A stretch of 64,000 nucleotides of DNA from Empedobacter brevis NBRC 14943 = ATCC 43319 (GTDB taxonomy: Bacteria; Bacteroidota; Bacteroidia; Flavobacteriales; Weeksellaceae), in assembly GCF_000382425.1 (NCBI RefSeq), contig NZ_KB908302.1, positions 1-64,000 of the forward strand, written 5' to 3'. Made by a program: the position numbers and the translations under genes. Below are positions 1 to 64,000 of the stretch, piece after piece (the stretch's first letter is position 1; the number at the start of each line of letters is the position of its first letter). Below the pieces are notes generated by a model. It was not told the origin of the DNA and made no database searches. It saw only the letters and a list, made by a program, of their open reading frames with translations.

Positions 1-2
1 AG

Positions 3-87
3 CGGAGAGTGAGGGATTCGAACCCCCGGAGGTGTGACCCTCAACAGTTTTCAAGACTGCCGCATTCGACCACTCTGCCAACTCTCC
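3..87 (-). tRNA. tRNA-Ser (TGA anticodon)
   Basis: Read on the minus strand, the 7-bp acceptor stem pairs bases 81-87 with 4-10. A seven-base anticodon loop CTTGAAA gives anticodon TGA. A long variable arm of the serine type follows, then the T-loop GTTCGAATC. The discriminator base is G at 3, and the next bases are not CCA, so the CCA end is added after transcription, as is common in this phylum. Length is 85 nt, normal for a class II tRNA. It reads UCN serine codons. The gene lies at the window edge but its mature sequence is complete. Confidence 0.95.
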
Positions 88-236
88 AATAACGCTGTAT
101 ATTGCGGTATTGCGAGTGCAAATATAGAACGCTTTTTTATTTTTCCAAACTCTGAAAACAATTATTTTGAAAATATTTTTTAACAAAATGATTATCAGTA
201 TAGTATTTTTTATTATTTTTTTAAATGAGGTAGCTT

Positions 237-244
237 TATCTTTG
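237..244 (+). promoter_or_regulatory. -7 promoter element of the Bacteroidota type
   Basis: TATCTTTG matches the TAnnTTTG consensus. It sits 16 bases before the ATG at 261, implying a 5' leader of only about 10 bases for the GNAT gene. No clear -33 TTG was confirmed. Confidence 0.5.
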
Positions 245-260
245 TTGTAATATATATTTA

Positions 261-686
261 ATGATGATTAGAAGGATAGAAGAGAAAGATTTCATGCAAT
301 TGAAAGAAATTTGGGAAAGTGCAGTACTCAATACACATGATTTTTTAACAAAAGAAGATTTTGAATTTTATAAAATAAACTTACCTAATTATTTCCCTCA
401 CGTATTATTATATGGATTTGAAAACGAGGATAAATTAGTTGGATTTGTTGGGGTAGCAGAACAAAATCTGGAGATGCTATTTATTCATAATGATTTTCGT
501 AGAAAAGGAATAGGAAGAACGTTGTTAAATTTTTCTATAGATAAGTTAGAAGTGAAATCTGTGGATGTGAATGAGCAAAATAAACAAGCTGTTGATTTTT
601 ATTTGAACCAGGGTTTTAAAATAATTTCTCGTTCAGAAAAGGACAGTGAAGGAAAAGACTATCCGATTTTGCATTTAAGTTTATAA
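261..686 (+). CDS. GNAT family N-acetyltransferase
   Basis: A 141-residue single-domain GNAT protein. The acetyl-CoA pyrophosphate loop is visible as RRKGIGRTLL near residues 93-102, after the strand LEMLFIHNDF. The C-terminal part VNEQNKQAVDFYLNQGFK is the usual last helix and strand. The small size and the paired-strand layout fit cytosolic acetyltransferases of the PhnO/YjaB kind, but the acceptor cannot be told from sequence. The first of two adjacent ATG codons is used (261 or 264). It is followed by an MFS gene after 44 bases, perhaps co-transcribed. Confidence 0.85.
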   Translation: MMIRRIEEKDFMQLKEIWESAVLNTHDFLTKEDFEFYKINLPNYFPHVLLYGFENEDKLVGFVGVAEQNLEMLFIHNDFRRKGIGRTLLNFSIDKLEVKSVDVNEQNKQAVDFYLNQGFKIISRSEKDSEGKDYPILHLSL

Positions 687-730
687 TGTGAGATTAGCGC
701 CTTAAATTTGCCAATCATTACATTTTAGCC

Positions 731-1900
731 ATGCATACAGCTACAGAACTATCATCATCTCAAAAAAAACGTATTCGTTTAGCGGTTTCGTTATTCTTCT
801 TTTCACAGGGCTTAGCATTCTCTTCTTGGGCGAGTAGGATACCTACTATTAAATCAGATTTAGGAATTTCAGAAGGACAATTAGGAACATTATTGTTGTT
901 AATGCCAATAGGACAGTTATGTACAATGGCACTTTCAGGAAAACTGGTTGCTAAATTTGGAAGTAAAAATGTTTTGAAGATTGTTGTTTTGATTTATCCT
1001 TTCATTCTTTGTTGTATTGGTTTAGCTCAGAACTTTTATCAATTGGGAGCTGTATTGTTCTTATTTGGGGTGGTCGGAAATATGTGTAATATTTCAGTGA
1101 ATACGCAAGGGGTTGAAGTGGAAAAAATATACGGTAAATCAATTATGTCATCTTTTCATGGAGCATGGAGTATTGCAGGTTTTACAGGCGCTTTGATTGG
1201 TTTATTGATGATGAATTTACAAGTGAACACATTGTATCATTTTGTAATTATTTATGGATTAATTGTATTGAATTGGTTAATCAATAAGAATTATTTGGTA
1301 AATTCTTCACCAGCTCTAACAAAAGAAAAGAAATCTATTTTCTCGAAACCGGATACGGTTTTAGTTCAATTAGGAATTATAGGTTTTTTGAGTATGGCAA
1401 CAGAAGGAGCAATGTTTGATTGGAGCGGAGTTTATTTTCAGGATATTGTAAAAGCACCTCAGAATCTGGTAGTTGTGGGCTATGCTTCTTTTATGATTAT
1501 GATGGCCACAGGACGATTTGTAGGCGATTATTTTATCAGTAAATTTGGAAAACAACGAATCATGCAAATGAGTGGGATATTTATGTTTTCTGGTCTCATG
1601 CTTTCTGTGTTTTTACCTCAATTTATTGTGTGTACACTTGCTTTTATGATGGTGGGTTTAGGTGTAGCATGTAATGTTCCGATGGTTTATAGCGTTGCAG
1701 GAAAAAATAAAAATGTAAATCCGGGGGTTGCTTTAGCTATGGTTTCGAGTATTTCGTTTTTAGGATTTTTAATGGGCCCTCCTTTGATTGGGTACATTGC
1801 GGAAGTATTTGACTTGAGATATTCTTATGCGTTATTCGCTTGTTTTGGATTGATTATGGTTTTTATGGTAGGAAGAATGAAAATCTTTAAGGGTGAGTAA
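731..1900 (+). CDS. MFS transporter, YbjJ-like
   Basis: A 389-residue integral membrane protein with about 12 hydrophobic segments. The loop between helices 2 and 3, GKLVAKFGSKNVLK (residues about 70-83), is the MFS signature in a relaxed form. The stretch EGAMFDWSGVYFQD in helix 7 (about residues 225-238) resembles the YbjJ branch of MFS proteins, whose substrates are unknown. It is probably a proton-coupled inner-membrane exporter. It follows the acetyltransferase in the same direction and ends convergently, by 14 bases, over the neighbouring membrane gene. Confidence 0.82.
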   Translation: MHTATELSSSQKKRIRLAVSLFFFSQGLAFSSWASRIPTIKSDLGISEGQLGTLLLLMPIGQLCTMALSGKLVAKFGSKNVLKIVVLIYPFILCCIGLAQNFYQLGAVLFLFGVVGNMCNISVNTQGVEVEKIYGKSIMSSFHGAWSIAGFTGALIGLLMMNLQVNTLYHFVIIYGLIVLNWLINKNYLVNSSPALTKEKKSIFSKPDTVLVQLGIIGFLSMATEGAMFDWSGVYFQDIVKAPQNLVVVGYASFMIMMATGRFVGDYFISKFGKQRIMQMSGIFMFSGLMLSVFLPQFIVCTLAFMMVGLGVACNVPMVYSVAGKNKNVNPGVALAMVSSISFLGFLMGPPLIGYIAEVFDLRYSYALFACFGLIMVFMVGRMKIFKGE

Positions 1901-2273
1901 GTTTGGAGGCAACGTATTGCTTAATCAAATAAGGTTTATGTACTTTTAAATAAAAAAGGATTCCAATAAAATAGCAGCCAACATCAACAATATCGGCAGT
2001 GTATTTTGACGAAAATTTTGGCATAATAAATTCTAACAAAACACTTAAAACGAATGCCGTGATGACTAAATATGTTGTTGGATAAATGTATAATTGATTG
2101 TTGTATTTTACTTTTGAAATGAGAAAGCTCCCAAAGTGAGTCATGGCAGGAACAGCAAAAATATCTGTTAAGTAATGATTTAGATAGTCAATTTCGATGG
2201 AATAAATTCGAGTAAGTTTGATGAAAAGCCAACTCAGCAGGTAAAAACAAAAATAAGTGTCAAATAGTTTCAT
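1887..2273 (-). CDS. small VanZ/DUF2809-like membrane protein
   Basis: 128 residues with about four hydrophobic helices. The pattern LLEFIMPKFSSKYTADIVD followed by YFIG near residues 80-104 resembles the acidic helix motif of VanZ/DUF2809-like small membrane proteins. I do not recognise a function. The start at 2273 lies two bases after the stop of the 38-residue reading frame at 2276-2392, so the two are probably translated together. Its 3' end overlaps the convergent MFS gene by 14 bases. Confidence 0.65.
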   Translation of the reverse strand: MKLFDTYFCFYLLSWLFIKLTRIYSIEIDYLNHYLTDIFAVPAMTHFGSFLISKVKYNNQLYIYPTTYLVITAFVLSVLLEFIMPKFSSKYTADIVDVGCYFIGILFYLKVHKPYLIKQYVASKLTHP

Positions 2274-2275
2274 AA

Positions 2276-2392
2276 TTATACCACTAAGAGAATAATTAAT
2301 AGACAGAAAGCACCAAGAATCATCAGAAATAAAAAGAAAGCATCATCTATTAACTTTTGTGTGCGACTTCGTTTATCTTTATTTTCCTCCAT
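2276..2392 (-). CDS. 38-residue single-helix membrane protein (candidate)
   Basis: A short reading frame with ATG at 2392-2390 and TAA at 2278-2276. It has a charged N-terminus (MEENKDKRSRTQ) followed by one strongly hydrophobic helix running to the C-terminus. GGAGG overlaps the second codons and is not a ribosome site. The stop is two bases before the ATG of the next gene, TAATTATG, which is the spacing of a translationally coupled operon. The amphipathic head plus one helix is a plausible small membrane protein. No homology can be checked here. Confidence 0.5.
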   Translation of the reverse strand: MEENKDKRSRTQKLIDDAFFLFLMILGAFCLLIILLVV

Positions 2393-2496
2393 TTTCACAA
2401 AAAATTTGAACAAAAATAGAAGTATTAGTTAAATAAAACCGAGACTTAAATCATTTTAAATCAACTTATTTATTATATTAGAATTTTATTAACTAA

Positions 2497-3120
2497 ATGA
2501 ATAAGTTTTTTAATTCTAAATTATTCGATTTTATTGTAATCTCTGCAAGATTCCTTTCATGTATTACATTTCTAAGCTATGGTTGGGGAAAATTGAATGG
2601 CGGACAATTTGGATTGAATTCTGACGAATTAAATACTCCAATAAAAGACTTGTCTTTATTTAAGATTGATTGGTATTTATTTGATCATCAGCCTTTCAAG
2701 TTTTTTATAGGGGGGGCACAAATCCTATGTTCTTTCTTATTATTGTTTAATCGTACAGTTATTATTGGAGCATTATTTTTTCTAGTTATTATTAGTAATA
2801 TCATAATCATTGATGAGACGATAATGCCAGAGACTTTAAAACTTGCATTTAGATACAGATTACTTTTTTATATATTTTTATGTTTATTGATATTGTATCA
2901 TCATAGAAATAGATTTTTACCTGCATTGAATATTCTAAAAGCGAAATATCAACCTATATTTAAACACAAAATTTGGATTTATTTATTAATTCCCATTGGA
3001 GCAATTTGTTTAGAATTATTTATACCTTGTGTTAAAATTATATATTTTTTAATAACTGATTTTCAGGGAACAGTTGAAGCGCTTAGTGATTTTTCAAAAA
3101 AAATATTAAGTAATATGTAA
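2497..3120 (+). CDS. DoxX-like integral membrane protein
   Basis: 207 residues with five or six hydrophobic helices. The first is followed by FLSYGWGKLNGGQFG (residues about 27-41), which resembles the DoxX opening motif in which a helix ends in G.xK. A second feature is the GGAQILCSFLLLFNRT helix near residues 72-87. DoxX-type proteins are small quinone- or thiol-linked inner-membrane proteins, but members are often uncharacterised. It is followed after six bases by a small secreted protein, so the two form a unit. Confidence 0.6.
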   Translation: MNKFFNSKLFDFIVISARFLSCITFLSYGWGKLNGGQFGLNSDELNTPIKDLSLFKIDWYLFDHQPFKFFIGGAQILCSFLLLFNRTVIIGALFFLVIISNIIIIDETIMPETLKLAFRYRLLFYIFLCLLILYHHRNRFLPALNILKAKYQPIFKHKIWIYLLIPIGAICLELFIPCVKIIYFLITDFQGTVEALSDFSKKILSNM

Positions 3121-3126
3121 AATGTT

Positions 3127-3456
3127 ATGAAAATAATTTTATTGTTTTTGTGTTCTACTTTTCTTCTTGCTCAAGTTGAAGTTCAAAATGATGAGTTAAA
3201 GAATAAGTTGATGATGAATTTTAATCAACAATCTGGTTATTTTGATTTTAAGTATAAACAAGATTTATCGTTAGCAAAAAATAACGAGCTAATGAAAGTT
3301 GATTTGACGAATTATACGGCTCAGGCAGAGATTCCATCTTTGAATAAACAAGAAGAACGTATTCCGTACGAATATGACCCGTTAAAATCGAATGGACAAA
3401 ATTTCGTACAAAGTGTCATTCATGAATTATTTTTAAGTAAACCGATAAGGCTATAA
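3127..3456 (+). CDS. small secreted protein of unknown function
   Basis: 109 residues. The first 15 residues (MKIILLFLCSTFLLA) form a signal peptide with an Ala cleavage site before QVEVQND. The mature part is hydrophilic, rich in Asn, Lys and Gln, with no cysteine and no domain I recognise. It begins six bases after the DoxX-like gene and ends just before a strong hairpin terminator, so it is the last gene of that pair. Location is probably periplasmic. Confidence 0.6.
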   Translation: MKIILLFLCSTFLLAQVEVQNDELKNKLMMNFNQQSGYFDFKYKQDLSLAKNNELMKVDLTNYTAQAEIPSLNKQEERIPYEYDPLKSNGQNFVQSVIHELFLSKPIRL

Positions 3457-3461
3457 TAAAG

Positions 3462-3490
3462 AAAAGCTCAATCTTAAAGACTGAGCTTTT
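3462..3490. terminator. bidirectional terminator between convergent genes
   Basis: AAAAGCTCA at 3462-3470 pairs with TGAGCTTTT at 3482-3490, with extra pairing inside (ATCTT/AAGAC). A-rich and T-rich flanks serve both strands. It separates the small secreted protein from lysA. Confidence 0.8.
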
Positions 3491-3526
3491 TACTACCTAT
3501 AAAATACTATATAAAAAATTCTGAGC

Positions 3527-4738
3527 TTAGAACTTGATATCTTCTGTTGTGGCAATTAAATCTTGAATGGTTTCACGACGGCGGATCAAATAGTCTTTGT
3601 CGTCTATTAACAAAACTTCTGCAGGTCTGAAACGAGAGTTGTAATTAGAAGCCATAGAAAAACAATAGGCACCGGCATTGTGAAAACATAAAACATCACC
3701 TTCGCTGATTTCATTTATTTTACGATTCGAACCAAATGTGTCTGTCTCACAAATGTATCCAACAACTGTGTAGTAACGGCTACGTCCTTCCGGATTCGAA
3801 ATATTTTCAATTTCATGATGAGCGCTATAAAACATTGGGCGAATTAAATGATTGAAACCTGTATCAATTCCGGCAAATACGGTAGACGTTGTTTGTTTTA
3901 CGACGTTTACAGAAGCTAAGAACATTCCGGCTTCAGAAACCATATATTTTCCGGGTTCAAACATTAAGGTTAAAGGTTTTCCATAAGCCTTTTCAAATTC
4001 GTTGAAGCGCTCAGATAAACGTTCTCCTAAATAGTCGATATCTGTTTCATCTGCACCTGGATAATATGGAACTTTGAACCCTGATCCAAAATCGATGTAA
4101 GATAAATTTTTAAATTCTGCCGCAACCTCGAATAAAATTTCAGCTCCTTGTAAGAAAACGTCAATATCCAAAATATCAGAACCTGTATGCATATGAACAC
4201 CATCCAAGTGCAATCCTGTATTTTTAACAACACGTTTGATATGGGGCAATTGATGAATAGAAATTCCAAATTTAGAATCAATATGTCCTACCGAAATATT
4301 TGCATTTCCACCAGCCATTATATGTGGGTTGATGCGAACACAAACCGGATATTTAGGAAAATCTTGCCCAAATGTCTCTAAAACAGAAAGATTATCAATG
4401 TTAATACGAACACCCAATTCTATTGCTCTTTTTATTTCTGCGTACGAAACTCCATTTGGTGTATAAATAATTTCTTTTGGTTTGAAACCAGCCATTAATC
4501 CTAATTCTACCTCTTGAATAGAAACAGTATCCAATCCTGAACCAAGTGACTTGAAATACTTTAATATGTTAAGATTCGTATTTGCCTTGCATGCATAATT
4601 TAACTTTAAACGTTTGACTGTAGAAAATGCAGTTGTCATCTTTTCATATTGCGATTTTATTTTATTCGCATCATAGACATATAAAGGTGCACCATATTTT
4701 TGCACCAGTTCCAATAGACGTTCTCTATTTAGTTCCAT
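3527..4738 (-). CDS. lysA: diaminopimelate decarboxylase
   Basis: 403 residues, the normal length. It decarboxylates meso-diaminopimelate to L-lysine in the cytosol, using pyridoxal phosphate. The PLP lysine is K51 in YACKANTN. Further family marks are HTGSDI, the glycine-rich phosphate loop (here SGFKVPY, where many members have GGG), EPGKYMV, and CETDTFG, which supplies the active-site cysteine from the partner subunit. The start codon at 4738 is supported by a TAnnTTTG box 40 bases upstream on the same strand. No aspartokinase is fused to it. Confidence 0.95.
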   Translation of the reverse strand: MELNRERLLELVQKYGAPLYVYDANKIKSQYEKMTTAFSTVKRLKLNYACKANTNLNILKYFKSLGSGLDTVSIQEVELGLMAGFKPKEIIYTPNGVSYAEIKRAIELGVRINIDNLSVLETFGQDFPKYPVCVRINPHIMAGGNANISVGHIDSKFGISIHQLPHIKRVVKNTGLHLDGVHMHTGSDILDIDVFLQGAEILFEVAAEFKNLSYIDFGSGFKVPYYPGADETDIDYLGERLSERFNEFEKAYGKPLTLMFEPGKYMVSEAGMFLASVNVVKQTTSTVFAGIDTGFNHLIRPMFYSAHHEIENISNPEGRSRYYTVVGYICETDTFGSNRKINEISEGDVLCFHNAGAYCFSMASNYNSRFRPAEVLLIDDKDYLIRRRETIQDLIATTEDIKF

Positions 4739-4777
4739 TTTCTTTTAATTTTTTGTTTAAAGTTAAATTTCAGTTGG

Positions 4778-4785
4778 CAAAAATA
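4778..4785 (-). promoter_or_regulatory. -7 element for lysA
   Basis: The minus strand reads TATTTTTG, matching TAnnTTTG, 40 bases before the lysA ATG. Confidence 0.45.
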
Positions 4786-4901
4786 CGGAATACAAATGGT
4801 ATTCTGAAGAAAATTCAAAACAAACTTATTATAAATCATTATTTTAGAATATTATTAAAAAATATAGAGTGTATTTTGAATATTATTCAAGAATAAGCCT
4901 T

Positions 4902-6035
4902 TTAATCTTTCCACCATTCTTTGAAGTTGAACACCGAATCATTCAAATTAACAGGTTCTCCAATCATTGGTGTTAAAATATTGAAATGATTCCGTTTACC
5001 ATTCTCTATAATTTTTTCCAAAGGTTCATCCCAGGCATGCTTTGCTAAAGCAAATTTAGCAGCATGGACTGGAATTATATGTTTCGCTTTCAGATCCCTG
5101 ATAATTGCAGGTAGATCTGTTGGTAATGCATGGATATATTTCCAAGCATCGTTGTATTGACCATTTTCAAGAATTGCATAATCAAAGGGACCATATTGCG
5201 CTCCGATTTCTTTGAAATGTGTATCGTAACCACTATCACCACCTAAAAATATTTTTTGTTTAGATGTTTCTAAAACATAAGACGTCCAAAGTGTAGTGTT
5301 TCGTTTGAACTTTCTACCGGAGAAATGACGAGCCGGAGTAAAAGTAATTTTTAAATTATTCTTTAATTCTACACTTGTATTCCATTCTTCCTCAATAATT
5401 TGTTTCGGTGTATATCCCCATTTTTCAAAATGAGCACCAACCCCCAATGGCAAAATAACTTTATCCACTTTTGGATGTAATGTTTTTACCGTTTCATAAT
5501 CCAAGTGATCATAATGATCATGTGAAATAATCAAATAATCAATTTTTGGAAAATCTTTAGAATGATAGGTGTTAGCTCCTTTAAAAGCTTTATTGAAAAT
5601 AGGAAGAGGCGAGCCATGTTGGCTGAATACCGGATCAATTAAGAAATTAACTCCATCAATCTGGATATAATAAGAGGAATGTCCCAACCAAATAAAAACA
5701 TTGTCAGATTTCTCTATTGATTTGATATCAGTTTGAATATGTGGAATAGAATCTTTCGGATTTAGTTTCGGGTCTTTTTTACCAAATAAAAATGACAACA
5801 TTTCTTTTTTCATATCATAACCTTCTGCCAAAGCTGGAGTGTGATGTATATTATGAAATTGTCCATTTTTGTAATGTTTCGATTGTTTCATTCGTTCCAA
5901 CCGTTCTCCGGTAGGCTCTGCACCGAAAGTATTCATTTGTAGAACAGCAAAAGTTATTATTCCAATAATAACAATCAGACTTAAAAGGAAGTAAAGCATG
6001 CGTTTAAAAACTTTTCGTTTATTGTTTTTTTTCAT
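4902..6035 (-). CDS. membrane-anchored MBL-fold metallohydrolase
   Basis: 377 residues. A positively charged N-terminus and one helix (about residues 13-33) anchor the enzyme in the inner membrane. The zinc motif HDHYDHLD gives H172, H174, D176 and H177, and later metal ligands appear in TPARHFSGR and FLGGDSGYD. This order is that of the NAPE-PLD/UlaG branch of metallo-beta-lactamase folds, which cut phosphodiester or lactone bonds. The substrate is unknown; a membrane lipid is possible because of the anchor. It is transcribed alone, with its own -7 box at 6043-6050. Confidence 0.82.
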   Translation of the reverse strand: MKKNNKRKVFKRMLYFLLSLIVIIGIITFAVLQMNTFGAEPTGERLERMKQSKHYKNGQFHNIHHTPALAEGYDMKKEMLSFLFGKKDPKLNPKDSIPHIQTDIKSIEKSDNVFIWLGHSSYYIQIDGVNFLIDPVFSQHGSPLPIFNKAFKGANTYHSKDFPKIDYLIISHDHYDHLDYETVKTLHPKVDKVILPLGVGAHFEKWGYTPKQIIEEEWNTSVELKNNLKITFTPARHFSGRKFKRNTTLWTSYVLETSKQKIFLGGDSGYDTHFKEIGAQYGPFDYAILENGQYNDAWKYIHALPTDLPAIIRDLKAKHIIPVHAAKFALAKHAWDEPLEKIIENGKRNHFNILTPMIGEPVNLNDSVFNFKEWWKD

Positions 6036-6042
6036 TCAGAAT

Positions 6043-6050
6043 CAAAATTA
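6043..6050 (-). promoter_or_regulatory. -7 element for the MBL-fold gene
   Basis: The minus strand reads TAATTTTG, seven bases before the ATG at 6035. The predicted transcript would be nearly leaderless. Confidence 0.45.
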
Positions 6051-6112
6051 ACTAAAAATGTGTTTGTTTTGAGAGAGAATTTTGTTTTAAATTGCTGAAA
6101 ACCTATATAAAA

Positions 6113-7033
6113 ATGCTTAGAGGACTGACCAATCTAAAAATGTATTATTTAATTCTATTTTTTTTGATGCTAGCAAGTTGTTATACACCAAAAGAAAAAA
6201 TTGAAGGTGATAAATACCCCGAAATAAAATCATTTGATCAGGTTTTTGAAAAACAAAAAATCCTAAACTTAAATTCAGACAAGTTGGAAATGTTTTATCA
6301 AATAGGAGATTATAATTTTATTAATTATCAAATTGCGAATGAAAGATATAAGTTGTCAATTCTTAAAAATGGTGAAGAAATAATGAGATTAGACTATTCT
6401 ACACCATTTTTAGCCACTGATATTATAGACAATAAATTAATTGGGCTCGCGAATGAAAAAGTTATTTCTATGGATTTAAATAATTTGAAAAATCAAAACA
6501 ACTTTTCGATTATAAAAAGTAGAGAAAATGACTCCTTGTTTAATGATTCTATTGCCAAAAAAATAAAAACCATTTACTATACGGATACGATTGTGAGTCA
6601 TACAAATGCAGATCTTATGAAGGGAGATCGGATGCAATGGTATTTTTTGGTAAAAGATAGTTTGTCAAATAAATTTTACATAGAACGAAACATGTTTAGA
6701 GACTCAATCTATTTTAATCCAAATAATTTTGAGTGGATAAAGCAAACTTCAGAAAATATATATGGGAATTATGCGTCTTATGAAAACAATAATTTTACAC
6801 CATATGATAAGGCTGTAGTTGATAATAAGTGGTGTTCTTCCGGGAATCATTTTGTTGGCAGCTTTGGCTATTGTCCGGTTTTTATAAAGTATTATACAAC
6901 GAGTTTCAATAAGAGAAATTATAAATTCAAAAATGATGAACGCGATGAAACTCCATTGCAATTCATGAATTTTGATGACGGATTGTATATCCTTTATGAT
7001 AAAAATCTTTACTTTTTTCCAACTCAAAAATAA
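6113..7033 (+). CDS. lipoprotein of unknown function
   Basis: An open frame can be extended to a TTG at 6092, but the first ATG is at 6113 and gives 306 residues. A second ATG at 6140 would give the shortest signal peptide. The lipobox is LASC, after a hydrophobic run (YLILFFLML). The mature protein is mixed beta-rich sequence without a domain I recognise, with the C-terminus DGLYILYDKNLYFFPTQK. It is probably anchored in the outer or inner membrane on the periplasmic side. It stands alone between unrelated genes. Confidence 0.6.
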   Translation: MLRGLTNLKMYYLILFFLMLASCYTPKEKIEGDKYPEIKSFDQVFEKQKILNLNSDKLEMFYQIGDYNFINYQIANERYKLSILKNGEEIMRLDYSTPFLATDIIDNKLIGLANEKVISMDLNNLKNQNNFSIIKSRENDSLFNDSIAKKIKTIYYTDTIVSHTNADLMKGDRMQWYFLVKDSLSNKFYIERNMFRDSIYFNPNNFEWIKQTSENIYGNYASYENNNFTPYDKAVVDNKWCSSGNHFVGSFGYCPVFIKYYTTSFNKRNYKFKNDERDETPLQFMNFDDGLYILYDKNLYFFPTQK

Positions 7034-7605
7034 CCGTTGTGTAACAATTGTAACGTTCAGCGTGTATTAATTTTATCAACTTTGTAAAAAAGAAAAAATA
7101 ATCAAATTTATTTTAGAGCCTTGATCTTGTTATATTAGAGGCTATATAATCGCAATAGGTATGCTTTTGTTGATTTTAAAATCCCAGAGATGGAATTTGT
7201 TATTTTTATCAGACCATCAAATTCCGGTAATTAAGGAGGTCACCCTTTCAAAATAGTATTTAATGGAGTTTGAAAGTGCAGAAAAAACTATTTACAAATA
7301 GAAATTTTTTAAATGGTTAATTTCTATTGTTCAACATGTACGGATTTATAGGCTTTTGCGATTGGTTTGTTTAGAATACAAGTAATAAATAAAAGATAGT
7401 GATGATCAGAAAATTGTGATTCAACCCAAAACAAAATTTAATTAGAGGAATACTTCTGGGTTTAAGTAGATATTGGTAGGAGCATATCTAGGTTCGTTAT
7501 TTGTTTTATAAAGAGTATTATTTTTCCTGCACTAATTGCAATTTTAGGACGATTAATCGGTACCTTTATATACGAAAAAATTAGAAATAAAATCCCATAT
7601 TAATC
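7034..7605. other. 572-bp region without a clear gene
   Basis: No supported gene is present between the lipoprotein and the Crp/Fnr regulator. An open frame without any ATG, GTG or TTG start runs from 7466 to the TAA at 7601-7603 and ends in a membrane-helix-like stretch (PALIAILGRLIGTFIYEKIR). A chance 31-codon frame begins at the ATG near 7160. The first may be the decayed tail of a membrane gene. Nothing else stands out. Confidence 0.4.
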
Positions 7606-8238
7606 ATGATAAAAGAGAAAATAAAAGCAACTTATCCGGATCAATTTGAAGAAGAATTATTAAATGAAATTGATGAGTTAGGTTCTTTGATTGAATTTAA
7701 AGCAAATGATGTGATGATTGATTTGAATCAATTCATCAAAGGAATGCCAATTCTTTTGAGTGGTGCAATTAAAATTATGCGCGAAGATTTTGATGAAGGT
7801 GAATTGTTGTTATATTTTCTTGAAAAAGGAGATACCTGTGCGATGACGATGTCGTGCTGTTTGGGAGATAAACAAAGTAAAATTCGTGCCGTTGCAGAAA
7901 CAGACGGAGAATTGGTGATGATTCCTGTTGTAAAAATGGACGAATGGTTAGCAAGATATGCTTCCTGGCGACGGTTTATTTTTGATAGTTATCACAACCG
8001 TTTGGATGAAATGTTAGTTGCTATAGACAATTTAGCTTTTAATAACATGAATGAACGGCTGAAGAAGTATCTTTTGGATGTTGCGAGTATCAATAAAGGA
8101 AAAGTTGTGATGAAAACACATCAGGAAATTGCTTATGAATTGAATACTTCCCGTGTAGTGATTTCTCGCCTTTTGAAAGCGTTGGAAAAAGAAGGTTTTC
8201 TTCAACTGAACCGAAATGAAATTACGATTCATTCTTAA
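7606..8238 (+). CDS. Crp/Fnr family transcription regulator
   Basis: 210 residues. The first 125 or so form the cyclic-nucleotide-like beta-roll. The C-terminus carries a winged helix with the recognition region HQEIAYELNTSRVVISRLL (about residues 169-187). The roll contains CAMTMSCC, seen in many Bacteroidota members, but not the four-cysteine N-terminal cluster of Fnr, so it is not an obvious iron-sulfur sensor. The effector is unknown. It faces the MbnP/MbnH operon in convergent fashion across a shared terminator, so a link to that operon would be by position only. Confidence 0.85.
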   Translation: MIKEKIKATYPDQFEEELLNEIDELGSLIEFKANDVMIDLNQFIKGMPILLSGAIKIMREDFDEGELLLYFLEKGDTCAMTMSCCLGDKQSKIRAVAETDGELVMIPVVKMDEWLARYASWRRFIFDSYHNRLDEMLVAIDNLAFNNMNERLKKYLLDVASINKGKVVMKTHQEIAYELNTSRVVISRLLKALEKEGFLQLNRNEITIHS

Positions 8239-8257
8239 CAATTGTTGCAAAAAGATA

Positions 8258-8285
8258 AAAGGAACCTAAAGAGGTTCCTTTTTTA
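8258..8285. terminator. bidirectional terminator
   Basis: AAAGGAACCT pairs with AGGTTCCTTT around a four-base loop, followed by a T-run on both strands. It separates the Crp/Fnr gene from the YHS gene. Confidence 0.85.
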
Positions 8286-8318
8286 GTTCATATATGTTTT
8301 GAAAAATCTTCTTAAAAA

Positions 8319-8546
8319 TTACTTTTTCGTTCTATACTTTTTCGGATTTTTTTTAAATTCTGTTTTGCAGTTACTGCTACAGAAACCGTAAATCTTCTTC
8401 TGGTAAACGGCAGTGTCTTTTAGAAACTGAGCTGTATTCATACCACAAACAGGATCTTTTTCATTAACGACTTTTACCTTTGATTTTTGTTGAGCAAATG
8501 TTGTCAATGAAATGATTATCATGATTAAGGAGATTATTTTTTTCAT
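8319..8546 (-). CDS. secreted YHS-domain protein
   Basis: 75 residues: a signal peptide of about 18 residues (MKKIISLIMIIISLTTFA) and then a single YHS/TRASH-like zinc ribbon. The metal motif is DPVCGM (about 31-36) and then FCSSNCKTEF (about 55-64), which together provide the cysteines. YHS domains occur in copper and heavy-metal handling proteins and bind a metal ion. It is the last gene of the leftward MbnP/MbnH operon, 20 bases after the barrel-type protein, and probably works in the periplasm. Confidence 0.8.
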   Translation of the reverse strand: MKKIISLIMIIISLTTFAQQKSKVKVVNEKDPVCGMNTAQFLKDTAVYQKKIYGFCSSNCKTEFKKNPKKYRTKK

Positions 8547-8566
8547 TGTTGTTGATTTTTTTAGTT

Positions 8567-9517
8567 TTAAAATAAGCTATAATTTACGAAAAATCCAATT
8601 CGGTTTTTCACTTCAATTTCACCGGAGTTCAAATTCGAATGCAGAGGTTGAAAATATTCTACACCAAAATTAAATCGTTTGGCAGCGGCTTCCAATCCGA
8701 TTTTAGCAAATTGGGCATCACCTTTTGATTTTGGAATTGCTTCTCCAAACTGTTCATTTTCGAAGTAAAGTTCGTTTTGAAAACCAACTTTTCCAACCAA
8801 TTTGAATTCATTGTTTATAAAAAGTTGCTGCAATTGAATCAATTGGTTCCATTGATCCCCAAACTTATATTTCTTTTTATTCTCTCCTTTCAGATTATAG
8901 TCTGTGACCACTTGTAAGGCCGTATTTTTATAAGCCAATTGATAATTTAGAGCAAATTGTGTGTCCCAGCTTCCTGTTCCTAGCTGAAAACTTGGATTGG
9001 TGGTTTCAGCATTTGTTTGATCAAATTTAGCGATAGGAATTTTTAAACCAACTGCCGCGCTTAATCCATGTTTAAATTTATTTGTATCTTGAGTAGGTTT
9101 GACAAGCTTGACAACACCCATTACATTTAAATCTCCAATTCCCGAAATAGAAGTTGAGTTTTTGCCATCTTTTTGATGGAAATGATACGGAATGCTGGCA
9201 TTGACGTCTATTCTGTTATGTACAGGGATTCTTGCCCACAATTGAATTGTATTGAATTGCTGCTTTTGTGTTCTTTTATTGGAAAAAGCATCTTCTTTTG
9301 CTTTATAATATTGATGCAGATAGCGAACACCAATAAAGTTCGAGTTTAAAAGATTTTCAATTCCATTAGAAGCAGATGTAGCTGAACAGCCACAAGCATC
9401 GCAGTCTAATTCTACTTCCTGAAAATAAGGAGAGCTAATAGAATCGTGATCAGTATGTGCCAAAAGTAGAATGGGACTAAAAAATAGGACTAAAAATAAT
9501 GTTTGATATAATTTCAT
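8567..9517 (-). CDS. predicted outer-membrane beta-barrel protein of the copper operon
   Basis: 316 residues from the ATG at 9517, which directly precedes a good signal peptide (MKLYQTLFLVLFFSPILLLA). A second ATG at 9541 would overlap the upstream gene by 14 bases. The mature N-terminus has a His/Asp part and the motif CDACGC, a likely metal ligand. The rest alternates polar and apolar residues and ends in FFVNYSLF, with a terminal Phe typical of outer-membrane barrels. It follows the MbnH-like gene and precedes the YHS gene. I do not know the substrate; a copper or metal-chelate role is inferred from context. Confidence 0.62.
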   Translation of the reverse strand: MKLYQTLFLVLFFSPILLLAHTDHDSISSPYFQEVELDCDACGCSATSASNGIENLLNSNFIGVRYLHQYYKAKEDAFSNKRTQKQQFNTIQLWARIPVHNRIDVNASIPYHFHQKDGKNSTSISGIGDLNVMGVVKLVKPTQDTNKFKHGLSAAVGLKIPIAKFDQTNAETTNPSFQLGTGSWDTQFALNYQLAYKNTALQVVTDYNLKGENKKKYKFGDQWNQLIQLQQLFINNEFKLVGKVGFQNELYFENEQFGEAIPKSKGDAQFAKIGLEAAAKRFNFGVEYFQPLHSNLNSGEIEVKNRIGFFVNYSLF

Positions 9518-9527
9518 TAGAATAGAT

Positions 9528-10568
9528 TTAAAACTCTGCATAAGCAGGGTTATGAATAAATGTATAATCGGTCAGTGTTTTCAGAAAAGCTATAATGGCC
9601 TTTTTTTCTTGATCGGTCATAGGAATTCCTCTTTGTCCATTTTGTTTCAAGAGAGGATCCAGTCGTTTATCATTTTGTACATTGTCCGAATAAAAATTCA
9701 AGACAGCTTCTAAACTGTAGAAGCGTCCATCATGCATATAAGGTTTAGTCATCTCAATATTTCGTAAACTAGGAACCCGAAATTTCATGAAATCAGCTGA
9801 ATCCAGGGTCACACGATATAGCCCACCATCTTTGTATTGCTTGTCGTAATACATTCCGGTATTTCGAAAAGATTCGTCAGTAAAAAGTGCTCCCTGATGA
9901 CAGCTAGAACATTTTTGCTGGAAAAGTTGCATTCCTGTTTTTTCAAGTGTAGTCAAATCAGCTTCTTTTCGAACATATTGATCGTACTTGGCATCTTTTG
10001 AAACGACAGAAGCCATAAATTGTCCCAATGCACTGAGGATCCGATTGGCATTAATCGATTCGTCACCGAATGCATTTTTAAACATTTTTCGATAATTAGA
10101 ATCGCCTGAAAGTTTTTTGATGATTTCAGGAAAGGTGGTGTCCATTTCCTCTTCTGCTGTAATAGGCGAAATAGGCTGTTGAGCTAAATCGTGTATCACG
10201 CCATCCCACATATATCGATTTAAGAAAGCCAGATTTTGAATCGGAGGTGCATTTCGAATTCCTATTCTGTCCTCAATTCCATGACTCACAGTATGGCCAT
10301 GATGCGTAAAAGCATTTTCCTGAATGTGACAAAACGCACACGAAATGGTATTGTTACGGGACAATCGGCCTTCGTAAAACAGTTTTCTACCTAGCTCTAC
10401 TCCATTTTTTGTAAGCGGATATTTTTCGGTATCAAATGTCATTTTCGGAAAGTAAGAGGGTATGTCTAATTGATAAGGTTCATCAATGATTTTTCCATAA
10501 TCAATCTCATCATCATTGCAACTTGACAAGATGAATAAACTGAATAGAATGAGTATGATTTTGTTCAT
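9528..10568 (-). CDS. di-heme MbnH/MauG-type peroxidase-like lipoprotein
   Basis: 346 residues. The lipobox LSSC has its Cys at 17. Two c-type heme sites are present: CAFCH (C77, C80, H81) and CSSCH (C220, C223, H224). This is the cytochrome-c peroxidase/MauG fold. It lies 42 bases after the gene for an MbnP-family protein. In known MbnP/MbnH pairs the di-heme enzyme oxidises a tryptophan of its partner to kynurenine, which helps bind copper. The role here is inferred from that pairing; a plain peroxidase is the alternative. It acts in the periplasm. Confidence 0.82.
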   Translation of the reverse strand: MNKIILILFSLFILSSCNDDEIDYGKIIDEPYQLDIPSYFPKMTFDTEKYPLTKNGVELGRKLFYEGRLSRNNTISCAFCHIQENAFTHHGHTVSHGIEDRIGIRNAPPIQNLAFLNRYMWDGVIHDLAQQPISPITAEEEMDTTFPEIIKKLSGDSNYRKMFKNAFGDESINANRILSALGQFMASVVSKDAKYDQYVRKEADLTTLEKTGMQLFQQKCSSCHQGALFTDESFRNTGMYYDKQYKDGGLYRVTLDSADFMKFRVPSLRNIEMTKPYMHDGRFYSLEAVLNFYSDNVQNDKRLDPLLKQNGQRGIPMTDQEKKAIIAFLKTLTDYTFIHNPAYAEF

Positions 10569-10610
10569 TTTGCATGGAATTAAGCGGTGTTTGGATAAAC
10601 ACCGCTAAGA

Positions 10611-11453
10611 TTAGTTTATGGTTTCATTATTATGTACATGATCGACACGAAACATTTTTTGCATATTGTCTGTTACCAATTGAGCAAAACCTGAAGATCC
10701 CATTACATTGTTGGTCGACTTATCCAGTGTTAATTTATTGACTCCGCTTAAATAAGTGTTCAAGTTTGCCATGATATGAATTGAAGGTTTGATTTTAGAA
10801 GTAACTCGTGCAGATGTTGGTAAATCAAGGGTAACTTCTCTGTAAAGATCCGGTACTTCGTTTTTACTGATATCTCCCATATTACCTGTATGAGTCAAGA
10901 AAAAATTATCGGTTGTATTTGTTACATAGAAACCTTCAAGTTTTATAAAAACATAACCGGCAGCCCATGACCAGGTTAATCCACTTCTTTTCGCCTTTTC
11001 CCAAAATGTAGCTTGTCCGGTATGGCCTAATAAATAGGCTTTTTGCGATACACCAATCCCAAACCTCACTTTGGTATATTTATTTTGAGGAATATTTTCC
11101 AAATCTAAGTAGACAACATTGGCTACTGCAGAATCCTGATCAACAACAAAAGCTCCTTTATCAGGATCGTTTTTGTGATAATCAAATTCATTTCCTTTTT
11201 CGTCTATTAGTGTAATGTTAGAAATAATATATTTTAACGTTGTGAATTTATGCTTTTGTCCGTTTGATGAGGTCTGAGTGGTTTGGTCTAATACAATACC
11301 TCCCAAATTATCGAATCCATTCTCAAATTTTAACTGAATTTTTCCTGGTTCAGAAGTATTGATTTCTGAAAAGTCGTCATCATTGTTACATGAAGTAAGT
11401 AAAGTGAACAGTGCAATAAATGAGAAATTGATAAAATATTTAATTGTTTTCAT
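10611..11453 (-). CDS. MbnP-family copper-binding lipoprotein
   Basis: The open frame reaches 11597, but the ATG at 11453 starts a lipoprotein signal (MKTIKYFINFSFIALF, then LTSC), so 280 residues are annotated. The core has the family mark GLTWSWAAGY (about residues 169-178), then FIKLEGF, with tryptophans that could be modified by the neighbouring di-heme enzyme. Histidines cluster at the C-terminus (DHVHNN). MbnP/CorA-type proteins hold copper at the cell surface. The gene sits between two small Cys-motif membrane proteins and MbnH, all in one direction. Confidence 0.82.
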   Translation of the reverse strand: MKTIKYFINFSFIALFTLLTSCNNDDDFSEINTSEPGKIQLKFENGFDNLGGIVLDQTTQTSSNGQKHKFTTLKYIISNITLIDEKGNEFDYHKNDPDKGAFVVDQDSAVANVVYLDLENIPQNKYTKVRFGIGVSQKAYLLGHTGQATFWEKAKRSGLTWSWAAGYVFIKLEGFYVTNTTDNFFLTHTGNMGDISKNEVPDLYREVTLDLPTSARVTSKIKPSIHIMANLNTYLSGVNKLTLDKSTNNVMGSSGFAQLVTDNMQKMFRVDHVHNNETIN

Positions 11454-11536
11454 TGTGATAAATTGTTTAATTTTTTTGAATAAAAATGCTGTTGAAAAAC
11501 ATTCATTGTTTTTCAATACAAGTACTGTCGTTAAGA

Positions 11537-11908
11537 TTAAACAATTGGAGGTTTCAATTGTTTGAAGACCCAATTGATGGAATAGGTCGAATGCCAAAAG
11601 AATCTATGTTTGATTTGTACAGTAAAATCCAGGATAAATGGTATGCTAAAACATTCGAAATACAGACAATTTTCTGCAAACCGGATATTTTTTATTAAAA
11701 GCTGATGAGATTGTTGTTCAGTTTCTTTTAATTGTTTAGATAAATAACATTTTCCATTACATTGCATTTCAGGACGTTCTTTATTGATACAGTATTCATC
11801 AACGATTCTCTCTTGTGTACTGATAAACACAGTAAAAGGAATCAATGAGCGAAAACCAATTAAAAGCACGAACAATGCAATCAACAAACAATTGATACTT
11901 TTGAGCAT
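11537..11908 (-). CDS. small Cys-triad membrane protein, copy B
   Basis: An upstream TTG at 11926 is open, but the ATG at 11908 begins a clean helix (MLKSINCLLIALFVLLIG), giving 123 residues. After the helix comes RSLIP, then EYCINKERPEMQCNGKCYL, that is C-X9-C-X3-C. The following part is not recognisable until the end, FKQLKPPIV. The same motif and tail occur in the gene directly upstream (11975-12337), so the two are a tandem duplication. It precedes MbnP in the operon. A role as a membrane-anchored metal ligand is inferred, not shown. Confidence 0.7.
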   Translation of the reverse strand: MLKSINCLLIALFVLLIGFRSLIPFTVFISTQERIVDEYCINKERPEMQCNGKCYLSKQLKETEQQSHQLLIKNIRFAENCLYFECFSIPFILDFTVQIKHRFFWHSTYSINWVFKQLKPPIV

Positions 11909-11974
11909 TCGTATATAGAATGTCAAATCGATTATATGTTAGTGATACATGATAGTTTGATAAAAAAGAATTGT

Positions 11975-12337
11975 TTATCCGATTGGAGGTTGTAGTTGTT
12001 GTTTCAACTGATATTGAGGATTGAGGTTTAACTGGAATGTAGAAACCTTTTTAATAAATGATAAAAATACAGGTTCATTAATTTCAAGAGAAGATTGATA
12101 AATGAAGTAATCAATTGAACGCAGTGTAATAGGAATTTGATCGTTTCGATTGTCGTCCACCGTTTTTGAAACTTGTTCTGTTAAATAGCAGAAACCATTA
12201 CACATCAATTCAGGACGCTCTAGATTGATACAATATTCATTTGAAATCCGATCATAATTTACCAAATAGTCGACTACCGGTAGCAAAGGTCTACATGTAA
12301 TTAGTACGACGGTTAATATGAATAGGAAAGATTTCAA
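11975..12337 (-). CDS. small Cys-triad membrane protein, copy A
   Basis: 120 residues. The frame begins with TTG at 12337-12335. There is no in-frame ATG between the upstream stop and the helix, so a TTG start is likely. An N-terminal helix (SFLFILTVVLITCR) precedes EYCINLERPELMCNGFCYL, the same C-X9-C-X3-C pattern as in copy B. The C-terminus QLKQQLQPPIG also matches copy B. It heads the leftward MbnP/MbnH operon. I see no named family. The conserved cysteines suggest binding of a metal or of a disulfide partner on the periplasmic face. Confidence 0.66.
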   Translation of the reverse strand: MKSFLFILTVVLITCRPLLPVVDYLVNYDRISNEYCINLERPELMCNGFCYLTEQVSKTVDDNRNDQIPITLRSIDYFIYQSSLEINEPVFLSFIKKVSTFQLNLNPQYQLKQQLQPPIG

Positions 12338-12522
12338 GTCTTGAAAATTTTTTATAAAATTAAAACGTTTCAGTCAATTTGAAAATGAAGATTGTCAGTT
12401 TTGTGAATTATTTATATTGAAAAAAGAGAACGAAATATTTCAATTCGTTGTTTAATTTCTATATGAAACGTTTTGAGTAAAAATCTTCAAGGGATATATT
12501 TTTTATAAACAGAAAGATGTTG

Positions 12523-12530
12523 TAGCTTTG
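12523..12530 (+). promoter_or_regulatory. -7 promoter element before the small reading frame
   Basis: TAGCTTTG matches TAnnTTTG and lies 24 bases before the ATG at 12554. It could drive both the small frame and the GreA-like gene that follows. Confidence 0.5.
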
Positions 12531-12553
12531 ATTCATCATTTTTAACATGAATT

Positions 12554-12667
12554 ATGGCAAATTATATCGACATATACAGAAGAAACAACCAATCGTGGTT
12601 GCTTTTGTCGTTAGCCTATTTACATGATGATACTTTCTTAAGAAGCTCGAAAGAGTTTATCAAGTAG
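12554..12667 (+). CDS. possible 37-residue small protein
   Basis: A short frame from ATG at 12554 to TAG at 12665-12667. The protein reads MANYIDIYRRNNQSW then LLLSLAYLHDD and ends in KEFIK. It is not strongly hydrophobic. A TAnnTTTG promoter lies 24 bases upstream and a hairpin follows at once, so the layout is that of a small gene. A second ATG at 12547 opens a different 26-codon frame over the same DNA. Coding status cannot be proved here. Confidence 0.45.
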   Translation: MANYIDIYRRNNQSWLLLSLAYLHDDTFLRSSKEFIK

Positions 12668-12692
12668 TCCCTGTTACGATCCAAGACAGGGA
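12668..12692 (+). terminator. weak terminator-like hairpin
   Basis: TCCCTGT at 12668-12674 pairs with ACAGGGA at 12686-12692 around an 11-base loop. A T-rich stretch follows eight bases later, so termination may be partial. Confidence 0.4.
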
Positions 12693-12730
12693 ACCTCCGT
12701 TTTATTTCAATTATCAATTATTTTCAACTT

Positions 12731-12813
12731 TCTGGAAGGAGATTTGTATCAAATTGTAGCGTTTTAAACTTCGCTATCATTTGATATTTGGGTCTTTAAA
12801 AATCTATTCCAGA
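12731..12813 (+). promoter_or_regulatory. long 5' leader hairpin upstream of the Gre-family gene
   Basis: An outer stem TCTGGAA/TTCCAGA joins 12731-12737 to 12807-12813. Inside it, 12747-12761 pairs with 12772-12786 (TATCAAATTGTAGCG with CGCTATCATTTGATA), with two mismatches around a 10-base loop. The structure ends 33 bases before the ATG at 12847. It is not followed by a T-run, so it looks like a leader element rather than a terminator. Its function is unknown. Confidence 0.5.
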
Positions 12814-12846
12814 AAATAGTATACAACAAACGAAGAGTTTATCAGA

Positions 12847-13224
12847 ATGACAACAACTATAATTTTAACAACCGGTTTATACGATTTAATTAAAGATCAT
12901 TTAAGAAGAAAAAAAGTAACGATAGAACAAGAAGAAATTTTAACAAAAGAATTGAGGCATGCCGAACAAATTCTTCGCCGTGATTTAGCAGATGATATTG
13001 TGACAGTTGGTAAAAAGGTAACGATTAAAGAATTGAATTCGAACCAGGAATATCAATTGAATTTTGTAAGTCCGGAAAAAGCTAAACCTAAAAAGAACCG
13101 CCATTCTATTTTAATGGACGAAGGTTTAGCGACAATTGGCTATAAAAAAGGTGATGTTATAGAATGGCCGACGAAAGAAGGTGCAAAAAAATATGAAATT
13201 TTGAAGGTAGAAACTGTCGCTTAG
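12847..13224 (+). CDS. GreA/GreB family (Rnk-like) protein
   Basis: 125 residues, shorter than the 158 of GreA. The C-terminal GreA/GreB domain is visible (VTIKELNSNQEYQLNFVSPEKA, then GYKKGDVIEW). The N-terminal half is only a short helix and lacks the full antiparallel coiled coil with its acidic tip. It is thus closer to Rnk-like proteins, which bind RNA polymerase but need not cleave transcripts. The gene lies downstream of the structured leader and before a shared terminator with murI. Confidence 0.78.
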   Translation: MTTTIILTTGLYDLIKDHLRRKKVTIEQEEILTKELRHAEQILRRDLADDIVTVGKKVTIKELNSNQEYQLNFVSPEKAKPKKNRHSILMDEGLATIGYKKGDVIEWPTKEGAKKYEILKVETVA

Positions 13225-13230
13225 CTTCTG

Positions 13231-13274
13231 AAAACAGATAAAAACCGGGGAATTTCCCCGGTTTTTATCTGTTT
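13231..13274. terminator. perfect bidirectional terminator
   Basis: A perfect 22-bp inverted repeat centred on CCGGGGAATTCCCCGG, with A/T-rich outer arms forming U-runs in both directions. It separates the Gre-family gene from murI. Confidence 0.92.
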
Positions 13275-13279
13275 TTATA

Positions 13280-14089
13280 TTACAAACTTATATGTGAAGC
13301 TGTAATCTGTTTTCCATAAAATATAGTTGTGTTGGCTTCGAAATTCTTGGCATCATCTGTTGTGTAAAATATTAAGGTACCGTTTTTCGAACATTGTGTT
13401 TCCACTTCGGGATGACGTTCTAAATAATGAATTAATTTATTTGCGACTAATTCACCTTGAGAAAGGATGGTTACATAATCCGGAACATATTCTTTTATCA
13501 CAGGTAATAATAACGGATAATGTGTACAAGCTAATACAATTGTATCAATTTCAGAAGATTGAGAAAATAACCGTTGAATATCTTTCTCAATAATATCGTG
13601 TGCTGCTTTGCTGTCAATCTCGTTATTTTCGACCAAAGGAACCCAAAGCGGACAAGGATGTTGAAAAACCTCTATAGCAGGATGAAATTTATTGATTTCA
13701 ATTTTATATGATTCAGACAAAACAGTTCCCTGTGTGGCTAAGATTCCTACTTTACCATTGACAGTGTATTCGTTGATTGATTCTGTGGTAGGACGAATGA
13801 CTCCTAAAACTTTTTTACCTTCAGGTAAATCATGTTGCTGTATGCTTCTCAAGGCTTTTGCAGAAGCTGTATTACAAGCAAGAATGACCAAATTGCATCC
13901 TAAGTCGAATAATTTGAAAACACATTCTTTTGTGTATTCATATACCGTTTCGAACGAACGAATGCCGTACGGAACACGTGCATTGTCACCTAAATAAATA
14001 TAATCGTATTTCGGAAGTTGCTTCTGAATTTCTTTGAAAACGGTTAACCCTCCATAACCAGAGTCAAAAACACCAATTGGTCCTTGCAT
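13280..14089 (-). CDS. murI: glutamate racemase
   Basis: 269 residues. It interconverts L- and D-glutamate for peptidoglycan synthesis, in the cytosol and without a cofactor. The N-terminal GVFDSGYGGLTV places D9 in the active site. The two catalytic cysteines are C72 in LACNTASA and C188 in LACTHYPLL. Histidine H190 follows. Length and order are normal. A TAnnTTTG box lies 22 bases upstream on the same strand. The flanking genes are unrelated, so it is probably transcribed alone. Confidence 0.95.
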   Translation of the reverse strand: MQGPIGVFDSGYGGLTVFKEIQKQLPKYDYIYLGDNARVPYGIRSFETVYEYTKECVFKLFDLGCNLVILACNTASAKALRSIQQHDLPEGKKVLGVIRPTTESINEYTVNGKVGILATQGTVLSESYKIEINKFHPAIEVFQHPCPLWVPLVENNEIDSKAAHDIIEKDIQRLFSQSSEIDTIVLACTHYPLLLPVIKEYVPDYVTILSQGELVANKLIHYLERHPEVETQCSKNGTLIFYTTDDAKNFEANTTIFYGKQITASHISL

Positions 14090-14111
14090 TTTTTGTGTTC
14101 TTATTTGTTGG

Positions 14112-14119
14112 CAAAATTA
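14112..14119 (-). promoter_or_regulatory. -7 element for murI
   Basis: The minus strand reads TAATTTTG, 22 bases before the murI ATG. Confidence 0.45.
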
Positions 14120-14249
14120 CGAAATGTATTGGAAGTACATTTAAAATTACGCATTCAGAAAATCATTTTTTGACAGTTTTAAGAAATTTAAACAATATGA
14201 AAAATGATTGATTCAATGGTAAAAATAACAATTGTATATTTTCATACAA

Positions 14250-14810
14250 TTAAACTTTCAAAATTCCTCTAAAACCTCGTGAAGCATAGTATGATTGTGC
14301 ACCGTTGTGGTAAATAAAAACTGTTCCATAGCGATAATCGCCAAAAATGGCTCCGCCTAATTGTCGGATACTTTCAGAAGTTTTTAACCAACTTGATGTT
14401 TTTTGATCCACAATTTCTATACTTTGTAACAAGCGATATTCTTCTTCATTTAACAATTCAATTTTCATACTTTTAGCTACATCAACAGTATTGTCTTTAG
14501 GTTGATGTTCCTTACGTGAAGTTTGCCCATCGTAATCATAAGCCAAACTTCTACGACCTTTCGGACTTTCGGCAGCGCAATCTACAAAATAGTAACCATC
14601 TGATTTTGATTCATAAAAAATTACATCAGGTTCACCTTCTGAGAGTTCCATTTCATTCAACGACCATATTTTTTCAGGCTGATGAATTAACCTTTCTTCT
14701 ATTTTTTGCCAATCAAGTCCCGGATGCCGGTGCATATTTTTCTCAAAACGCTGTTTTAAAATGGCTAAACAGTTTTGTTGTTCAGTGGAAGATAATTTAT
14801 TTTTTTGCAT
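14250..14810 (-). CDS. DUF4256 family protein
   Basis: 186 residues, full length. Recognisable blocks are the opening helix, GEPDVIFYE, YYFVDCAAESPKGRRSL, the segment EEEYRLLQSIEIVDQKTSSW, and the C-terminal GGAIFGDYRYGTVFIYHNGA with YYASRGFRG. These are the conserved stretches of the DUF4256 family, whose function is unknown to me. No signal peptide, so it is probably cytosolic. It is a single gene between murI and an AraC regulator. Confidence 0.8.
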   Translation of the reverse strand: MQKNKLSSTEQQNCLAILKQRFEKNMHRHPGLDWQKIEERLIHQPEKIWSLNEMELSEGEPDVIFYESKSDGYYFVDCAAESPKGRRSLAYDYDGQTSRKEHQPKDNTVDVAKSMKIELLNEEEYRLLQSIEIVDQKTSSWLKTSESIRQLGGAIFGDYRYGTVFIYHNGAQSYYASRGFRGILKV

Positions 14811-15013
14811 GAGTTTTTATACTATTTGATGAAAATTGTTATCTCTAATTTAATTAAATTTTTAGAAAATAAATATCTCTCATTATAATTGGAATAATAA
14901 AAATGATAGAAACTGGTGACAATATGGAGTTTTATATTTAAGAAAGAGTAACCGATGTAATAGGATTCTGACAGTAATTATATTACAAATAGTGGAATAG
15001 ATTCAATGTTGGA

Positions 15014-15847
15014 TTAACGTTTCTCATTTTTTCTAAATTCTAAAGGATTCATTTTGGTTTCTCTTTTAAAAAATCGTCCCATATACGATGGATCTGAAAA
15101 ATGAAGTTTTATTGCAATTTCATTTATAGTAGTATCAGTATAAATCAAGAGGTTTTTAATTTCTAAAATGACTTGTCTGTTAATTAATTCTTTTGGGCTG
15201 TAGTTCAAAAATTTATGACAAATCTGAGCTAAATAATAAGGTGTGATATGCAATGTGTCTGCATAAAAAGAAACATCTCTTCTGCTTTTAGCATTTTTAC
15301 CAATTAAATCCCAAAAATCCCAGCACAGTTGTTCTTGTCGGCTGTATAATTTATTTCCGGCTAGTGTATTAAGATTTATTTTTTCGGATAACAATAAAAA
15401 AATATTTTGAAAATGGTTGCAAAGTATCCGTTCTGTATAGATAGAAGATTCTTTCATGATGGATATGACAGAATCCAACCAATGGTTGAAAAAAGAAGAG
15501 TTCCCGAAGTTTAAACGTACTATTGGAGAATAATGCAGATGAGTAAAAAGGTCGTTGGATAAAACATACGCAATACTACTCGCAAGATGTTTTTCTATAA
15601 AAAAACAATGTATTTGTATGTCCTCACTAAAATTTTTAAATAGTAAAATATTGTCCTCACTTAAAACGACAAAATCATTTTTTTTCAAATGCTCTTCTTT
15701 AAAATCTAACTGAATTTTAGCAGAACCTTTTTCTATATAAAATATAGAAAGGTAAGCTAATTTTATAGGATAGTTTTGTAATAGGTGACGACTATTTTGT
15801 TCATAAACATACCCAAAATCAAAAGAGATGTAGCGTTCTAATTTCAA
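15014..15847 (-). CDS. AraC family transcription regulator
   Basis: 277 residues. The N-terminal 150 or so look like a small-ligand sensing beta domain. The C-terminal 100 contain both AraC helix-turn-helix motifs: FYADTLHITPYYLAQICHKF and then TINEIAIKLHFSDPSYMGRF, ending with the family mark FKRETKMNPLEFR. The two helices fit DNA-binding regulators that respond to small molecules or to stress. The likely target is not visible. The divergent neighbour is a GNAT gene at 16000. Confidence 0.85.
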   Translation of the reverse strand: MKLERYISFDFGYVYEQNSRHLLQNYPIKLAYLSIFYIEKGSAKIQLDFKEEHLKKNDFVVLSEDNILLFKNFSEDIQIHCFFIEKHLASSIAYVLSNDLFTHLHYSPIVRLNFGNSSFFNHWLDSVISIMKESSIYTERILCNHFQNIFLLLSEKINLNTLAGNKLYSRQEQLCWDFWDLIGKNAKSRRDVSFYADTLHITPYYLAQICHKFLNYSPKELINRQVILEIKNLLIYTDTTINEIAIKLHFSDPSYMGRFFKRETKMNPLEFRKNEKR

Positions 15848-15999
15848 CTAATAATTTTAATAAATACATAAAATTACTTTTTTTGGTTGGATAAATGATG
15901 ATTTAGTTTCTAAAATGACATATTCTTCTAAAATAATCATACAATCTTTTATACGATTCGATTCTAATTTTGTCTTGTTATAACTTATAGACAAGAAAA

Positions 16000-16551
16000 A
16001 TGGATAAAATGAAATTAGAAACAGAACGATTAATCTTACGTTCATGGAACGTATCAGATGCAGAAAATTTATTTCAATATGCAAAAGACGAAAGAGTAGG
16101 ACCTGTAGCAGGTTGGCCGCCTCATAAAAGTATTGAAGAAAGTAAAGAAATTATAGAAACTGTATTTTCCTATCCGGAGATTTATGCTGTTACGTTAAAG
16201 GAGACAGGTGAAGCAATAGGGTGTATAGGTTTGCTAATAGGAGAAAACAGCAATTTTGATCTGCCGGAAAATGAAGGCGAAGTTGCCTATTGGGTCGGTG
16301 TCCCGCATTGGGGAAAAGGATATATACCGGAAGCGTTAAATGAATTGATAAAACATGCGTTTGTAAATCTCGAATTAACAGATTTATGGTGCGGTTTTTA
16401 TGAAGAGAATATCAAATCGTTACGGGCACAATCAAAATGCGGGTTTACTTTTTCTCATAAAACAGAGAATAAATTTGACAGGTATTTTAAAGATGAAAGA
16501 ATTGAAGTGATAACAAGATTGCGTTATCAAGATTGGAAAAAGAATCAATAA
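16000..16551 (+). CDS. RimJ/RimL-type GNAT acetyltransferase
   Basis: 183 residues. The family begins with LETERLILRSW, as here. The CoA-binding pattern is VGVPHWGKGYIPEALNELI (residues about 107-125). C-terminal blocks AQSKCGF and FDRYFKDERI are typical. These enzymes acetylate N-termini of ribosomal proteins or small amines; the target here is unknown. Two ATG codons (16000 and 16009) are possible. It ends just before a strong hairpin. Confidence 0.85.
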   Translation: MDKMKLETERLILRSWNVSDAENLFQYAKDERVGPVAGWPPHKSIEESKEIIETVFSYPEIYAVTLKETGEAIGCIGLLIGENSNFDLPENEGEVAYWVGVPHWGKGYIPEALNELIKHAFVNLELTDLWCGFYEENIKSLRAQSKCGFTFSHKTENKFDRYFKDERIEVITRLRYQDWKKNQ

Positions 16552-16555
16552 TTGT

Positions 16556-16590
16556 AAACTTACTTCTTAACGAGAAGTAAGTTTTTTTTA
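16556..16590 (+). terminator. rho-independent terminator
   Basis: AAACTTACTTCT at 16556-16567 pairs with AGAAGTAAGTTT at 16573-16584, followed by a T-run. It ends the GNAT transcript. Confidence 0.9.
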
Positions 16591-16639
16591 TGGAGTAAGT
16601 TTTATTTAACAGAATAAAAAGAAATCAATTCATTTTTTG

Positions 16640-16709
16640 GTAAATTATATATATTATCACGTAAATTATATAAACTTTTATACCAATTATACACGAAATT
16701 TGTATAAAA
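16640..16709 (+). promoter_or_regulatory. direct repeats and dyad before the HMA-AraC gene
   Basis: GTAAATTATATA occurs twice, at 16640-16651 and 16661-16672, exactly 21 bp apart. AraC-type proteins often bind direct repeats separated by two helical turns. Next comes an 8-bp dyad, TTTTATAC at 16676-16683 and GTATAAAA at 16702-16709. These may be the operator of the copper operon, autoregulated by its first gene. The DNA is AT-rich, so chance is possible. Confidence 0.4.
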
Positions 16710-16757
16710 TTAATTTCTGTAGGAAAAGATATTAAATGACTTAATCTCAAAAATAAA

Positions 16758-17330
16758 ATGGAAAATATTTCAAAATTATTTATTAAAAATATGGTTTGTC
16801 ATCGCTGTAAAGTGGTTGTAGGTCGAATTTTGAAGATGAATAACATCGAAGCAAATCATATCGAATTAGGAGAAGTTGAGTTGAAAAATCCAATCGATTC
16901 GAAGCAGTTAGAAATGGTTAGAAATGAATTGGAAGAGGTTGGTTTCGAGCTGATTGATGATAAGCGTAGTAAGTTAATTGAACAAATAAAGACATTAATT
17001 ATCCAATTGGTTCACCAGGAAAATAATGAACTGAAGGTGAATTTATCCGATTATTTAAGTGAGCAAACGAAATTGGATTATAAATACATTTCGAATCTTT
17101 TTTCGGAAATGGAAGCACAAACAATTGAAAAATATTTTATCCAGCAAAAAATAGAAAAGGTAAAAGAGTTGATGATTTATGATGAGTTATCATTGAGTGA
17201 AATTGCTTTTCAATTGAATTATTCGAGTGTGGCACATCTTAGTGCACAATTCAAAAAAGTAACAGGTTTGACGCCTTCTGTTTTCAAACAATTGAGCAAA
17301 CATACGCGTAGGGCTATTGATAAAATTTAA
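16758..17330 (+). CDS. HMA-like domain fused to AraC DNA-binding domain
   Basis: 190 residues. The first 75 or so look like a ferredoxin-like heavy-metal-associated fold: FIKNMVCHRCKVVVGRIL, with the metal pair C14-x-x-C17, and then ELEEVGFELIDD. The C-terminal 100 hold the AraC helices (KVKELMIYDELSLSEIAFQL, then AHLSAQFKKVTGLTPSVFK). Such proteins sense copper or another soft metal and regulate the following genes. Ten bases separate it from the DUF3347 gene. It is probably the copper sensor of this operon. Confidence 0.78.
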   Translation: MENISKLFIKNMVCHRCKVVVGRILKMNNIEANHIELGEVELKNPIDSKQLEMVRNELEEVGFELIDDKRSKLIEQIKTLIIQLVHQENNELKVNLSDYLSEQTKLDYKYISNLFSEMEAQTIEKYFIQQKIEKVKELMIYDELSLSEIAFQLNYSSVAHLSAQFKKVTGLTPSVFKQLSKHTRRAIDKI

Positions 17331-17340
17331 ATTTTAAGTC

Positions 17341-18168
17341 ATGAAAAAATACAGTCTTTTATTTATCGGAAGTTTTCTTGCATTTTCGGTAAATGCACAG
17401 TTTAAGAACCAGGAAACACAACAATTTCTGATCAAAGGAAATTGCAGTAATGCCAAAGAATTGATTGAAAAAGCAGGGAATCAATCTAAAATATCCAAAG
17501 TTGATTATAATGCTGCGACACAAACAGCGTCAATTTCGTACAATAAAACAAAAACTAACTCGAGTGAAATTTTAAAAAAAATCGCTTTAGCAGGATTTGA
17601 TAATTCAGAATATATGGCACCTGATGAGGCTTATGCTAAATTAACAAAGGACTGTCAATATAAACGTGATAAAAAAATGACAATGAATCATCAAGAAATG
17701 GATCATTCGAATCATAATCATCAAGTAGAATCTGCTCAAAATAAGAATCAATTGTCTCAAGTTTTCGATACTTATTTCTTGTTGAAAGACGCATTTGTAA
17801 AAGCGAATGAAAGTGAAATTTCAAAACAAATTGCAACATTCTCGAGAACTGTTTCTGCTGTGGAAATGGGAAAATTATCGCAAGAATCTCATCTTGTTTG
17901 GATGGAAGTCCTGAAGGATTTAGAAACAACTTCGAACCAATTGATACAAGAAAAAAATATCGACAAGCAGCGCGGAATATTTGCAAAATTAACTGAACCC
18001 ATATACAAATTAGCGAAAAAATCAGCTTTGGGATATCCCGTTTATTATCAAAATTGTCCGATGTTTAATGGAGGTTCAAACTGGTTGAGTAAAGAAGAGA
18101 CGATTAAAAATCCATTTTACGGAAATATAATGCTGACATGTGGAAGTACAGTTGAACAATTGAAATAA
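17341..18168 (+). CDS. periplasmic HMA-like + DUF3347 protein
   Basis: 275 residues. A signal peptide (MKKYSLLFIGSFLAFSVNAQ) is followed by a heavy-metal-associated-like fold in which the usual GMTCxxC is replaced by GNCSNA, leaving one cysteine. Then comes a His-rich linker (MTMNHQEMDHSNHNH) and a DUF3347 domain (about 135-240). The end, YQNCPMFNGGSNWLSKEE and NPFYGNIMLTCG, is the conserved Cys/Met/His tail seen in DUF3347 proteins of copper efflux systems. It lies between the metal regulator and the lipoprotein. Function is probably copper binding in the periplasm. Confidence 0.78.
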   Translation: MKKYSLLFIGSFLAFSVNAQFKNQETQQFLIKGNCSNAKELIEKAGNQSKISKVDYNAATQTASISYNKTKTNSSEILKKIALAGFDNSEYMAPDEAYAKLTKDCQYKRDKKMTMNHQEMDHSNHNHQVESAQNKNQLSQVFDTYFLLKDAFVKANESEISKQIATFSRTVSAVEMGKLSQESHLVWMEVLKDLETTSNQLIQEKNIDKQRGIFAKLTEPIYKLAKKSALGYPVYYQNCPMFNGGSNWLSKEETIKNPFYGNIMLTCGSTVEQLK

Positions 18169-18176
18169 GAAATTGA

Positions 18177-18611
18177 ATGAAAATGAAGAAATTAAAAATA
18201 GTACTAAGTGTTTCGATTTTGAGTGTTTTTGTTTTAACATCTTGTCAAAATAAAGAGGAATCAAAAGAAGTTACTCATGCAGAGCATGCAACTGAAAAGA
18301 GTCAAGAACCACAAGTTTTGGCTTATAATGTTGGGGATAAAGTACCCAATAATCAGGTTTGTATGGTGAATAATGCATACATGGGAAAAGACCAATTTGA
18401 AGTTCCTTATGATGGTAAAACATACTATGGGTGTTGTAATATGTGTGTGGAACGAATTCCAAATGACGAAACTGCCCGAAAAGCAACAGACCCTTTCACA
18501 GGAAAACAGATAGACAAGGCGAATGCGTATATCGTGTTGAAAGATCAGATAGGAAATGTTGATTATTTTGAAAATGAAGATAATTACAAAAAGTTCAGTC
18601 AACTAAAATAA
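18177..18611 (+). CDS. copper-operon lipoprotein with Cys/Met cluster
   Basis: 144 residues. The lipobox is LTSC (Cys near 23), after a basic start (MKMKKLK). A His/Glu patch THAEHATEK follows. The core has QVCMVNNAYMG and then YYGCCNMCVERIP, four cysteines that look like a metal site. I have seen this layout called MlpB-like in this phylum, but I am not certain of the family. It begins nine bases after the DUF3347 gene and ends four bases before the multicopper oxidase gene, so all four are one operon. Confidence 0.65.
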   Translation: MKMKKLKIVLSVSILSVFVLTSCQNKEESKEVTHAEHATEKSQEPQVLAYNVGDKVPNNQVCMVNNAYMGKDQFEVPYDGKTYYGCCNMCVERIPNDETARKATDPFTGKQIDKANAYIVLKDQIGNVDYFENEDNYKKFSQLK

Positions 18612-18614
18612 TCA

Positions 18615-20858
18615 TTGGATATGAGAAAATTACTTTGCCTACTTTTTGTTTCTTCGGTTATTATTTTGCAAGCTCAGAAACGCGTTGAATATGATTTGTA
18701 TGTCCGTGATACAATTGTTAATTTTTCAGGAAAAGAAAAAAGAGCGATTGCAGTAAACGGGCAAATTCCGATGCCTACGCTAGAGTTTACAGAAGGAGAT
18801 AATGCTGTAATTAGAGTACATAATGAGTTGAAAGAGGAAACGTCATTGCATTGGCATGGTGTATGGTTGCCGAATAAGGAAGATGGTGTACCCATGTTAA
18901 CGCAAATGGGCATTAAACCTGGAGAAACGTATACTTATTCTTTTCCGATTATTCAAAATGGAACACATTGGTATCACAGCCATTCAGGATATCAGGAACA
19001 AATCGGGATGTATGGATCGATGATTTTAAAGAAACGAGAAAACGACCCCACTTTTCGAAAAGGAATTGATGATTTACCAACGATTCCGGTAATGTTAAGT
19101 GAATGGACAGATCTTAATCCAAAAAATATTCAACGAATGTTGCATAATGCAAACGATTGGGCCGGAATAAAAAAAGGTTCAACGCAAAGTTATGCTGAAG
19201 CAATTAGAGAAGGTCATTTCAAAACAAAGTTAACCAACGAATGGAAGCGAATGTTGGCAATGGATGTGAGTGACGTTTACTACGAGAAATTTCTGATAAA
19301 TGCTGAAAATGAAAGTCAGTTAAAGCAATTTAAAGCCGGCGATAAAGTTCGTTTACGAATTTCAAACGGAGGAGCATCTACGTATTTCTGGCTGCGTTAT
19401 GCAGGAGGAAAAATTACGGTTGTTGCAAACGACGGAAACGATGTAGAACCATTGGAGGTTGACAGGTTGATAATTGGTGTTTCTGAAACATATGATGTTG
19501 TGGTAACAGTTCCGGAAGGAGGATTGTCATACGAATTTCAGGCGACTTCTGAGGATAGAACAGGTTCGGCTTCGTTATTCATCGGAGAAGGAAAGAAACA
19601 ATTGATGGAGCCACTTCCTAAATTGAAATATTTCGAAGGAATGAAAATGATGAACGACATGATGAACATGGATGGAACGATGAATGAAATGGGAATGAAA
19701 ATGAGTTTGCAGCAGATGGATATGAATACGGTTATGTATCCTGAAATTACGGGAGAGGCAAAGAAGAAATCCAAAAAATCTCCAAAGCAATCATCAGAAA
19801 TGACCGAAATGGATCATTCTACACATGGAAATTCGTCTTCAACGATTACGACTTTAAATTATGGAATGTTAAAAGCTCCGGAAAATACAGAACTTCCGAA
19901 AGATGCTCCGGTTAGAGAATTGCGATTTGAATTAACGGGAAATATGAACCGTTATGTATGGAGTATGGACAATAAAGTATTTTCTGAAACAGATAAAATT
20001 CCGGTTAAAAAGGGTGAAATTTTACGCATTACCTTGTATAATAATTCGATGATGCGCCATCCAATGCATTTACATGGCTTCGATTTTCGTGTCATCAATA
20101 AAAATGGGGAATATTCACCATTAAAAAATGTATTGGACATTATGCCAATGGAGACAAATGTAATCGAATTTGAAGCAAACACAGAAGGAGACTGGTTCTT
20201 CCATTGTCACATTTTATACCATATGATGGCAGGAATGAACCGTGTTTTTGAGGTAGGAGATTACAAAAATCCGAATTTACCGAATAAAAAACACGCCTAT
20301 AAAATGTTGCAAATGGAAAGTAATATGAAACATATGATGGCTGAAAATGATTTTGCTACAAATGGTTTGGATGGGACATTTATGGTACAAGATGCACGTT
20401 GGGCACTAACTTCGGAATGGAGTATTGGCTATAAACCTGAACATGGGTATGAGGTTGAAACACATTTGGGAAGATTCTTAGATAGAAATCAATGGTTTCA
20501 GGTTTTTGTTGGATTTGATTGGAATCAACACACAAAATTGGCAGAACATGGAAATATAGAGAAAAATATTTTTGGACAGCAAACGGATCGAAACAAAGGT
20601 TTATTCAGTGCGGGATTTGTGTATAAATTACCCATGTTGATTGATTTCCAGGCCGAAGTATATCATACAGGAAAATTTAGATTGCAGTTTATGCGAGAAG
20701 ATATTCCAATTTCTAAACGAGTTCGGGCAGGTTTTATGTGGAATACAGATAAAGAATATATGGGGGAATTGAGTTATATCCTCAATAGAAATATGCATAT
20801 CCGGACACATTATGACAGTGATATGGGATTTGGTGTAGGACTGAGACTAGTTTATTAA
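18615..20858 (+). CDS. multicopper oxidase with C-terminal barrel-like domain
   Basis: 747 residues. After a signal peptide come the copper motifs HWHG (about 78), HWYHSH (about 117), HPMHLHGF (about 481) and HCHILYHMMAGM (about 530), so all type 1, 2 and 3 ligands are present. A Met-rich stretch (residues about 341-375) and a His stretch resemble CopA. The last 160 residues (from about 585) carry EWSIGYKPEHGYEVETHLG, LDRNQWFQVFVGFDWN and end in GFGVGLRLVY, which resembles the outer-membrane CopB barrel. The fusion suggests a CopA-CopB fusion protein. It oxidises Cu(I) or protects the periplasm from copper. It is the last gene of the operon. Confidence 0.85.
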   Translation: MDMRKLLCLLFVSSVIILQAQKRVEYDLYVRDTIVNFSGKEKRAIAVNGQIPMPTLEFTEGDNAVIRVHNELKEETSLHWHGVWLPNKEDGVPMLTQMGIKPGETYTYSFPIIQNGTHWYHSHSGYQEQIGMYGSMILKKRENDPTFRKGIDDLPTIPVMLSEWTDLNPKNIQRMLHNANDWAGIKKGSTQSYAEAIREGHFKTKLTNEWKRMLAMDVSDVYYEKFLINAENESQLKQFKAGDKVRLRISNGGASTYFWLRYAGGKITVVANDGNDVEPLEVDRLIIGVSETYDVVVTVPEGGLSYEFQATSEDRTGSASLFIGEGKKQLMEPLPKLKYFEGMKMMNDMMNMDGTMNEMGMKMSLQQMDMNTVMYPEITGEAKKKSKKSPKQSSEMTEMDHSTHGNSSSTITTLNYGMLKAPENTELPKDAPVRELRFELTGNMNRYVWSMDNKVFSETDKIPVKKGEILRITLYNNSMMRHPMHLHGFDFRVINKNGEYSPLKNVLDIMPMETNVIEFEANTEGDWFFHCHILYHMMAGMNRVFEVGDYKNPNLPNKKHAYKMLQMESNMKHMMAENDFATNGLDGTFMVQDARWALTSEWSIGYKPEHGYEVETHLGRFLDRNQWFQVFVGFDWNQHTKLAEHGNIEKNIFGQQTDRNKGLFSAGFVYKLPMLIDFQAEVYHTGKFRLQFMREDIPISKRVRAGFMWNTDKEYMGELSYILNRNMHIRTHYDSDMGFGVGLRLVY

Positions 20859-20920
20859 TAACAAAGAATAAGGGAATGATAGATTGTATGTAAAACAACG
20901 TTCAACTATATTACAAATGT

Positions 20921-20958
20921 CGAGGTTGACTTAATTTTTAAGTCAATCTCGATTTTTT
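20921..20958 (+). terminator. terminator of the copper operon
   Basis: CGAGGTTGACTTA at 20921-20933 pairs with TAAGTCAATCTCG at 20939-20951, with G-U pairs, and a T-run follows. Confidence 0.85.
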
Positions 20959-21038
20959 TATGAAAGAAAGTTTATAATTGGTTTATTTTGTGCGACTTAA
21001 TATTTTTATAAAATATGATTTATATCTTATTTATATAG

Positions 21039-21080
21039 ATTTAGTCTAAATAAATTATTATTTTATTTAGAATTATTCTA
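21039..21080 (+). promoter_or_regulatory. two dyads in front of the TonB operon
   Basis: ATTTAGTCTAAAT at 21039-21051 and TAGAATTATTCTA at 21068-21080 are near-perfect dyads. They are 29 bp apart centre to centre. They overlap the likely -33 region and the start of the -7 element at 21079-21086. They resemble metal-dependent repressor sites (Fur or DtxR type), but the regulator cannot be named from sequence. Confidence 0.5.
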
Positions 21081-21086
21081 CATTTG
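21079..21086 (+). promoter_or_regulatory. -7 element of the TonB operon
   Basis: TACATTTG matches TAnnTTTG, 20 bases before the ATG at 21107. The downstream dyad overlaps its first two bases. Confidence 0.55.
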
Positions 21087-21106
21087 CCATCTTCAAAAAT
21101 AGGTGG

Positions 21107-23878
21107 ATGTCGTTTTATTTTATAAAAAATAAATTATTAGTGGTTGTATTTGGTTGTTTATCAGCTGGTTTGTGTGCGCAGGAAACAGATAAACAATTGA
21201 CAATTCATGTAATGGATACAGATAGTATTTCTTTACAACAAGTAACTATTTTATTGGACAATAAAAAAATAATCACGACTGATGAAAAGGGGTATGCAAA
21301 AGTTAATTTGCCGGAAGGGAAGTACACTTTGCAGCTTTCACATGCAGCCTATGAAAATAAAGAGATTCCTGTAGATCTTTCCAAAGATCTTTTTTTAACA
21401 CCAGTACTTGTTTCCAATAATATAGCGTTACAAGAAGTGGTTTTTACAGCAAAAGAAGACAAAGGACTAACTTCAAAATCTGTTATAACGAGAAAAGCAA
21501 TGGAGCATTTGCAGCCATCTAGTTTTTCTGATTTGATGGAATTATTACCTGGAGGATTGGCTAAAACGCCAAACCTGACTTTGAGAAATAGAGCGTTAAT
21601 AAGGGAAAGTGGTGGAGTACCGACTAATTATGGCTCTTCTTCATTAGGAATTCAATTTATGGTAGATGATAATATTCTCAATACCAATTCGGATATGCAA
21701 CGTTCGTTAAATGAAGGGCATATGTCTTATGCAGATAAAGATCGTACCAATATTTCTACAGGTATTGACATGAGAAGTATTTCTACCAATGATATTGAAA
21801 AAGTTGAAATAATAAGGGGAATACCTTCTGCAGAATATGGTGATTTAACAACCGGATTAATAAAAATAGAACGAAAAATAGGACAATCTCCTTTACAAGC
21901 TAGGTTAAAAGTAGATGGCTATAGTAAACAATATTATATTGGAAAAGGTTTTAAGGTAAAAGATAATTGGAGTGTGATGACTTCTTTTGATTTGATGAAT
22001 GCAAAATCAGATCCAAGTGATGAAACTCAAAATTATCAACGTATATCGGCTTCTGTTCGTTCAGATGTAAAATTAAAACTGTTTGATTATCCACTAAGAT
22101 GGAAGACCAATCTTGATTTTTGGGGAAACTTAGATAATGTAAAATTGGATCCGGATAATGCAAATGCAGCAACAGATTCGTATAAATCCTATAGAAGAAG
22201 AATAAGTATTGCAAATAATTTTGTTTACACTTTGCCAAAAAGTTTTTTCTTCCAAGATGTAACATTCAATACTTCTTTGCAACAAGGGTTAGATCGAATA
22301 GAACAAACCCAGTTTATACAATATTCAGGTCCTCGGGCACTGTCAATCTCAACACAAGAAGGTGAAAATGTTGGTATTTATGCCAAACCAAGTTTTATTG
22401 CAAATTATATGACTGATGGTAAACCATTGGACATGAATGCGAGATTTCGTGCAAGTGGAAAACGCGCTTTGTTTGGAATAATGCAACATACCTACGAATT
22501 TGGAGGGGATTGGCGATACAGTAAGAATAATGGTAAAGGAGATGTATATGATGTCACCCAACCACCAAGCCCAAGTATGTCCACTCGTCCAAGAGCATTC
22601 AAAGATATTCCGGCAACACAAAATTTAGCACTTTTTCTAGGAGATAGAATTGATTATAAGTTAGATCAACATAAGTTTACGTTATACGGAGGTTTGAGGG
22701 TTAGTAAATTACTTGGTGTAGATCGTTCTTACGCAATAAGTGACCAAGTGTTTGTAGAACCACGTATTAATCTTCAATACGGATTACCGCAATTTATGAT
22801 TGCCGGGAAACCTCTTCAAATAGATGTTACGATGGGATATGGACAATTTTATAAACAACCAACAACGTATTATTTGTATCCTAATCGACAATTTAAAGAT
22901 TATGTACAATTGAATTATTATCATAACGATGAGCAATATCGTTATGTTAACTACATGACATATGTACAAGATTTGGAAAATAAAGAATTGACAGCAGTTA
23001 AAAATATCAAGAAAGAAATTCGAGTAGATTTTAGTTATAACCATCATAATTTCTTTGTCTCATATTACAATGAAACGATTCGAAATGGTTTTAGATCAAC
23101 GAAGGATTATATTGTTAATTCATACAAACGATATGATGCGACAAAAGTTGATATCAATAATTGGACACCTAATGGACCAGATTTATCCAATGTACCTTAC
23201 TCTGTTGTGAGAGAGCATTCTGCTTTTGCACAGACAGAAAATGGTTCTGTGACAGATAAACAAGGAATAGAATTTCAGTACAGTACCCCTCGGTTTAAAG
23301 GGATTAATACACGTTTTACATTGAGTGGTGCTTGGTTTGAAACAAAATATTACAACGATTATCCAATTTATGAGAAACCTGATGTTTCCATTGGAGGAGT
23401 AATAGGTTCGTTCCCTTATGTAGGAATTTATGAAAATGATGACAGTTATAAAAATTCCAACCTTAACTATAACTTGATGATGGATACGTATGTTCCGAGT
23501 TTAGATTTAACTTTTTCGGCATCAATACAAGGGTCAATTTTTACGCATCAAATTCGTAAAAAAATAATTGATACTCCAATAGCCTATATTGATTTAGACG
23601 GACAAAGTCATCCATTTTTGGATGCAGATAGATCAGATCTTTATAAACAATGGTTAATTAGAAGTGTAGCAAAATCGAATCCTTTGTCTCGTAAAGCCAG
23701 CTATGATATAAATGTTAATTTCAAAGTGACAAAAAGTATTTACAAAGATTTGAGAGCTTCTATGTTTGTGACACGTATTTATAGTTACGATCATCCATAC
23801 TATTTTAACAATATTAAGGTTGACACAGCACAAAAATTAGCGCCCTATTTTGGAATGGAAATCAATTATAATTTTTAA
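21107..23878 (+). CDS. TonB-dependent outer-membrane receptor
   Basis: 923 residues. A signal peptide (ends near SAGLCAQ, about 24) is followed by a carboxypeptidase-like regulatory domain (about 28-105). The plug domain starts near VITRKAMEHLQPSSFSDL, with IEKVEIIRGIPSAEYGDLTTG at about 232-252. A long beta-barrel ends in MEINYNF, with a C-terminal Phe. It imports a metal chelate or other large ligand using TonB energy. No SusD partner is adjacent, so it is not a typical polysaccharide-utilisation pair. The three genes after it are in one operon. The dyads at the promoter suggest metal control. Confidence 0.9.
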   Translation: MSFYFIKNKLLVVVFGCLSAGLCAQETDKQLTIHVMDTDSISLQQVTILLDNKKIITTDEKGYAKVNLPEGKYTLQLSHAAYENKEIPVDLSKDLFLTPVLVSNNIALQEVVFTAKEDKGLTSKSVITRKAMEHLQPSSFSDLMELLPGGLAKTPNLTLRNRALIRESGGVPTNYGSSSLGIQFMVDDNILNTNSDMQRSLNEGHMSYADKDRTNISTGIDMRSISTNDIEKVEIIRGIPSAEYGDLTTGLIKIERKIGQSPLQARLKVDGYSKQYYIGKGFKVKDNWSVMTSFDLMNAKSDPSDETQNYQRISASVRSDVKLKLFDYPLRWKTNLDFWGNLDNVKLDPDNANAATDSYKSYRRRISIANNFVYTLPKSFFFQDVTFNTSLQQGLDRIEQTQFIQYSGPRALSISTQEGENVGIYAKPSFIANYMTDGKPLDMNARFRASGKRALFGIMQHTYEFGGDWRYSKNNGKGDVYDVTQPPSPSMSTRPRAFKDIPATQNLALFLGDRIDYKLDQHKFTLYGGLRVSKLLGVDRSYAISDQVFVEPRINLQYGLPQFMIAGKPLQIDVTMGYGQFYKQPTTYYLYPNRQFKDYVQLNYYHNDEQYRYVNYMTYVQDLENKELTAVKNIKKEIRVDFSYNHHNFFVSYYNETIRNGFRSTKDYIVNSYKRYDATKVDINNWTPNGPDLSNVPYSVVREHSAFAQTENGSVTDKQGIEFQYSTPRFKGINTRFTLSGAWFETKYYNDYPIYEKPDVSIGGVIGSFPYVGIYENDDSYKNSNLNYNLMMDTYVPSLDLTFSASIQGSIFTHQIRKKIIDTPIAYIDLDGQSHPFLDADRSDLYKQWLIRSVAKSNPLSRKASYDINVNFKVTKSIYKDLRASMFVTRIYSYDHPYYFNNIKVDTAQKLAPYFGMEINYNF

Positions 23879-23904
23879 AAATAAATGAATCAAATTAATA
23901 TAAC

Positions 23905-25131
23905 ATGAAAAAAAGATTTTTAATACTAAGCATCTTAGCTCTATCCTCTACTTATACGTTCGTCTCTTGTTCTAATGACGATAATTTTGGAACAGAAGTA
24001 GTTCAGAATAGTACATTGACAATTTCTTTTAAAGGAGATAACATCAAAACATTTAAGAAATTAGAAATTGAAGTACTTGAATTAAACACAGGTGCAAAAA
24101 CAACAAAAACTGTTGAAGATGCAAATGCGTATACATTGGAACTTCCTCAAGGATCATATAAACTGACAGTAAACGGAACAGTTGTTACAACGGCGAATGA
24201 AGAAGTGAAAATAGGAGGATCTGCTGCAGTAGATGTGAAGAGCGCTGCAGAAAATGTAACAATTTCATTGTTCATTAAACAGTTTAATGAAGATTTTATC
24301 ATTGAAGAGGCATTCTATACAGGTGTTAAAACGCCTGAAGGAAAGCCTTATAATTCAGGTCGTTATTTCAAAATTACAAATAATACAGATAAAGTATTGT
24401 ATGCAGATAAATTGATTTTAGCCCAGTCAGAGTTTGTTTCTCAAGTAAATAATAATGTAACGCCTTATCACCCGAATACAGCATTTGCAGTAAAAGGAGT
24501 AATGGTTTTACCAGGAAACGGAACTGATTATCCTGTGCAACCGGGTGACTTTTTTGTCATTGCAGATAATGCAATTAATCATAACGCCATTACAAGTACA
24601 GCATTTGATTTAAGTGCAGCTAATTTTGAGTTCCCTTCAGAAAATCCTGCATTGGGACAAGTAGATAATCCTGCTGTACCTAATGTTTCTGTTATATATT
24701 CTCAGATGAACTTTAATATGTTTTTCTTGCATAGTAGTGGGGTAGAATCTTATGCTCTTGCCCGTTTTCCGGAAGGGGAAACATCTACGACTTTCTTAGA
24801 AAAATACAAATACGATTACCAATATGTAAATTCAGCAGGTAATATTACAAAGAAAAGTACATACGAGATTCCAAATACGTGGATTGTAGACGGAATGAAT
24901 AATAGTGTACCAGATCGTTTTGCTCAATTATTATTAGGAGCTTCTATTGACGCAGGTTGGACAGGTGTTGGTGAATTCTGGAATGACGCAAGTCGTTTAG
25001 GAAAATCGGTTCGTAGACATATTTTAGGTAAAATGGAAAACGGAAAAAACGTGTACAAAGACACCAATAATTCTACTGTCGATTTTATCAAAAATGCTGA
25101 ACCAAGTTTAAAAAACGGAATTGTTCACTAA
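23905..25131 (+). CDS. DUF4876 lipoprotein
   Basis: 408 residues. The lipobox is FVSC (C22), followed by SNDDNF. The first 95 residues of the mature protein look like an Ig-type fold (the repeated NGTVVTTANEEVKIGG pattern). The rest holds the DUF4876 domain with blocks EEAFYTGVKTPEG, NSGRYFKITNNTDK and YAYYNQ-like loops, ending near the C-terminus with RHILGKMENGKNVYKDTNNS. Such proteins are surface-exposed partners of TonB receptors. The gene overlaps nothing and is 26 bases from the receptor. A ligand-capture role is inferred from this setting. Confidence 0.78.
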   Translation: MKKRFLILSILALSSTYTFVSCSNDDNFGTEVVQNSTLTISFKGDNIKTFKKLEIEVLELNTGAKTTKTVEDANAYTLELPQGSYKLTVNGTVVTTANEEVKIGGSAAVDVKSAAENVTISLFIKQFNEDFIIEEAFYTGVKTPEGKPYNSGRYFKITNNTDKVLYADKLILAQSEFVSQVNNNVTPYHPNTAFAVKGVMVLPGNGTDYPVQPGDFFVIADNAINHNAITSTAFDLSAANFEFPSENPALGQVDNPAVPNVSVIYSQMNFNMFFLHSSGVESYALARFPEGETSTTFLEKYKYDYQYVNSAGNITKKSTYEIPNTWIVDGMNNSVPDRFAQLLLGASIDAGWTGVGEFWNDASRLGKSVRRHILGKMENGKNVYKDTNNSTVDFIKNAEPSLKNGIVH

Positions 25132-25144
25132 TCAAAATCAATTA

Positions 25145-26674
25145 ATGTTGAAAACGCGGAATATCTATCAGATTTTATTGATTATGCTTTGCTTGTGTCA
25201 GATTTCAAAAGCACAAGATAGTGTGTCATTTTTTCAAGACTTTAAGAATCAATACAATACTGAAAGAGGGTTTAAACAACAATATTACTATAATCCGGCG
25301 AATATGCTGGATTATAGTTTTTCTTCTTTTTCAGAATTACGTTTAGACTATTTCGAGCAAAAAGATAAAATTTATCGCCAACAAAAAGGTTCCGGAGAAC
25401 AAGGAATAGGAGTTTCTACACGTTCTTTCCAGAAGCTAAACGATCGAAAAGTTCTTTGGGGATCCGCATCTTATCAAAATTTAAAACAAAATAAGATAAA
25501 ATGGAATGAAAACTTAGATTATGATCGAGTTGCACCTTATATTTCTTCAGATTCAGTTGGTGGAGATATAGAGATAGAGCGTTATAACTTTTTGGGTGGT
25601 TACGGACAAAAATTTAATCAGTTTTCGATTGGGGCTCAACTAAGTTATCAGGCTCAATTAGGTTCTCGTGCTCGTGACCCGAGGTTAAATAATACGACCT
25701 CAGAATTAGGAATAAAAATAGGAGCCGGGTACAATTTTTATAGAAATTTATCTGTTGATGTTTTTGTAGAAGGAAACAAGTACCAACAGAATAGTACGGT
25801 TCGTTTTGTGAATAGTTTAGGGCAGCCCCTGGTGTATCAAATGACAGGTTTAGGAATTTACAATAGTTTCTTTACAGGAGGAGCATCTGTTCAAAGTTCC
25901 GTTCATGAAGAATATAGTTATAAAACAGGACTGAAATTAGGAGATAAAACAGGAAGAAATTTTTATGTTTTAGCAAATATAGGTCAATCTAATATGGAAA
26001 GAAATTTTAGGGGAACCCTGAATCGTTATCTTGTCATTTCTGATTTAGATAGAAATTATATGGAAGTAGAAGCTGCCAAATTTTTTCAATTAAATGATCA
26101 CCGTTTGGGGGTAAAAGCAAATTTTTTGTCTACTAAAACAAAAGGAACTGAATTTGGCTATAGTAATAATGAAAAATTGACATCACTAATTTATAAACGC
26201 CTATCTTATAAAAAAGAGGACGAAATAACAGGTTTATCGTTATACTATGCTGTGAATAAAGAAAATTTTAGTTTATCATTTGCTCCGTATTATAATTATC
26301 AAAAAACAACAGAACAACGAATTTTACCCTATAGTGGTCAAAAATTTGAATACAACACGATGGGAGTAACGATAGATTATACGCATAAAATAGCAAAAAA
26401 TCAAATCGTATCCTTTCATCCGTTTTTTGATTATAAGTCTGTTGTCTCTGCAAAAAATGTACTGAGTACAAATGCAGTAAATGCGATAAACAATTGGATC
26501 ATTGAAGATTTTAATTATCTATCAAGTGATATCACAACAATTGGTGCTAACTTGCGCTACGATTTAAAATTGGAAAAATTACCTGCATTTTTTGTAAGTG
26601 GAAGTTTTATTCAATCAAAAATTCAATCAAAAAATAATAATTATTCCTCTGTTTCATTAGGAATAACGTTCTAA
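25145..26674 (+). CDS. DUF6850-type outer-membrane beta-barrel protein
   Basis: 509 residues from the ATG at 25145. The frame opens at a TTG at 25121, which would overlap the DUF4876 gene by 11 bases; the ATG precedes a clear signal peptide (NIYQILLIMLCLCQISKAQ). The body alternates polar and apolar residues, as in an outer-membrane barrel, and ends with YSSVSLGITF (C-terminal Phe). It matches the layout of the DUF6850 family that follows DUF4876 in these operons. Function is unknown to me. Confidence 0.72.
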   Translation: MLKTRNIYQILLIMLCLCQISKAQDSVSFFQDFKNQYNTERGFKQQYYYNPANMLDYSFSSFSELRLDYFEQKDKIYRQQKGSGEQGIGVSTRSFQKLNDRKVLWGSASYQNLKQNKIKWNENLDYDRVAPYISSDSVGGDIEIERYNFLGGYGQKFNQFSIGAQLSYQAQLGSRARDPRLNNTTSELGIKIGAGYNFYRNLSVDVFVEGNKYQQNSTVRFVNSLGQPLVYQMTGLGIYNSFFTGGASVQSSVHEEYSYKTGLKLGDKTGRNFYVLANIGQSNMERNFRGTLNRYLVISDLDRNYMEVEAAKFFQLNDHRLGVKANFLSTKTKGTEFGYSNNEKLTSLIYKRLSYKKEDEITGLSLYYAVNKENFSLSFAPYYNYQKTTEQRILPYSGQKFEYNTMGVTIDYTHKIAKNQIVSFHPFFDYKSVVSAKNVLSTNAVNAINNWIIEDFNYLSSDITTIGANLRYDLKLEKLPAFFVSGSFIQSKIQSKNNNYSSVSLGITF

Positions 26675-26678
26675 AAAA

Positions 26679-27830
26679 ATGAAGTTTAAAATAGTACTAT
26701 CAACCTTAGTTTTAAGTCTTTTTTTCTTGGTAAGTTTTGCCCCTGCGGTAAAAAATGATCTCAATTATTTGCAGGATCCAACGATACAAGATATTATTAA
26801 TAGTTATAAAAATAACATTAGTCTTTGGCCAAAACCAGTTATAGATAAAGGAGTAGAGTGGAAAGAGTTTAGTTCTATCAAACGAGATACAGCATATTTT
26901 ACAACACATGCTCAACCAGAAGTGATCTTGGGGAAGATGTTATTCTTTGATCCTAAACTGTCCGGTTCAAATCAAATCTCTTGTAGTTCTTGTCACGATC
27001 CGGAAATGGGATGGACTGACCGAAGAAAAGTTTCTTTAGGAAATAATCATTTAGAAGGAACACGTAACACCCAATCTTTATTCAATATTGCAGAAAGAAC
27101 TTCTTTTTTCTGGGATGGACGAGCACTGACATTAGAGGACCAAGCAAATGGACCACTTTCTGCTTTTCATGAAATGGATATGGATGTAACGAAATTGCCG
27201 GAAAAATTAAAACAATACAAAGGGTATTTAAAATTGTTTAAAGATGCTTTCGGAGATGAAAAAATAACGAATACCCGAATCAATCATGCATTGGCAGTTT
27301 TTCAGAAATCGATAAAAAGCCAGCCAAGCCGTTTTGATCGTTTTATAGATGGTGATTATAAATCTTTGACGGATCAGGAAATTTACGGCATGCATTTGTT
27401 TCGTACAAAAGCGCGTTGTATGAATTGTCACAATGGAACATATTTAACAGATGAATCTTTTCATAATATCGGCTTAACCTATTATAAAAGAAAATATGAA
27501 GACCTGGGACGTTATGAGTTTACGAAAAAGGCAGATGATGTGGGGAAATTTAAAACGCCATCCTTACGAGATTTATTGAATACAAGACCTTGGATGCACA
27601 ATGGTTTTTTCGATGATTTGGATGGATTGATCAATCTGTATAACAGTGGAATGCATATGATAGACCCTACACCGGAAGAAAAAGCAAAAGATCCGCTTTA
27701 TCCTTATACAGACCCATTGTTACAACCACTAAATCTTACACAAGAGGAGAAGACAGCTTTGAAATCTTTTCTTGAATCGATGAATGGGACAAAATATAAA
27801 ATGGACCGTCCTAAATTTCCAACAGAATAA
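26679..27830 (+). CDS. di-heme cytochrome-c peroxidase-type enzyme
   Basis: 383 residues. A signal peptide (MKFKIVLSTLVLSLFFLVSFA) is followed by two c-type heme sites: CSSCH (C102, C105, H106) and CMNCH (C247, C250, H251). The fold is that of bacterial di-heme peroxidase/MauG. It may reduce peroxide or oxidise a protein side chain or a ligand. It lies four bases after the barrel gene, so it belongs to the TonB operon. It is a relative, not a close copy, of the enzyme at 9528-10568. It acts in the periplasm. Confidence 0.85.
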   Translation: MKFKIVLSTLVLSLFFLVSFAPAVKNDLNYLQDPTIQDIINSYKNNISLWPKPVIDKGVEWKEFSSIKRDTAYFTTHAQPEVILGKMLFFDPKLSGSNQISCSSCHDPEMGWTDRRKVSLGNNHLEGTRNTQSLFNIAERTSFFWDGRALTLEDQANGPLSAFHEMDMDVTKLPEKLKQYKGYLKLFKDAFGDEKITNTRINHALAVFQKSIKSQPSRFDRFIDGDYKSLTDQEIYGMHLFRTKARCMNCHNGTYLTDESFHNIGLTYYKRKYEDLGRYEFTKKADDVGKFKTPSLRDLLNTRPWMHNGFFDDLDGLINLYNSGMHMIDPTPEEKAKDPLYPYTDPLLQPLNLTQEEKTALKSFLESMNGTKYKMDRPKFPTE

Positions 27831-27876
27831 AATATAATGAAAATAAAATTGTTATAAATTTTATAACTATAACCAG

Positions 27877-27912
27877 AAATCCCGTTGAATGATCTCATTC
27901 AACGGGATTTTT
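27877..27912. terminator. bidirectional terminator
   Basis: A perfect 16-bp inverted repeat, AAATCCCGTTGAATGA with TCATTCAACGGGATTT, followed by a T-run. It serves the TonB operon and, read on the other strand, the tlpA-like gene. Confidence 0.92.
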
Positions 27913-27935
27913 TAATTGATCTATAATCAAAATTT

Positions 27936-28514
27936 TTAGTTCATTGTTTTCAATTCATTTAAGAAATCAACAATGTCCTGACCTGAATAATCTGCCATGC
28001 CCATTGTCGTATGCGCAATATTGCCTTTCTTATCTAAAATAACAGTTGTTGGTAAGGAACCATTGAAAAATTCTGTCGGAATAGAAGAATTGGGATAAAC
28101 CACTGGCAACGACAGTTTTTTACGCTCCATAAATTTGGCAACTTTATCTCTTTTTCCCTCGACTTCAACAGTTAAGATAACGATTTCCTCATCATCTTTT
28201 ACTTTGTCATAAAGTTGTTGAATTGAAGGCATTTCTGCAATACAAGGAGGACACCAGGTTGCCCAAAAATTCATAAAGACCACCTTGCCTTTCAAATCTT
28301 CTATATTCACTGATCTTCCATCTGCATAAACCATTTCAAAAGTATAATTTGCTTCTGATTTAGATTGAATAACTGGTTCTACTTTTTCTAATTTAGGTTG
28401 AAATAAACCTAATTTCATTAAACCCTGTTGCATCATGGCTTTTGCTTCCGGTACAAAAAGTAAGACCAAAGCCAATGCACCTACGATTATTGTTGAATAA
28501 TTTCTTTTTAACAT
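27936..28514 (-). CDS. TlpA-like thioredoxin-fold protein
   Basis: 192 residues from the ATG at 28514, which follows the stop of the upstream gene by two bases; a further ATG at 28544 would overlap that gene. An N-terminal helix anchors the domain outside the inner membrane. The active site is WATWCPPC (C88, C91), the TlpA/ResA type, then LPTTVILDKKGNIAH with a cis-proline loop. It reduces disulfides in the periplasm, often for cytochrome-c or copper-centre assembly. Its operon partner is the DoxDA-like membrane protein. Confidence 0.88.
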   Translation of the reverse strand: MLKRNYSTIIVGALALVLLFVPEAKAMMQQGLMKLGLFQPKLEKVEPVIQSKSEANYTFEMVYADGRSVNIEDLKGKVVFMNFWATWCPPCIAEMPSIQQLYDKVKDDEEIVILTVEVEGKRDKVAKFMERKKLSLPVVYPNSSIPTEFFNGSLPTTVILDKKGNIAHTTMGMADYSGQDIVDFLNELKTMN

Positions 28515-28516
28515 TG

Positions 28517-29491
28517 TTATAAATTTGTTATTGTTTGTTCCCATTGTAATCCGCTTATGTCAGTTAAAACTACTTTGTGAATTTTGTTTTCTATGTGAAA
28601 ATTTAAATTAGCTTTTGCACCCAAAGGTAATACCAAACTATGTTTATGTGGTGCAACTTTTGCTACATAATAATTTGAAATCTGCTGATGATCTAAATTA
28701 GCCAGCGCTTTCATGTCAAGAGATTTTATGATTTCATTTTGGTGATCATGAAAATCAATTTGAATTAAAAAAGAACCATATACATCAGCACCTTCTATTC
28801 GCATGACATCAAATGAAACCTTATTTTGTTGTTGTGTAAGATTCGAAATTTCTACTTGAGGTTTTACAGATTTATTATGCAAAGTGCCATAAACACCGCC
28901 ATGAAATACTTGATTGGTAAATAGGGTAACGAATAAAATGAAAAAACTAAACCCCAAAAAATAAGGTGAAAATTTTTTATATGATGTTATATTCCACTCG
29001 TTTTCTTGTTGAATGTACTGGTTTTTATGGAAAAAATAATCCAATGATATTTTTCCTGACCCTGCTTGAAACAAACTGAAACCTCCGGCTAAACCTAATA
29101 CACCAATTTGCCATTCGTCTAAACATGTTGTACCAATCCAACCTGAACCAAGTAGAATTCCCATTGCTAAGAAAAAAACAGCAATACTCATGAGACGGGT
29201 TTTATAACCGAGTATTAAAAGGAGTCCTACAATTCCTTCAACAAGTGTGAAAATCCACATGTTCCAAAATAAAGCTTCGGGATTTTCTACTAAATATTGA
29301 ATAAGAGGTTTGATGAAAAGAGCATTTGGTAAAAAATGATTGAATTTTTCACCAATATAACCGGCTGCTTCAGGATCCAGTTTATTTTCTAAAATTAAAC
29401 GCCTCCAGAAAGCTGAAAAGTAAGTCCAACCAATGACCAAACGTAATGCCAAGACAGCATTACCCATTGAGAGAACAGATTTATTTTGCAT
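28517..29491 (-). CDS. DoxD/DoxA-like quinone-linked membrane protein
   Basis: 324 residues. The N-terminal 180 have the DoxD layout: helices with RLVIGWTYFSAFWRR, then WNMWIFTLVEGIVGLLLILGY and LGSGWIGTTCLDEWQ. After about 195 a periplasmic DoxA-like beta domain runs to the C-terminus. The fused DoxDA pair is the subunit set of thiosulfate:quinone oxidoreductase, but in many bacteria such proteins serve other thiol or metal redox tasks. It is followed by TlpA and preceded by a small secreted protein, so a periplasmic thiol function is likely. Confidence 0.78.
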   Translation of the reverse strand: MQNKSVLSMGNAVLALRLVIGWTYFSAFWRRLILENKLDPEAAGYIGEKFNHFLPNALFIKPLIQYLVENPEALFWNMWIFTLVEGIVGLLLILGYKTRLMSIAVFFLAMGILLGSGWIGTTCLDEWQIGVLGLAGGFSLFQAGSGKISLDYFFHKNQYIQQENEWNITSYKKFSPYFLGFSFFILFVTLFTNQVFHGGVYGTLHNKSVKPQVEISNLTQQQNKVSFDVMRIEGADVYGSFLIQIDFHDHQNEIIKSLDMKALANLDHQQISNYYVAKVAPHKHSLVLPLGAKANLNFHIENKIHKVVLTDISGLQWEQTITNL

Positions 29492-29542
29492 AAATAATTG
29501 TATAAGTTATTGAATAATTGTAATCGGAATAATTGTAAATAA

Positions 29543-29905
29543 TTATGACGACAAGGAATATTTCAATTGCTTATATAAAAGATAGAATGGAATTTTTGAT
29601 GATTGAATTTCAATTGAATTTGAATCTTCTTCGATCAAAGAAGAGCGAGCAAATGGAATGAATTGAAATGATGTTTGAGGTAAATCAAAATTCGAAAAAT
29701 TAAGTTGTTTCGTTGATTTTTTAATTGTTTCAAACTTAACAACAGTACATGGGTTTGATTTATTTTGAATTGTTTTGGACGGAGAAGTTTTCGTTTGCTG
29801 AACATTCTCTACGTCCAAAATAGTATGAATAGAAGCTTTGATGCTACACGGTGTGAGTAGCACAAAAATTGAAGAAATAATTAAAACAAAACTTCTAACA
29901 TTCAT
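29543..29905 (-). CDS. small secreted protein of unknown function
   Basis: 120 residues. A signal peptide ends near CSIKA (about 25). The mature part has one cysteine (NPCTVVK) and no recognised domain. The end, PFYLLYKQLKYSLSS, resembles the tail of the small Cys-triad proteins at 11537 and 11975 only loosely. It lies 51 bases before the DoxDA gene and is probably co-transcribed. I do not recognise it. Confidence 0.5.
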   Translation of the reverse strand: MNVRSFVLIISSIFVLLTPCSIKASIHTILDVENVQQTKTSPSKTIQNKSNPCTVVKFETIKKSTKQLNFSNFDLPQTSFQFIPFARSSLIEEDSNSIEIQSSKIPFYLLYKQLKYSLSS

Positions 29906-29977
29906 GGAACGAAACTAATCATAAATTCTCAATAAAAACCAATCTGCAATTAAACTTTAAGAAATTATTAGATTTTC

Positions 29978-29985
29978 TATCTTTG
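29978..29985 (+). promoter_or_regulatory. -7 element with near-leaderless start
   Basis: TATCTTTG ends five bases before the ATG of the permease gene (29991). The start of transcription would be at or next to the start codon. Confidence 0.5.
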
Positions 29986-29990
29986 TCTTA

Positions 29991-30995
29991 ATGAAAGAAA
30001 AACCACTATTTTTTATACTGATCATTCTGACACTTCTCCTTTTTATTTTAAGTTTAAGTGTCGGCAAAGTTTCAATTTCTTTCACTGAAATTTTTAAGGT
30101 ATTTTCAGGAAACTCAGATGAAATGCTCCATAATCTTGTGCTTAACTTTCGTTTACCAAAGTCGTTAACAGCTCTTTTGGTTGGAATTTCATTGCCAATT
30201 TCTGGCTTTTTGATGCAGGAATTATTCAAGAATCCATTGGCAGAACCTTCTGTTTTAGGAATTACATCGATGGCAAGTTTAGGCGTTGCCATTGTGATTT
30301 TTCTTTTCTCCATGATTGGTTTGGATGAATTTCTGAATAATCCTTGGATTACCATTGTAGCTTCTTTTATGGGCGCAATCATCGCTTTATTTTTGGTAAT
30401 TTCACTCTCCTTTCGTGTCAAATCTTCTGCTTCTCTAGTCATTATTGGCTTTATGATAGCGGGATTAGCCGGTGCATTAATCGGAATGATGCAGTATTTT
30501 GCTCCTTCTGATAAAATCAAAGCATATTTGGTTTGGGGATTTGGATCTATAAGCGGATTGTCTTGGGAACAATTGAGCATTTTTGCATTGTTTGTTTTGG
30601 GAGGGATTATCGTTTCATTATTTACGTTGCGTGGAATTACAGCTCTATTATTGGGAGAAAAATATGCTCAATCCTTAGGAATAAATATCAAAAGATTACG
30701 ATTTATAATTCTGGTTTCAACAGCTTTGTTAACCGCTTCAGCAACGGCTTTTGCAGGGCCGATTAGTTTTATCGGATTAGCTGTACCACATATTTGCAGA
30801 ACTTTATTGAAAACAGGAGACATGAAAGTTCTTTATCGATGGATTTTTATTTCAGGTATCTTTTTTATGCTGTTATTTTCTATTTTGACAGAAGTTTTTC
30901 CGTTTGGAACTTTACCAATTAACATCATTACAGCTTTGTTTGGAGCTCCGATTGTCATTAGTATTTTGTTGAACAATAAAAATGAAGTACGATGA
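29991..30995 (+). CDS. FecCD-type ABC transporter permease
   Basis: 334 residues with about ten membrane helices. The family marks are LNFRLPKSLTALLVGISL and GFLMQELFKNPLAEPSVLGI (residues about 45-85), and GPISFIGLAVPHICR (about 254-268). Such permeases import iron-siderophore, heme or cobalamin through the inner membrane as a homodimer. No substrate-binding protein is in the window next to it. Its 3' end overlaps the ATPase gene by four bases, ATGA. Confidence 0.92.
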   Translation: MKEKPLFFILIILTLLLFILSLSVGKVSISFTEIFKVFSGNSDEMLHNLVLNFRLPKSLTALLVGISLPISGFLMQELFKNPLAEPSVLGITSMASLGVAIVIFLFSMIGLDEFLNNPWITIVASFMGAIIALFLVISLSFRVKSSASLVIIGFMIAGLAGALIGMMQYFAPSDKIKAYLVWGFGSISGLSWEQLSIFALFVLGGIIVSLFTLRGITALLLGEKYAQSLGINIKRLRFIILVSTALLTASATAFAGPISFIGLAVPHICRTLLKTGDMKVLYRWIFISGIFFMLLFSILTEVFPFGTLPINIITALFGAPIVISILLNNKNEVR

Positions 30996-31981
30996 AAAAT
31001 ACTGTTTTGAAATTAGAAAATGTTTCGGTTGGATATGGTTCTAAAACAATCGTTTCGTCTATAAATGCAACAATTAATTCGAATGAATTAATAGCAATTT
31101 TAGGAAAAAACGGAGCTGGGAAATCAACATTGATTAATTCAATTCTAGGTTTTCAAAAAGTATTAAATGGAGAAATTTACGTTGAAAACGACGCGCTTAA
31201 AAAGTTATCTTCCCAAGAAATAGCGCAACAAATTGCGGTTGTTTTGCCGCGTTTGTCTATTGTTCCAAAAATTAAAGTGACTGAATTGGTTGCAATGGGA
31301 CGTCTGCCTTATCACAATGTCTTGAAAAAGATGTCCAAAGAGGAACAATATCTAATAGAGGAGGTTTTGGAATTGGTTGGCATTACAGATTTATCTTACC
31401 AGTTTGCAAATGAAATAAGTGAAGGACAGTTGCAGTTAGTGATGATTGCCCGTGCTTTATGCCAAGATGCGAAATTGGTAGTTTTAGATGAACCGACGTC
31501 TAATTTGGATTTAGCCAATCAATATAAGATTTTCAATTTATTGAATGAACTGAAGTCGAAAACAGAGAAATCGTTTTTAATGATTACACATGAAGTCGAT
31601 TTTGCATTAGAAAGAGCAGATAAAATTTGGTGGATTGAGGATGGGAAATTTTATGAAAATATACCGGAGGAACTAGCTTTTGAACATCGGATTATTCAAA
31701 AATTATCCAATCAAAATTTGATATATGATCAAAAAAACAACCGTTTTTCGACGCGGAAAGACTTTTCGAAATCAATCGGTGTTCGAGGTGATTCTGAATT
31801 GGCTTTTTGGGTAAAAAATGCGTTGATTCGTAATGGGATTTCTGTTGAAAATAATGCTGAAAATCATATTGAAATCACAGAAAATAACATCATCTTTGAA
31901 GGAATAAAGTTTGAATCGATAGATCAAATTGTAAATTTTGTGCAACAGTATGAAAAATATAATCGTAACAGGAGCGAGTAG
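30992..31981 (+). CDS. FecE-type ABC ATPase with C-terminal extension
   Basis: 329 residues. Walker A is GKNGAGKST (residues 38-46). The signature normally LSGGQ reads ISEGQ here (about 141-145). Walker B is LVVLDEPTSNLD (about 159-170), and the switch histidine is in ITHEVDF. Family members usually have about 255 residues, so about 75 extra residues follow, after YDQKNNRFS. It powers the upstream permease. The last 32 bases overlap the SDR gene, which begins at 31950. Confidence 0.9.
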   Translation: MKNTVLKLENVSVGYGSKTIVSSINATINSNELIAILGKNGAGKSTLINSILGFQKVLNGEIYVENDALKKLSSQEIAQQIAVVLPRLSIVPKIKVTELVAMGRLPYHNVLKKMSKEEQYLIEEVLELVGITDLSYQFANEISEGQLQLVMIARALCQDAKLVVLDEPTSNLDLANQYKIFNLLNELKSKTEKSFLMITHEVDFALERADKIWWIEDGKFYENIPEELAFEHRIIQKLSNQNLIYDQKNNRFSTRKDFSKSIGVRGDSELAFWVKNALIRNGISVENNAENHIEITENNIIFEGIKFESIDQIVNFVQQYEKYNRNRSE

Positions 31982-32639
31982 AGGAATAGGTTTTGAATTG
32001 GCAAAACAACATTTAGAATTAGGAAACCGAGTGTTGACAATTTCTCGAAATGTGGATAAATTGAAAGAATTGGAAGCTTTTGCAAACGAAAATCAATACC
32101 AATTTATTGGAATTGACTTGACGAATTTTGATGAAATTTCAAAAGTCTTAGAAGCTGTAACATCTTGGAAAAAAGTAGATATTCTATACAATAATGCCGG
32201 AATTTGTATTAATAAACCGTTTGAAGAAATACAGCAGGAGGATTTGTTAACTTCATGGCAGGTAAATTTTATGGCACCATACCGATTGATACAATTATTG
32301 ATGCCTAAATTTGATACTTCTTCTCATGTGGTTAATATCTCGACGATGGGAGCAGTACAAGGTTCGGTAAAATTTCCGGGTTTATCGGTTTATTCATCCT
32401 CGAAATCAGCAACTGTAAACTTGACGGAGTTGTTGGCTGAGGAATTGAAAGATCATGGACCACGAATTAATGCAGTAGCTTTGGGAGCTGTTCAAACAGA
32501 AATGTTAGAAGAAGCTTTTCCCGGGTATATTGCACCTCTTGAACCGGATGAAATGGCAGAATATTTAGTCGATTTTGGGTTGAACGGATGGAAATATTTT
32601 AATGGAAAAATTCAACAGGCTTCTATTTCAACCCCATAA
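31950..32639 (+). CDS. short-chain dehydrogenase/reductase
   Basis: 229 residues from the ATG at 31950; the frame opens 12 bases earlier with a GTG. The Rossmann motif is TGASRGIG (residues 7-14). NNAG and the catalytic YSSSKSA, with serine upstream in ISTMGA, complete the classical SDR set. It reduces or oxidises a carbonyl or hydroxyl with NAD(P). The substrate is unknown. It overlaps the ATPase gene by 32 bases and is thus co-translated with an iron-type transporter. Confidence 0.86.
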   Translation: MKNIIVTGASRGIGFELAKQHLELGNRVLTISRNVDKLKELEAFANENQYQFIGIDLTNFDEISKVLEAVTSWKKVDILYNNAGICINKPFEEIQQEDLLTSWQVNFMAPYRLIQLLMPKFDTSSHVVNISTMGAVQGSVKFPGLSVYSSSKSATVNLTELLAEELKDHGPRINAVALGAVQTEMLEEAFPGYIAPLEPDEMAEYLVDFGLNGWKYFNGKIQQASISTP

Positions 32640-32656
32640 ATAAGTAGAAGAAATTA

Positions 32657-32714
32657 AATCATCAATAAAAAACAGTGTTAAGACATGTCTTAACACTGTT
32701 TTTTATTGATGATT
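32657..32714. terminator. perfect 58-bp palindromic terminator
   Basis: Bases 32657-32685 are the exact reverse complement of 32686-32714, a 29-bp arm without loop, centred on ACATGT. The arm contains A/T-rich ends that provide a U-run. It follows the SDR gene by 17 bases. Confidence 0.85.
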
Positions 32715-32742
32715 GCTTAAGTTATACTATAACTAAAAAACC

Positions 32743-32750
32743 TATTTTTG
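32743..32750 (+). promoter_or_regulatory. -7 element with leaderless start
   Basis: TATTTTTG ends four bases before the ATG at 32755. Transcription would begin at or after the start codon, so the mRNA should be leaderless. Confidence 0.5.
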
Positions 32751-32754
32751 TAGT

Positions 32755-33444
32755 ATGCATATTTTAGTTGTAGAAGATGATCAAAGAATGTCTGAACTAA
32801 TTCAACGGGGATTAGAAGAGGCAGGATTCGAAGTAACTGTAGTTTATGATGGAGAAATGGCTCTTAAACTTGCGCTTCGTACAGCATATGATTTGATTGT
32901 ATCAGATATTATCTTACCAAAATTAGATGGGTTAGATTTCTGTCAGGAAATCAAAAAGTATAAACCTTTTTTACCCGTTATCATGTTAACTGCCTTAGGT
33001 ACTACGGATGATAAAGTAGAAGGATTTGATGCCGGGGCAGATGATTATATGGTGAAACCATTTGAAATGAGGGAGCTTATAGCGAGAATTGGTGTTTTAT
33101 CCAAAAGAAATTTCAATCATACATCGAAACTGTTTTTATTGAAATATGATACATTAGAAATGAATCTTCACACGAAGATTGTTAAACGGGAAGAAAAAGA
33201 AATCGATTTGACTCCCAAAGAGTTTCGATTATTGCAATATATGTTGGAAAATAATGAACGTGTTTTACCGAGAAGTGAAATTGCAGAAAAAGTTTGGGAC
33301 ACTCATTTTGATACAGGGACTAATTTTATCGACGTATACATCAATTATTTGAGAAATAAAATTGATAAACAATTTGAAACAAAGTTGATTCATACAAAAT
33401 CAGGACAAGGATTTATATTGAAAAAAGATGAAAATAAGAGTTAG
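32755..33444 (+). CDS. OmpR-family response regulator
   Basis: 229 residues. The receiver domain has the acidic pair E7/D8 (VVEDD), the phospho-acceptor D51 in IVSDIILPKLDG, and the conserved K near 101 (DYMVKPFEMREL). The C-terminal winged helix has LTPKEFRLLQYMLENNERV and the DNA-contact stretch FIDVYINYLRNKI. It belongs to the CusR/CzcR group by context. It overlaps the kinase gene by 17 bases. It probably controls the metal efflux genes downstream. Confidence 0.93.
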   Translation: MHILVVEDDQRMSELIQRGLEEAGFEVTVVYDGEMALKLALRTAYDLIVSDIILPKLDGLDFCQEIKKYKPFLPVIMLTALGTTDDKVEGFDAGADDYMVKPFEMRELIARIGVLSKRNFNHTSKLFLLKYDTLEMNLHTKIVKREEKEIDLTPKEFRLLQYMLENNERVLPRSEIAEKVWDTHFDTGTNFIDVYINYLRNKIDKQFETKLIHTKSGQGFILKKDENKS

Positions 33445-34789
33445 GTTAACAATTCTATTTACATTACTTACAGCTGCAATTTTATTCCTTTTTGCATTTG
33501 TTATTTATTATTCTGCAAAAAAAGACAGGGAAAAAGAATTTTTTGAATTGTTGAAGAAAGAAGCAGTTACAAAGTCTAATCTTTTTCTAAAAGCTAAAGT
33601 TTCTTCAACTGTTTTACATAGTATTTATCGAAACAACAGGCAAACAATCAATGAAGTAGAAGTTGCGATTTATCATGATCATCAATTGCTTTATCATGAT
33701 GCAGTTGAAATAGATTTTGTAAAAGAGACAGATGAATTATTTGCTCAAATTCAGAAAAAAGGAAATGTTTTTTTTTATCAGGATAAATGGCAGGTGATAG
33801 GAATGAACTATAAAGTTGATGGGACGAACTATATTGTGACAGCTGCAGCTTTGGACGAATATGGATACAGTAAATTAGATAATTTATTTCGAAACATTGT
33901 GTTCATTTATACCATCTCTTTGTTATTGATTGTAGTATCGGCTTTTTTTTTCACCAATAAAGCAATTAATCCTGTTAAAGAGATTATCAACAAAGCGAAA
34001 AAAATTTCTGCTTCAAATCTCGATCTGAGAATTGAAGCAAAATCAGAAGGAGACGAATTAGCAGAATTAACGTCTACGATAAATCAGATGTTACAACGCC
34101 TGGAAAATTCCTTTGAATCACAAAAAAGTTTTGTTTCAAACATTGCGCATGAACTTCGTACACCATTAGCTGCAATTGTAACGGAACTTGAAATGGCTCT
34201 GCATAAAACGCATTCTTCCGAAGAATATCAAGAGTTAATACAAAATGCGTTGAATGATACAAAAAGAATTGTTCGTCTGTCAAATAGTTTGTTTGATATG
34301 GCAAAAGCAAGTTATGATCCCTTAGAAATAAAATTTAAAAAGACGCGAACAGATGAAATACTTTTAGATGCTGTAAGTCAAATTCAAAAACATAACGGAA
34401 AGTACAAAGTAAATTTAAGTTTTATTCGAATACCTGAAGAAGAAAATGAAACTGTCGTGAATGGAAACGAATATTTATTGAAGGTTGCTTTTGTGAATTT
34501 AATTGAAAATGCATGTAAATATTCGAACGATCAAAGTTGTATTGTTGAAATAGATTTTGATGAGAACGAAGTCAAAATTAAGTTTATTAACAAAGGAGAA
34601 GGAATTCGTCAGGAAGAAATGAAATCGATTTTTGAACCTTTCTTTAGAGGGCGTCAATACAAAAGTGTTGAAGGACAAGGAATAGGCCTTCCTTTAACAA
34701 AGAAAATTCTCGATTTACATCAAGGAAATATAAAGGTTCGTTCAGAAAAAAATAAAGAAACTATTTTTGAAATAGCATTGAAGAAATAA
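33428..34789 (+). CDS. sensor histidine kinase
   Basis: 453 residues. Helix 1 (about 8-28) and helix 2 (about 157-177) flank a periplasmic sensor domain of some 130 residues. HAMP follows, then the phospho-acceptor H241 in NIAHELRTPLAAI. The N box (NLIENACKYS), G1 (KGEG) and F box (FEPFFRG), with G2 in QGIGLPL, complete the ATPase. By position it pairs with the regulator, with which it overlaps. The sensed signal is unknown; periplasmic metal is the likely one. Confidence 0.92.
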   Translation: MKIRVRLTILFTLLTAAILFLFAFVIYYSAKKDREKEFFELLKKEAVTKSNLFLKAKVSSTVLHSIYRNNRQTINEVEVAIYHDHQLLYHDAVEIDFVKETDELFAQIQKKGNVFFYQDKWQVIGMNYKVDGTNYIVTAAALDEYGYSKLDNLFRNIVFIYTISLLLIVVSAFFFTNKAINPVKEIINKAKKISASNLDLRIEAKSEGDELAELTSTINQMLQRLENSFESQKSFVSNIAHELRTPLAAIVTELEMALHKTHSSEEYQELIQNALNDTKRIVRLSNSLFDMAKASYDPLEIKFKKTRTDEILLDAVSQIQKHNGKYKVNLSFIRIPEEENETVVNGNEYLLKVAFVNLIENACKYSNDQSCIVEIDFDENEVKIKFINKGEGIRQEEMKSIFEPFFRGRQYKSVEGQGIGLPLTKKILDLHQGNIKVRSEKNKETIFEIALKK

Positions 34790-34816
34790 CAACAAATATA
34801 TTAATCAATTGAAAAT

Positions 34817-34844
34817 AAAAACCTGCATCAATGCAGGTTTTTTC
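34817..34844 (+). terminator. rho-independent terminator
   Basis: AAAACCTGCA pairs with TGCAGGTTTT around a TCAA loop, followed by T's. It ends the two-component transcript. Confidence 0.9.
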
Positions 34845-34907
34845 GTTCTAATAAAATTCTAATATTTTTCTAAAAGGTTTCTAACAAGGAGAAATTTCAA
34901 TGTATTG

Positions 34908-34915
34908 TAGCTTTG
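34908..34915 (+). promoter_or_regulatory. -7 element of the mgtC gene
   Basis: TAGCTTTG matches TAnnTTTG. A 5' leader of about 110 bases would follow before the ATG at 35031. Confidence 0.5.
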
Positions 34916-34960
34916 CCCCAGAAAAAATCGAAATGGAAATAGATTCCCAATTAGTTGAAT

Positions 34961-35024
34961 AACAAACCCAAGATTCATTTGCTTCTTTTAAAGTAATAGA
35001 ACCTCGGTTTGTTTTTAAAAGAAG
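34961..35024 (+). promoter_or_regulatory. interleaved helices in the mgtC leader
   Basis: Helix A pairs AACAAACC (34961-34968) with GGTTTGTT (35006-35013). Helix B pairs CTTCTTTTAAA (34982-34992) with TTTAAAAGAAG (35014-35024). The strands interleave (A5', B5', A3', B3'), so they form a pseudoknot or exclude each other. Helix B ends six bases before the ATG. This might be a metal or translation switch for mgtC. Confidence 0.45.
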
Positions 35025-35030
35025 AATAAA

Positions 35031-35729
35031 ATGAATACAATGAATTTTGCAATGCAGCTTAGTCTAGCTTTTTTACTGGGGGCTGCAATAGGATTAGAGC
35101 GTGAATACCGTCAAAAGAGCGCAGGTTTAAGAACAAATGCTTTGGTTAGTGTCGGTTCTGCAGCGTTTATTTTAATGTCCTATTCAATCGGAGGTGATGC
35201 CACAGGACGTATAGCGTCTTATGTTGTTAGCGGAATAGGCTTTTTAGGAGCGGGTGTTATTATGAAAGATGGAGTGAGCGTAAGAGGTTTGAATACAGCA
35301 GCCACAATCTGGTGTTCAGCAGCAGTAGGTTCATTTGCAGGCTGTGGACTTTCATTACAAGCTGTTGTGCTTACTTCTGCTGTTATGTTCGCACATTTAT
35401 TATTACGACCTGTAAGTCATCATATCTACCGCTATTCATTTAAAAATAAACAGCATAAAAATACGGATTATTTATTGGTTATTAAGTGTAAAAATGATGT
35501 TGAAAATCATTTGAGAGTACTCTTGATGCGTTCTATAGAGAATAATGATCATCTTATGATGAAATCGCTTTCAAGTGATGATGATTTACGAAATAATTCT
35601 GTCATGATTTCTGCTGAAATATCCACTCTTTTTCAACAGGATAGTCTTTTAGAAAAAATTGCAAGTCGATTAACGATTGAAAAGGATGTTCAAAAAATTC
35701 GATGGGAAATTATAGGAAAAGAGGATTAA
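35031..35729 (+). CDS. MgtC/SapB family membrane protein
   Basis: 232 residues. The N-terminal half has four or five helices with the family marks LAFLLGAAIGLEREYRQKSA (residues about 12-31), VSGIGFLGAGVIMKDG (about 66-81) and AAVGSFAGCG (about 100-109). The C-terminal 90 form an ACT-like domain. MgtC proteins modulate magnesium and membrane-energy homeostasis; some act on the F-type ATP synthase. It begins an operon with the three RND genes, after a gap of 30 bases. Confidence 0.87.
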   Translation: MNTMNFAMQLSLAFLLGAAIGLEREYRQKSAGLRTNALVSVGSAAFILMSYSIGGDATGRIASYVVSGIGFLGAGVIMKDGVSVRGLNTAATIWCSAAVGSFAGCGLSLQAVVLTSAVMFAHLLLRPVSHHIYRYSFKNKQHKNTDYLLVIKCKNDVENHLRVLLMRSIENNDHLMMKSLSSDDDLRNNSVMISAEISTLFQQDSLLEKIASRLTIEKDVQKIRWEIIGKED

Positions 35730-35759
35730 AAAACTTTAAAAACAAGACAGAAACCCCTT

Positions 35760-36890
35760 ATGAAAACAATAAGATTGTGCCATCCTTTATTACTCTTAAC
35801 AGGAACTGTTCTGCTTTTGATGAATAATTGTAAAAGTAATGTTGACCAAACAAAAATTGCGGATTATCAGCTATTAAATGATGAGATAGAATTGACAGAA
35901 AATTCTGTGATAGAATCAAACTTAAAATGCAGGACAATAGAATTTCAATACCTAGAATCAGAATTGAAAACAACAGGAATCGTTAAAATAATTCCGGACA
36001 GATTTGCTCAAATTGCATCCCCTTTTCCCGGGCGGGTAATAAAATCTTTCGTGAAATTAGGTGAATTTATTCGAAAAGGAACTCCTGTCTTTGAGCTGAA
36101 ATCTTCAGACTATTTTTCTGCACAGCAAGACTATTTTTCCGCACAACAAGAATTAAAACAAGCAACGGTTAATTTGAACCGACAAAAAGAGTTGTATGCT
36201 CATAATGTAGGAATAAAAAGAGAACTGGAAGAAGCCGAAACAGTTTATAAATTAAAGAAAATAACACTTGATCAAATGGCTGCATCATTACAGGTTTTTA
36301 ATTCGTCACTTCAAACAAAAATAGGAGAATCTCTAATTGTTCGATCACCTATTTCGGGTACAGTCGTAAACAATGATTTGATTGTAGGGCAGTATCTTAA
36401 AGAAGATCATGAAGCTTTAGTCGCTGTAGCAGAATTGTCGAAGGTGTGGGTCTCAGCACAAATAAAAGAAAATGAAGTAGGATTTCTAACGAATTTGAAA
36501 AATATGCGTTTTACAGTTGATGCTTTATCTGGAAAAGTATTCAATGGAAAAATAATAAACATTGGACAATTATTAAACGAAGAAACCAGAAGTATTGATG
36601 TCTTGATTGAAGCGGAGAATTTAGAATCGGTACTAAAACCAGGGATGTATGTCAATGTAGTACTGAGTGATGTAGGAAAACAGGAGATCTTACTCCCTAA
36701 AAAAGCTGTTTTCCAAGAACATCAAAATCAGTATGTTTTTGTAAAAACAGGTAAAAGAAGATACCGAAAAACGAAAATGAGAGGAATTACAATTTCCCAA
36801 GATAGTCAGTTTATTCGCGTTACTGAAGGTTTAAAAGCAGGAGAGGAAGTTGTAGTTGAAGGAGGAATATTTTTAATGGGTGTTAAATAA
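35760..36890 (+). CDS. RND efflux adaptor (membrane-fusion) lipoprotein
   Basis: 376 residues. A lipoprotein-type signal has Cys at 24 (MNNC, a poor lipobox). The barrel-sandwich hybrid is seen at IASPFPGRVIKSFVKLGEFIRKGTPVFEL, followed by a coiled-coil hairpin (about 120-190), then IVRSPISGTVV. The beta-barrel domain is around GKVFNGKII and LKPGMYVNV. It bridges the inner-membrane pump and TolC partner in the periplasm. It precedes the pump by 17 bases. I see no CusB-like C-terminal metal domain. Confidence 0.88.
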   Translation: MKTIRLCHPLLLLTGTVLLLMNNCKSNVDQTKIADYQLLNDEIELTENSVIESNLKCRTIEFQYLESELKTTGIVKIIPDRFAQIASPFPGRVIKSFVKLGEFIRKGTPVFELKSSDYFSAQQDYFSAQQELKQATVNLNRQKELYAHNVGIKRELEEAETVYKLKKITLDQMAASLQVFNSSLQTKIGESLIVRSPISGTVVNNDLIVGQYLKEDHEALVAVAELSKVWVSAQIKENEVGFLTNLKNMRFTVDALSGKVFNGKIINIGQLLNEETRSIDVLIEAENLESVLKPGMYVNVVLSDVGKQEILLPKKAVFQEHQNQYVFVKTGKRRYRKTKMRGITISQDSQFIRVTEGLKAGEEVVVEGGIFLMGVK

Positions 36891-36907
36891 GAAATGAAAG
36901 AAGAGTG

Positions 36908-39900
36908 ATGAATAGACTAATAGAAATAGCAATTGCTAAAAAATGGTTGGTTGTAGCTATGTTCTCGTTGGCGGCACTTTTTGGCTACTATTCTTGGAAA
37001 CAACTGGCAATAGAAGCTTATCCGGATATTGCAGATGTCACGTCACAAGTTGTTACGCAGGTTCCCGGATTGGCTGCAGAGGAAATAGAACAACAAATTA
37101 CAATTCCGATAGAACGTGTTTTAAATGGTTTACCTGGAATGCATGTTATGCGAAGTAAAAGTACATTTGGTTTATCTATAATTACAATTGTTTTTAAGGA
37201 TGGTGTAGAAGATTACTGGGCTCGTATGAGAATTCAGGAAAGATTGAATGAAATTGAATTGCCCTACGGGGCTGAACCTGGGTTAGATCCGTTAACCTCA
37301 CCTGTTGGAGAGGTTTATCGTTATATTATTGAAAGTGAATCGAAAGATTTAAGAGAATTAACAGACTTACAACGTTTCGTTATTGTACCAAGAATCAACC
37401 AAGTTCCAGGGGTAGCTGAAGTAACAAATTTTGGAGGAATAACAACTCAATATCAAATAGAAATTAATCCACATAAATTGGTTCAATACAATTTATCATT
37501 AAATGATGTTGTCACTACGATAGAAGAAAATAATATTAATGCAGGAGGAAGTACATTGCCTCAAGGGGATATAGGTTATGTAATTAGAGGAATAGGTTTA
37601 GTAAAAGATTTAGAAGACTTTGGTAAAATTGTCATCAAATCGGAAAAAGGCGTACCTGTTTTATTAACAGATATAGGCGAATTAAAATATGGGAATTTAG
37701 AGCGAAAAGGTATTTTAGGTTATACGGATAAAACAAGAAATCACAGCGATGGAATCGAAGGTATTGTACTTTTGCTGAAAGGAGAGGATCCTTCTACAGT
37801 ATTAAAAGAAATTCACAACGCCGTAGATGAATTGAATCATGAGTTATTGCCAAAAGATGTAAAAATTCATGCTTTTTTAGACCGAACAGATTTAGTAGAG
37901 ACTACGCTTAACACTGTTTCCCATACATTGATTGAAGGAGTTTGTTTGGTGGTCATTGTATTGATTGTTTTTTTAGGTAGTTGGAGAGGTGCTCTTTTAA
38001 TTGCGATCACAATTCCAATTTCATTATTAATTGCATTTATTTTAATGCATTTTACCGCCGTTCCGGCTAATCTGTTATCATTAGGTGCGATAGACTTCGG
38101 AATTATTGTCGACGGGGCTATCGTAATGATGGAAACAATCTTGAAGAAAAGAGAAGAAAAACAAGGAGAAAAGCTGGAAGAAAAAAGTGTTTCAACAGTT
38201 GCAAAACAAGTTGCCAAACCAATATTTTTTGCCACTATAATTATTATAACAGCCTATCTACCATTATTTGCTTTTGAAAGAGTCGAACGAAAACTTTTTA
38301 CTCCAATGGCTTTTACCGTTGGTTATGCATTGTTTGGAGCTTTACTGGTCGCGTTGTTGTTAATTCCAGGGTTAGCTTTTGTTGTGTACAAGAAACCAAG
38401 AAAAATTTATCATAATAAATGGTTAGAAAAATTAACCAAAAACTATTCAATTGCCATTGAAAAAATTGTCGCTAAACCAATAAAAGTCATTTTGCCTATT
38501 GTGTTGGTTCTTGTCAGTACAATAATGTTATCTATAACAGTAGGAAAAGATTTTTTGCCAACCTTAGACGAGGGTTCTATTTGGTTGCAGGTAGAATTAC
38601 CATCTGGGTTATCCGTTGAAAAATCCAAAGAGATGAGTGATTCTTTGAGAAAAAATACCATCAAATATGATGAGGTAACTTATGTCATGGTACAAGCAGG
38701 TAGAAATGATGACGGAACAGATCCATGGACGGCATCTCATTTTGAAGTTTCAATAGGATTAAAACCTTATAAAGAATGGTCTAGAGGAAAAACTAAAAAT
38801 GATTTGATTCGTGAATTAGAAACTGAGTATGCAAAGATGCCTGGCTTTACAGTTGGTTTTTCTCAACCAATGATAGATGGAGTGATGGATAAAATAGCAG
38901 GAGCACACAGTGAGTTAGCAGTTAAAGTGTATGGAAAAGATTTTACTCAAACAAGGCAAATAGCTGAAGATGTCATGAAAGAATTGAAAAAGATAAAAGG
39001 GGCAGTTGATGTGTCAATTGACCAAGAACCTCCTTTACCCCAGCTCCAAATTCATGCTAATCGGGATAAAATTGCCCAATATGGATTGAATGTTTCTGAT
39101 GTTTCTGAATTGATTGAAATTGCAATTGGAGGAAAAGCTGTGTCCCAAATATTTGTTGATGATAGAGTATATGATCTTACTTGCCGATACAAGGAAGATA
39201 GTCGAGATACACCAGAAAAGATAGGTCAATTAAGTTTGACCAATGTAGACGGGATAAAAATTCCACTAGCTCAAGTTGCCGATATAAAACTTAACACAGG
39301 AGAAAGTACAATCACGCGCGAAATGAATAAGCGTCATTTGACCATAAAATTGAATTTACGCGATCGAGACTTAAGTTCTTTTTTAAAAGAAGCAGAAACA
39401 AAAATAGAACAGAATATAAATTTTGATCATAATCTGTATCATATTAAATGGAGTGGGCAATTCGAGAATCAAAATCGGGCGTATGACAGACTTTCATTTA
39501 TTATACCAATTGCAATTTTAGCCATGTTTATGCTTTTATACGCAGCATTTGGAAAATTAAGACAAGCTCTTCTGCTAATCGGAATTATTCCATTAGCCGT
39601 ATTTGGAGGAATGTTGGCTTTAAATGTAAGAGGAATGACATTGAATGTCTCATCTGCAGTAGGATTTATTGCATTATTTGGTGTTGCAATACAGAATGGA
39701 GTAATTATGATTTCTCATATTAATTTCTTGAAGAAGAAAGAAAGTTCACTTTCAAGAGCTGTGATAGAAGGAGCAAAAGATCGCTTCAGGCCTGTGTTGA
39801 TGACAGCCACTGTAGCCATTTTAGGTTTACTGCCGGCTTCATTAGCAACAGGAATAGGTTCAGATGTTCAACGACCACTGGCAACAGTGATAGTATATGG

Positions 39901-40009
39901 ATTATTGTTTTCAACGATTATAACACTTTTTGCTCTGCCGGCTTTGTATTATATGGTAGAAAAAAAATGGGGAAAAGAAACGACAAAAAGTTTGAGTGGT
40001 GAAAAATAA
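36908..40009 (+). CDS. heavy-metal RND pump, divalent-cation type
   Basis: 1033 residues from the ATG at 36908; the GTG at 36905 is only an extension. It is the inner-membrane proton antiporter of the tripartite pump. The motif of helix 4 is D396-F-G, D402-G-A, E409 (GAIDFGIIVDGAIVMMET), which is DFGxxxDGAxxxxE, the pattern of divalent-cation (Co/Zn/Cd) HME-RND pumps rather than the Cu/Ag CusA pattern. The final E is followed by T where many have N. The other helices and porter domains are of normal length. It is probably a zinc or cobalt efflux pump. Confidence 0.9.
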   Translation: MNRLIEIAIAKKWLVVAMFSLAALFGYYSWKQLAIEAYPDIADVTSQVVTQVPGLAAEEIEQQITIPIERVLNGLPGMHVMRSKSTFGLSIITIVFKDGVEDYWARMRIQERLNEIELPYGAEPGLDPLTSPVGEVYRYIIESESKDLRELTDLQRFVIVPRINQVPGVAEVTNFGGITTQYQIEINPHKLVQYNLSLNDVVTTIEENNINAGGSTLPQGDIGYVIRGIGLVKDLEDFGKIVIKSEKGVPVLLTDIGELKYGNLERKGILGYTDKTRNHSDGIEGIVLLLKGEDPSTVLKEIHNAVDELNHELLPKDVKIHAFLDRTDLVETTLNTVSHTLIEGVCLVVIVLIVFLGSWRGALLIAITIPISLLIAFILMHFTAVPANLLSLGAIDFGIIVDGAIVMMETILKKREEKQGEKLEEKSVSTVAKQVAKPIFFATIIIITAYLPLFAFERVERKLFTPMAFTVGYALFGALLVALLLIPGLAFVVYKKPRKIYHNKWLEKLTKNYSIAIEKIVAKPIKVILPIVLVLVSTIMLSITVGKDFLPTLDEGSIWLQVELPSGLSVEKSKEMSDSLRKNTIKYDEVTYVMVQAGRNDDGTDPWTASHFEVSIGLKPYKEWSRGKTKNDLIRELETEYAKMPGFTVGFSQPMIDGVMDKIAGAHSELAVKVYGKDFTQTRQIAEDVMKELKKIKGAVDVSIDQEPPLPQLQIHANRDKIAQYGLNVSDVSELIEIAIGGKAVSQIFVDDRVYDLTCRYKEDSRDTPEKIGQLSLTNVDGIKIPLAQVADIKLNTGESTITREMNKRHLTIKLNLRDRDLSSFLKEAETKIEQNINFDHNLYHIKWSGQFENQNRAYDRLSFIIPIAILAMFMLLYAAFGKLRQALLLIGIIPLAVFGGMLALNVRGMTLNVSSAVGFIALFGVAIQNGVIMISHINFLKKKESSLSRAVIEGAKDRFRPVLMTATVAILGLLPASLATGIGSDVQRPLATVIVYGLLFSTIITLFALPALYYMVEKKWGKETTKSLSGEK

Positions 40010-40016
40010 GGATAAA

Positions 40017-41285
40017 ATGAAAAAGTATTGGCTATTACTGGTATGGAGTTTATTCATTGTTGATACTCCATCATTTGCTCAGGGAGATGATAAATTGGAT
40101 TACAGAAAATTTATAGAAGCTGTTCAAATAAATAATCTTGCTTATGCTGCAGAACGTTTTAATATAGAGATAGCTGAAGCAGAGGTTTTGAGTGCCAAAG
40201 CATTTATAGATCCTGAAGTAGAGTTTAGTTATTTTGATAACGGACAGAACAAAAGACAAATGGGAACCGGATATTCAGGAGAGTTAGGATGGACGCTAGA
40301 ATTAGGAGGAAAAAGGAAAGCTCGAATTAATTTAACTAAAAGTGAAGTAGAGCTGACCAAGTTAATTCTTCTTGATTATTTCAAAAATCTGAAAGCAGAT
40401 GCGACAGCTAGTTTTATCCAGACAATTTATCAAAGAGAAATACTAAACGTAAAAAAGAATTCTTATGAGATGATGGATCAACTTGCAAATTCAGATGAAA
40501 TCAGGTACCGGTTAGGTGAAATTTCGGAAACAGATGCAAGACAAAGTCGATTGGAAGCCCAATTTCTAAAAAATGAAATTATACAAGCAGAAGCAGATTT
40601 TATAGCGTCTAAAATCCGACTATTACTTTTTATGGGAATCAATCAACAGACAGATTTGTTTTCGACAACTGGTAACCTAAAGAGTTTTGAACGAGATTTT
40701 AATTTGATGGATTTAATTGAAAAAGCATTGAATCATCGGACCGATTTATTGGCTCTTCTACAACGTAAAGATGTCAATCAGCGTGTTGTGGAGCTAGCTA
40801 AGGCAAATCGAGCCGTTGACTTAGGACTATCATTGGGTGTAGAGTATTCAACAGCCATTCGAAATGTACAGGCTGAAACTCCTCAATTTACTCAAATTAA
40901 AGGTGGAGTTAGTATTCCGTTGAAATTTTCGAATAGATTGAATAATGAATTGAAGATTGCACAAATAAAGTTGAAACAAAATGAATTGGAATATCAACAG
41001 GTTGAATTGGAAATTAAAACTCAAGTAAAGGAAGCATATAAATTGTATGAAAGCTATAAAAAACAATTGAGCCAATTTGACTCCGGATTGCTGGAAAATG
41101 CTCAATTGATATTAGAAGCCAAAAAATATAGTTATAAAAGGGGAAATTCTTCTTTATTAGAAGTTTTAAATGCTCAACGTACGTACAACGAAGTTCAAAA
41201 TCAGTACTTGGAAACACTTTTTAAATGCGCTTCTAGCTTGATCGATTTAGAACGAGTCGCAGGAATTTGGGATATAGCATTTTAA
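40017..41285 (+). CDS. TolC-family outer-membrane channel
   Basis: 422 residues from the ATG at 40017; the open frame extends to a GTG inside the pump gene. A signal peptide ends near FAQ (about 22). The rest shows long alpha-helical heptads (about 110-215 and 300-410), with the repeat pattern of two TolC halves, and a short beta part. It completes the tripartite metal pump across the outer membrane. It starts seven bases after the pump gene, so the four genes mgtC to this one are one unit. Confidence 0.88.
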   Translation: MKKYWLLLVWSLFIVDTPSFAQGDDKLDYRKFIEAVQINNLAYAAERFNIEIAEAEVLSAKAFIDPEVEFSYFDNGQNKRQMGTGYSGELGWTLELGGKRKARINLTKSEVELTKLILLDYFKNLKADATASFIQTIYQREILNVKKNSYEMMDQLANSDEIRYRLGEISETDARQSRLEAQFLKNEIIQAEADFIASKIRLLLFMGINQQTDLFSTTGNLKSFERDFNLMDLIEKALNHRTDLLALLQRKDVNQRVVELAKANRAVDLGLSLGVEYSTAIRNVQAETPQFTQIKGGVSIPLKFSNRLNNELKIAQIKLKQNELEYQQVELEIKTQVKEAYKLYESYKKQLSQFDSGLLENAQLILEAKKYSYKRGNSSLLEVLNAQRTYNEVQNQYLETLFKCASSLIDLERVAGIWDIAF

Positions 41286-41368
41286 AATAATTTAAATCAT
41301 TGAAAGAGTAGAAGATTATTTTTTTGGATAGCAACTTTGAAATAATTTAATCCACTATGTCAATAAAA

Positions 41369-41402
41369 AATCCAACCCTTAATAAGAGTCGGATTTTTTT
41401 TA
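41369..41402. terminator. bidirectional terminator
   Basis: AATCC at 41369-41373 pairs with GGATT at 41391-41395, with further partial pairing (CTT/AAG). T-runs lie on both strands. It separates the RND operon from the DUF4097 genes. Confidence 0.75.
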
Positions 41403-41470
41403 TTTCAAACGCTTCGATAATGATTATTTACTATTTAGTTCAATAGAGAAGGGGATTTAGAACGTTAAAT

Positions 41471-42193
41471 TTATTTTCTTAAATATACATTTCCATATTT
41501 TGAAGAAAATTCTTGTAATACACCATTTCCAATTGAGGATGTAATAATGGTATGAAAATCATCTTTTTTAACTGTTTCTATGGGTAAAGTAAGATTTGTA
41601 TAGAATTTTCCATAAAAATTTTCAACATTTATTTTTCCTATTTCCTTTTCATTTATTTTTGCATCCACGCTTCCGTAAGTAGATTTTGCTACGATTTGTC
41701 CATTAAACTGATTTATTTCAACTGTTCCATATTTTGCTTCAATTTGAGTTTTTATATGTTTCGGAACTTTTATTTCAAGTACGATATCAACTGATGCAGA
41801 ATACTGTATTGTTTGGAAATTTACGTTATATTTCTTCGTGTACAAATTCAATTCTTCTTTCGATTTGAATGCAATTTTTTCATCTCCATTTATTGCAATA
41901 ATGCGCTGAGGTAAATCGCTGTAATTCTCGATTTTTCCTTCAATAATTTTTCCGGATTCGTTAGAATTTTCTGTAAGAACGAAAGAAGCGTTTTGTGCTC
42001 CGTCTGAAATATTTACTTTTCCGGAAATTTCAATAGTAGGTTGATCCCAAGTTGTAATTTTAACTAATTGTGGATAATCAAATTTCAAAATAAGATTTTC
42101 CTTGTCCCGAATGGAAAAAGTCTTTTTATAATTATTTTGAGCACAAAGTGCAACTGAGAATAAAAAGAGAAAGATGTTTAGTTGTGTTTTCAT
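41471..42193 (-). CDS. DUF4097-like surface beta-repeat protein
   Basis: 240 residues with a signal peptide (MKTQLNIFLFLFSVALCAQ). The mature sequence is a run of short beta strands: KTQIEAKYGTVEINQFNGQIV, KSTYGSVDAKI, SSIGNGVLQ, SKYGNVYLR. This is the right-handed helix-like layout of the DUF4097 family. Its function is unknown to me, perhaps an extracytoplasmic polymer or surface layer. It overlaps the upstream gene by four bases (ATGA), so it belongs to the sigma-factor operon. Confidence 0.72.
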   Translation of the reverse strand: MKTQLNIFLFLFSVALCAQNNYKKTFSIRDKENLILKFDYPQLVKITTWDQPTIEISGKVNISDGAQNASFVLTENSNESGKIIEGKIENYSDLPQRIIAINGDEKIAFKSKEELNLYTKKYNVNFQTIQYSASVDIVLEIKVPKHIKTQIEAKYGTVEINQFNGQIVAKSTYGSVDAKINEKEIGKINVENFYGKFYTNLTLPIETVKKDDFHTIITSSIGNGVLQEFSSKYGNVYLRK

Positions 42194-42957
42194 AAGGCTC
42201 TTAAATAAATTGTTTCATAATCTGATCTAAAACTGAAATTATTCCCTCCGTTGTTCAACGTTGCAGTTAGCTGATCGTTGTATCTTATCATATCCGAATT
42301 GGTTTCCATTTTTAAAGGTAATTTTGGATCAACTAAAATTTCACCATATTTTGTTGTGATTTTTAAATTTGCATTAACATTCTTCGGAATACTCACATCT
42401 ACTTTTCCATAAATAGAAACAATAGATAACGGACTTTTTATTCTTTCGCCAAACTTAGCTGTTATATTACCATAAATACTATGAATGGTAGCAGGTCCCG
42501 TTACATTTTCAAATACTAAATCGTTGTAGTTTGCTGAAACTTCGATCTCATTTTCAATATTTTTAAATGTAATTTTATCTCCAAATTGTGATTCATGATC
42601 AAATTTTATAACGACTTCTTTTGGAACAAGAATTTTAATATCCGGAGGACTAATTCTTTGAAGTTGATTCACTTCAATTACGCCATTTTTTTCAATAATA
42701 TTAATTCCTAAGCCAGTGTTGTCTTCCAGACCCATTGCATTAATTGCTCGCAGTCCTTTTGCACGTTCATCTGTTTCATGTCGTTCTTTGCTGTAAGAGA
42801 AGATAATTTCTTTTCCGTCGTACCCCTCTATTTTAGCCTTACCTAAATTAATTTGAAGTTTACCTTTACTTATCGGAAGTTTGTAAGTTAGTTGCTCTTG
42901 TCCGTATAGTGATATTGTAAATATGGACATCATCGTTAATAATACTTTTTTTATCAT
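42190..42957 (-). CDS. DUF4097-like surface beta-repeat protein, paralogue
   Basis: 255 residues. The signal peptide ends near YGQEQL. It has the same beta-strand repeats as the next gene: LQINLGKAKIEGYDGKEI, FKNIENEIEVSANYNDL, IHSIYGNITAKFG, IVSIYGKVDVS. The two are paralogues, likely from duplication. It lies two bases after the HEAT-repeat protein and overlaps the next gene. Both are likely targets or outputs of the sigma factor. Confidence 0.74.
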   Translation of the reverse strand: MIKKVLLTMMSIFTISLYGQEQLTYKLPISKGKLQINLGKAKIEGYDGKEIIFSYSKERHETDERAKGLRAINAMGLEDNTGLGINIIEKNGVIEVNQLQRISPPDIKILVPKEVVIKFDHESQFGDKITFKNIENEIEVSANYNDLVFENVTGPATIHSIYGNITAKFGERIKSPLSIVSIYGKVDVSIPKNVNANLKITTKYGEILVDPKLPLKMETNSDMIRYNDQLTATLNNGGNNFSFRSDYETIYLRAL

Positions 42958-42959
42958 AA

Positions 42960-43799
42960 TTATTCGGTTTTTATTGTTTGATTTCTTTTTTTTAATAATA
43001 CTGCATAAGCTTCATCTTTTACAAATGGTTGAGTTTTAGGATTAAGGATTATTTCGTGCAGTTTAGAAATTAATTCTTGATTAGGTTGTTTGTTCAGATG
43101 AGAAATAATACCAATCAATTCCATCTGAACCATCGGATTATCTTGCTCAAGGAACAGGGAGGTCATTTCTTGTTCAACAGATGACTCAGACAATTTTGAA
43201 GTTAGAACTTCAATTGCGTTTAATCTCACAATTGTATTTTCATCATGTAAAGCCCTCTCTTTTAAGATGTAAATTTCTTGTTCACTTAAAGTCCCTGCTT
43301 CTCCAAGTTTAGCAATCGCATTGATTCGGTTACTTGTAGAATTTTGATCTTCCAAAAGTTGAATGATCTCACGGTCTTGATGATCAATTTTTGAAGTGTT
43401 ATTTTCCTGAATCTGATGAGGCGTTGTTGTGATAACTTTTTCCTCATTTTTAACTAAAATAACGTCTTGCTTTTTCGCTACTTTACCTTCTGTTGCAATA
43501 ACTTCTTTTTTTTCTTCTTTCTTTTCTTGGCGAGAAGACTTTTTTGAATTGTTGACAACGATAGGTTTAGTACTGATTGCTGGATTATTTTGGGTAAAAT
43601 AAACTGCGGTTCCAATCAAAATAATTGTACTGGCAGCTATACCCCAATATTTTACGTTCCATTTTTTTCGAATTGGAATTGTTGCTGGTTGCGGTGAAGG
43701 AATTGTTGTACGAATTTTATTCCATAGTTCATCACTTGGCTCTTTGTTATCGAAAAGCTCACGATGTTTATCCACATATTTTTTTAATTCATCACTCAT
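42960..43799 (-). CDS. membrane protein with HEAT-like C-terminus, likely anti-sigma
   Basis: 279 residues. The short cytosolic N-terminus (MSDELKKYVDKHRELFDNK) has no zinc-binding HxxxCxxC. One helix (about 50-68) leads to a Lys/Glu-rich linker (about 80-125) and a C-terminal repeat of paired helices, with NRINAIAKLGEAG and NTIVRLNAIEVLT and NPMVQMELIGIIS, like HEAT repeats. It starts at the ATGA overlap with the sigma gene. Its location suggests that it holds the sigma factor at the membrane. This is an inference from operon order. Confidence 0.68.
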   Translation of the reverse strand: MSDELKKYVDKHRELFDNKEPSDELWNKIRTTIPSPQPATIPIRKKWNVKYWGIAASTIILIGTAVYFTQNNPAISTKPIVVNNSKKSSRQEKKEEKKEVIATEGKVAKKQDVILVKNEEKVITTTPHQIQENNTSKIDHQDREIIQLLEDQNSTSNRINAIAKLGEAGTLSEQEIYILKERALHDENTIVRLNAIEVLTSKLSESSVEQEMTSLFLEQDNPMVQMELIGIISHLNKQPNQELISKLHEIILNPKTQPFVKDEAYAVLLKKRNQTIKTE

Positions 43800-44359
43800 G
43801 ATAAAGTTGTTTGTTGCATTAGTTCTGAAATCTTCTTTTTTGCACGATGATATTTGCTTCTTACAGTTGTATGGCTTATTCCTAACAGATTTGCAATTTC
43901 TTCATGCGGGATATTCTCGAATAAATAAAGGTTGACAATTGTTCGTGTTTCGATAGGTAAGCTGTCTATTGCTAATAATATTTCATCTACTTTATTGTCC
44001 CAGTTTTGTTTTTCATTCAATTGTTCTTCGCTTTCATCCATAATTGAAACACTTTCGATATCGGAAAAATAAATCTTCTTTTTTCTTAACAGGGAAATCG
44101 ATTTATTAATGGCGACTCTATTCAACCAAGCTCCAATATTTTCAATGTTTTTTAATTTCTGCAAATCAGAAAAAACCGAGATAAAGATCTCTTGTGTCAA
44201 ATCTTCTGCTTCTGAAAGATTGGTAATTAATCGAAAGATTGTGTTAAAAACTGATTTTGAAAATCGATGATAAAACTGAGAATAGCCCAGTTCTGAACCT
44301 GATATGCACAGGTTCAGTAATGCTTGGTCGCTAAATTTTGTTTTATCTACGTTTAACAT
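43796..44359 (-). CDS. ECF-type RNA polymerase sigma factor
   Basis: 187 residues. Region 2 is LITNLSEAEDLTQEIFISVFSDL (about 40-62), with the core NIGAWLNRVAINKSI (about 71-85). Region 4 is LPIETRTIVNLYLFENIPHEEI and ANLLGISHTTVRSKYHRAKKK (about 130-175). It is a short ECF sigma factor. It overlaps the HEAT protein gene by four bases and heads the operon with two DUF4097 proteins. A response to envelope stress is plausible. Confidence 0.9.
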   Translation of the reverse strand: MLNVDKTKFSDQALLNLCISGSELGYSQFYHRFSKSVFNTIFRLITNLSEAEDLTQEIFISVFSDLQKLKNIENIGAWLNRVAINKSISLLRKKKIYFSDIESVSIMDESEEQLNEKQNWDNKVDEILLAIDSLPIETRTIVNLYLFENIPHEEIANLLGISHTTVRSKYHRAKKKISELMQQTTLS

Positions 44360-44427
44360 AAATTGGTACAGTTATCATATACAGTTTAAATATAAATTTA
44401 TTCATGGTATATGGATTGTTTATTGTG

Positions 44428-45840
44428 TTATTTTCTGATTCCTCCTCCTATATTTTGTCCATTTTGTGTCATTTCCATCTTCATTGTTCCGTCATCGTTT
44501 TCTATGAAAGTGATTACCCCATCTGCACCACCATGTCTTATCGCCTGAAATGTATATGTTGATGTCGGAAAAAAACGCATGTCCCAATCTGTTTCGTCTG
44601 TATTGTAAACCAGATGATTGTCTAAATAGGTGATAATATGTTTTTCGGATGGATTTTTAAAATCAATGTATTCGCCTGTAAATTTTTTAATATCTTCTTT
44701 AGGTAAATTTATCTTTTTTACAAATTCATTCGTAGATGGTGTATGATCTAAAATTTCCTGAATTGTAGTATAAGGATATACGCCGTTTTCAAAATTATTC
44801 AAAACAATGATTGTTCTGTCATTTTTTGAATTATAGTGCATAAATGTTATATAACCATCCCAACTTCCGGTATGCCCATAACTCATATTATCTCCACTTT
44901 TTCTAACATCAAATCCGAATCCGTATTTTACGTCTTTTTTATCTTCTGTCTTTGAGATATTCATGACCTCATTCAATTCTTCCTGACTTAATAAAGTATT
45001 TTTTTGAAGGGCGTTCATCCATTTATATAAATCTTCAACGGTTGAATTTACTTTTGCATTGCCTACGATTCCGTCCATATAGTAGGACATCATATTCCCG
45101 ATTTTTGCATCGTCTTCAGTTGCTTTTTCAAAAGAATTTTTTATCCAGAAGTATCCATATGCATAGTTTTTAATCTTTTTAGGGTTCAACCTTCTGTTGT
45201 AAATAAAAGTACTGTTCATTTTAAGCGGTTCAAAAATTTTATCAGATAAATACGTATTAACATCTTGTTTGCTCACTCTTTCTATTATTGTGGCTAAGAA
45301 CGCATAATTTGTATTGCTGTATTTATGTTTCGAATTGGGTAAAAATTCCAATGTTTCTTTTTTCTTTGCGTAATAGTCGATAAGATCTTCATTTGTCGCA
45401 ATTCTTTCATTTTTCCAATTTTCTCTGAACTCACCCAAGAATTCTGGTATTCCACTTGTGTGTCTCAATAAATCATATAGTGTAACCCCTTTGAAATTAG
45501 ATAACTCGGGGAGATAAAGGGAGATATCATCGGTGTAATTTATTTTATTTTCCCTATGTAATAATGCTATTCCAGCCCCAATAAACTGTTTGCTGCAAGA
45601 AGCTAATTCAAATACTGTAGCAGGATTATTTTTTTCCTTTGTGATGACATTCGAAAAACCTTTGCTTCCTTTATATATGACTTTTCCTTTGTCAGCAATT
45701 AGCACACTTCCATTAAACTGGTTTTGATCAGCAAGAGCACTGAAAAGAGAGTCTAATCTTTTTTCAGTATTTTGCTTTTGTGCTAAAGTGAATACAGACA
45801 GTAATAGAGTGAATGAAAAAATAATTTTCTGAAACTTCAT
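44428..45840 (-). CDS. secreted class C beta-lactamase-like serine hydrolase
   Basis: 470 residues. A signal peptide (MKFQKIIFSFTLLLSVFTLA) leads to the serine nucleophile S81-C-S-K84. The second motif YSNTNY gives Y-x-N and the third is GHTGS, replacing KTG. These form the beta-lactamase/DD-peptidase fold (PF00144). A C-terminal beta domain of about 120 residues follows. Such proteins include esterases, peptidases and AmpC enzymes; there is no sign that this one hydrolyses antibiotics. It is transcribed alone. Confidence 0.87.
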   Translation of the reverse strand: MKFQKIIFSFTLLLSVFTLAQKQNTEKRLDSLFSALADQNQFNGSVLIADKGKVIYKGSKGFSNVITKEKNNPATVFELASCSKQFIGAGIALLHRENKINYTDDISLYLPELSNFKGVTLYDLLRHTSGIPEFLGEFRENWKNERIATNEDLIDYYAKKKETLEFLPNSKHKYSNTNYAFLATIIERVSKQDVNTYLSDKIFEPLKMNSTFIYNRRLNPKKIKNYAYGYFWIKNSFEKATEDDAKIGNMMSYYMDGIVGNAKVNSTVEDLYKWMNALQKNTLLSQEELNEVMNISKTEDKKDVKYGFGFDVRKSGDNMSYGHTGSWDGYITFMHYNSKNDRTIIVLNNFENGVYPYTTIQEILDHTPSTNEFVKKINLPKEDIKKFTGEYIDFKNPSEKHIITYLDNHLVYNTDETDWDMRFFPTSTYTFQAIRHGGADGVITFIENDDGTMKMEMTQNGQNIGGGIRK

Positions 45841-45981
45841 ATGTGTTTAATTTTAATTCCTTACTGTGTTTAAAACCCAAGGAATTACCCTTTCTTATAG
45901 AATAGACGCAAGAAGTAAAAGGATGTTGCATCATTTTTATAAAAAAATTAAAAAATGATAGAAGAAGTTGTTGTTTTGAGT

Positions 45982-47313
45982 TTATTCGGCTGTAACTCGT
46001 TTTCTAAAAATATACATTAAAGGAAAACTACGTAGTAACATCCAGATGCCGAACGCAATCCAAATTCCATAAATGTTCAATTCGAAAAAATCTGTTAAGA
46101 AGATGGTTGGTAAGAAACCAAAAAATGTAGCTATTATCAAATTGTTTCGTAACAATTTTGCATCACCCATTCCCTTGAAAAAACCATCAAAAATATAAGC
46201 AAGTGTGTTGATCGGTTGCATCAATAAAACCATCCAAAATACAGAATTGAAAATTTTCTGGACATTTGCATCTTGATTAAAAATGGTGCCAATCTGATTG
46301 TAAAAAGTAAAACAAACTGCAATTAAAACGAAAGCGATTAAAACAGAGTATTTAGAAATGTCTTTACTTAACAACCATAGTTTAGTGTAATTTCGTTCGC
46401 CTTGTAATCGTCCTGCCATTGCATTACCGGCACCGGCATATCCATCAATAAAAAAAGAAAAGAATAACCAAATATTCATCAAAATGCTTTGTGCAGCGAT
46501 GTAATCTTTTCCATAATCGGTGGCATAAGAATTAGCAAGGAAAAAAGCAACATTTAATGAAGCTGTACGTAAGATGAAGTTAAAACTTAAATTGATGTAT
46601 TTCTTAAAAAGAGGATGAATCTCATTGCCGGGATGTAAGCCAAAAGGAGTTTTGGTAAAATAATAATAAAATGCCATAACAACCATAATCAATTGAGCAA
46701 TTAAACTTGCATAAGCCGCTCCTTTGATATGAAAAGCAGGAATAAATCCATCGATTCCAAAAATCAAAATATAATCCAAAAAAACATGAATGAAGGCAGC
46801 TGTCAGGCTACATTTCATGGCCCATATTGTATTTTGTATTCCTCTAAAAGCACCAAAAAGAGTCAATGAGATGAGTGTGAGAGGAAAGCCAAAAGCTCTA
46901 ATTTTGTAATAATCTATTGAAAATTGGAGCACCAAATCTTTTGCGTTGTAGAGTTCGAAGAGGTTCTTGGCGAAGAAATAGGTAGGAATAAAAATAATGA
47001 TACTCAAAAAAATATTGAAGTACAAGGCTTGGGGAACTAAAGTTTTTAAATGTTCTACTTTATTTGCTCCAAAGCTTTGTGAAACCAATGATGAAATTGA
47101 AGTTTTGGTTTGCGCGACAATCCAAATAATTCCGGCTAAAAAAGATCCAACCAGCCCTGTGGCAGCAAGAGCTTCTACCGAATATTCTTTTACATTCCCA
47201 ACCATTGCGATGTCGGTTAATGTGATTAACGATTCAGCTATTCCGGAAAATATAGCTGGAATCGCCAATTGATTAATTTGTTTGAATGTAATTCTATCCG
47301 AAATTGAATTCAT
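45982..47313 (-). CDS. MATE-family multidrug exporter
   Basis: 443 residues with twelve hydrophobic helices in two pseudo-repeats. The first repeat begins ITFKQINQLAIPAIFSGIAESLITLTDI, typical of MATE proteins, and the second has INTLAYIFDGFFKGMGDA. It exports cationic drugs or metabolites with Na+ or H+ coupling. No drug was identified. It lies nine bases after a small membrane protein gene, in the same direction, so they may be one unit. Confidence 0.88.
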   Translation of the reverse strand: MNSISDRITFKQINQLAIPAIFSGIAESLITLTDIAMVGNVKEYSVEALAATGLVGSFLAGIIWIVAQTKTSISSLVSQSFGANKVEHLKTLVPQALYFNIFLSIIIFIPTYFFAKNLFELYNAKDLVLQFSIDYYKIRAFGFPLTLISLTLFGAFRGIQNTIWAMKCSLTAAFIHVFLDYILIFGIDGFIPAFHIKGAAYASLIAQLIMVVMAFYYYFTKTPFGLHPGNEIHPLFKKYINLSFNFILRTASLNVAFFLANSYATDYGKDYIAAQSILMNIWLFFSFFIDGYAGAGNAMAGRLQGERNYTKLWLLSKDISKYSVLIAFVLIAVCFTFYNQIGTIFNQDANVQKIFNSVFWMVLLMQPINTLAYIFDGFFKGMGDAKLLRNNLIIATFFGFLPTIFLTDFFELNIYGIWIAFGIWMLLRSFPLMYIFRKRVTAE

Positions 47314-47322
47314 TTCGCTACC

Positions 47323-47709
47323 TTATTTCTTTACCCGCTTGTAGATAGGTTTGTTTTTGATAATTTGATTTAACATGAACAAAGTAATTCCGACTAATGT
47401 GAAATAACCTAAAAGTGGTAAACCTGGAATGTGGTAATCGTTGTATTTGAACATAAAGATACAGATCAAATAACCTGCAAAAATCATGTAATAGAAAACT
47501 TTTTTTAAAGAACCATAAGTGAATTTTCCACGGATGAATTCAATTAAATTCAAAAGAATTAAGAAAAAATAAAGACCAAAAAAGATATAACGCAAAGGAT
47601 TTATCGGGCGGTCTGTCATTCTTACATTGATCATGAGGTTGTAGTTGTAAATTCCGTTATAAATCAACAGCAATAAAATAAGAACGATTAATATACGAAG
47701 TGTTTTCAT
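47323..47709 (-). CDS. small membrane protein of unknown function
   Basis: 128 residues with four hydrophobic helices (about 6-22, 43-62, 72-89, 98-116), and basic ends. No family I recognise. It is followed nine bases later by the MATE gene on the same strand, which may be translationally linked. Nothing in the sequence decides a role. Confidence 0.6.
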   Translation of the reverse strand: MKTLRILIVLILLLLIYNGIYNYNLMINVRMTDRPINPLRYIFFGLYFFLILLNLIEFIRGKFTYGSLKKVFYYMIFAGYLICIFMFKYNDYHIPGLPLLGYFTLVGITLFMLNQIIKNKPIYKRVKK

Positions 47710-47751
47710 AAATGATTTAGTGGTAAAATAGTTAGAATAACATTATTTAAT

Positions 47752-47777
47752 AGTAAAAAAGCTGTCGAAACAGCTTT
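47752..47777 (-). terminator. terminator after msrB
   Basis: On the minus strand AAAGCTGT pairs with ACAGCTTT around TTCG, then a T-run follows. It lies just after the msrB stop at 47784. Confidence 0.85.
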
Positions 47778-47783
47778 AGAGAA

Positions 47784-48320
47784 TTATTTTTGAGGTTTAA
47801 AATCCAATGATAATGAATTGACACAATAACGCAAACCTGTTTCTGTAGGGCCATCATCAAAAACATGTCCCAGATGACTTCCGCAATTTCCACACAAAAT
47901 TTCAGTTCTTGTCATTCCGTGCGAAGTATCAATACGTTCTATGATTTGACCTTTTTCTATTTCTTTATCAAAACTCGGCCAGCCACAATGTCCATCAAAT
48001 TTTGAACCAGATGAAAATAATTCTTCATCACAAGCGGCACATGTATAGACTCCGTTTTCGAAGTGCATGTTAAACTTTCCTGTGAAAGGGCGCTCTGTTC
48101 CAGCTTCTCTTAATACATAATATTCCTCTGAAGAAAGTTCTTTTTTCCATTCTTCTTCCGATTTGTTTACTTTAAATTGAGGTTTCTCATTCATTGCAAT
48201 TGTAGTTGAAGATTCAATTTTTTTTCCTTCATCTTTTTTGTGTTGAGATGTACAAGAAGCAATTAAGCTGAATAACATCGCAGTGACGAAAAAAGAGTGG
48301 TATTTTTTTAAGCAATCCAT
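47784..48320 (-). CDS. msrB: peptide-methionine (R)-S-oxide reductase, lipoprotein
   Basis: 178 residues. Lipobox LIASC with C23, so the enzyme is on the periplasmic side. The zinc pairs CAAC (C94, C97) and CGNC (C143, C146) are present, as is the catalytic C166 in RYCVNSLSL. CGWPSF at about 112-117 holds the resolving region. It reduces R-methionine sulfoxide in exported proteins. Its start overlaps the aroB stop region by 13 bases, so the two are co-transcribed. The MsrA half is not fused. Confidence 0.93.
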   Translation of the reverse strand: MDCLKKYHSFFVTAMLFSLIASCTSQHKKDEGKKIESSTTIAMNEKPQFKVNKSEEEWKKELSSEEYYVLREAGTERPFTGKFNMHFENGVYTCAACDEELFSSGSKFDGHCGWPSFDKEIEKGQIIERIDTSHGMTRTEILCGNCGSHLGHVFDDGPTETGLRYCVNSLSLDFKPQK

Positions 48321-49360
48321 TTATTGTATTTTTCAAAAGCTTGTCTGATTTCATCTTCAGTACAAACGACATCGTAACGACAATTTCCAATTTTATTAAT
48401 CAAACTGAAGTTGATAGAGTTATTTTGATTTTTCTTGTCGTGTTTCATCCATTCCATTAAGTTAGGGAAAATTTTCATGTCAATTGTATTTAAAGCATAC
48501 ATTGAAGAAAAACTTTCGCAAACTTCTTCTAAATCTATTTTAGAAATTAATTCCTGATCGTAACTAAGGAATGTTTCAATAATCATTCCGATTACGATTG
48601 CTTCTCCATGTAAAAGAGGAAAATCAGTTTCCAATGACTCGCTTTCTATGGCATGACCAATCGTATGACCGAAATTTAAAATTTTTCGTTCACCTTTTTC
48701 GTATGGATCACTCTCTACAACATTTTCTTTAAGATGGATAGAATCCATAATAAATGGAGCTAAAGATTTGGCATCATGTGAAGGCAATTGAACCAGGTTA
48801 TCCCAATGATCACGGTTTTTAATTAAACCATGTTTTAACATTTCGGCCAATCCGGATTTTACCTGGCGTTGTTCTAATGTTAATAGAAATTTTGGGTCAA
48901 TCAACACCATTTCAGGTTGATTAAATGTTCCGACCATGTTTTTCATTCCTTCTAGATCAATCCCATTTTTACCTCCGGCAGAAGCATCAACCATTGATAA
49001 AAGGGTTGTTGGAATATTGATAAATTTGATTCCACGCTTGAATGTAGAAGCCATAAAACCTCCCATGTCCGTTAAAACACCACCACCAACATTAATAACC
49101 AATGAATGACGATCAGCACCCAATTCACTCAAAGCTAACCAAAGATTTGTTACTGTGTCAATGTTTTTATTTTCTTCTCCTGCGTCAATTTCAAGGATTT
49201 CATAAGCAGAAATATTGTCCAAATCGGCTAATAAAATTGGTAAACAATGCACATGAGTGTTTTCATCTACCAAGAAAAAGATAGAAGAAAAAGTGTTTTT
49301 TGCAAGGTAATCGTCTAATATATATGCGATTGAACCAAAATGGATCGGAGCTGATTTCAA
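48308..49360 (-). CDS. aroB: 3-dehydroquinate synthase
   Basis: 350 residues, the normal length. It converts DAHP to 3-dehydroquinate in the shikimate pathway, with NAD and a divalent metal. NAD loop: GGGVLTDMGGF (about 91-101). Metal and active-site motifs are DPKFLLTL with KSGLAEMLKHGLI, ESDPYEKGERKILNFGHTIGHAIE (about 215-238), and HGEAIVIG. It ends over the start of msrB by 13 bases. The cytosolic location is clear. Confidence 0.95.
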   Translation of the reverse strand: MKSAPIHFGSIAYILDDYLAKNTFSSIFFLVDENTHVHCLPILLADLDNISAYEILEIDAGEENKNIDTVTNLWLALSELGADRHSLVINVGGGVLTDMGGFMASTFKRGIKFINIPTTLLSMVDASAGGKNGIDLEGMKNMVGTFNQPEMVLIDPKFLLTLEQRQVKSGLAEMLKHGLIKNRDHWDNLVQLPSHDAKSLAPFIMDSIHLKENVVESDPYEKGERKILNFGHTIGHAIESESLETDFPLLHGEAIVIGMIIETFLSYDQELISKIDLEEVCESFSSMYALNTIDMKIFPNLMEWMKHDKKNQNNSINFSLINKIGNCRYDVVCTEDEIRQAFEKYNKWIA

Positions 49361-49496
49361 AATGAAAATGTTTTTTTAAAATGTGCCTAAAATTACGGCG
49401 ACCTTTTTACATCAACCAAATAAATTGAATGATTTATTTTAGGCATGTTATTGGATAAAACTAGATTGATTGTATAGGCTAATAGAGAATTATTTT

Positions 49497-49504
49497 TAAA
49501 TTTG
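49497..49504 (+). promoter_or_regulatory. -7 element for the GlmU-like gene
   Basis: TAAATTTG matches TAnnTTTG and lies 16 bases before the ATG at 49521. Confidence 0.45.
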
Positions 49505-49520
49505 CACAAATTCTTAATTA

Positions 49521-50669
49521 ATGAATATAATTCTTTTTGATGGGGAAGAGTGGGAAAATCTTTTGCCTCTTACGTTTACAAAACCAGTAGCGTCATTACG
49601 AATGGGAGTTTTAAGTTTTGCAGAACGTTGGGAAAAAATTCTAAATACAACCATATCTTATCAGACCCAATCTTATTTAGAAGAAAAATTTTCAACCAAC
49701 TATCAATCAGAAAATATATTCATCAATCCTTCATTTTTTCCAACCACAGAATTAATCCACTATATAAAAGAATTAGAATTAAATCAATCCATTCTTTTTA
49801 ATGACCGGCTTGTAGCTGTTAAAACGACTGAGGAATCTCCACATATAACATCAGAAATATTAAGTCTTGATAAGATAATTCATATCAAAAACTCTTGGGA
49901 TTTATTTACCTATAATTTTCAAGCGATTGAATTTGATTTTGAAATTTTGACAAAAGGAAGAGCTTCACAACCTATTTCTGAAACAAATAACGTTTTGCAT
50001 CCGGAAAAAATATTTATTGAAGAAGGAGCCAAAGTTGAATTTTCTATTTTGAATGCATCAGAAGGACCAATCTACATTGGCAAAGAGGCTGAAATTATGG
50101 AAGGTTGTATGATTCGTGGAGGATTGGCTTTGTGTGAACATGGTAAAATTAACATGGGAGCAAAAATTTACCCAGGTTGTACAGTTGGGCCATATTGTAA
50201 AGTTGGAGGAGAATTAAATAATGCTATCCTAATGGCATATTCTAATAAAGGGCACGATGGTTTCTTAGGAAATGCTGTACTAGGAGAATGGTGTAATTTG
50301 GGAGCTGATACAAATAATTCTAATCTGAAAAATAATTATGCAGAAGTAAAACTATGGAATTACAAAGAAAAACGATTTGTAAAGACCGGTTTACAATTTT
50401 GTGGCTTGATTATGGGAGATTATGCTAAATCAGCAATAAATACGCAGTTTAATACTGGTACGGTTGTTGGTGTTTGTGCCAACGTTTTTCAATCAGGTTT
50501 TCCACCAAATATGATTAAACATTATAGTTGGGGAGGACAATCAGATGCTCCTGTATTTAGTTTTGAGCGGGCATGTGAAGCAGCAGAAAAAATGATGGAG
50601 AGAAGAAAAGTAGAGTTTACTCCTACTGATAAGAAGATTTTAGAACATATTTTTAATTTAAATAACTAA
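49521..50669 (+). CDS. GlmU-family protein (left-handed beta-helix)
   Basis: 382 residues. The N-terminal 150 resemble a reduced nucleotidyltransferase (MNIILFDGEEWENLLPLTFTKPVASLRMG), without the full nucleotide loop. The rest is a left-handed beta-helix with hexapeptide turns: IFIEEGAKVEFSILNASEGPIYIGKEAEI, then GAKIYPGCTVGPYCKVGG and AVLGEWCNLGADTNNS. These domains hold acetyl- or acyltransferases or uridylyltransferases. It may serve nucleotide-sugar or lipid A formation. It has its own promoter. Confidence 0.8.
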   Translation: MNIILFDGEEWENLLPLTFTKPVASLRMGVLSFAERWEKILNTTISYQTQSYLEEKFSTNYQSENIFINPSFFPTTELIHYIKELELNQSILFNDRLVAVKTTEESPHITSEILSLDKIIHIKNSWDLFTYNFQAIEFDFEILTKGRASQPISETNNVLHPEKIFIEEGAKVEFSILNASEGPIYIGKEAEIMEGCMIRGGLALCEHGKINMGAKIYPGCTVGPYCKVGGELNNAILMAYSNKGHDGFLGNAVLGEWCNLGADTNNSNLKNNYAEVKLWNYKEKRFVKTGLQFCGLIMGDYAKSAINTQFNTGTVVGVCANVFQSGFPPNMIKHYSWGGQSDAPVFSFERACEAAEKMMERRKVEFTPTDKKILEHIFNLNN

Positions 50670-50765
50670 CTAATTTAATAAAGAGTAATACTAAGAATTA
50701 AAGGGAAAAATTGCAATATGATTAATTTTACGTGTTAATCTTTTAACAATTAATTAAAAAATCCT

Positions 50766-50773
50766 TAATTTTG
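50766..50773 (+). promoter_or_regulatory. -7 element for the cysteine-synthase-like gene
   Basis: TAATTTTG matches TAnnTTTG, 28 bases before the ATG at 50802. Confidence 0.5.
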
Positions 50774-50801
50774 CTTTTTGTTAGAAAAGAATATTTGTGA
50801 A

Positions 50802-51839
50802 ATGACTGGTAAATATAAAAACGTTTTAGAGTTAATTGGAGATACTCCATTAGTTCAATTAAACAGAATTAACCAAGACATTCCAGGCGAAGTTTATGCA
50901 AAGTTAGAATGTTACAATCCTGGACATTCAACAAAAGACAGAATAGCTTTACATATTATAGAAGAGGCTGAAAGAAAAGGTCTATTAAAACCTGGTGCTA
51001 CGATTGTAGAGACAACTTCAGGTAACACTGGATTTGCTGTAGCTATGGTTGCTATCGTAAAAGGGTACAAATGTATCTTAGCGGTATCGGATAAAACAAA
51101 AGCAGAAAAAATTTCATTTTTGAAAGCAATGGGCGCGAAAGTATTTTTATGCCCTGCAAATGTACCTGCTGATGATCCTAGATCATATTACGAGGTGGCA
51201 AAACGTATTGCTGCTGAAACGCCAAATTCTCTTTATATAAATCAATATTTTAATCAAGGGAATACAGAAGCTCACTATTTAACAACAGGTCCTGAAATCT
51301 GGAAACAAACCGAAGGTAAGATTACTCACCTGATTGGTTGTACAGGAACAGGGGGAACTTTGACAGGTAGTGCTCGTTATATAAAAGAACAACATCCGGA
51401 TGTGAAAATTATCGGAGTTGATGCATATGGTTCTATTTTAAAAGGTTATCACGAAACCGGTAAAGTAGATCAAAATGAAATTTATCCGTATAGAATTGAA
51501 GGAATGGGGAAAAATTTAGTTCCCGGAGCTTTAGATTTTGATATGGTAGATAAATTTATAAAAGTTACGGACGAAGAAGCTGCATATTGCACAAGAGAAA
51601 TTGCTTTGAAAGAAGGAATTATGGCAGGTTATACTTCAGGTGCAGCAACGAAAGCTTATAAACAGTTAGCAGAAGAAGGTGAATTTGATGAGAATTCATT
51701 CGTTGTTATTTTGTATCCGGATCATGGATCTCGCTATATGACAAAAGTATTTAGTGATGATTGGATGGCAGAAGAAGGATTTACAAATAGCAGGCTCAAT
51801 GGTTTAGAAGCTCGTGCTACTGTAGAGCGAATAAAATAA
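50802..51839 (+). CDS. PLP-dependent cysteine/cysteate synthase-type enzyme
   Basis: 345 residues from the ATG at 50802; the frame opens at a TTG 24 bases earlier. The PLP lysine is K45 in NPGHSTKDR, the phosphate-binding loop is TSGNTG (about 72-77), and [11 protein letters not shown] holds the cofactor phosphate. The common cysteine synthase has NPSSSVKDR, so this one is a side branch. It is followed by an SPT-like enzyme and by serC and serA. In sulfonolipid-forming bacteria such a protein makes L-cysteate from O-phosphoserine and sulfite. That is the best reading here; plain cysteine synthase is the alternative. Confidence 0.85.
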
Positions 51840-51843
51840 TACG

Positions 51844-51851
51844 TATATTTG
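51844..51851 (+). promoter_or_regulatory. -7 element for the SPT-like gene
   Basis: TATATTTG lies five bases after the stop of the cysteate-synthase-type gene. It predicts a separate transcript with a leader of about 75 bases. Confidence 0.45.
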
Positions 51852-51931
51852 TAAAAATTAAATAATAAAGTAGGTTGTGTTTGTTCACTTTCTACTTTTT
51901 TTCAATTAATAAAAAATTAAACTAGAATAAA

Positions 51932-53191
51932 ATGGACATTTTTGAACGTTTAAAACAAAACCCTGGACCATTAGGTCAATTTGCTGATTATGGTGAAGGA
52001 TATTATGTTTTTCCTCAGTTAAAAGGAGAAATTGGACCGGTAATGGAATTCCAAGGTAAAAAAGTAATTACGTGGTCAATCAATAATTACTTAGGTTTAG
52101 CTAATCACCCGGAAGTTCGTAAAACTGATGCTGATGCAGCTGCAGAATATGGAATGGCTTACCCAATGGGAGCTCGTGCAATGTCTGGACAAACAGATTA
52201 TCATGCACAATTAGAGCAGGAATTGGCTGATTTTGTTCAAAAAGAGTCTGCTTATTTGATGAATTTCGGATACCAGGGAATGGTATCTACAATTGATGCC
52301 TTAGTATCTAAAAACGATGTAATTGTTTATGATGCCGAATGTCATGCTTGTATCGTTGACGGTGTTCGTTTACACTTTGGTAAGCGTTTTATTTACCAAC
52401 ACAACAACATCGAAAGTTTCGAAAAAACAATTGCCCGTGCGCGTAAATTAGCTGACAAACAAGGAGGCGGAATTTTAGTGATTACAGAAGGTGTTTTCGG
52501 AATGACTGGTAAACAAGGTATTTTGAAGGAAATTGCTGCTTTCAAAGATGAATATAAATTCCGTTTATTAGTAGATGATGCTCATGGTTTTGGTACATTA
52601 GGTAAAACTGGAGCCGGAGCTGGAGAAGAGCAGGGATGCCAAGATAAAATTGATATTTACTTCTCTACTTTTGCGAAGTCTATGGCTGGTTTCGGAGCTT
52701 TTATTGCAGGAAATAAAGACATTATTCGTATTCTAAAATATAACTTACGTTCTCAAATTTTTGCAAAATCATTGACAATGCCAATGGTGATCGGTGGTTT
52801 AAAGCGTCTTGAATTATTACGTTCTCAACCGGAACTAAAAAATAAGTTATGGCACAACGTAGAAAAAATTCAAAAAGGATTAGAAGAAAGAGGATTTGAT
52901 ATCGGAGGCTCTAATACTTGTGTTACACCAATCGTATTAAACGGTTCTCCTATTGAAGCAACTGTATTAGCGAAAGAAATGCGTGAAGAGTATGGAATAT
53001 TTGTTTCTGTTGTGGTTTATCCGGTAATTCCAAAAGGAATGATTATTTTCCGTATTATTCCAACTGCAGCTCACGAGGATGAACATATCGAATATACTTT
53101 AAATTCGTTTGCGGAAATTCGTAGTAAATTAGAAGATGGTTACTACAAGAGAAAAGCAGAAGAATTGAATGTAGATTTCGTTCAATACTAA
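51932..53191 (+). CDS. serine palmitoyltransferase-like / cysteate acyltransferase-type enzyme
   Basis: 419 residues, alpha-oxoamine synthase fold. The PLP lysine is K249 in FSTFAKSMAGFGAF. Other motifs are NYLGLANHPEV, VYDAECHACIVDG and LLVDDAHGFGTLG. The family joins an acyl-CoA or acyl-ACP to an amino acid with loss of CO2. Serine gives sphingolipids; cysteate gives 3-ketocapnine. Because the gene before it is a cysteate-synthase-type enzyme and serC/serA follow, the cysteate route is favoured. If serine is the substrate, the product is a sphingoid base. Confidence 0.85.
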   Translation: MDIFERLKQNPGPLGQFADYGEGYYVFPQLKGEIGPVMEFQGKKVITWSINNYLGLANHPEVRKTDADAAAEYGMAYPMGARAMSGQTDYHAQLEQELADFVQKESAYLMNFGYQGMVSTIDALVSKNDVIVYDAECHACIVDGVRLHFGKRFIYQHNNIESFEKTIARARKLADKQGGGILVITEGVFGMTGKQGILKEIAAFKDEYKFRLLVDDAHGFGTLGKTGAGAGEEQGCQDKIDIYFSTFAKSMAGFGAFIAGNKDIIRILKYNLRSQIFAKSLTMPMVIGGLKRLELLRSQPELKNKLWHNVEKIQKGLEERGFDIGGSNTCVTPIVLNGSPIEATVLAKEMREEYGIFVSVVVYPVIPKGMIIFRIIPTAAHEDEHIEYTLNSFAEIRSKLEDGYYKRKAEELNVDFVQY

Positions 53192-53215
53192 ATCACAATT
53201 AAATTAGAAGATATA

Positions 53216-53250
53216 AAAACCCTAAACTTTTTCAGTTTAGGGTTTTTTGT
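53216..53250 (+). terminator. rho-independent terminator
   Basis: AAAAACCCTAAACT pairs with AGTTTAGGGTTTTT, followed by a T-run, 25 bases after the acyltransferase gene. Confidence 0.92.
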
Positions 53251-53305
53251 TTGTATTCTGTTCAAAAGTAAAGCACGTTATCACGAATTACACCATTTGA
53301 TTTAC

Positions 53306-53313
53306 TATATTTG
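53306..53313 (+). promoter_or_regulatory. -7 element for serC
   Basis: TATATTTG matches TAnnTTTG, 41 bases before the serC ATG. Confidence 0.5.
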
Positions 53314-53354
53314 TTTACAATTAAAAACACACAAACACACAACAATTTTAATTT

Positions 53355-54425
53355 ATGAAAATTCACAATTTTAGTGCAGGACCATGCATTTTACCACAAG
53401 TCGTTTTCGACAAAATGGCACAAGCTTGTTTAGATTTCAACAATTCGGGAACATCTATCCTTGAAATTTCTCATCGTAGAAAGGATGCTGTAGAAGTAAT
53501 GGATACTGCAAGAGCATTGGTAAAAGAATTGATGAATGTTCCGGAAACACATGATGTAGTATTCATGCAAGGAGGAGCATCGTTGCAGTTTCCTACTGTT
53601 GCTTATAACTTATTAAGAGAAGGAGGAAAAGCTGCTTATACACAAACAGGAAAATGGGCAGAGAATGCAATAAAAGAAGCGAAACGTTTTGGAGAAATAG
53701 AAGTTATCGCTTCTTCTAAAGATAAAAACTATAATTATATTCCAAAAGGATATCCAATTCCTGCAGATGTAGATTATTTCCATTGTACCTCAAATAATAC
53801 GATTTTTGGAACACAAATGAAAGAATTCCCAACTTCATCAGTTCCTTTGGTATGTGATATGTCTTCAGATATTTTATCACGTGATATCGATGTATCAAAA
53901 TTTGGTGTAATTTATGCCGGAGCTCAAAAGAATATGGGGCCTGCCGGTTCTGCAGTTGCAATTGTTCAAAAAGATTTATTGGGAAAAACAGGACGTAATA
54001 TTCCTGACTATCTAAATTATGATGTCCACATCAAAAAAGAATCTTCTTTCAATACCTGGCCAGTCATTGCGATATATGGTGTTATGCTGAACTTACAATG
54101 GCTGAAAGAACAAGGTGGAGTAGAAGAGATTTCAAAAATTAATACAGCTAAGGCAGATGCAATGTATCATGAGATTGATCGTAATGGATTGTTTACAGGA
54201 ACTGCTGCAACAGAAGATCGTTCTCAAATGAACGCTACGTTTGTATTGAATAATGAAATTTTAAAAGCTGATTTTGATGCGATGTTGAAAGAAGCCGGAG
54301 TTGTTTCTTTAGCAGGACACCGTGATGTAGGTGGTTATCGTGCATCTATGTACAATGCCTTACCATTAGAATCTGTAGAGGTTCTGATAGAAGTAATGAA
54401 ACAATTTGAACAACAATTTGGATAA
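53355..54425 (+). CDS. serC: phosphoserine aminotransferase
   Basis: 356 residues, normal. It makes O-phospho-L-serine from 3-phosphohydroxypyruvate and glutamate in the cytosol. The PLP lysine is K192 in YAGAQKNMGPAG. Other motifs are NFSAGPCILP, ISHRRKDAVEV, FMQGGASLQF, and the C-terminal AGHRDVGGYRASMYNA. It lies between the acyltransferase gene and serA. It provides the phosphoserine for serine and possibly for cysteate. It has its own promoter. Confidence 0.95.
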   Translation: MKIHNFSAGPCILPQVVFDKMAQACLDFNNSGTSILEISHRRKDAVEVMDTARALVKELMNVPETHDVVFMQGGASLQFPTVAYNLLREGGKAAYTQTGKWAENAIKEAKRFGEIEVIASSKDKNYNYIPKGYPIPADVDYFHCTSNNTIFGTQMKEFPTSSVPLVCDMSSDILSRDIDVSKFGVIYAGAQKNMGPAGSAVAIVQKDLLGKTGRNIPDYLNYDVHIKKESSFNTWPVIAIYGVMLNLQWLKEQGGVEEISKINTAKADAMYHEIDRNGLFTGTAATEDRSQMNATFVLNNEILKADFDAMLKEAGVVSLAGHRDVGGYRASMYNALPLESVEVLIEVMKQFEQQFG

Positions 54426-54497
54426 ATCTTTTTGTATTAAGTAGTATCTACAATAATGACTTAATACATTTTACAATTTACATTTTACAATAAAACA

Positions 54498-55448
54498 ATG
54501 AAAATATTAGCGAACGACGGAATTTCTAAAGCAGGACAAGACGCTTTAGAAGCAAAAGGTTTCGAAGTAATAACTGCTCATGTAGCACAAGAACAATTAG
54601 AAAATTATATTAATAACAATGGAATTGAAGTACTTTTAGTGCGCTCTGCAACAAAAGTTCGTCAACCATTAATTGATGCGACAAACCTGAAAATTATTGG
54701 TCGTGGAGGTGTTGGTATGGATAACATTGATGTTGATTATGCACGTAACAAAGGAATCCAGGTTATCAACACACCTGCTTCTTCTTCTCAATCTGTAGCA
54801 GAATTTGTAATGGCACATTTATTCTCTATCGTTCGACATTTGCATAATGCCAATCGTACGATGCCATTAGAAGGAGATTCTAATTTCAATGGATTGAAAA
54901 AAGTGTATGCAAAAGCCATCGAATTGAGAGGGAAAACAATGGGTATTATTGGTTTTGGTCGAATTGGGATAGAAGTCATTCGGGAAGCAATTGGCTTGGG
55001 AATGAATATTTTAGTTTATGATAAATTCCCGGCGACACATGATATCGAATTAGAATTTTTTGATGGGCAGAAAGTGAACTTTACAATTACTTCTGTCGAT
55101 TTTGATGAAGTGATTACAAAAGCAGATTTTATTTCATTACATGTTCCTGCACAAAATGGATATATTTTAGGCGAAAAAGAATTTGCAAAAATGAAAGATG
55201 GCGTAATTGTAATCAATACAGCGCGAGGTGGAGTCGTAGACGAAAAAGCATTGGTTGATGCAATAGAAGCCGGAAAAGTGGCAGGAGCTGCTTTAGATGT
55301 ATTTGAAAATGAACCAACGCCTGAAATGGGATTATTAATGAACGAAGCTTTGTCTTTGTCTCCCCATATTGCAGGTTCTACGAATGAAGCTCAGGATAGA
55401 ATAGGGACAGAATTGGCAGCACAAATCGTAGAGATTTACGGAAAATAA
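54498..55448 (+). CDS. serA: D-3-phosphoglycerate dehydrogenase
   Basis: 316 residues, so the ACT regulatory domain of longer SerA is absent. NAD-binding GIIGFGRIGIEVIREA (about 149-164) and the catalytic pattern RGGVVDE with the helix HIAGSTNEAQ are visible, as are HVPAQNGYIL and VRSATKVRQP. It oxidises 3-phosphoglycerate to phosphohydroxypyruvate. It follows serC by 72 bases. The order serC-serA-DUF1015 is typical of Bacteroidota. Confidence 0.92.
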   Translation: MKILANDGISKAGQDALEAKGFEVITAHVAQEQLENYINNNGIEVLLVRSATKVRQPLIDATNLKIIGRGGVGMDNIDVDYARNKGIQVINTPASSSQSVAEFVMAHLFSIVRHLHNANRTMPLEGDSNFNGLKKVYAKAIELRGKTMGIIGFGRIGIEVIREAIGLGMNILVYDKFPATHDIELEFFDGQKVNFTITSVDFDEVITKADFISLHVPAQNGYILGEKEFAKMKDGVIVINTARGGVVDEKALVDAIEAGKVAGAALDVFENEPTPEMGLLMNEALSLSPHIAGSTNEAQDRIGTELAAQIVEIYGK

Positions 55449-55481
55449 TTTTGGTTTTTATTCCATTTAAATTTACTTGAA

Positions 55482-56729
55482 ATGCCACAATTTAAACCAT
55501 TCAAAGGAATTCGTCCGACAGAAGAAACTTCTCAAGAGTTTGTGACCCTTGCCGTGAATCAATATTCGAAAGAAGAGGTAGATTATTATATCAATACAAG
55601 AGAAAATTCTTTCTTGCATATTATTTTACCAACGTGGGACGAATCGATCACGGATTCGAAAGACAGATTTAGAAAAGTTCGCCAGAATTTGGAAGAATTT
55701 ATTGAAAAGAAGATCTTGATTCAGGATAAATCATCATTCTATATCTACCAGGTTATCCAGTCTGATGGTCGAGAAACAAAAGGTCTTTTGGGACTTGTAA
55801 GTATAGAAGATTATCGGAATAACAAAATTAAAAAACACGAAGAGACATTGGAACGCCGTGTCGAATTGTTTGCTGAATATTTAAAAGAATCTCATTTTCA
55901 TGCTGAACCTGTTTTGTTGACCTATCCACCTGCTCAAAGGGTAGATTTGTTGATAGATACAGAGATGAAACGTAAACCGATCCTGAAAATAGAAGAAGCT
56001 AACGGAACGCAACATTTATTGTGGAGAGTTGACAATCGATTAAACTTGAAACAACTGAAAGATTCCATCGAAAAATTAGACGAATTGTATATCGCAGATG
56101 GACATCATCGAATGGAAAGTTCGGAACGTTATACAAAATATGCAACAGAATCTTCTAAAGAGAAGGTATACGGAAATGAAGCGTTTAATTATACTTTGGC
56201 GCTACTGGTTTCGAATAAAGAATTGATGATAAATGATTATAATCGTTTGATTCAAGATTTGAATGGCTTATCACCGGAAGAGTTTATTCAGCGTTTGGAA
56301 GCGTATTTTGAAATTATTCCGAAAAAAGAGGAGCTAACTGTTCCCACGAAAAAACATCATTTGGTAATGTATTTAGATGGTCAGTTTTATAGCCTTTATG
56401 TTAAGAATAATCTGCTTCATACAGAAGGTTTAAGTGAATTGGATACCTATATTTTTGAAGAAACTGTTTTGAAACCAATTTTAAATATTCAAGATTCTAA
56501 AAAAGATAAACGTGTTCATTACGAATGCGGAACGCGTGATAAAGCAGGAATAGAAGCATTGAAGAATAAAGTGGATCATCACGATTATGTGGCCGCATTT
56601 GCTTTCTATCCTGTCGATGTAAAGGATTTACAATTGATCTCAGATTTAGGGCTTAAAATGCCTCCTAAAAGTACGTATATCGAACCAAAACCATTGAGTG
56701 GTTTTGCCGTATTTGATTTGAAAGAATAA
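55482..56729 (+). CDS. DUF1015 family protein
   Basis: 415 residues. The opening is FKPFKGIRPTEETSQEF, and the family marks are ADGHHRMESSERYT (about 205-218), RPT blocks and the C-terminal SGFAVFDL. This is the DUF1015 family (COG4198). I know no proven activity for it; the position after serA suggests that it takes part in serine or phosphoserine metabolism, for example as a phosphatase or kinase. No classical SerB is in the window. It is cytosolic. It lies 33 bases after serA. Confidence 0.82.
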   Translation: MPQFKPFKGIRPTEETSQEFVTLAVNQYSKEEVDYYINTRENSFLHIILPTWDESITDSKDRFRKVRQNLEEFIEKKILIQDKSSFYIYQVIQSDGRETKGLLGLVSIEDYRNNKIKKHEETLERRVELFAEYLKESHFHAEPVLLTYPPAQRVDLLIDTEMKRKPILKIEEANGTQHLLWRVDNRLNLKQLKDSIEKLDELYIADGHHRMESSERYTKYATESSKEKVYGNEAFNYTLALLVSNKELMINDYNRLIQDLNGLSPEEFIQRLEAYFEIIPKKEELTVPTKKHHLVMYLDGQFYSLYVKNNLLHTEGLSELDTYIFEETVLKPILNIQDSKKDKRVHYECGTRDKAGIEALKNKVDHHDYVAAFAFYPVDVKDLQLISDLGLKMPPKSTYIEPKPLSGFAVFDLKE

Positions 56730-56735
56730 AATAAA

Positions 56736-57395
56736 ATGAGTATTCAAGATAATTTAAAAACAATTGAACCGACAATCCCTGCTCATGTAACACTTGTTGC
56801 GGTTTCTAAAACAAAACCAGTTGAAGATGTACAGGAAGCTTATGAAGCAGGAATCAGAGATTTTGGTGAAAATAAAATACAAGAAATGTGCGATAAATAC
56901 GAAGTTCTTCCAAAAGATATTCGTTGGCACATGATTGGACATGTACAGACCAATAAAGTAAAGTACATGGCTCCTTTTGTACATTTGATTCACGGAGTTG
57001 ATAGTCTGAAATTATTAAAAGAAATTGATAAGCAAGCACAAAAAAATAATCGGGTAATTGATGTGTTATTGCAGCAATTTATTGCAGATGAAGAAACTAA
57101 ATTTGGATTAGATGACAAAGAAATACGCCAAATAATGCAGGAAGAAATTCAAAGTTTGCCTCATATTAGAGTTGTAGGTTTGATGGGAATGGCAACATTC
57201 ACGGATGATGAAAATCAAATCAGAAACGAGTTTAAAACGCTAAAATCTAATTTTGAATATTTGAAAAATAATTTCGAAAATATTTCGATTTTATCAATTG
57301 GAATGTCCGGTGATTATCAAATAGCAATAGAAGAAGGGAGTACAATGGTTCGTATTGGAAGCTCCATTTTTGGATATCGTAACTATTCGATTTAA
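56736..57395 (+). CDS. YggS-family PLP homeostasis protein
   Basis: 219 residues. The PLP lysine is K25 in VAVSKTKPVEDV; RWHMIGHVQTNK, GLMGMATF and the C-terminal MSGDYQIAIEEGSTMVRIG bind the cofactor phosphate. It is a single-domain type III fold protein that binds and balances free pyridoxal phosphate rather than catalysing a reaction. It follows the DUF1015 gene by six bases, so it is in that operon. It may buffer PLP for the neighbouring PLP enzymes. Confidence 0.9.
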   Translation: MSIQDNLKTIEPTIPAHVTLVAVSKTKPVEDVQEAYEAGIRDFGENKIQEMCDKYEVLPKDIRWHMIGHVQTNKVKYMAPFVHLIHGVDSLKLLKEIDKQAQKNNRVIDVLLQQFIADEETKFGLDDKEIRQIMQEEIQSLPHIRVVGLMGMATFTDDENQIRNEFKTLKSNFEYLKNNFENISILSIGMSGDYQIAIEEGSTMVRIGSSIFGYRNYSI

Positions 57396-57416
57396 AAGAA
57401 ATCTCACAAAATAATA

Positions 57417-57452
57417 AAGCCCCTAAAACGTAAACTTTAGGGGCTTGTTTTT
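57417..57452. terminator. bidirectional terminator
   Basis: AAGCCCCTAAA pairs with TTTAGGGGCTT with a nine-base loop, and a T-run follows. It separates two convergent genes. Confidence 0.9.
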
Positions 57453-57474
57453 TTTATTTTTCAGATGAGGTTTT

Positions 57475-58413
57475 CTAAAAAGGCAATGTGTCTAAATTGA
57501 CATTTCCACCAGAAATAATTATCCCGATATTTGTATTTTTATAACGTTCTTTCTCTTTAATAAGAGCTGCAAAAGCAACAGCTGAAGAAGATTCACAAAT
57601 AATTTTTAATCGTTCCCAAATTAATTTCATCGCAGCAATTATTTCTTCTTCTGTAACGCGGATTATTTTTTCTACACCTTTTTGTATAATAGGAAAATTA
57701 ATATCACCCAATGTTGTTTTTAATCCGTCTGCAATCGTATTTGTGGTAACATTTGATTCAATTTGACCACTTAACAAAGAACGAAAAGCATCATCAGCTT
57801 CAAAGGGTTCACCTCCGATTACTTTACAATTTGTTCCAAAATGTTCGGCAGCGATTGCCGTTCCGGCAATAAGACCTCCACCTCCTACAGGAGCGAAGAT
57901 ATACTCTAAATCCGGTTGAGTTTCTAATAATTCTTTTGCTGCTGTACCTTGACCGAAAATAACATGTAGATCATTCGAAGGGTGAATAAAAGTCGCTCCT
58001 TTTTGCTCTTGAATTTCTTTTGCTGCTTTTTCTCGGGCTGCTAATGTCGATTTACATTCGATAATTTTTCCATTATATGCTTTTACTGCCTCTTTTTTGA
58101 CTTGAGGTGCGCTATCAGGCATCACAATAAAAGCATCAATTCCTTGACTTTTGGCAGCAAGAGCCAGAGCTTGAGCAAAATTTCCGGAAGAATGTGTAAC
58201 GACTCCTTTTTGTTTTTGCTCCTCAGAAAGTAACATGACAGCATTAGTAGCGCCCCTCATTTTGAAAGCACCCATTTTTTGGAAGTTTTCACACTTAAAA
58301 AATAAATTCGCTCCAACCATTTCATTTAGTAAAGTAGAGGTTAAAATAGGTGTATTGTGAATAAAAGGTTTTATACGCTTTTGCGTTTCAATCATTATTT
58401 TTTTGTACATCAT
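57475..58413 (-). CDS. threonine/serine dehydratase-type PLP enzyme
   Basis: 312 residues. The PLP lysine is in GAFKMRGATNAV (about residues 49-60). SSGNFAQALA and the tetraglycine loop PVGGGGLIAG bind the cofactor phosphate. There is no ACT domain, so it is like the short catabolic dehydratases or serine racemases. It deaminates threonine or serine to a 2-oxo acid via an enamine. The ATG overlaps the RidA stop by one base (TAATG). RidA clears the reactive enamine, which supports the role. Confidence 0.88.
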   Translation of the reverse strand: MMYKKIMIETQKRIKPFIHNTPILTSTLLNEMVGANLFFKCENFQKMGAFKMRGATNAVMLLSEEQKQKGVVTHSSGNFAQALALAAKSQGIDAFIVMPDSAPQVKKEAVKAYNGKIIECKSTLAAREKAAKEIQEQKGATFIHPSNDLHVIFGQGTAAKELLETQPDLEYIFAPVGGGGLIAGTAIAAEHFGTNCKVIGGEPFEADDAFRSLLSGQIESNVTTNTIADGLKTTLGDINFPIIQKGVEKIIRVTEEEIIAAMKLIWERLKIICESSSAVAFAALIKEKERYKNTNIGIIISGGNVNLDTLPF

Positions 58414-58790
58414 TAGGGTTTTAAGATTGCAGTTACTTCAATTTCGATCAATGCACCATAATGTAATTCATTCGTAGGAATAATACATCTTACCGGTTGA
58501 TGCGTCCCAAAAAACTTACTGTAAACAGTGTTTACTTCATCCCAAAGCTTAATAGAAGGAATGTAAATACGACCCTGGAGAACATTATTTTTATCACTTC
58601 CGGCTTCGTGCAAAATAGACGCTATATTTTTTAAAACCAAAATGGTTTGTTCCGAAATTGTTCTGGGAATCGTCTTGGTTTGCGGATCAATAGGCAATTG
58701 CCCCGATAGATACAAAATACCGTTGTGTTCAATGCATTGGGAATAATGGCCATTTGGAGCCAACATGTTTTCAGTCTGAATGATTCTCAT
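58413..58790 (-). CDS. RidA-family deaminase (enamine/imine hydrolase)
   Basis: 125 residues from the ATG at 58790; an earlier in-frame start would run into the operator DNA. Marks are YSQCIEHNGILYLSGQLPIDP, the active-site arginine (QPVRCIIPTNELHYGALIEIEV) and a C-terminal beta strand. RidA enzymes hydrolyse the reactive 2-aminoacrylate-type intermediates. It is the first gene of a two-gene operon with a dehydratase that produces such compounds. Cytosolic, and regulated by the palindrome upstream. Confidence 0.88.
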   Translation of the reverse strand: MRIIQTENMLAPNGHYSQCIEHNGILYLSGQLPIDPQTKTIPRTISEQTILVLKNIASILHEAGSDKNNVLQGRIYIPSIKLWDEVNTVYSKFFGTHQPVRCIIPTNELHYGALIEIEVTAILKP

Positions 58791-58809
58791 TTTTTTGATT
58801 TTTAAAATA

Positions 58810-58827
58810 TATCTTGATATAAAGATA
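58810..58827. promoter_or_regulatory. second MarR-like operator (TATCTTGATATAAAGATA)
   Basis: An 18-bp sequence, near-palindromic, that differs in one base from the centre of the perfect palindrome at 58846-58863. The two copies are 36 bp apart. It lies near the predicted start of the leftward transcript. Confidence 0.55.
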
Positions 58828-58832
58828 TATAA

Positions 58833-58840
58833 CAAAAGTA
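58833..58840 (-). promoter_or_regulatory. -7 element for ridA operon
   Basis: The minus strand reads TACTTTTG, 43 bases before the RidA ATG. It is the mirror image of the marR element. Confidence 0.5.
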
Positions 58841-58868
58841 CAACTTATCTTGATATCAAGATAAGTTG

Positions 58869-58876
58869 TACTTTTG
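58869..58876 (+). promoter_or_regulatory. -7 element for marR
   Basis: TACTTTTG matches TAnnTTTG and lies 17 bases before the marR ATG at 58894. Confidence 0.5.
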
Positions 58877-58893
58877 TTTTTTTAGTAAGTGTA

Positions 58894-59391
58894 ATGGAAA
58901 AAGAGAATGATTTAATTGATGCATTAGTAGCAGAATGGAATGTTGAACGTCCTGATTTGGATGTGGAAGCGATGCAGATTGTTGGACGGATTATGAGATT
59001 GGGAAAAATATTTGAGAATAGAGCGAGTCATGTTTTAAAGGAGAATGAAATTTATTATACTGATTTAGATGTTTTGGCAACGCTTAGACGTACCGGTTTT
59101 CCTTATCAATTATCTCCGAAACAATTGATGAAATCTGTTGTGCTTACTTCCGGAGCAATGACGGCACTTTTAAACCGTCTCACAAAATTAGAATTGATTT
59201 ACCGTGCACCTGATGAAAATGACGGACGAATAAGTTTGGCAGGTCTTACAGAAAAAGGCAGAGAAGTTATAGATAAAGCAATTGAGAAAAGATTTGATGA
59301 AGCAAAAGATTCAATTGAAATTTTGAATAAGAAAGAACAGGAAGATTTGGCCATTTTATTAAAACGGTTATTGGTGAATTTGGATAAATAA
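58894..59391 (+). CDS. MarR-family transcription regulator
   Basis: 165 residues from the ATG at 58894; an upstream frame is open through the palindrome but is not expected to be translated. The winged helix has YTDLDVLATLRRTG, then LSPKQLMKSVVLTSGAMTALLNRL (recognition), and the wing RAPDENDGRISLAGLTEKG. MarR dimers bind palindromes, so the divergent operator at 58831-58878 is its likely target. It probably controls the dehydratase/RidA pair. Its ligand is unknown. Confidence 0.9.
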   Translation: MEKENDLIDALVAEWNVERPDLDVEAMQIVGRIMRLGKIFENRASHVLKENEIYYTDLDVLATLRRTGFPYQLSPKQLMKSVVLTSGAMTALLNRLTKLELIYRAPDENDGRISLAGLTEKGREVIDKAIEKRFDEAKDSIEILNKKEQEDLAILLKRLLVNLDK

Positions 59392-59408
59392 TGAATTTTT
59401 TATTTTTG

Positions 59409-59450
59409 AAACTGTTGTGTTTTTTAAATTAACAAAAAACACAACAGTTT
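59409..59450. terminator. bidirectional terminator
   Basis: AAACTGTTGTGTTTTT pairs with AAAAACACAACAGTTT around an A/T loop, with T-runs on both sides. Confidence 0.88.
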
Positions 59451-59509
59451 ATTAATAGAACTTTTTAAAGAAGTATTTAAATTAAATTTATAATCAGGAT
59501 ACTTTTTAT

Positions 59510-60157
59510 TTAATGAAATTTATTTTCATAATCTTCTAGAGAAACCATAGAATCTACTCTATCAAATTTTAATTCATCTGTTCTTTTAGTTAAATCTATT
59601 TTATTTTTGAATTGTTCTATTTTGTTTGAACCAAAGTGAAAAATAATATATGTTAATGAATCTTTTTTATAATTATCATCCGATGAAACTCCTGCAACTA
59701 AATATTTTTGATTAAACGAAAATAATCGAATAGGTTTTATATTTATCTTAATTTTACCTTCTTCATTAAAATTTATATCATCAATATTTCGTTCATCTAT
59801 TATTTCAGCTCCATAATTAGGTGTATCTACCCAATTAATGGAATAAGGATATGGTAAAGGATAACGATACCAATCTCTAAATCCTCTATTTGTATAAAAA
59901 GAGAGTGGTATCTCGCGATGGAGAAAGTCTGGAGTATAATTTTTCAATAATTCTATTTGTTTAGTATTCTTAGGATTTTCAGGTTCAAAATTTAATGTAA
60001 GAAGAAAAGAAATAAATGTAACAAATCCAAAGATTAGTAAATAAATTAAACTATTATTTCTAACTATCTTTTTGTCCCAACTAATCATAATTCTAAAAAA
60101 GAAAATGAAACACGTAAGAATTAAAATACAAGTTGTGGTTATTAATATTTTGTACAT
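59510..60157 (-). CDS. membrane protein of unknown function
   Basis: 215 residues. Two helices lie near the N-terminus (about 5-23 and 36-55), then a periplasmic or cytosolic part rich in Asn, Asp and Lys. No domain recognised. It begins 11 bases after the stop of the large lipoprotein at 60169, so it may be its partner. The AT content is high. A function cannot be given. Confidence 0.55.
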   Translation of the reverse strand: MYKILITTTCILILTCFIFFFRIMISWDKKIVRNNSLIYLLIFGFVTFISFLLTLNFEPENPKNTKQIELLKNYTPDFLHREIPLSFYTNRGFRDWYRYPLPYPYSINWVDTPNYGAEIIDERNIDDINFNEEGKIKINIKPIRLFSFNQKYLVAGVSSDDNYKKDSLTYIIFHFGSNKIEQFKNKIDLTKRTDELKFDRVDSMVSLEDYENKFH

Positions 60158-60168
60158 AATCTATTTAT

Positions 60169-61941
60169 TTATGGAGTATACGTTTCTGCCCATTTAAAAG
60201 TTTCTGCTATTGTACCTCCTAAGTGAATTCCTTGTCCTCTTTCTTTATTAGGAATAATGAATGTACCTTGAACACCTCTTGTTGCTGAGTTCCATCCTGT
60301 AATATTTTTTATATTGAAATTTATAGAATAGGAATTTTGTATTGAATTCCAATTAATGTTTGTATTATATGAACCTAGAGTAAATTCCATATAGTTAGGA
60401 TTAGATATAAAGTTAGATAAAGCTTGAGTATTAAAATGCCAGAAGAAGCTCTCGTTCCCATTACTAATTCCTCCTTTAATTTTATTATGTACTTCTGTTC
60501 TTGCTTGAGAAACAGAACCATTTCCATTATTATGATTCTTAATTCCTTCTATTATTGATGTTCCTTTTACTACGTTTGAGGATATTCCAAAATTTAATAC
60601 AAATTCTCTTGATGCATTATTATTATTATTATTATTAACTAATTCAAATAACCATATCATGATTATATCTCGCCATGACATTGTTTCTGTATTCATATTT
60701 ATATTTCCATTATTTTTAACTACATCCCTAAAAGGATCAATAACTAACAGATTCCATGAGTTAATCTTATTTTGTTCAGTTGATTTACTCGCTGCCCAAT
60801 ATAGAGTATGCATTAAACTAAAGATTTTTGCAGTAGCATTATATGATACTGAAGATAGATACTTTTTTAATTCATTTAAAAAATAGATGTACAAAGGGTT
60901 TTCATGTAGAGTATTTAGCGCCTGATTTTCATAAGCTGTTTCAAAAGCTATAAATAAACCTGTTATAGTCGATTTAGTGGTGTAATCTATATCGTTTCTT
61001 TTCATTATTTTGTTTGCAGTATCTACAGTTAAAGGATTAGACATAACATATTCCTTTTCTAGATAATCAAAATCTATATTAAGAATCCATAATAAGTCAT
61101 TAAATATATAATTTGAATTATTCATTAGATACTCAATTGCCCAAACAGAAAACATTAAAGCATCCTCATGATAACCTTCATTATTTAAGTAGTTATAAAT
61201 ACTATTTCTTGTAGAAGAGTTTTCAGTTTTGCTTAACCATACTAATTGCTGTTGAGTAAGCATATTAAGAAATGTATTAAATGAAGGAGCTCCATCTCCA
61301 TCAGAAGGTTGATCTCCTCCAGGGGTAGGACTTGTTGGAGTCCCTCCGCTTCCGCCTCCGCTTCCGCCTCCGCCTCCGCCTCCGCTTCCGCTTCCGCAAT
61401 CAGTTTCTTCTAAATACCATCCCCATTCACAAGTTCCAGAGCTACAACCGCTTACAGGTACCATTACAACTTTGTAGCATACTACACTTCTTGATAGAAA
61501 ATTAGAATCAATAATATCTAATATGGCTTTAGAAGAGCTTTTATTTATGAAATCTACACCATTAGGGTAATGAACAAGATAATTGATAGTCTTATTTTTT
61601 TCTTTTCTTATAACAAGGTTTCTAAACCCTTCAATATTATTTCGTTCTTTAATACCAAATGTATAAGTTGTTAAGTTCTCAGTGGAAATTTTGGTTATAG
61701 CAGTTGTGTCTATTTCCCAATCTAATGAATCAGGAAAGGATGATTTAGAATTGGGAAAATACTTTTCAATATTTTTAAAGGTTAAATTATTTTTTTCGGT
61801 GTCTATAAATTCCTTAAAAGAAATTTTTTTGGACTCCCAATTAGACTTTTCATTAAAATCTTTATCTATAAAGTCTTCAGTAGAGCAAGAGGAAATTATA
61901 TTTATAAAACATAAAATTAAAAGATAAAATAATTTTTTCAT
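60169..61941 (-). CDS. large lipoprotein with Gly/Ser linker, unknown function
   Basis: 590 residues. The lipobox is ISSC (C19), followed by STEDF. The first 150 residues are mixed; a Cys-rich part (CSSGTC, then EETDCG) follows, and a Gly/Ser then Thr/Pro/Asp linker separates the two halves (about 190-222). The C-terminal part is helical and contains an Asn run (about 437-443). The end, GTFIIPNKERGQGIHLGG and WAETYTP, is not a domain I recognise. The layout of anchor, linker and separate C-terminal domain is like some surface toxins of this phylum, but this is speculation. Confidence 0.5.
   Translation of the reverse strand: MKKLFYLLILCFINIISSCSTEDFIDKDFNEKSNWESKKISFKEFIDTEKNNLTFKNIEKYFPNSKSSFPDSLDWEIDTTAITKISTENLTTYTFGIKERNNIEGFRNLVIRKEKNKTINYLVHYPNGVDFINKSSSKAILDIIDSNFLSRSVVCYKVVMVPVSGCSSGTCEWGWYLEETDCGSGSGGGGGGGSGGGSGGTPTSPTPGGDQPSDGDGAPSFNTFLNMLTQQQLVWLSKTENSSTRNSIYNYLNNEGYHEDALMFSVWAIEYLMNNSNYIFNDLLWILNIDFDYLEKEYVMSNPLTVDTANKIMKRNDIDYTTKSTITGLFIAFETAYENQALNTLHENPLYIYFLNELKKYLSSVSYNATAKIFSLMHTLYWAASKSTEQNKINSWNLLVIDPFRDVVKNNGNINMNTETMSWRDIIMIWLFELVNNNNNNNASREFVLNFGISSNVVKGTSIIEGIKNHNNGNGSVSQARTEVHNKIKGGISNGNESFFWHFNTQALSNFISNPNYMEFTLGSYNTNINWNSIQNSYSINFNIKNITGWNSATRGVQGTFIIPNKERGQGIHLGGTIAETFKWAETYTP
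60614..60638. repeat. (ATT)n trinucleotide repeat
   Basis: About eight ATT/TTA units in the lipoprotein gene encode the Asn run on the minus strand. The repeat length could vary by slippage. Confidence 0.75.
61340..61400. repeat. Gly/Ser linker repeat in the lipoprotein gene
   Basis: Imperfect repeats of TCCGCC and TCCGCT encode a run of glycine and serine (GSGGGGGGGSGG type) on the minus strand. It divides the protein into two parts and is not a CRISPR. Confidence 0.85.
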
Positions 61942-62044
61942 AAAACAGTTTTGTGGTTAAAATAAAGATAATCAATAATTTATTAAAAATAATATTGAGA
62001 TTACAATTTTTGTTATTTATAAAAAAGATAAAATGAATTCAACT

Positions 62045-62078
62045 AAAAAACCCCCGAACAATTCATGTTCAGGGGATT
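62045..62078 (-). terminator. terminator of the TonB-type barrel gene
   Basis: On the minus strand CCCCTGAAC pairs with GTTCGGGGG (one G-U pair) and a T-run follows. It lies 20 bases after the stop at 62097. Confidence 0.88.
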
Positions 62079-62096
62079 TAAATTCAGGAATAAATT

Positions 62097-64000
62097 CTAA
62101 CCTTTTCCTCCGCTTTGCTCTTGGTTAGATTTTGATCGTTCGATATTGAATTGTTTTCCGAAATTATAGGTAATTCCGAAACGAAACATTCTATATGCCG
62201 TATATTCTTTTGTGTTTTTTATATCATTTGAAATTGAGGAATAACTTGGATTTTTATTTTCAAATAGATTACTTACATTTAATGAAACTTGTAATTTTTT
62301 ATCAAAAATCATGGCACGAAGTCCTATGTTATGTCGCATGAAATCTCCGGTTGTTTGTAAATTTTCGTAACTTTTAGTGTAATAATTGAAAGAATAATTA
62401 GCAAACAATGTTTTCTTTTTATTCAAATCCAAATTATTCGTTAATCTAAACTCTCCGTTTATACCATCTACGTCTTTCATTTCTGGAATTTCACTGGTTG
62501 TTTTACGATAAAAAATATCTGCAGTTGCATTTAGTTTCCACCATTTTGTGGGTTTTATATTTAAGTTTTCACTTACTCCAAGACTATAAGATTTTCCAAT
62601 GTTGTACGGTTTCGTAGTGTTTATCTTAGTTTCAGGATTATAAATGTTGATCTGTTCAAAAATATCATTTGCATTTCGGTAATAAATACTTGTCACTGAT
62701 AAATCTTTATAAGCATATTCCAGCTCAAAATTGTTCGAGTTAGAAGGTGTTAAATTAGGATTACCGACAGAAATATTGTAATCATTTTCTTTTGTTTCAA
62801 ATGGGTTTAAATACCAAATGAAAGGACGATCCACACGACGGCTATAATTTAAAGTAAACGAATGATTTTCGGTTGCTTGATACATTAAGTAAGCTGTAGG
62901 GTATAAACCGTCAAACTTTTTAGAATACTCAAAATTTTCTTTTTTAATTAATCCTTTTACTTCTGCATGCTCATAACGCAAACCGGCTTTTGCTGTCCAT
63001 TTCTCTGCAAATTGTTTTTCGATAGAATAATACAAAGCATAGATGTTTTCGTTGTATTGAAATCCATCGGTATAAGTTGTTTCATTTGCGTTGGTTTTAG
63101 AATAACGCTCATTTTCTGCTTCATCTTTTGCCCAACGTAAACGTGTACCATAATTCATTTTCCATGAATCGATAGGATGTTCCATGTCTAAACTAGCATT
63201 ATAACGATTGGATTTTTGGTCGGCATTAGAAATATTGTTTTGGTATTTACTAGCTATTTCTTCCCAAGAACTGTTGTACTCTTTACTTATTATTTTGGAC
63301 TCTTCTGAGAAAGGATTATTAGAGTAATCAAAATCAAACGTTAATTTTTTTCCATCTGTATCAAATTTCTTGATGATATGATAATTTAATCCAAGGTAGC
63401 TCCAGTCCCAATTAGATCCATTGCGATCCATTGTGATGTATCGATAAGGTTGGTCTTGATTAATTTTGAAAATATTTGTCGTTGAAAAATTATCGTATTC
63501 ACCATCTCCTTTTGCTAAATCAAGATTAAAACCTGTGATAAGTTTATTATTTATCTGGTAATCGATACCTATTTTTCCTCCGATATAGACGTTTTTATTT
63601 TTATTAACTCCGTTGTTTCTCCATGTTTCATCAGGATAATAAGTTTTCTCGTTTGACTTGTTGTACCAACGTCCTGATCCGTTGTAAACGTTTGCCGTTA
63701 CAGTCCATTTATCTTTTCTAAAATTGATGTTTCCGTTCAAATTGTATCCTGGATATTTTTGTTGATTATAAGTTGAAGATAAAGAGCCATTCAAGCTTTC
63801 TCCTTTTGCACTTTTCAGAACAATATTGATTATTCCACTGTTTCCGGAAGCATCATATTTTGCAGGAGGATTTGTAATAATTTCAATCTTTTCGATGTCT
63901 TCTGCCCGAATAGTTTTTAAATAATTAGCCAATTGATCACTGCTCATTTGCATTAATCGATCATCAATCATAACTGTAACTGATCCTTTTCCAATGATGG
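62097..64000 (-). CDS. TonB-type outer-membrane beta-barrel protein (N-terminus cut by window)
   Basis: At least 634 residues; the window ends at 64000 while the frame is still open (the internal ATG at 63971 is not the start, as the frame reads IIGKGSVTV upstream of it). The visible start holds the plug-like motif VMIDDRLMQM and IEKIEIITNPPAKYDASGNSG, followed by a long barrel of alternating residues. It ends in the positively charged NIERSKSNQEQSGGKG after a strand with YNFGKQF. It matches the outer-membrane beta-barrel family with a TonB-like plug (OMP_b-brl_3). Function unknown. Confidence 0.85.
   Translation of the reverse strand, partial: IIGKGSVTVMIDDRLMQMSSDQLANYLKTIRAEDIEKIEIITNPPAKYDASGNSGIINIVLKSAKGESLNGSLSSTYNQQKYPGYNLNGNINFRKDKWTVTANVYNGSGRWYNKSNEKTYYPDETWRNNGVNKNKNVYIGGKIGIDYQINNKLITGFNLDLAKGDGEYDNFSTTNIFKINQDQPYRYITMDRNGSNWDWSYLGLNYHIIKKFDTDGKKLTFDFDYSNNPFSEESKIISKEYNSSWEEIASKYQNNISNADQKSNRYNASLDMEHPIDSWKMNYGTRLRWAKDEAENERYSKTNANETTYTDGFQYNENIYALYYSIEKQFAEKWTAKAGLRYEHAEVKGLIKKENFEYSKKFDGLYPTAYLMYQATENHSFTLNYSRRVDRPFIWYLNPFETKENDYNISVGNPNLTPSNSNNFELEYAYKDLSVTSIYYRNANDIFEQINIYNPETKINTTKPYNIGKSYSLGVSENLNIKPTKWWKLNATADIFYRKTTSEIPEMKDVDGINGEFRLTNNLDLNKKKTLFANYSFNYYTKSYENLQTTGDFMRHNIGLRAMIFDKKLQVSLNVSNLFENKNPSYSSISNDIKNTKEYTAYRMFRFGITYNFGKQFNIERSKSNQEQSGGKG

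Follow-up and report, generated by a model that had tools for sequence, protein, structure and literature searches.

In methanotrophs, the MbnP/MbnH, CorA/CorB and MopE/SACCP systems each pair a copper protein with a MauG-like di-heme enzyme (PMC3621798, PMC3912023). In Methylomicrobium, the genes of the kynurenine-copper system, corAB, are repressed by copper (PMC3912023). Copper-sensing upstream ORFs that act in cis through ribosome stalling have been described in Proteobacteria, namely CruR (PMC9426467) and CutF (PMC9973294). CruR from Bordetella pertussis (DUF2946) is a 145-residue ORF with a CXXC motif and a RAPP motif three residues from its end; mutating RAPP abolishes expression of the next gene, mutating the cysteines abolishes copper control, and the effect is exerted via Rho-dependent termination (PMC9426467). 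CruR homologues head operons with genes for OprC-type receptors, PepSY_TM proteins, Sco and MbnPH (PMC9426467), and arrest at RAPP was demonstrated in vitro (PMC12992588). CutF from Rhodobacter capsulatus, with a CxxxC motif and a PP at the C-terminal end, is likewise cis-acting but opposite in sign to CruR; Bacteroidota account for 19-40% of a rule-based list of CutF-like genes, depending on normalisation (PMC9973294).

We analyzed a stretch of 64,000 nt from Empedobacter brevis NBRC 14943 (contig NZ_KB908302.1, positions 1 to 64,000), hereafter the window. Six minus-strand ORFs (12337..8319) encode small proteins 1 and 2, MbnP, MbnH, a barrel protein with a CDACGC motif and a YHS protein. 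The original prediction, which described an MbnP-family lipoprotein followed by a di-heme MauG-type enzyme in one leftward run with two C-x9-C-x3-C proteins, a CDACGC barrel and a YHS protein, was borne out for each of these genes. A terminator-like hairpin (8257..8282, minus strand) preceding a T-rich stretch ends the operon, and a convergent Crp-type gene lies beyond it. This operon is the sole MbnP locus of the host genome, and its nearest named relatives by MbnP are found in Empedobacter stercoris, tilapiae and falsenii (85-86% MbnP identity). The six-gene arrangement is not a chance one, because its order recurs in 40 loci of the family and 80 named loci and purifying selection acts on the small ORFs. 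In the likeliest reading, the six genes form an operon for copper handling in the envelope, with two CruR/CutF-type copper-sensing upstream ORFs in tandem at its head.

The MbnP-family lipoprotein (10611..11453, minus strand; 280 aa, lipobox LTSC) passes the gathering score of Pfam PF20243 (121 bits against 27; E 6.8e-35) and stays below the equivalog cut-off of NCBIfam TIGR04052 (35 bits against 140); judged by its sequence, it is a relative within the MbnP family and not a WxW equivalog as curated. Its WxW motif, W161-S-W163 (10965..10973, minus strand), whose first Trp is the one expected to become kynurenine, has both tryptophans invariant in an alignment of 30 MbnP sequences. Searching the PDB with the protein by phmmer gave no meaningful match, and an MbnP profile reached the solved MbnP-like structure 7l6g weakly (E 0.015), with the WxW and a following His aligned. 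As in the three methanotroph systems, a MauG-like di-heme enzyme adjoins a copper protein that has a Trp as candidate for kynurenine. Unlike in those systems, the window MbnP is distant in sequence, as its profile match shows, and the barrel-type MbnP subgroup carries a C-terminal MFxVDHVHN motif; unlike in methanotroph MbnP/MbnH, no methanobactin genes are adjacent to the pair.

The next gene encodes an MbnH-type di-heme lipoprotein (9528..10568, minus strand; 346 aa) with CXXCH at 77-81 and 220-224, matching CCP_MauG (E 1.1e-53). Against TIGR04039, the NCBIfam "MbnH family di-heme enzyme", it scored 235 bits (E 1.1e-69), which does not reach the curated cut-off of 362.85 bits. The haem residues C77, C80, H81, C220, C223 and H224 were present in 27/27 MbnH sequences, and the axial position of MauG and MbnH, held here by Tyr293, was a Tyr in 23 of 27 relatives. 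A rival reading is that the enzyme is an ordinary cytochrome c peroxidase, of the same superfamily, and that MbnP is never modified. Bacterial peroxidases are indeed its next best structural relatives, but they come after the di-heme enzyme 6e1c, with whose Tyr Y293 aligns at the position where the peroxidase 3o5c has Met; as MbnH also strictly adjoins MbnP (80/80) and the WxW of MbnP is invariant, we regard a plain peroxidase as very improbable. Given the WxW in MbnP and the two CXXCH motifs and axial Tyr in MbnH, the components for oxidising Trp to kynurenine are present in the pair, and by analogy with the methanotroph systems (PMC3621798, PMC3912023) MbnH would oxidise the first Trp of the WxW to kynurenine, yielding a Cu(I) site.

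Following MbnH is a protein (8567..9517, minus strand) that a structure model depicts as an outer-membrane beta-barrel with the N-terminal CDACGC, of which C39, D40, C42, G43 and C44 were invariant in 26 relatives; one relative matches PF13557. By its model, the barrel would be a channel of the COG4313/FapF type, as its fold resembles those of 4rl8 and 5o65 (TM-scores about 0.55-0.75), from which it differs by the N-terminal CDACGC. We know of no copper role for these outer-membrane channels. The last gene encodes an exported YHS-domain protein (8319..8546, minus strand; PF04945, E 2.1e-10). Both the CDACGC motif and the YHS protein probably act as copper ligands.

At the head of the operon, small protein 1 (11975..12337, minus strand; 120 aa) has a TTG start, at the same codon as the starts of its relatives' proteins, a hydrophobic N-terminus and C36-x9-C46-x3-C50, and ends in ...QPPIG, while small protein 2 (11537..11926, minus strand; 129 aa) has C46-x9-C56-x3-C60 and ends in ...KPPIV. 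In both, the Pro-Pro codons (11984..11989 and 11546..11551, respectively, minus strand), which we propose as arrest sites, lie two residues before the stop. This build, about 120 aa with a hydrophobic N-terminus, C-x9-C-x3-C and an almost invariant terminal [H/R/K/Q]-Pro-Pro, is that of a whole family, in which only the three Cys, one Asn, one Gly and the PP were invariant columns (alignment of 33). We counted PP in 250 unique small proteins, taking neighbouring proteins of at least 100 aa (n=1859) as the comparison set. PP fell among the final 12 residues of 248/250 small proteins versus 10/1859 neighbours, most often exactly two residues before the stop ([HRKQ]PPxx-stop in 187/250 versus 0/1859), with H, R, K or Q directly before it in 238/248. 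The distance from CxxxC to PP was 64-71 residues in 242/248, across a poorly conserved sequence. No single codon pair was preferred for PP, and the signal therefore lies in the protein. Comparing the window with other Empedobacter, we found purifying selection on both small ORFs (dN 0.10-0.22, dS 0.8-1.7). An AlphaFold2 model of small protein 2 contained N-terminal helices, including the hydrophobic one, and little confident structure beyond (pLDDT >80 over the first 40 residues, <50 for 75-109). Searches of Pfam and NCBIfam found no family homology for the small proteins; a match to a T-antigen domain (E 0.048) fell below the cut-off and was dismissed as chance.

The original prediction took the two small proteins for extra membrane partners with no described role. 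That reading is probably wrong, because they share their build and gene setting with ORFs of the CruR/CutF type. As in CruR, an exported-type ORF is placed first, has a conserved Cys motif and, at a conserved spacing from it, PP shortly before the stop, is separated from the next gene by a long gap, and precedes genes for OprC-type receptors, PepSY_TM, Sco and MbnPH; the small-protein model also resembles CruR as reported in having little confident structure past its N-terminal helices. Where CruR has CXXC, RAPP and a Cys-to-PP spacing of 45, the small family has CxxxC and one further Cys, [HRKQ]PP and a spacing of 64-71; it also differs in occurring in Bacteroidota and with tandem copies. Pfam DUF2946 (PF11162) had no match in the small proteins and none in the host genome. 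Bacteroidota carry separate DUF2946-like ORFs that end in R[AG]PP, and hhalign between these and the small family gave a probability of 0.1%. With no DUF2946 homology found, we describe the small proteins as CruR/CutF-like in build and proposed action and not as members of DUF2946. With CutF they share CxxxC, the C-terminal PP and a same-strand copper gene downstream; this gene is MbnP here, not a multicopper oxidase. The window proteins are shorter than 150 aa, have PP at most 15 residues from the C-terminus and are followed by a same-strand gene within 1000 nt, as in the rules for CutF-like genes, and their class was therefore probably counted in bulk in that survey (PMC9973294). The general idea is thus already known, published surveys having counted CutF-like Bacteroidota genes and noted MbnPH behind CruR; the detailed Bacteroidota link of these small ORFs to MbnPH, their distinct motif and spacing and their tandem form are new. 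In the literature, we found no test of such copper leader ORFs in Bacteroidota.

To see how far the arrangement extends, as the original prediction had proposed for gene order across Flavobacteriia, we compared MbnP loci at three scales. In 80 named Flavobacteriia loci the order is kept: MbnH directly follows MbnP in 80, the barrel is the next gene in 76, and a small ORF lies directly before MbnP in 73 and upstream in 78. Of 40 MbnP loci in the host's family, 39 have MbnH directly after MbnP, 30 have the barrel as the following gene, 31 have a small ORF directly before MbnP and 36 have one upstream. In 296 sampled Bacteroidota genomes, the small family was present in 117 and co-occurred with MbnP in 56, beyond chance (Fisher p 4e-17, uncorrected for relatedness). 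A small ORF stood just upstream at 41/98 MbnP places in these genomes, 37 of the 41 outside the host's family; as the other 57 places had none there, the link is strong but not universal. Neither of two plasmid-borne MbnPH loci that we inspected has an annotated small ORF immediately ahead of mbnP. Chryseobacterium-type loci run small ORF, YHS, SCO1, Fe/Mn superoxide dismutase, small ORF, MbnP, MbnH, barrel, and three loci run small ORF, YtkA-like lipoprotein, OprC-like receptor, MbnP, MbnH. Over 250 cases, the gene after the small ORF was MbnP (107), YHS (74), an OprC-like receptor (17), another small ORF (13), a YtkA-like lipoprotein (10) or another TonB receptor (10); some small ORFs precede receptors with PepSY_TM, or the barrel. 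Matches of the OprC-like receptors to TIGR01778 stayed under its cut-off; these receptors also match OprC structures and have the CxxxM of OprC in 25/28 and its HxM in 27/28. The MbnP/MbnH pair and its copper setting are well supported by these copper genes near relatives of the small proteins, together with the kept order, the invariant WxW and the MauG-type Tyr.

The median distance from the small ORF to MbnP was 141 nt, compared with -8 nt between MbnP and MbnH and 6 nt between MbnH and the barrel. The window gap between small protein 2 and MbnP holds a hairpin, TTGAAAAACA-ATGAA-TGTTTTTCAA (11492..11516, minus strand), 38 nt before the MbnP ATG. A hairpin with its 3' end 30-46 nt before the MbnP start occurred in 34/64 non-redundant gaps versus 7.3 (sd 2.4) in shuffles; with a simpler choice of start codons, the counts were 27/62 versus 7.8, and 30/150 versus 18 for other same-strand gaps. 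Stem sequences vary among species. We rejected an intrinsic terminator, there being no consistent U-tract, and a Shine-Dalgarno mask, the hairpin lying 30-46 nt from the ATG; in this the window hairpin differs from CutF, as it has no visible Shine-Dalgarno cover. Since its position is tied to the MbnP start and not to the small ORF stop, the arrangement is no simple copy of CutF. The upstream noncoding block had no Rfam match at gathering and only sub-threshold, chance-like ones.

We consider it likely, from the build of the small proteins and their gene setting, that they are cis-acting copper-sensing leader ORFs that control the downstream copper genes by ribosome stalling. Each would be translated and sent to the envelope by its hydrophobic N-terminus, and the ribosome would tend to stall on reaching the [H/R/K/Q]-Pro-Pro at the C-terminal end, two codons ahead of the stop. 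The three-Cys site, 64-71 residues from the Pro-Pro, would then be outside the exit tunnel and, as the spacing is longer than the 45 of CruR, possibly at the periplasmic face. Copper on the nascent chain would alter the stall, which via the long untranslated gap would set expression of mbnP, mbnH, the barrel and yhs. For the sign, we somewhat favour stalling and an active operon at low copper, with copper preventing the stall and turning the operon off, because of the analogy with CruR and the copper-repressed corAB genes. Several points count against this overall reading: the small proteins have no profile match to DUF2946; their motif is [HRK]PP and not RAPP/RGPP, and EF-P may relieve stalling at PP sequences of this kind; the second small-ORF copy of Chryseobacterium-type loci lies inside a longer run and not at its head; the hairpin is tied to the MbnP start; and MbnP and MbnH score below the NCBIfam equivalog cut-offs.

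With a sign like that of CutF, copper would instead strengthen the stall and switch the operon on for detoxification. The CxxxC and PP are as in CutF, the 64-71 spacing could bring the Cys close to the periplasmic side, a position also proposed for CutF, and CutF-like genes were reported from Bacteroidota (PMC9973294); the genes downstream elsewhere in the small family are however of the uptake type (OprC-like receptors), and corAB is copper-repressed (PMC3912023), so that we think this sign rather doubtful. The small proteins might also be no leaders at all and serve, anchored in the membrane, as chaperones or assembly factors for copper, handing Cu(I) to MbnP or SCO1 by way of their three cysteines, the Pro-Pro being structural or a sorting signal. 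Their hydrophobic N-terminus, three invariant Cys, near-constant place beside copper proteins and purifying selection would suit such a role. We nevertheless judge it unlikely: conservation is limited to the Cys and to a Pro-Pro whose distance from the stop codon is fixed, the stretch between them is poorly conserved at nearly fixed length and has little confident structure, a separate copy stands directly before each sub-operon with long untranslated gaps, and the whole pattern matches the known leader ORFs CruR and CutF.

Copper control in Bacteroidota is, to our knowledge, poorly known. If the small proteins are leader ORFs, one small-ORF family, found in 117/296 sampled genomes, would mark copper-regulated operons across the phylum and offer a handle on copper-operon control without a classical regulator. 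It would explain the extra Cys-rich proteins beside MbnPH, link kynurenine-copper proteins to OprC-like copper uptake, and supply another example of ribosome stalling gated by a metal, in which the motif, [HRK]PP at the extreme C-terminus, is unlike RAPP. More tentatively, Bacteroidota may have evolved their own, non-homologous family of arrest peptides, in which a three-Cys site is read periplasmically while the ribosome sits on the terminal Pro-Pro, as a phylum-wide switch for MbnPH, OprC-like receptor, SCO1 and PepSY operons, with tandem copies forming a two-step or cascaded switch. The host genome itself has one more small ORF, its third, which is located elsewhere at the head of a YHS-SCO1 pair.

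Small ORFs encoding C-x9-C-x3-C leader-type proteins, the family found in the MbnPH operon of the window, also stood first in operons that comprised a second type of TonB receptor and PepSY_TM proteins (loci L084, L085, L091, L101, L112 and L117). This receptor type did not carry the CxxxM motif of OprC, and the operons resembled the CrtA/BfrG copper operon of Bordetella. At three further loci (L100, L050 and L150), the small ORF stood ahead of a gene for an exported protein of 138-141 aa with His/Met-rich stretches, possibly a further copper protein. Distinct from this small family were DUF2946-like ORFs of Bacteroidota (L215, L217, L220 and L223), which resembled CruR, the copper-sensing upstream ORF of Bordetella, in their CxxC motif, C-terminal R[AG]PP and spacing of 43-47.

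Upstream of the operon, a noncoding block with inverted repeats (window 12560-12720), flanked by divergent genes, was kept in four Empedobacter species; an Rfam search of this block returned no family at threshold.

Among the MbnH proteins compared, we observed a subtype (L035, L045, L052 and L058) with SFGQF in place of the HDGRF of other MbnH, where the expected axial Tyr was replaced by Leu or Phe and a Tyr sat one residue earlier. Three of these four loci had the OprC-like-receptor arrangement, and the partner MbnP lacked the C-terminal DHVHN. At window 10965-10979, the MbnP of the window had Leu159 (GLTWSW), whereas nearly all relatives, as well as the solved structure 7l6g, had Met at this position (GMxWxW); Leu was shared with L033, a locus from another species.

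Follow-up and report, generated by a model that had tools for sequence, protein, structure and literature searches.

A putative capAB sulfonolipid gene pair next to a serC-serA-DUF1015 operon in Empedobacter brevis, and a proposed role for DUF1015 at O-phosphoserine

Introduction

The question raised by this locus is whether a pair of putative sulfonolipid genes is provided with its own supply of O-phosphoserine by the serine genes standing next to it, and what a DUF1015 gene does in such company. The window, i.e., the whole stretch of DNA analyzed here, comprises positions 1-64,000 (64,000 nucleotides) of contig NZ_KB908302.1 of Empedobacter brevis NBRC 14943 = ATCC 43319 (assembly GCF_000382425.1). 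In an earlier note on this DNA, the interval 50802-57395 was read as a likely capnine pathway with its own phosphoserine supply, in which a cysteine-synthase-like enzyme with an NPGHSTKDR loop is followed by an SPT-like acyltransferase, serC and serA. The sulfonolipid pathway is already published, and the lipid genes described here are a new member of it.

Results

Gene content of the locus

The four genes named in the earlier note are all present in that sequence, on the + strand and with strong family matches. The interval contains six genes, all on the + strand (Table 1), and the family matches lie far beyond chance (PALP 2.3e-79, Aminotran_1_2 9.3e-38, Aminotran_5 2.6e-43, 2-Hacid_dh_C 1.2e-46, DUF1015 2.6e-84). 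The DUF1015 and YggS-family genes had gone unnamed in that note. The serC gene gave the only match to the serC model in its own genome at E <= 1e-30, whereas serA scored below the TIGR01327 cut-off of 454, yet TIGR01327 was the best of the 22 models listed. A scan of the window with Rfam returned one tRNA and nothing else.

Table 1. Features of the locus, with positions in the window.
Feature	Position	Strand	Remarks
glmU-like sugar nucleotidyltransferase	49521..50669	+	upstream of capA; TIGR03991 424.6 bits
capA-like putative cysteate synthase, PLP fold II	50802..51839	+	ATG start; alternative in-frame TTG at 50778
capB / sulA / cfat, putative cysteate fatty acyltransferase, alpha-oxoamine synthase family	51932..53191	+	
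predicted intrinsic terminator, capB-serC gap	53215..53248	+	stem CCCTAAACT/AGTTTAGGG + T run
promoter-like motif TATATTTG	53306..53313	+	fits TAnnTTTG; 41 bases upstream of serC
serC, phosphoserine aminotransferase	53355..54425	+	NF003764 455.9 bits, cut-off 253 exceeded
serA, short-form 3-phosphoglycerate dehydrogenase	54498..55448	+	TIGR01327 282.7 bits; linked to serC
DUF1015 protein, SerK/SbnI (free serine kinase) fold predicted	55482..56729	+	PF06245 283 bits
yggS-type PLP protein	56736..57395	+	6 bases past DUF1015; TIGR00044 202 bits, above cut-off

Two probable transcription units in a conserved neighborhood

The gap between capB and serC was compared in 9 of the 13 genomes with the adjacent arrangement. 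A strict terminator test was passed in 9/9 gaps, 0.01 being expected from shuffles, and TAnnTTTG, which we take to be the Bacteroidota -7 promoter element and which is matched by TATATTTG, was also found in 9/9, this count being made without shuffle control. A single capAB-serCA operon was rejected in view of the terminator and promoter-like motif lying between capB and serC, and capAB and serC-serA-DUF1015-yggS probably form two transcription units. A second hairpin, seen by eye in the capA-capB gap of 9/9 loci, passed the strict test in 1/9, therefore no claim is built on it.

Around capA, capB was found nearby in 15 of the 18 loci fetched, three of which have an SDR gene between the two, and was absent from the 14 kb fetched around capA in the other three; the capA-capB order invoked in the earlier note is thus frequent but not universal. 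The glmU-like gene, upstream of capA in 12/18 of these loci, belongs to the conserved neighborhood and not to the pathway.

Serine genes do adjoin capAB, as the note had claimed, but their value as a dedicated supply, and as a strengthening of the capAB link, is weaker than was claimed. Indeed, because the genome has no second match to the serC model and serC-serA accompanies DUF1015 in lineages where capA is not close by (80 DUF1015 loci gave no capA match within the flanks fetched, which reach up to 9 kb), serC-serA-DUF1015 is regarded as a general serine operon next to capAB. There is close to an even chance that the placement of capAB beside it is an accident of ancestry with no meaning for phosphoserine supply, which is compatible with the reading of DUF1015 that we favor. 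Such an accident would agree with the occurrence of the operon elsewhere, with the terminator and promoter-like motif separating it from capAB, and with the adjacency of capA and serC in only 13 of the 103 family genomes having both, all from two genera. Against it, block order and strand were identical in 8/8 fetched relatives, down to 60% DUF1015 identity and with the DUF1015-yggS order kept in all eight, and the shared intermediate, phosphoserine, makes the placement of capAB sensible.

Linkage of DUF1015 to serine genes and scarcity of SerB in linked genomes

The DUF1015 family, presumably the same as COG4198, recurs next to serine genes: serA and/or serC adjoins it in 27/31 loci, and of 80 named loci, 45 have serA/serC on the same strand no more than 3.5 kb away and 35 have neither gene nearby. 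SerB gave no match above the cut-off in the E. brevis genome and was found in 0/14 named genomes with serine-linked DUF1015. A global anticorrelation between DUF1015 and SerB was rejected, serB being present in 66/212 genomes with DUF1015 vs 9/35 without it (247 genomes, Fisher p 0.56). When the 141 genomes with serC over the cut-off were split by linkage (G190, with a weak match, being counted as serC-negative), SerB was found in 2/76 genomes with DUF1015 at most 6 kb from serC vs 9/17 serC genomes without DUF1015, a contrast which was not predicted in advance, since it is visible only after this post hoc split, which is not phylogeny-corrected and in which 8 of the 9 serB genomes without DUF1015 belong to one genus. 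Both proteins are present in some other serC genomes, serB occurring in 4/18 with unlinked DUF1015 and in 4/30 where the DUF1015 position was not listed.

Leader sequences were searched with Rfam in 25 loci (17 from Firmicutes, five from other phyla, and L076, L077 and L166). In Clostridium sp. cel8, aminotransferase-serA-DUF1015 is headed by a T-box (126 bits) with a specifier that we take to be UCC (Ser), as expected for a biosynthetic operon; with a same-strand upstream T-box in 1/25 loci (L110), the support is thin. The other matches were an opposite-strand T-box (L126), a glycine riboswitch before another gene (L149), a downstream THF riboswitch (L128) and, for the remainder, tRNA or rRNA.

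Predicted fold and proposed direction of DUF1015

In the available portions of PMC2211319 and PMC11316588, no function is given for DUF1015. Its AF2 model (pLDDT 95.4) returned nine PDB hits with Foldseek at E <= 0.001, namely five SerK entries, 1vk1 and three SbnI entries; the hit ranked after these had E 0.018 and a probability of 0.06. Structural alignment to these proteins with VIA-align gave Z-scores of 11.8-13.8 over 211-225 of their 232-254 residues, the highest (13.8) covering 225 of 240; Noc reached 5.4 and Srx 5.3. As judged from the model, DUF1015 shares the SerK/SbnI fold, to which it would add about 85 N-terminal residues (matches begin at model residue 84-94 in 7/9 rows). By sequence, phmmer found no serine kinase in the PDB at E <= 10, and the sole PDB sequence reached by a DUF1015 profile was 1vk1, at a non-significant E of 0.24. 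Because this similarity is not significant, DUF1015 is classed as SerK-like in fold and not as SerK. It showed no HAD family match at E <= 0.001 and fell outside SerB (TIGR00338), so that what is proposed below is a takeover of the SerB step by an unrelated protein. SerK and SbnI, both characterized relatives, phosphorylate serine, a direction opposite to the one proposed below for DUF1015.

The 1vk1 entry, a P. furiosus "conserved hypothetical protein", is identical to SerK at 32/34 residues in the stretch compared. H119-E120, D206-G-H-H209-R210 and K396/T398 of DUF1015 correspond to 1vk1 motifs in a collinear, albeit weak, alignment, the DGHHR motif having been read off 1vk1 and not off a SerK chain. 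Within the HE motif of 1vk1, the glutamate stands at position 30, the site altered in SerK mutant chains, and its equivalent is E in 69/69 DUF1015 proteins (alignment A2, 68 of the 80 fetched loci) and in 18/18 of a divergent set, the catalytic motifs being invariant. This set (18 of 20 proteins, L011 and L194 left out) was hand-picked from 88 serC-negative, DUF1015-positive genomes. This divergent subfamily has the same core residues in genomes without this serC, next to unrelated genes where neighbors were scanned (six loci, L193, L195, L200, L202, L203 and L207, of which L200 gave no Pfam match).

We propose that DUF1015 converts serine and phosphoserine into one another and, most likely, fills in for the missing final step of serine synthesis. 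Tentatively, it would be the last, as yet unassigned serine-biosynthesis enzyme in many SerA- and SerC-containing, SerB-less Bacteroidota and Clostridia, the phosphate perhaps passing to a nucleotide as in a free serine kinase working in reverse. In E. brevis, it would stand with CapA at the phosphoserine branch point between serine and sulfonolipid.

SbnI supplies O-phosphoserine to the CysK-like enzyme SbnA. DUF1015 could run the SerK/SbnI way, from serine to O-phosphoserine, for CapA or back to 3-phosphoglycerate via SerC and SerA, which we regard as unlikely. The closest folds to DUF1015 are serine kinases, SbnI and SerK being described as ParB-fold enzymes of serine metabolism (PMC12704722); SerK lies near serA/aminotransferase genes in some Desulfurococcales, which was interpreted as serine assimilation (PMC5120207); and glycine riboswitches have been reported upstream of COG4198 genes (PMC2211319). 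However, the near absence of SerB from genomes with serC-linked DUF1015 calls for some other way of turning phosphoserine into serine, the T-box, read as serine-specific, heads the operon in one Clostridium, and the lack of a capA match in the fetched flanks of the 80 DUF1015 genes argues against a spread of the gene as a supplier for CapA. It is still less probable that DUF1015 is no enzyme and instead uses a ParB-type fold to bind nucleotides and regulate serC-serA: NTP switches do occur among ParB-fold proteins, in several cases (PMC12704722), but the likeness of DUF1015 extends over most of SerK and SbnI, far above that to Noc, Srx and ParB, and the SerK E30 equivalent is kept in all the aligned proteins.

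Putative sulfonolipid enzymes

The reading of the first two genes as capA and capB in the earlier note is supported by the best-matching models and chains and by the equivalent of Lys281. The first protein scored 575.6 bits against NF053679, 188 bits ahead of the next model (CBS, 387), and fell 24 bits short of the 600-bit cut-off, as did 103 of the 104 genomes of the same taxonomic family with an NF053679 match. Since this cut-off is missed, the gene is named CapA-like by best match alone. Its best PDB chain was 9k2p (479 bits, an entry entitled merely PLP-dependent protein beta subunit), vs 288 bits for the best CBS chain. Its loop reads NPGHSTKDR where the aligned CBS chains have NPGGSxKDR, and NPGHS[STA]KDR was found in 38/40 CapA-hit loci examined, the remaining two having NPGLS or NPGQS. 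By sequence, the assignment of gene 1 as a putative CapA-type cysteate synthase holds. A role as O-phosphoserine sulfhydrylase or cystathionine beta-synthase, making cysteine or cystathionine, is very improbable for this enzyme: it belongs to the same family, with a sizeable CBS score and a missed CapA cut-off, but the CapA model leads clearly, the loop carries the GHS change, capB is the neighbor, and a separate relative in the genome (455-aa open frame, 458 bits vs the CapA model) is taken to be its CBS.

Along its whole length, the acyltransferase resembled SulA more than SPT, with 631.7 bits to 28eh ("Cysteate-C-fatty acyltransferase") and 559.2 to the SulA-type 7u7h, vs 235.8 to the SPT 3a2b. 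The lysine of its IFAKS motif aligns with that of YAKS in 7u7h, where SPT reads FSAS, and RSQ[IM]FAKSL was present in all 15 of the 18 fetched loci with a CapB match. This is in line with Lys281 being described as the mark that separates SulA from SPT, which has Ala (PMC9304779). Gene 2 is accordingly best named, from its sequence, a putative cysteate fatty acyltransferase (CapB/SulA). No reductase gene lies within the capAB cluster of the window. Using the SDR found between capA and capB in the relative L174, the best match in the E. brevis genome reached 87 bits and 34%, hence no reductase ortholog was assigned. An SDR elsewhere in the genome (G000:C7:157515; 190 bits vs the 3-ketodihydrosphingosine reductase model, cut-off 400) is a candidate for the third step.

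Discussion

Taken together, the locus is probably best explained, with some reserve, by a capAB unit and a serine operon which meet at O-phosphoserine, DUF1015 being a serine/phosphoserine enzyme of the SerK/SbnI fold. SerA and SerC would convert 3-phosphoglycerate to phosphoserine, from which CapA would form cysteate with sulfite; CapB would then condense cysteate with an acyl thioester to 3-ketocapnine, completing the first steps of sulfonolipid synthesis. DUF1015 would act on the serine/phosphoserine pair, most likely making serine from phosphoserine in genomes that lack SerB, and would compete with CapA for a single phosphoserine pool. We infer the transcription units as such, the enzyme activities, the direction of DUF1015, this competition and lipid production.

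This reading offers a concrete candidate for the missing step from phosphoserine to serine, recurring beside serA/serC in Bacteroidota and Clostridia. According to PMC9026213, SerA and SerC occur without any of four phosphoserine phosphatases in 450 genomes from diverse Firmicutes, and in PMC7311316 the growth of C. perfringens in media to which no serine is added is described as not clearly explained. If the proposal is true, DUF1015 is the competitor of CapA for phosphoserine in sulfonolipid makers.

Among known systems, the closest is the CapA-CapB-CapC / Cys-CFAT-KCR capnine pathway of Flavobacteriia, which has the same CapA-type synthase and a CapB/SulA with the diagnostic lysine. In C. 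gleum, the reductase genes are described as unlinked to cfat and Cys (PMC11211663), and the cluster of the window is likewise without a reductase. Unlike the published capnine loci, capAB stands here beside serC-serA-DUF1015-yggS, a layout which, in the sample of family genomes, is confined to two genera. The SulA system of Alistipes finegoldii, as reported in PMC10191378, uses an archaeal-type cysteate synthase and not CapA as here.

With SerK of Thermococcus and SbnI of Staphylococcus, DUF1015 shares the predicted fold, the HE motif (SerK E30) and the DGHHR of 1vk1, and it lies beside serA and an aminotransferase gene, like SerK in some archaea. It differs from them by its N-terminal extension and non-significant sequence similarity, and the usual lack of SerB in its serC-linked cases points to a net reaction running the other way. 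SerB1 and the YsaA-type SerB3 are HAD enzymes. SerB2 belongs to the histidine-phosphatase family and SerB4 is a HAD protein (PMC9026213); the step proposed for DUF1015, from phosphoserine to serine, is the same as that of SerB1-SerB4, whereas its predicted SerK-like fold sets it apart from all four.

A six-gene block with a sulfonolipid pair

Downstream of a glmU-like gene, capA-like, capB/sulA-like, serC, serA, DUF1015 and yggS-type genes lie head to tail, with intergenic gaps, from glmU to yggS, of 132, 92, 163, 72, 33 and 6 bases. Family and model matches bore out the names that an earlier note gave to the first four enzymes, which are ordinary ones; the note had passed over the last two.

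Coordinates of the features discussed
Feature	Sequence	Positions	Strand
capA-like	window	50802-51839	+
capA-capB gap	window	51840-51931	
capB/sulA-like	window	51932-53191	+
serC	window	53355-54425	+
serA	window	54498-55448	+
DUF1015	window	55482-56729	+
yggS-type	window	56736-57395	+
dehydratase-like ORF	window	57475-58413	-
SDR gene	L174 (relative)	7920-8771	
capB-like	L102 (MAG labelled Chitinophaga pinensis)	11901-13112	opposite to DUF1015
T-box leader	L110 (Clostridium sp. cel8)	6553-6758	

The capA-like protein scored 575.6 bits with the NCBIfam cysteate synthase CapA model, below the cut-off of 600, the next model reaching 387. This cut-off was exceeded in just one of the 104 own-family genomes with a match; the model thus appears to have been tuned for other families. 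The best PDB chain was 9k2p (479 bits; labelled merely as a PLP-dependent protein beta subunit), against 288 bits for the best cystathionine beta-synthase, and NPGHS[STA]KDR occurred in 38/40 CapA-hit loci examined. The second enzyme matched 28eh, a solved cysteate-C-fatty acyltransferase, with 632 bits, and 7u7h with 559, versus 236 for serine palmitoyltransferase. The 7u7h entry has a generic name and was taken as SulA by its match to the available part of PMC9304779, where a Lys residue distinguishes SulA; this Lys is present in the window protein. Four further capB paralogues (31-33% identity) occur in the genome: a glycine C-acetyltransferase over cut-off and, under cut-off, two SPT-like proteins and a BioF-like one whose match spans 260 aa. 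A pathway starting at phosphoserine has already been published (PMC11211663; PMC10191378, accessible parts), and the lipid pair is another member of it, not new in kind.

In three relatives from two genera (L174, L177 and L179), an SDR gene lies between capA and capB and makes a good CapC (3-ketocapnine reductase) candidate. Besides, an AGTAG...CTACTT hairpin with a T run was seen by eye in the capA-capB gap of the window and of the eight relatives with the same block (9/9), preceded in some loci by a TAnnTTTG motif. It passed a strict terminator test in one of the nine, and might serve capB as attenuator or structured leader.

The earlier note had also argued that the place of serC-serA strengthens the link to lipid synthesis. 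CapA-grade matches (544 bits or more) were found in 30/247 genomes of the phylum, confined to the own family and a second family of its order. Under the thresholds used, 103 of 110 sampled own-family genomes had both capA and serC, which lay within 6 kb in 13 (10 of the own genus, 3 of one other), on one contig at least 28 kb apart in 39 and on separate contigs in 51. In favor of the link, the order glmU-capA-capB-serC-serA-DUF1015-yggS was kept in all eight such relatives fetched. Against it, besides the narrow adjacency, a strong terminator stands in the capB-serC gap of 9/9 loci, the window plus these eight (shuffles expect 0.01), and in the serC-serA gap of 0/9. It is followed in 9/9 loci by TAnnTTTG, which we take to be a promoter consensus (plain presence count, no shuffle baseline). 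Hence capAB and the serine group look like separate units side by side in one lineage, and the supply argument of the earlier note is partly supported, holding as a lineage-specific neighbourhood only.

DUF1015 as a putative serine/phosphoserine enzyme

The main interest of the locus lies in its DUF1015 protein (PF06245, 283 bits; 'protein of unknown function' in Pfam), which we propose to be an enzyme acting on serine/phosphoserine, with a predicted fold like that of free serine kinases. An AlphaFold2 model from 69 sequences (pLDDT 95.4, pTM 0.91) matched nine PDB structures with E <= 0.001, namely 5x0b/e/g/j/k (free serine kinase), 1vk1 (a P. furiosus protein) and 5uje, 5ujd and 6nr6 (SbnI), the tenth having E 0.018 and probability 0.06. 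VIA-align gave the same nine Z of 11.8-13.8 over 211-225 residues, followed by Noc (5.4) and sulfiredoxin (5.3). Among PDB sequences (E <= 10), the DUF1015 profile matched solely 1vk1, with an E of 0.24 that is not significant alone. This hit consists of four short matches, each insignificant, of which three place HE, DGHHR and PKxT collinearly in both proteins and the remaining one breaks that order. The Glu of this HE motif is residue 30, a position where 5x0b has E and the SerK mutant chains have Q or A; its counterpart in DUF1015 is E120. H119, E120, D206, G207, H208, H209, R210, R255, K396, T398, P402 and K403 were invariant in 69/69 aligned proteins and in 18/18 of a divergent Bacteroidota subfamily (L193, L195-L211; 21-28% identity to the window protein, core residues kept).

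serA and/or serC adjoins DUF1015 in 27 of 31 Bacteroidota loci and is no more than 3.5 kb away, on the same strand, in 45/80 named loci, Clostridia included; capA gave no match in the flanks of these 80 as fetched (up to 9 kb). yggS adjoins DUF1015 in 19 of the 35 loci without serA/serC, many being Flavobacteriaceae by title. In Porphyromonas, serC, an NAD(P)-binding protein gene and DUF1015 stand in a row (PMC11316588, available part). COG4198 is presumably DUF1015. Glycine riboswitches were found before serC and before COG4198 genes (PMC2211319, in the part accessible). In L102, one of the 80 loci, the capB-like gene (62% identity) lies about 1.7 kb from DUF1015, with no capA match in the fetched 19 kb, and a window ORF resembling threonine/serine dehydratase by eye faces the serine operon, possibly for local serine metabolism.

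Relation to SerB and to known enzymes

No SerB over cut-off was found in the own genome: six matches were weak (best 35.6 bits, cut-off 144), and half of these six fell within open frames of 673-851 aa. When 141 genomes with serC over cut-off were grouped by DUF1015 place, SerB over cut-off occurred in 2/76 with DUF1015 within 6 kb of serC, 4/18 with it elsewhere, 4/30 where its place was not among the matches listed and 9/17 without it (linked versus absent, Fisher p 1.2e-6, kinship ignored); including weak matches, linked and absent genomes gave 7/76 and 15/17. Among 20 named DUF1015 genomes, SerB passed in one, and in 0/14 of those with linked serA and/or serC (three weak matches, 71-74 bits). 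In L110, a T-box leader (126 bits), whose specifier we read as UCC (Ser), precedes class V aminotransferase-serA-DUF1015. This leader and the scarcity of SerB where DUF1015 is linked fit a biosynthetic operon with DUF1015 as last step. Against this reading, SerB was not rarer with DUF1015 over all sampled genomes. It was present in 56/88 with DUF1015 but without this serC, and in genomes of this kind the divergent subfamily adjoins ScpA, TsaE, biotin carboxylase, Maf or PNPOx genes in 5/6 loci scanned; part of the family therefore acts otherwise or gets its substrate elsewhere. G107 and G118, both rated 100% complete, carry serC but lack DUF1015 and any SerB match at E <= 1e-12, and may therefore point to another phosphoserine phosphatase.

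No function assignment for DUF1015 was found in the literature searched by name, in which subscription journals were mostly outside scope. Of the four phosphoserine phosphatase types given in the available part of PMC9026213, none is described as DUF1015, and that paper has no explanation for 450 SerA+SerC genomes; the same gap is noted for C. perfringens (PMC7311316, accessible part). SerK and SbnI phosphorylate serine (PMC5120207; PMC12704722, available parts), the reverse of the step proposed here. But DUF1015, modelled with their fold, probably takes the place of SerB in these genomes.
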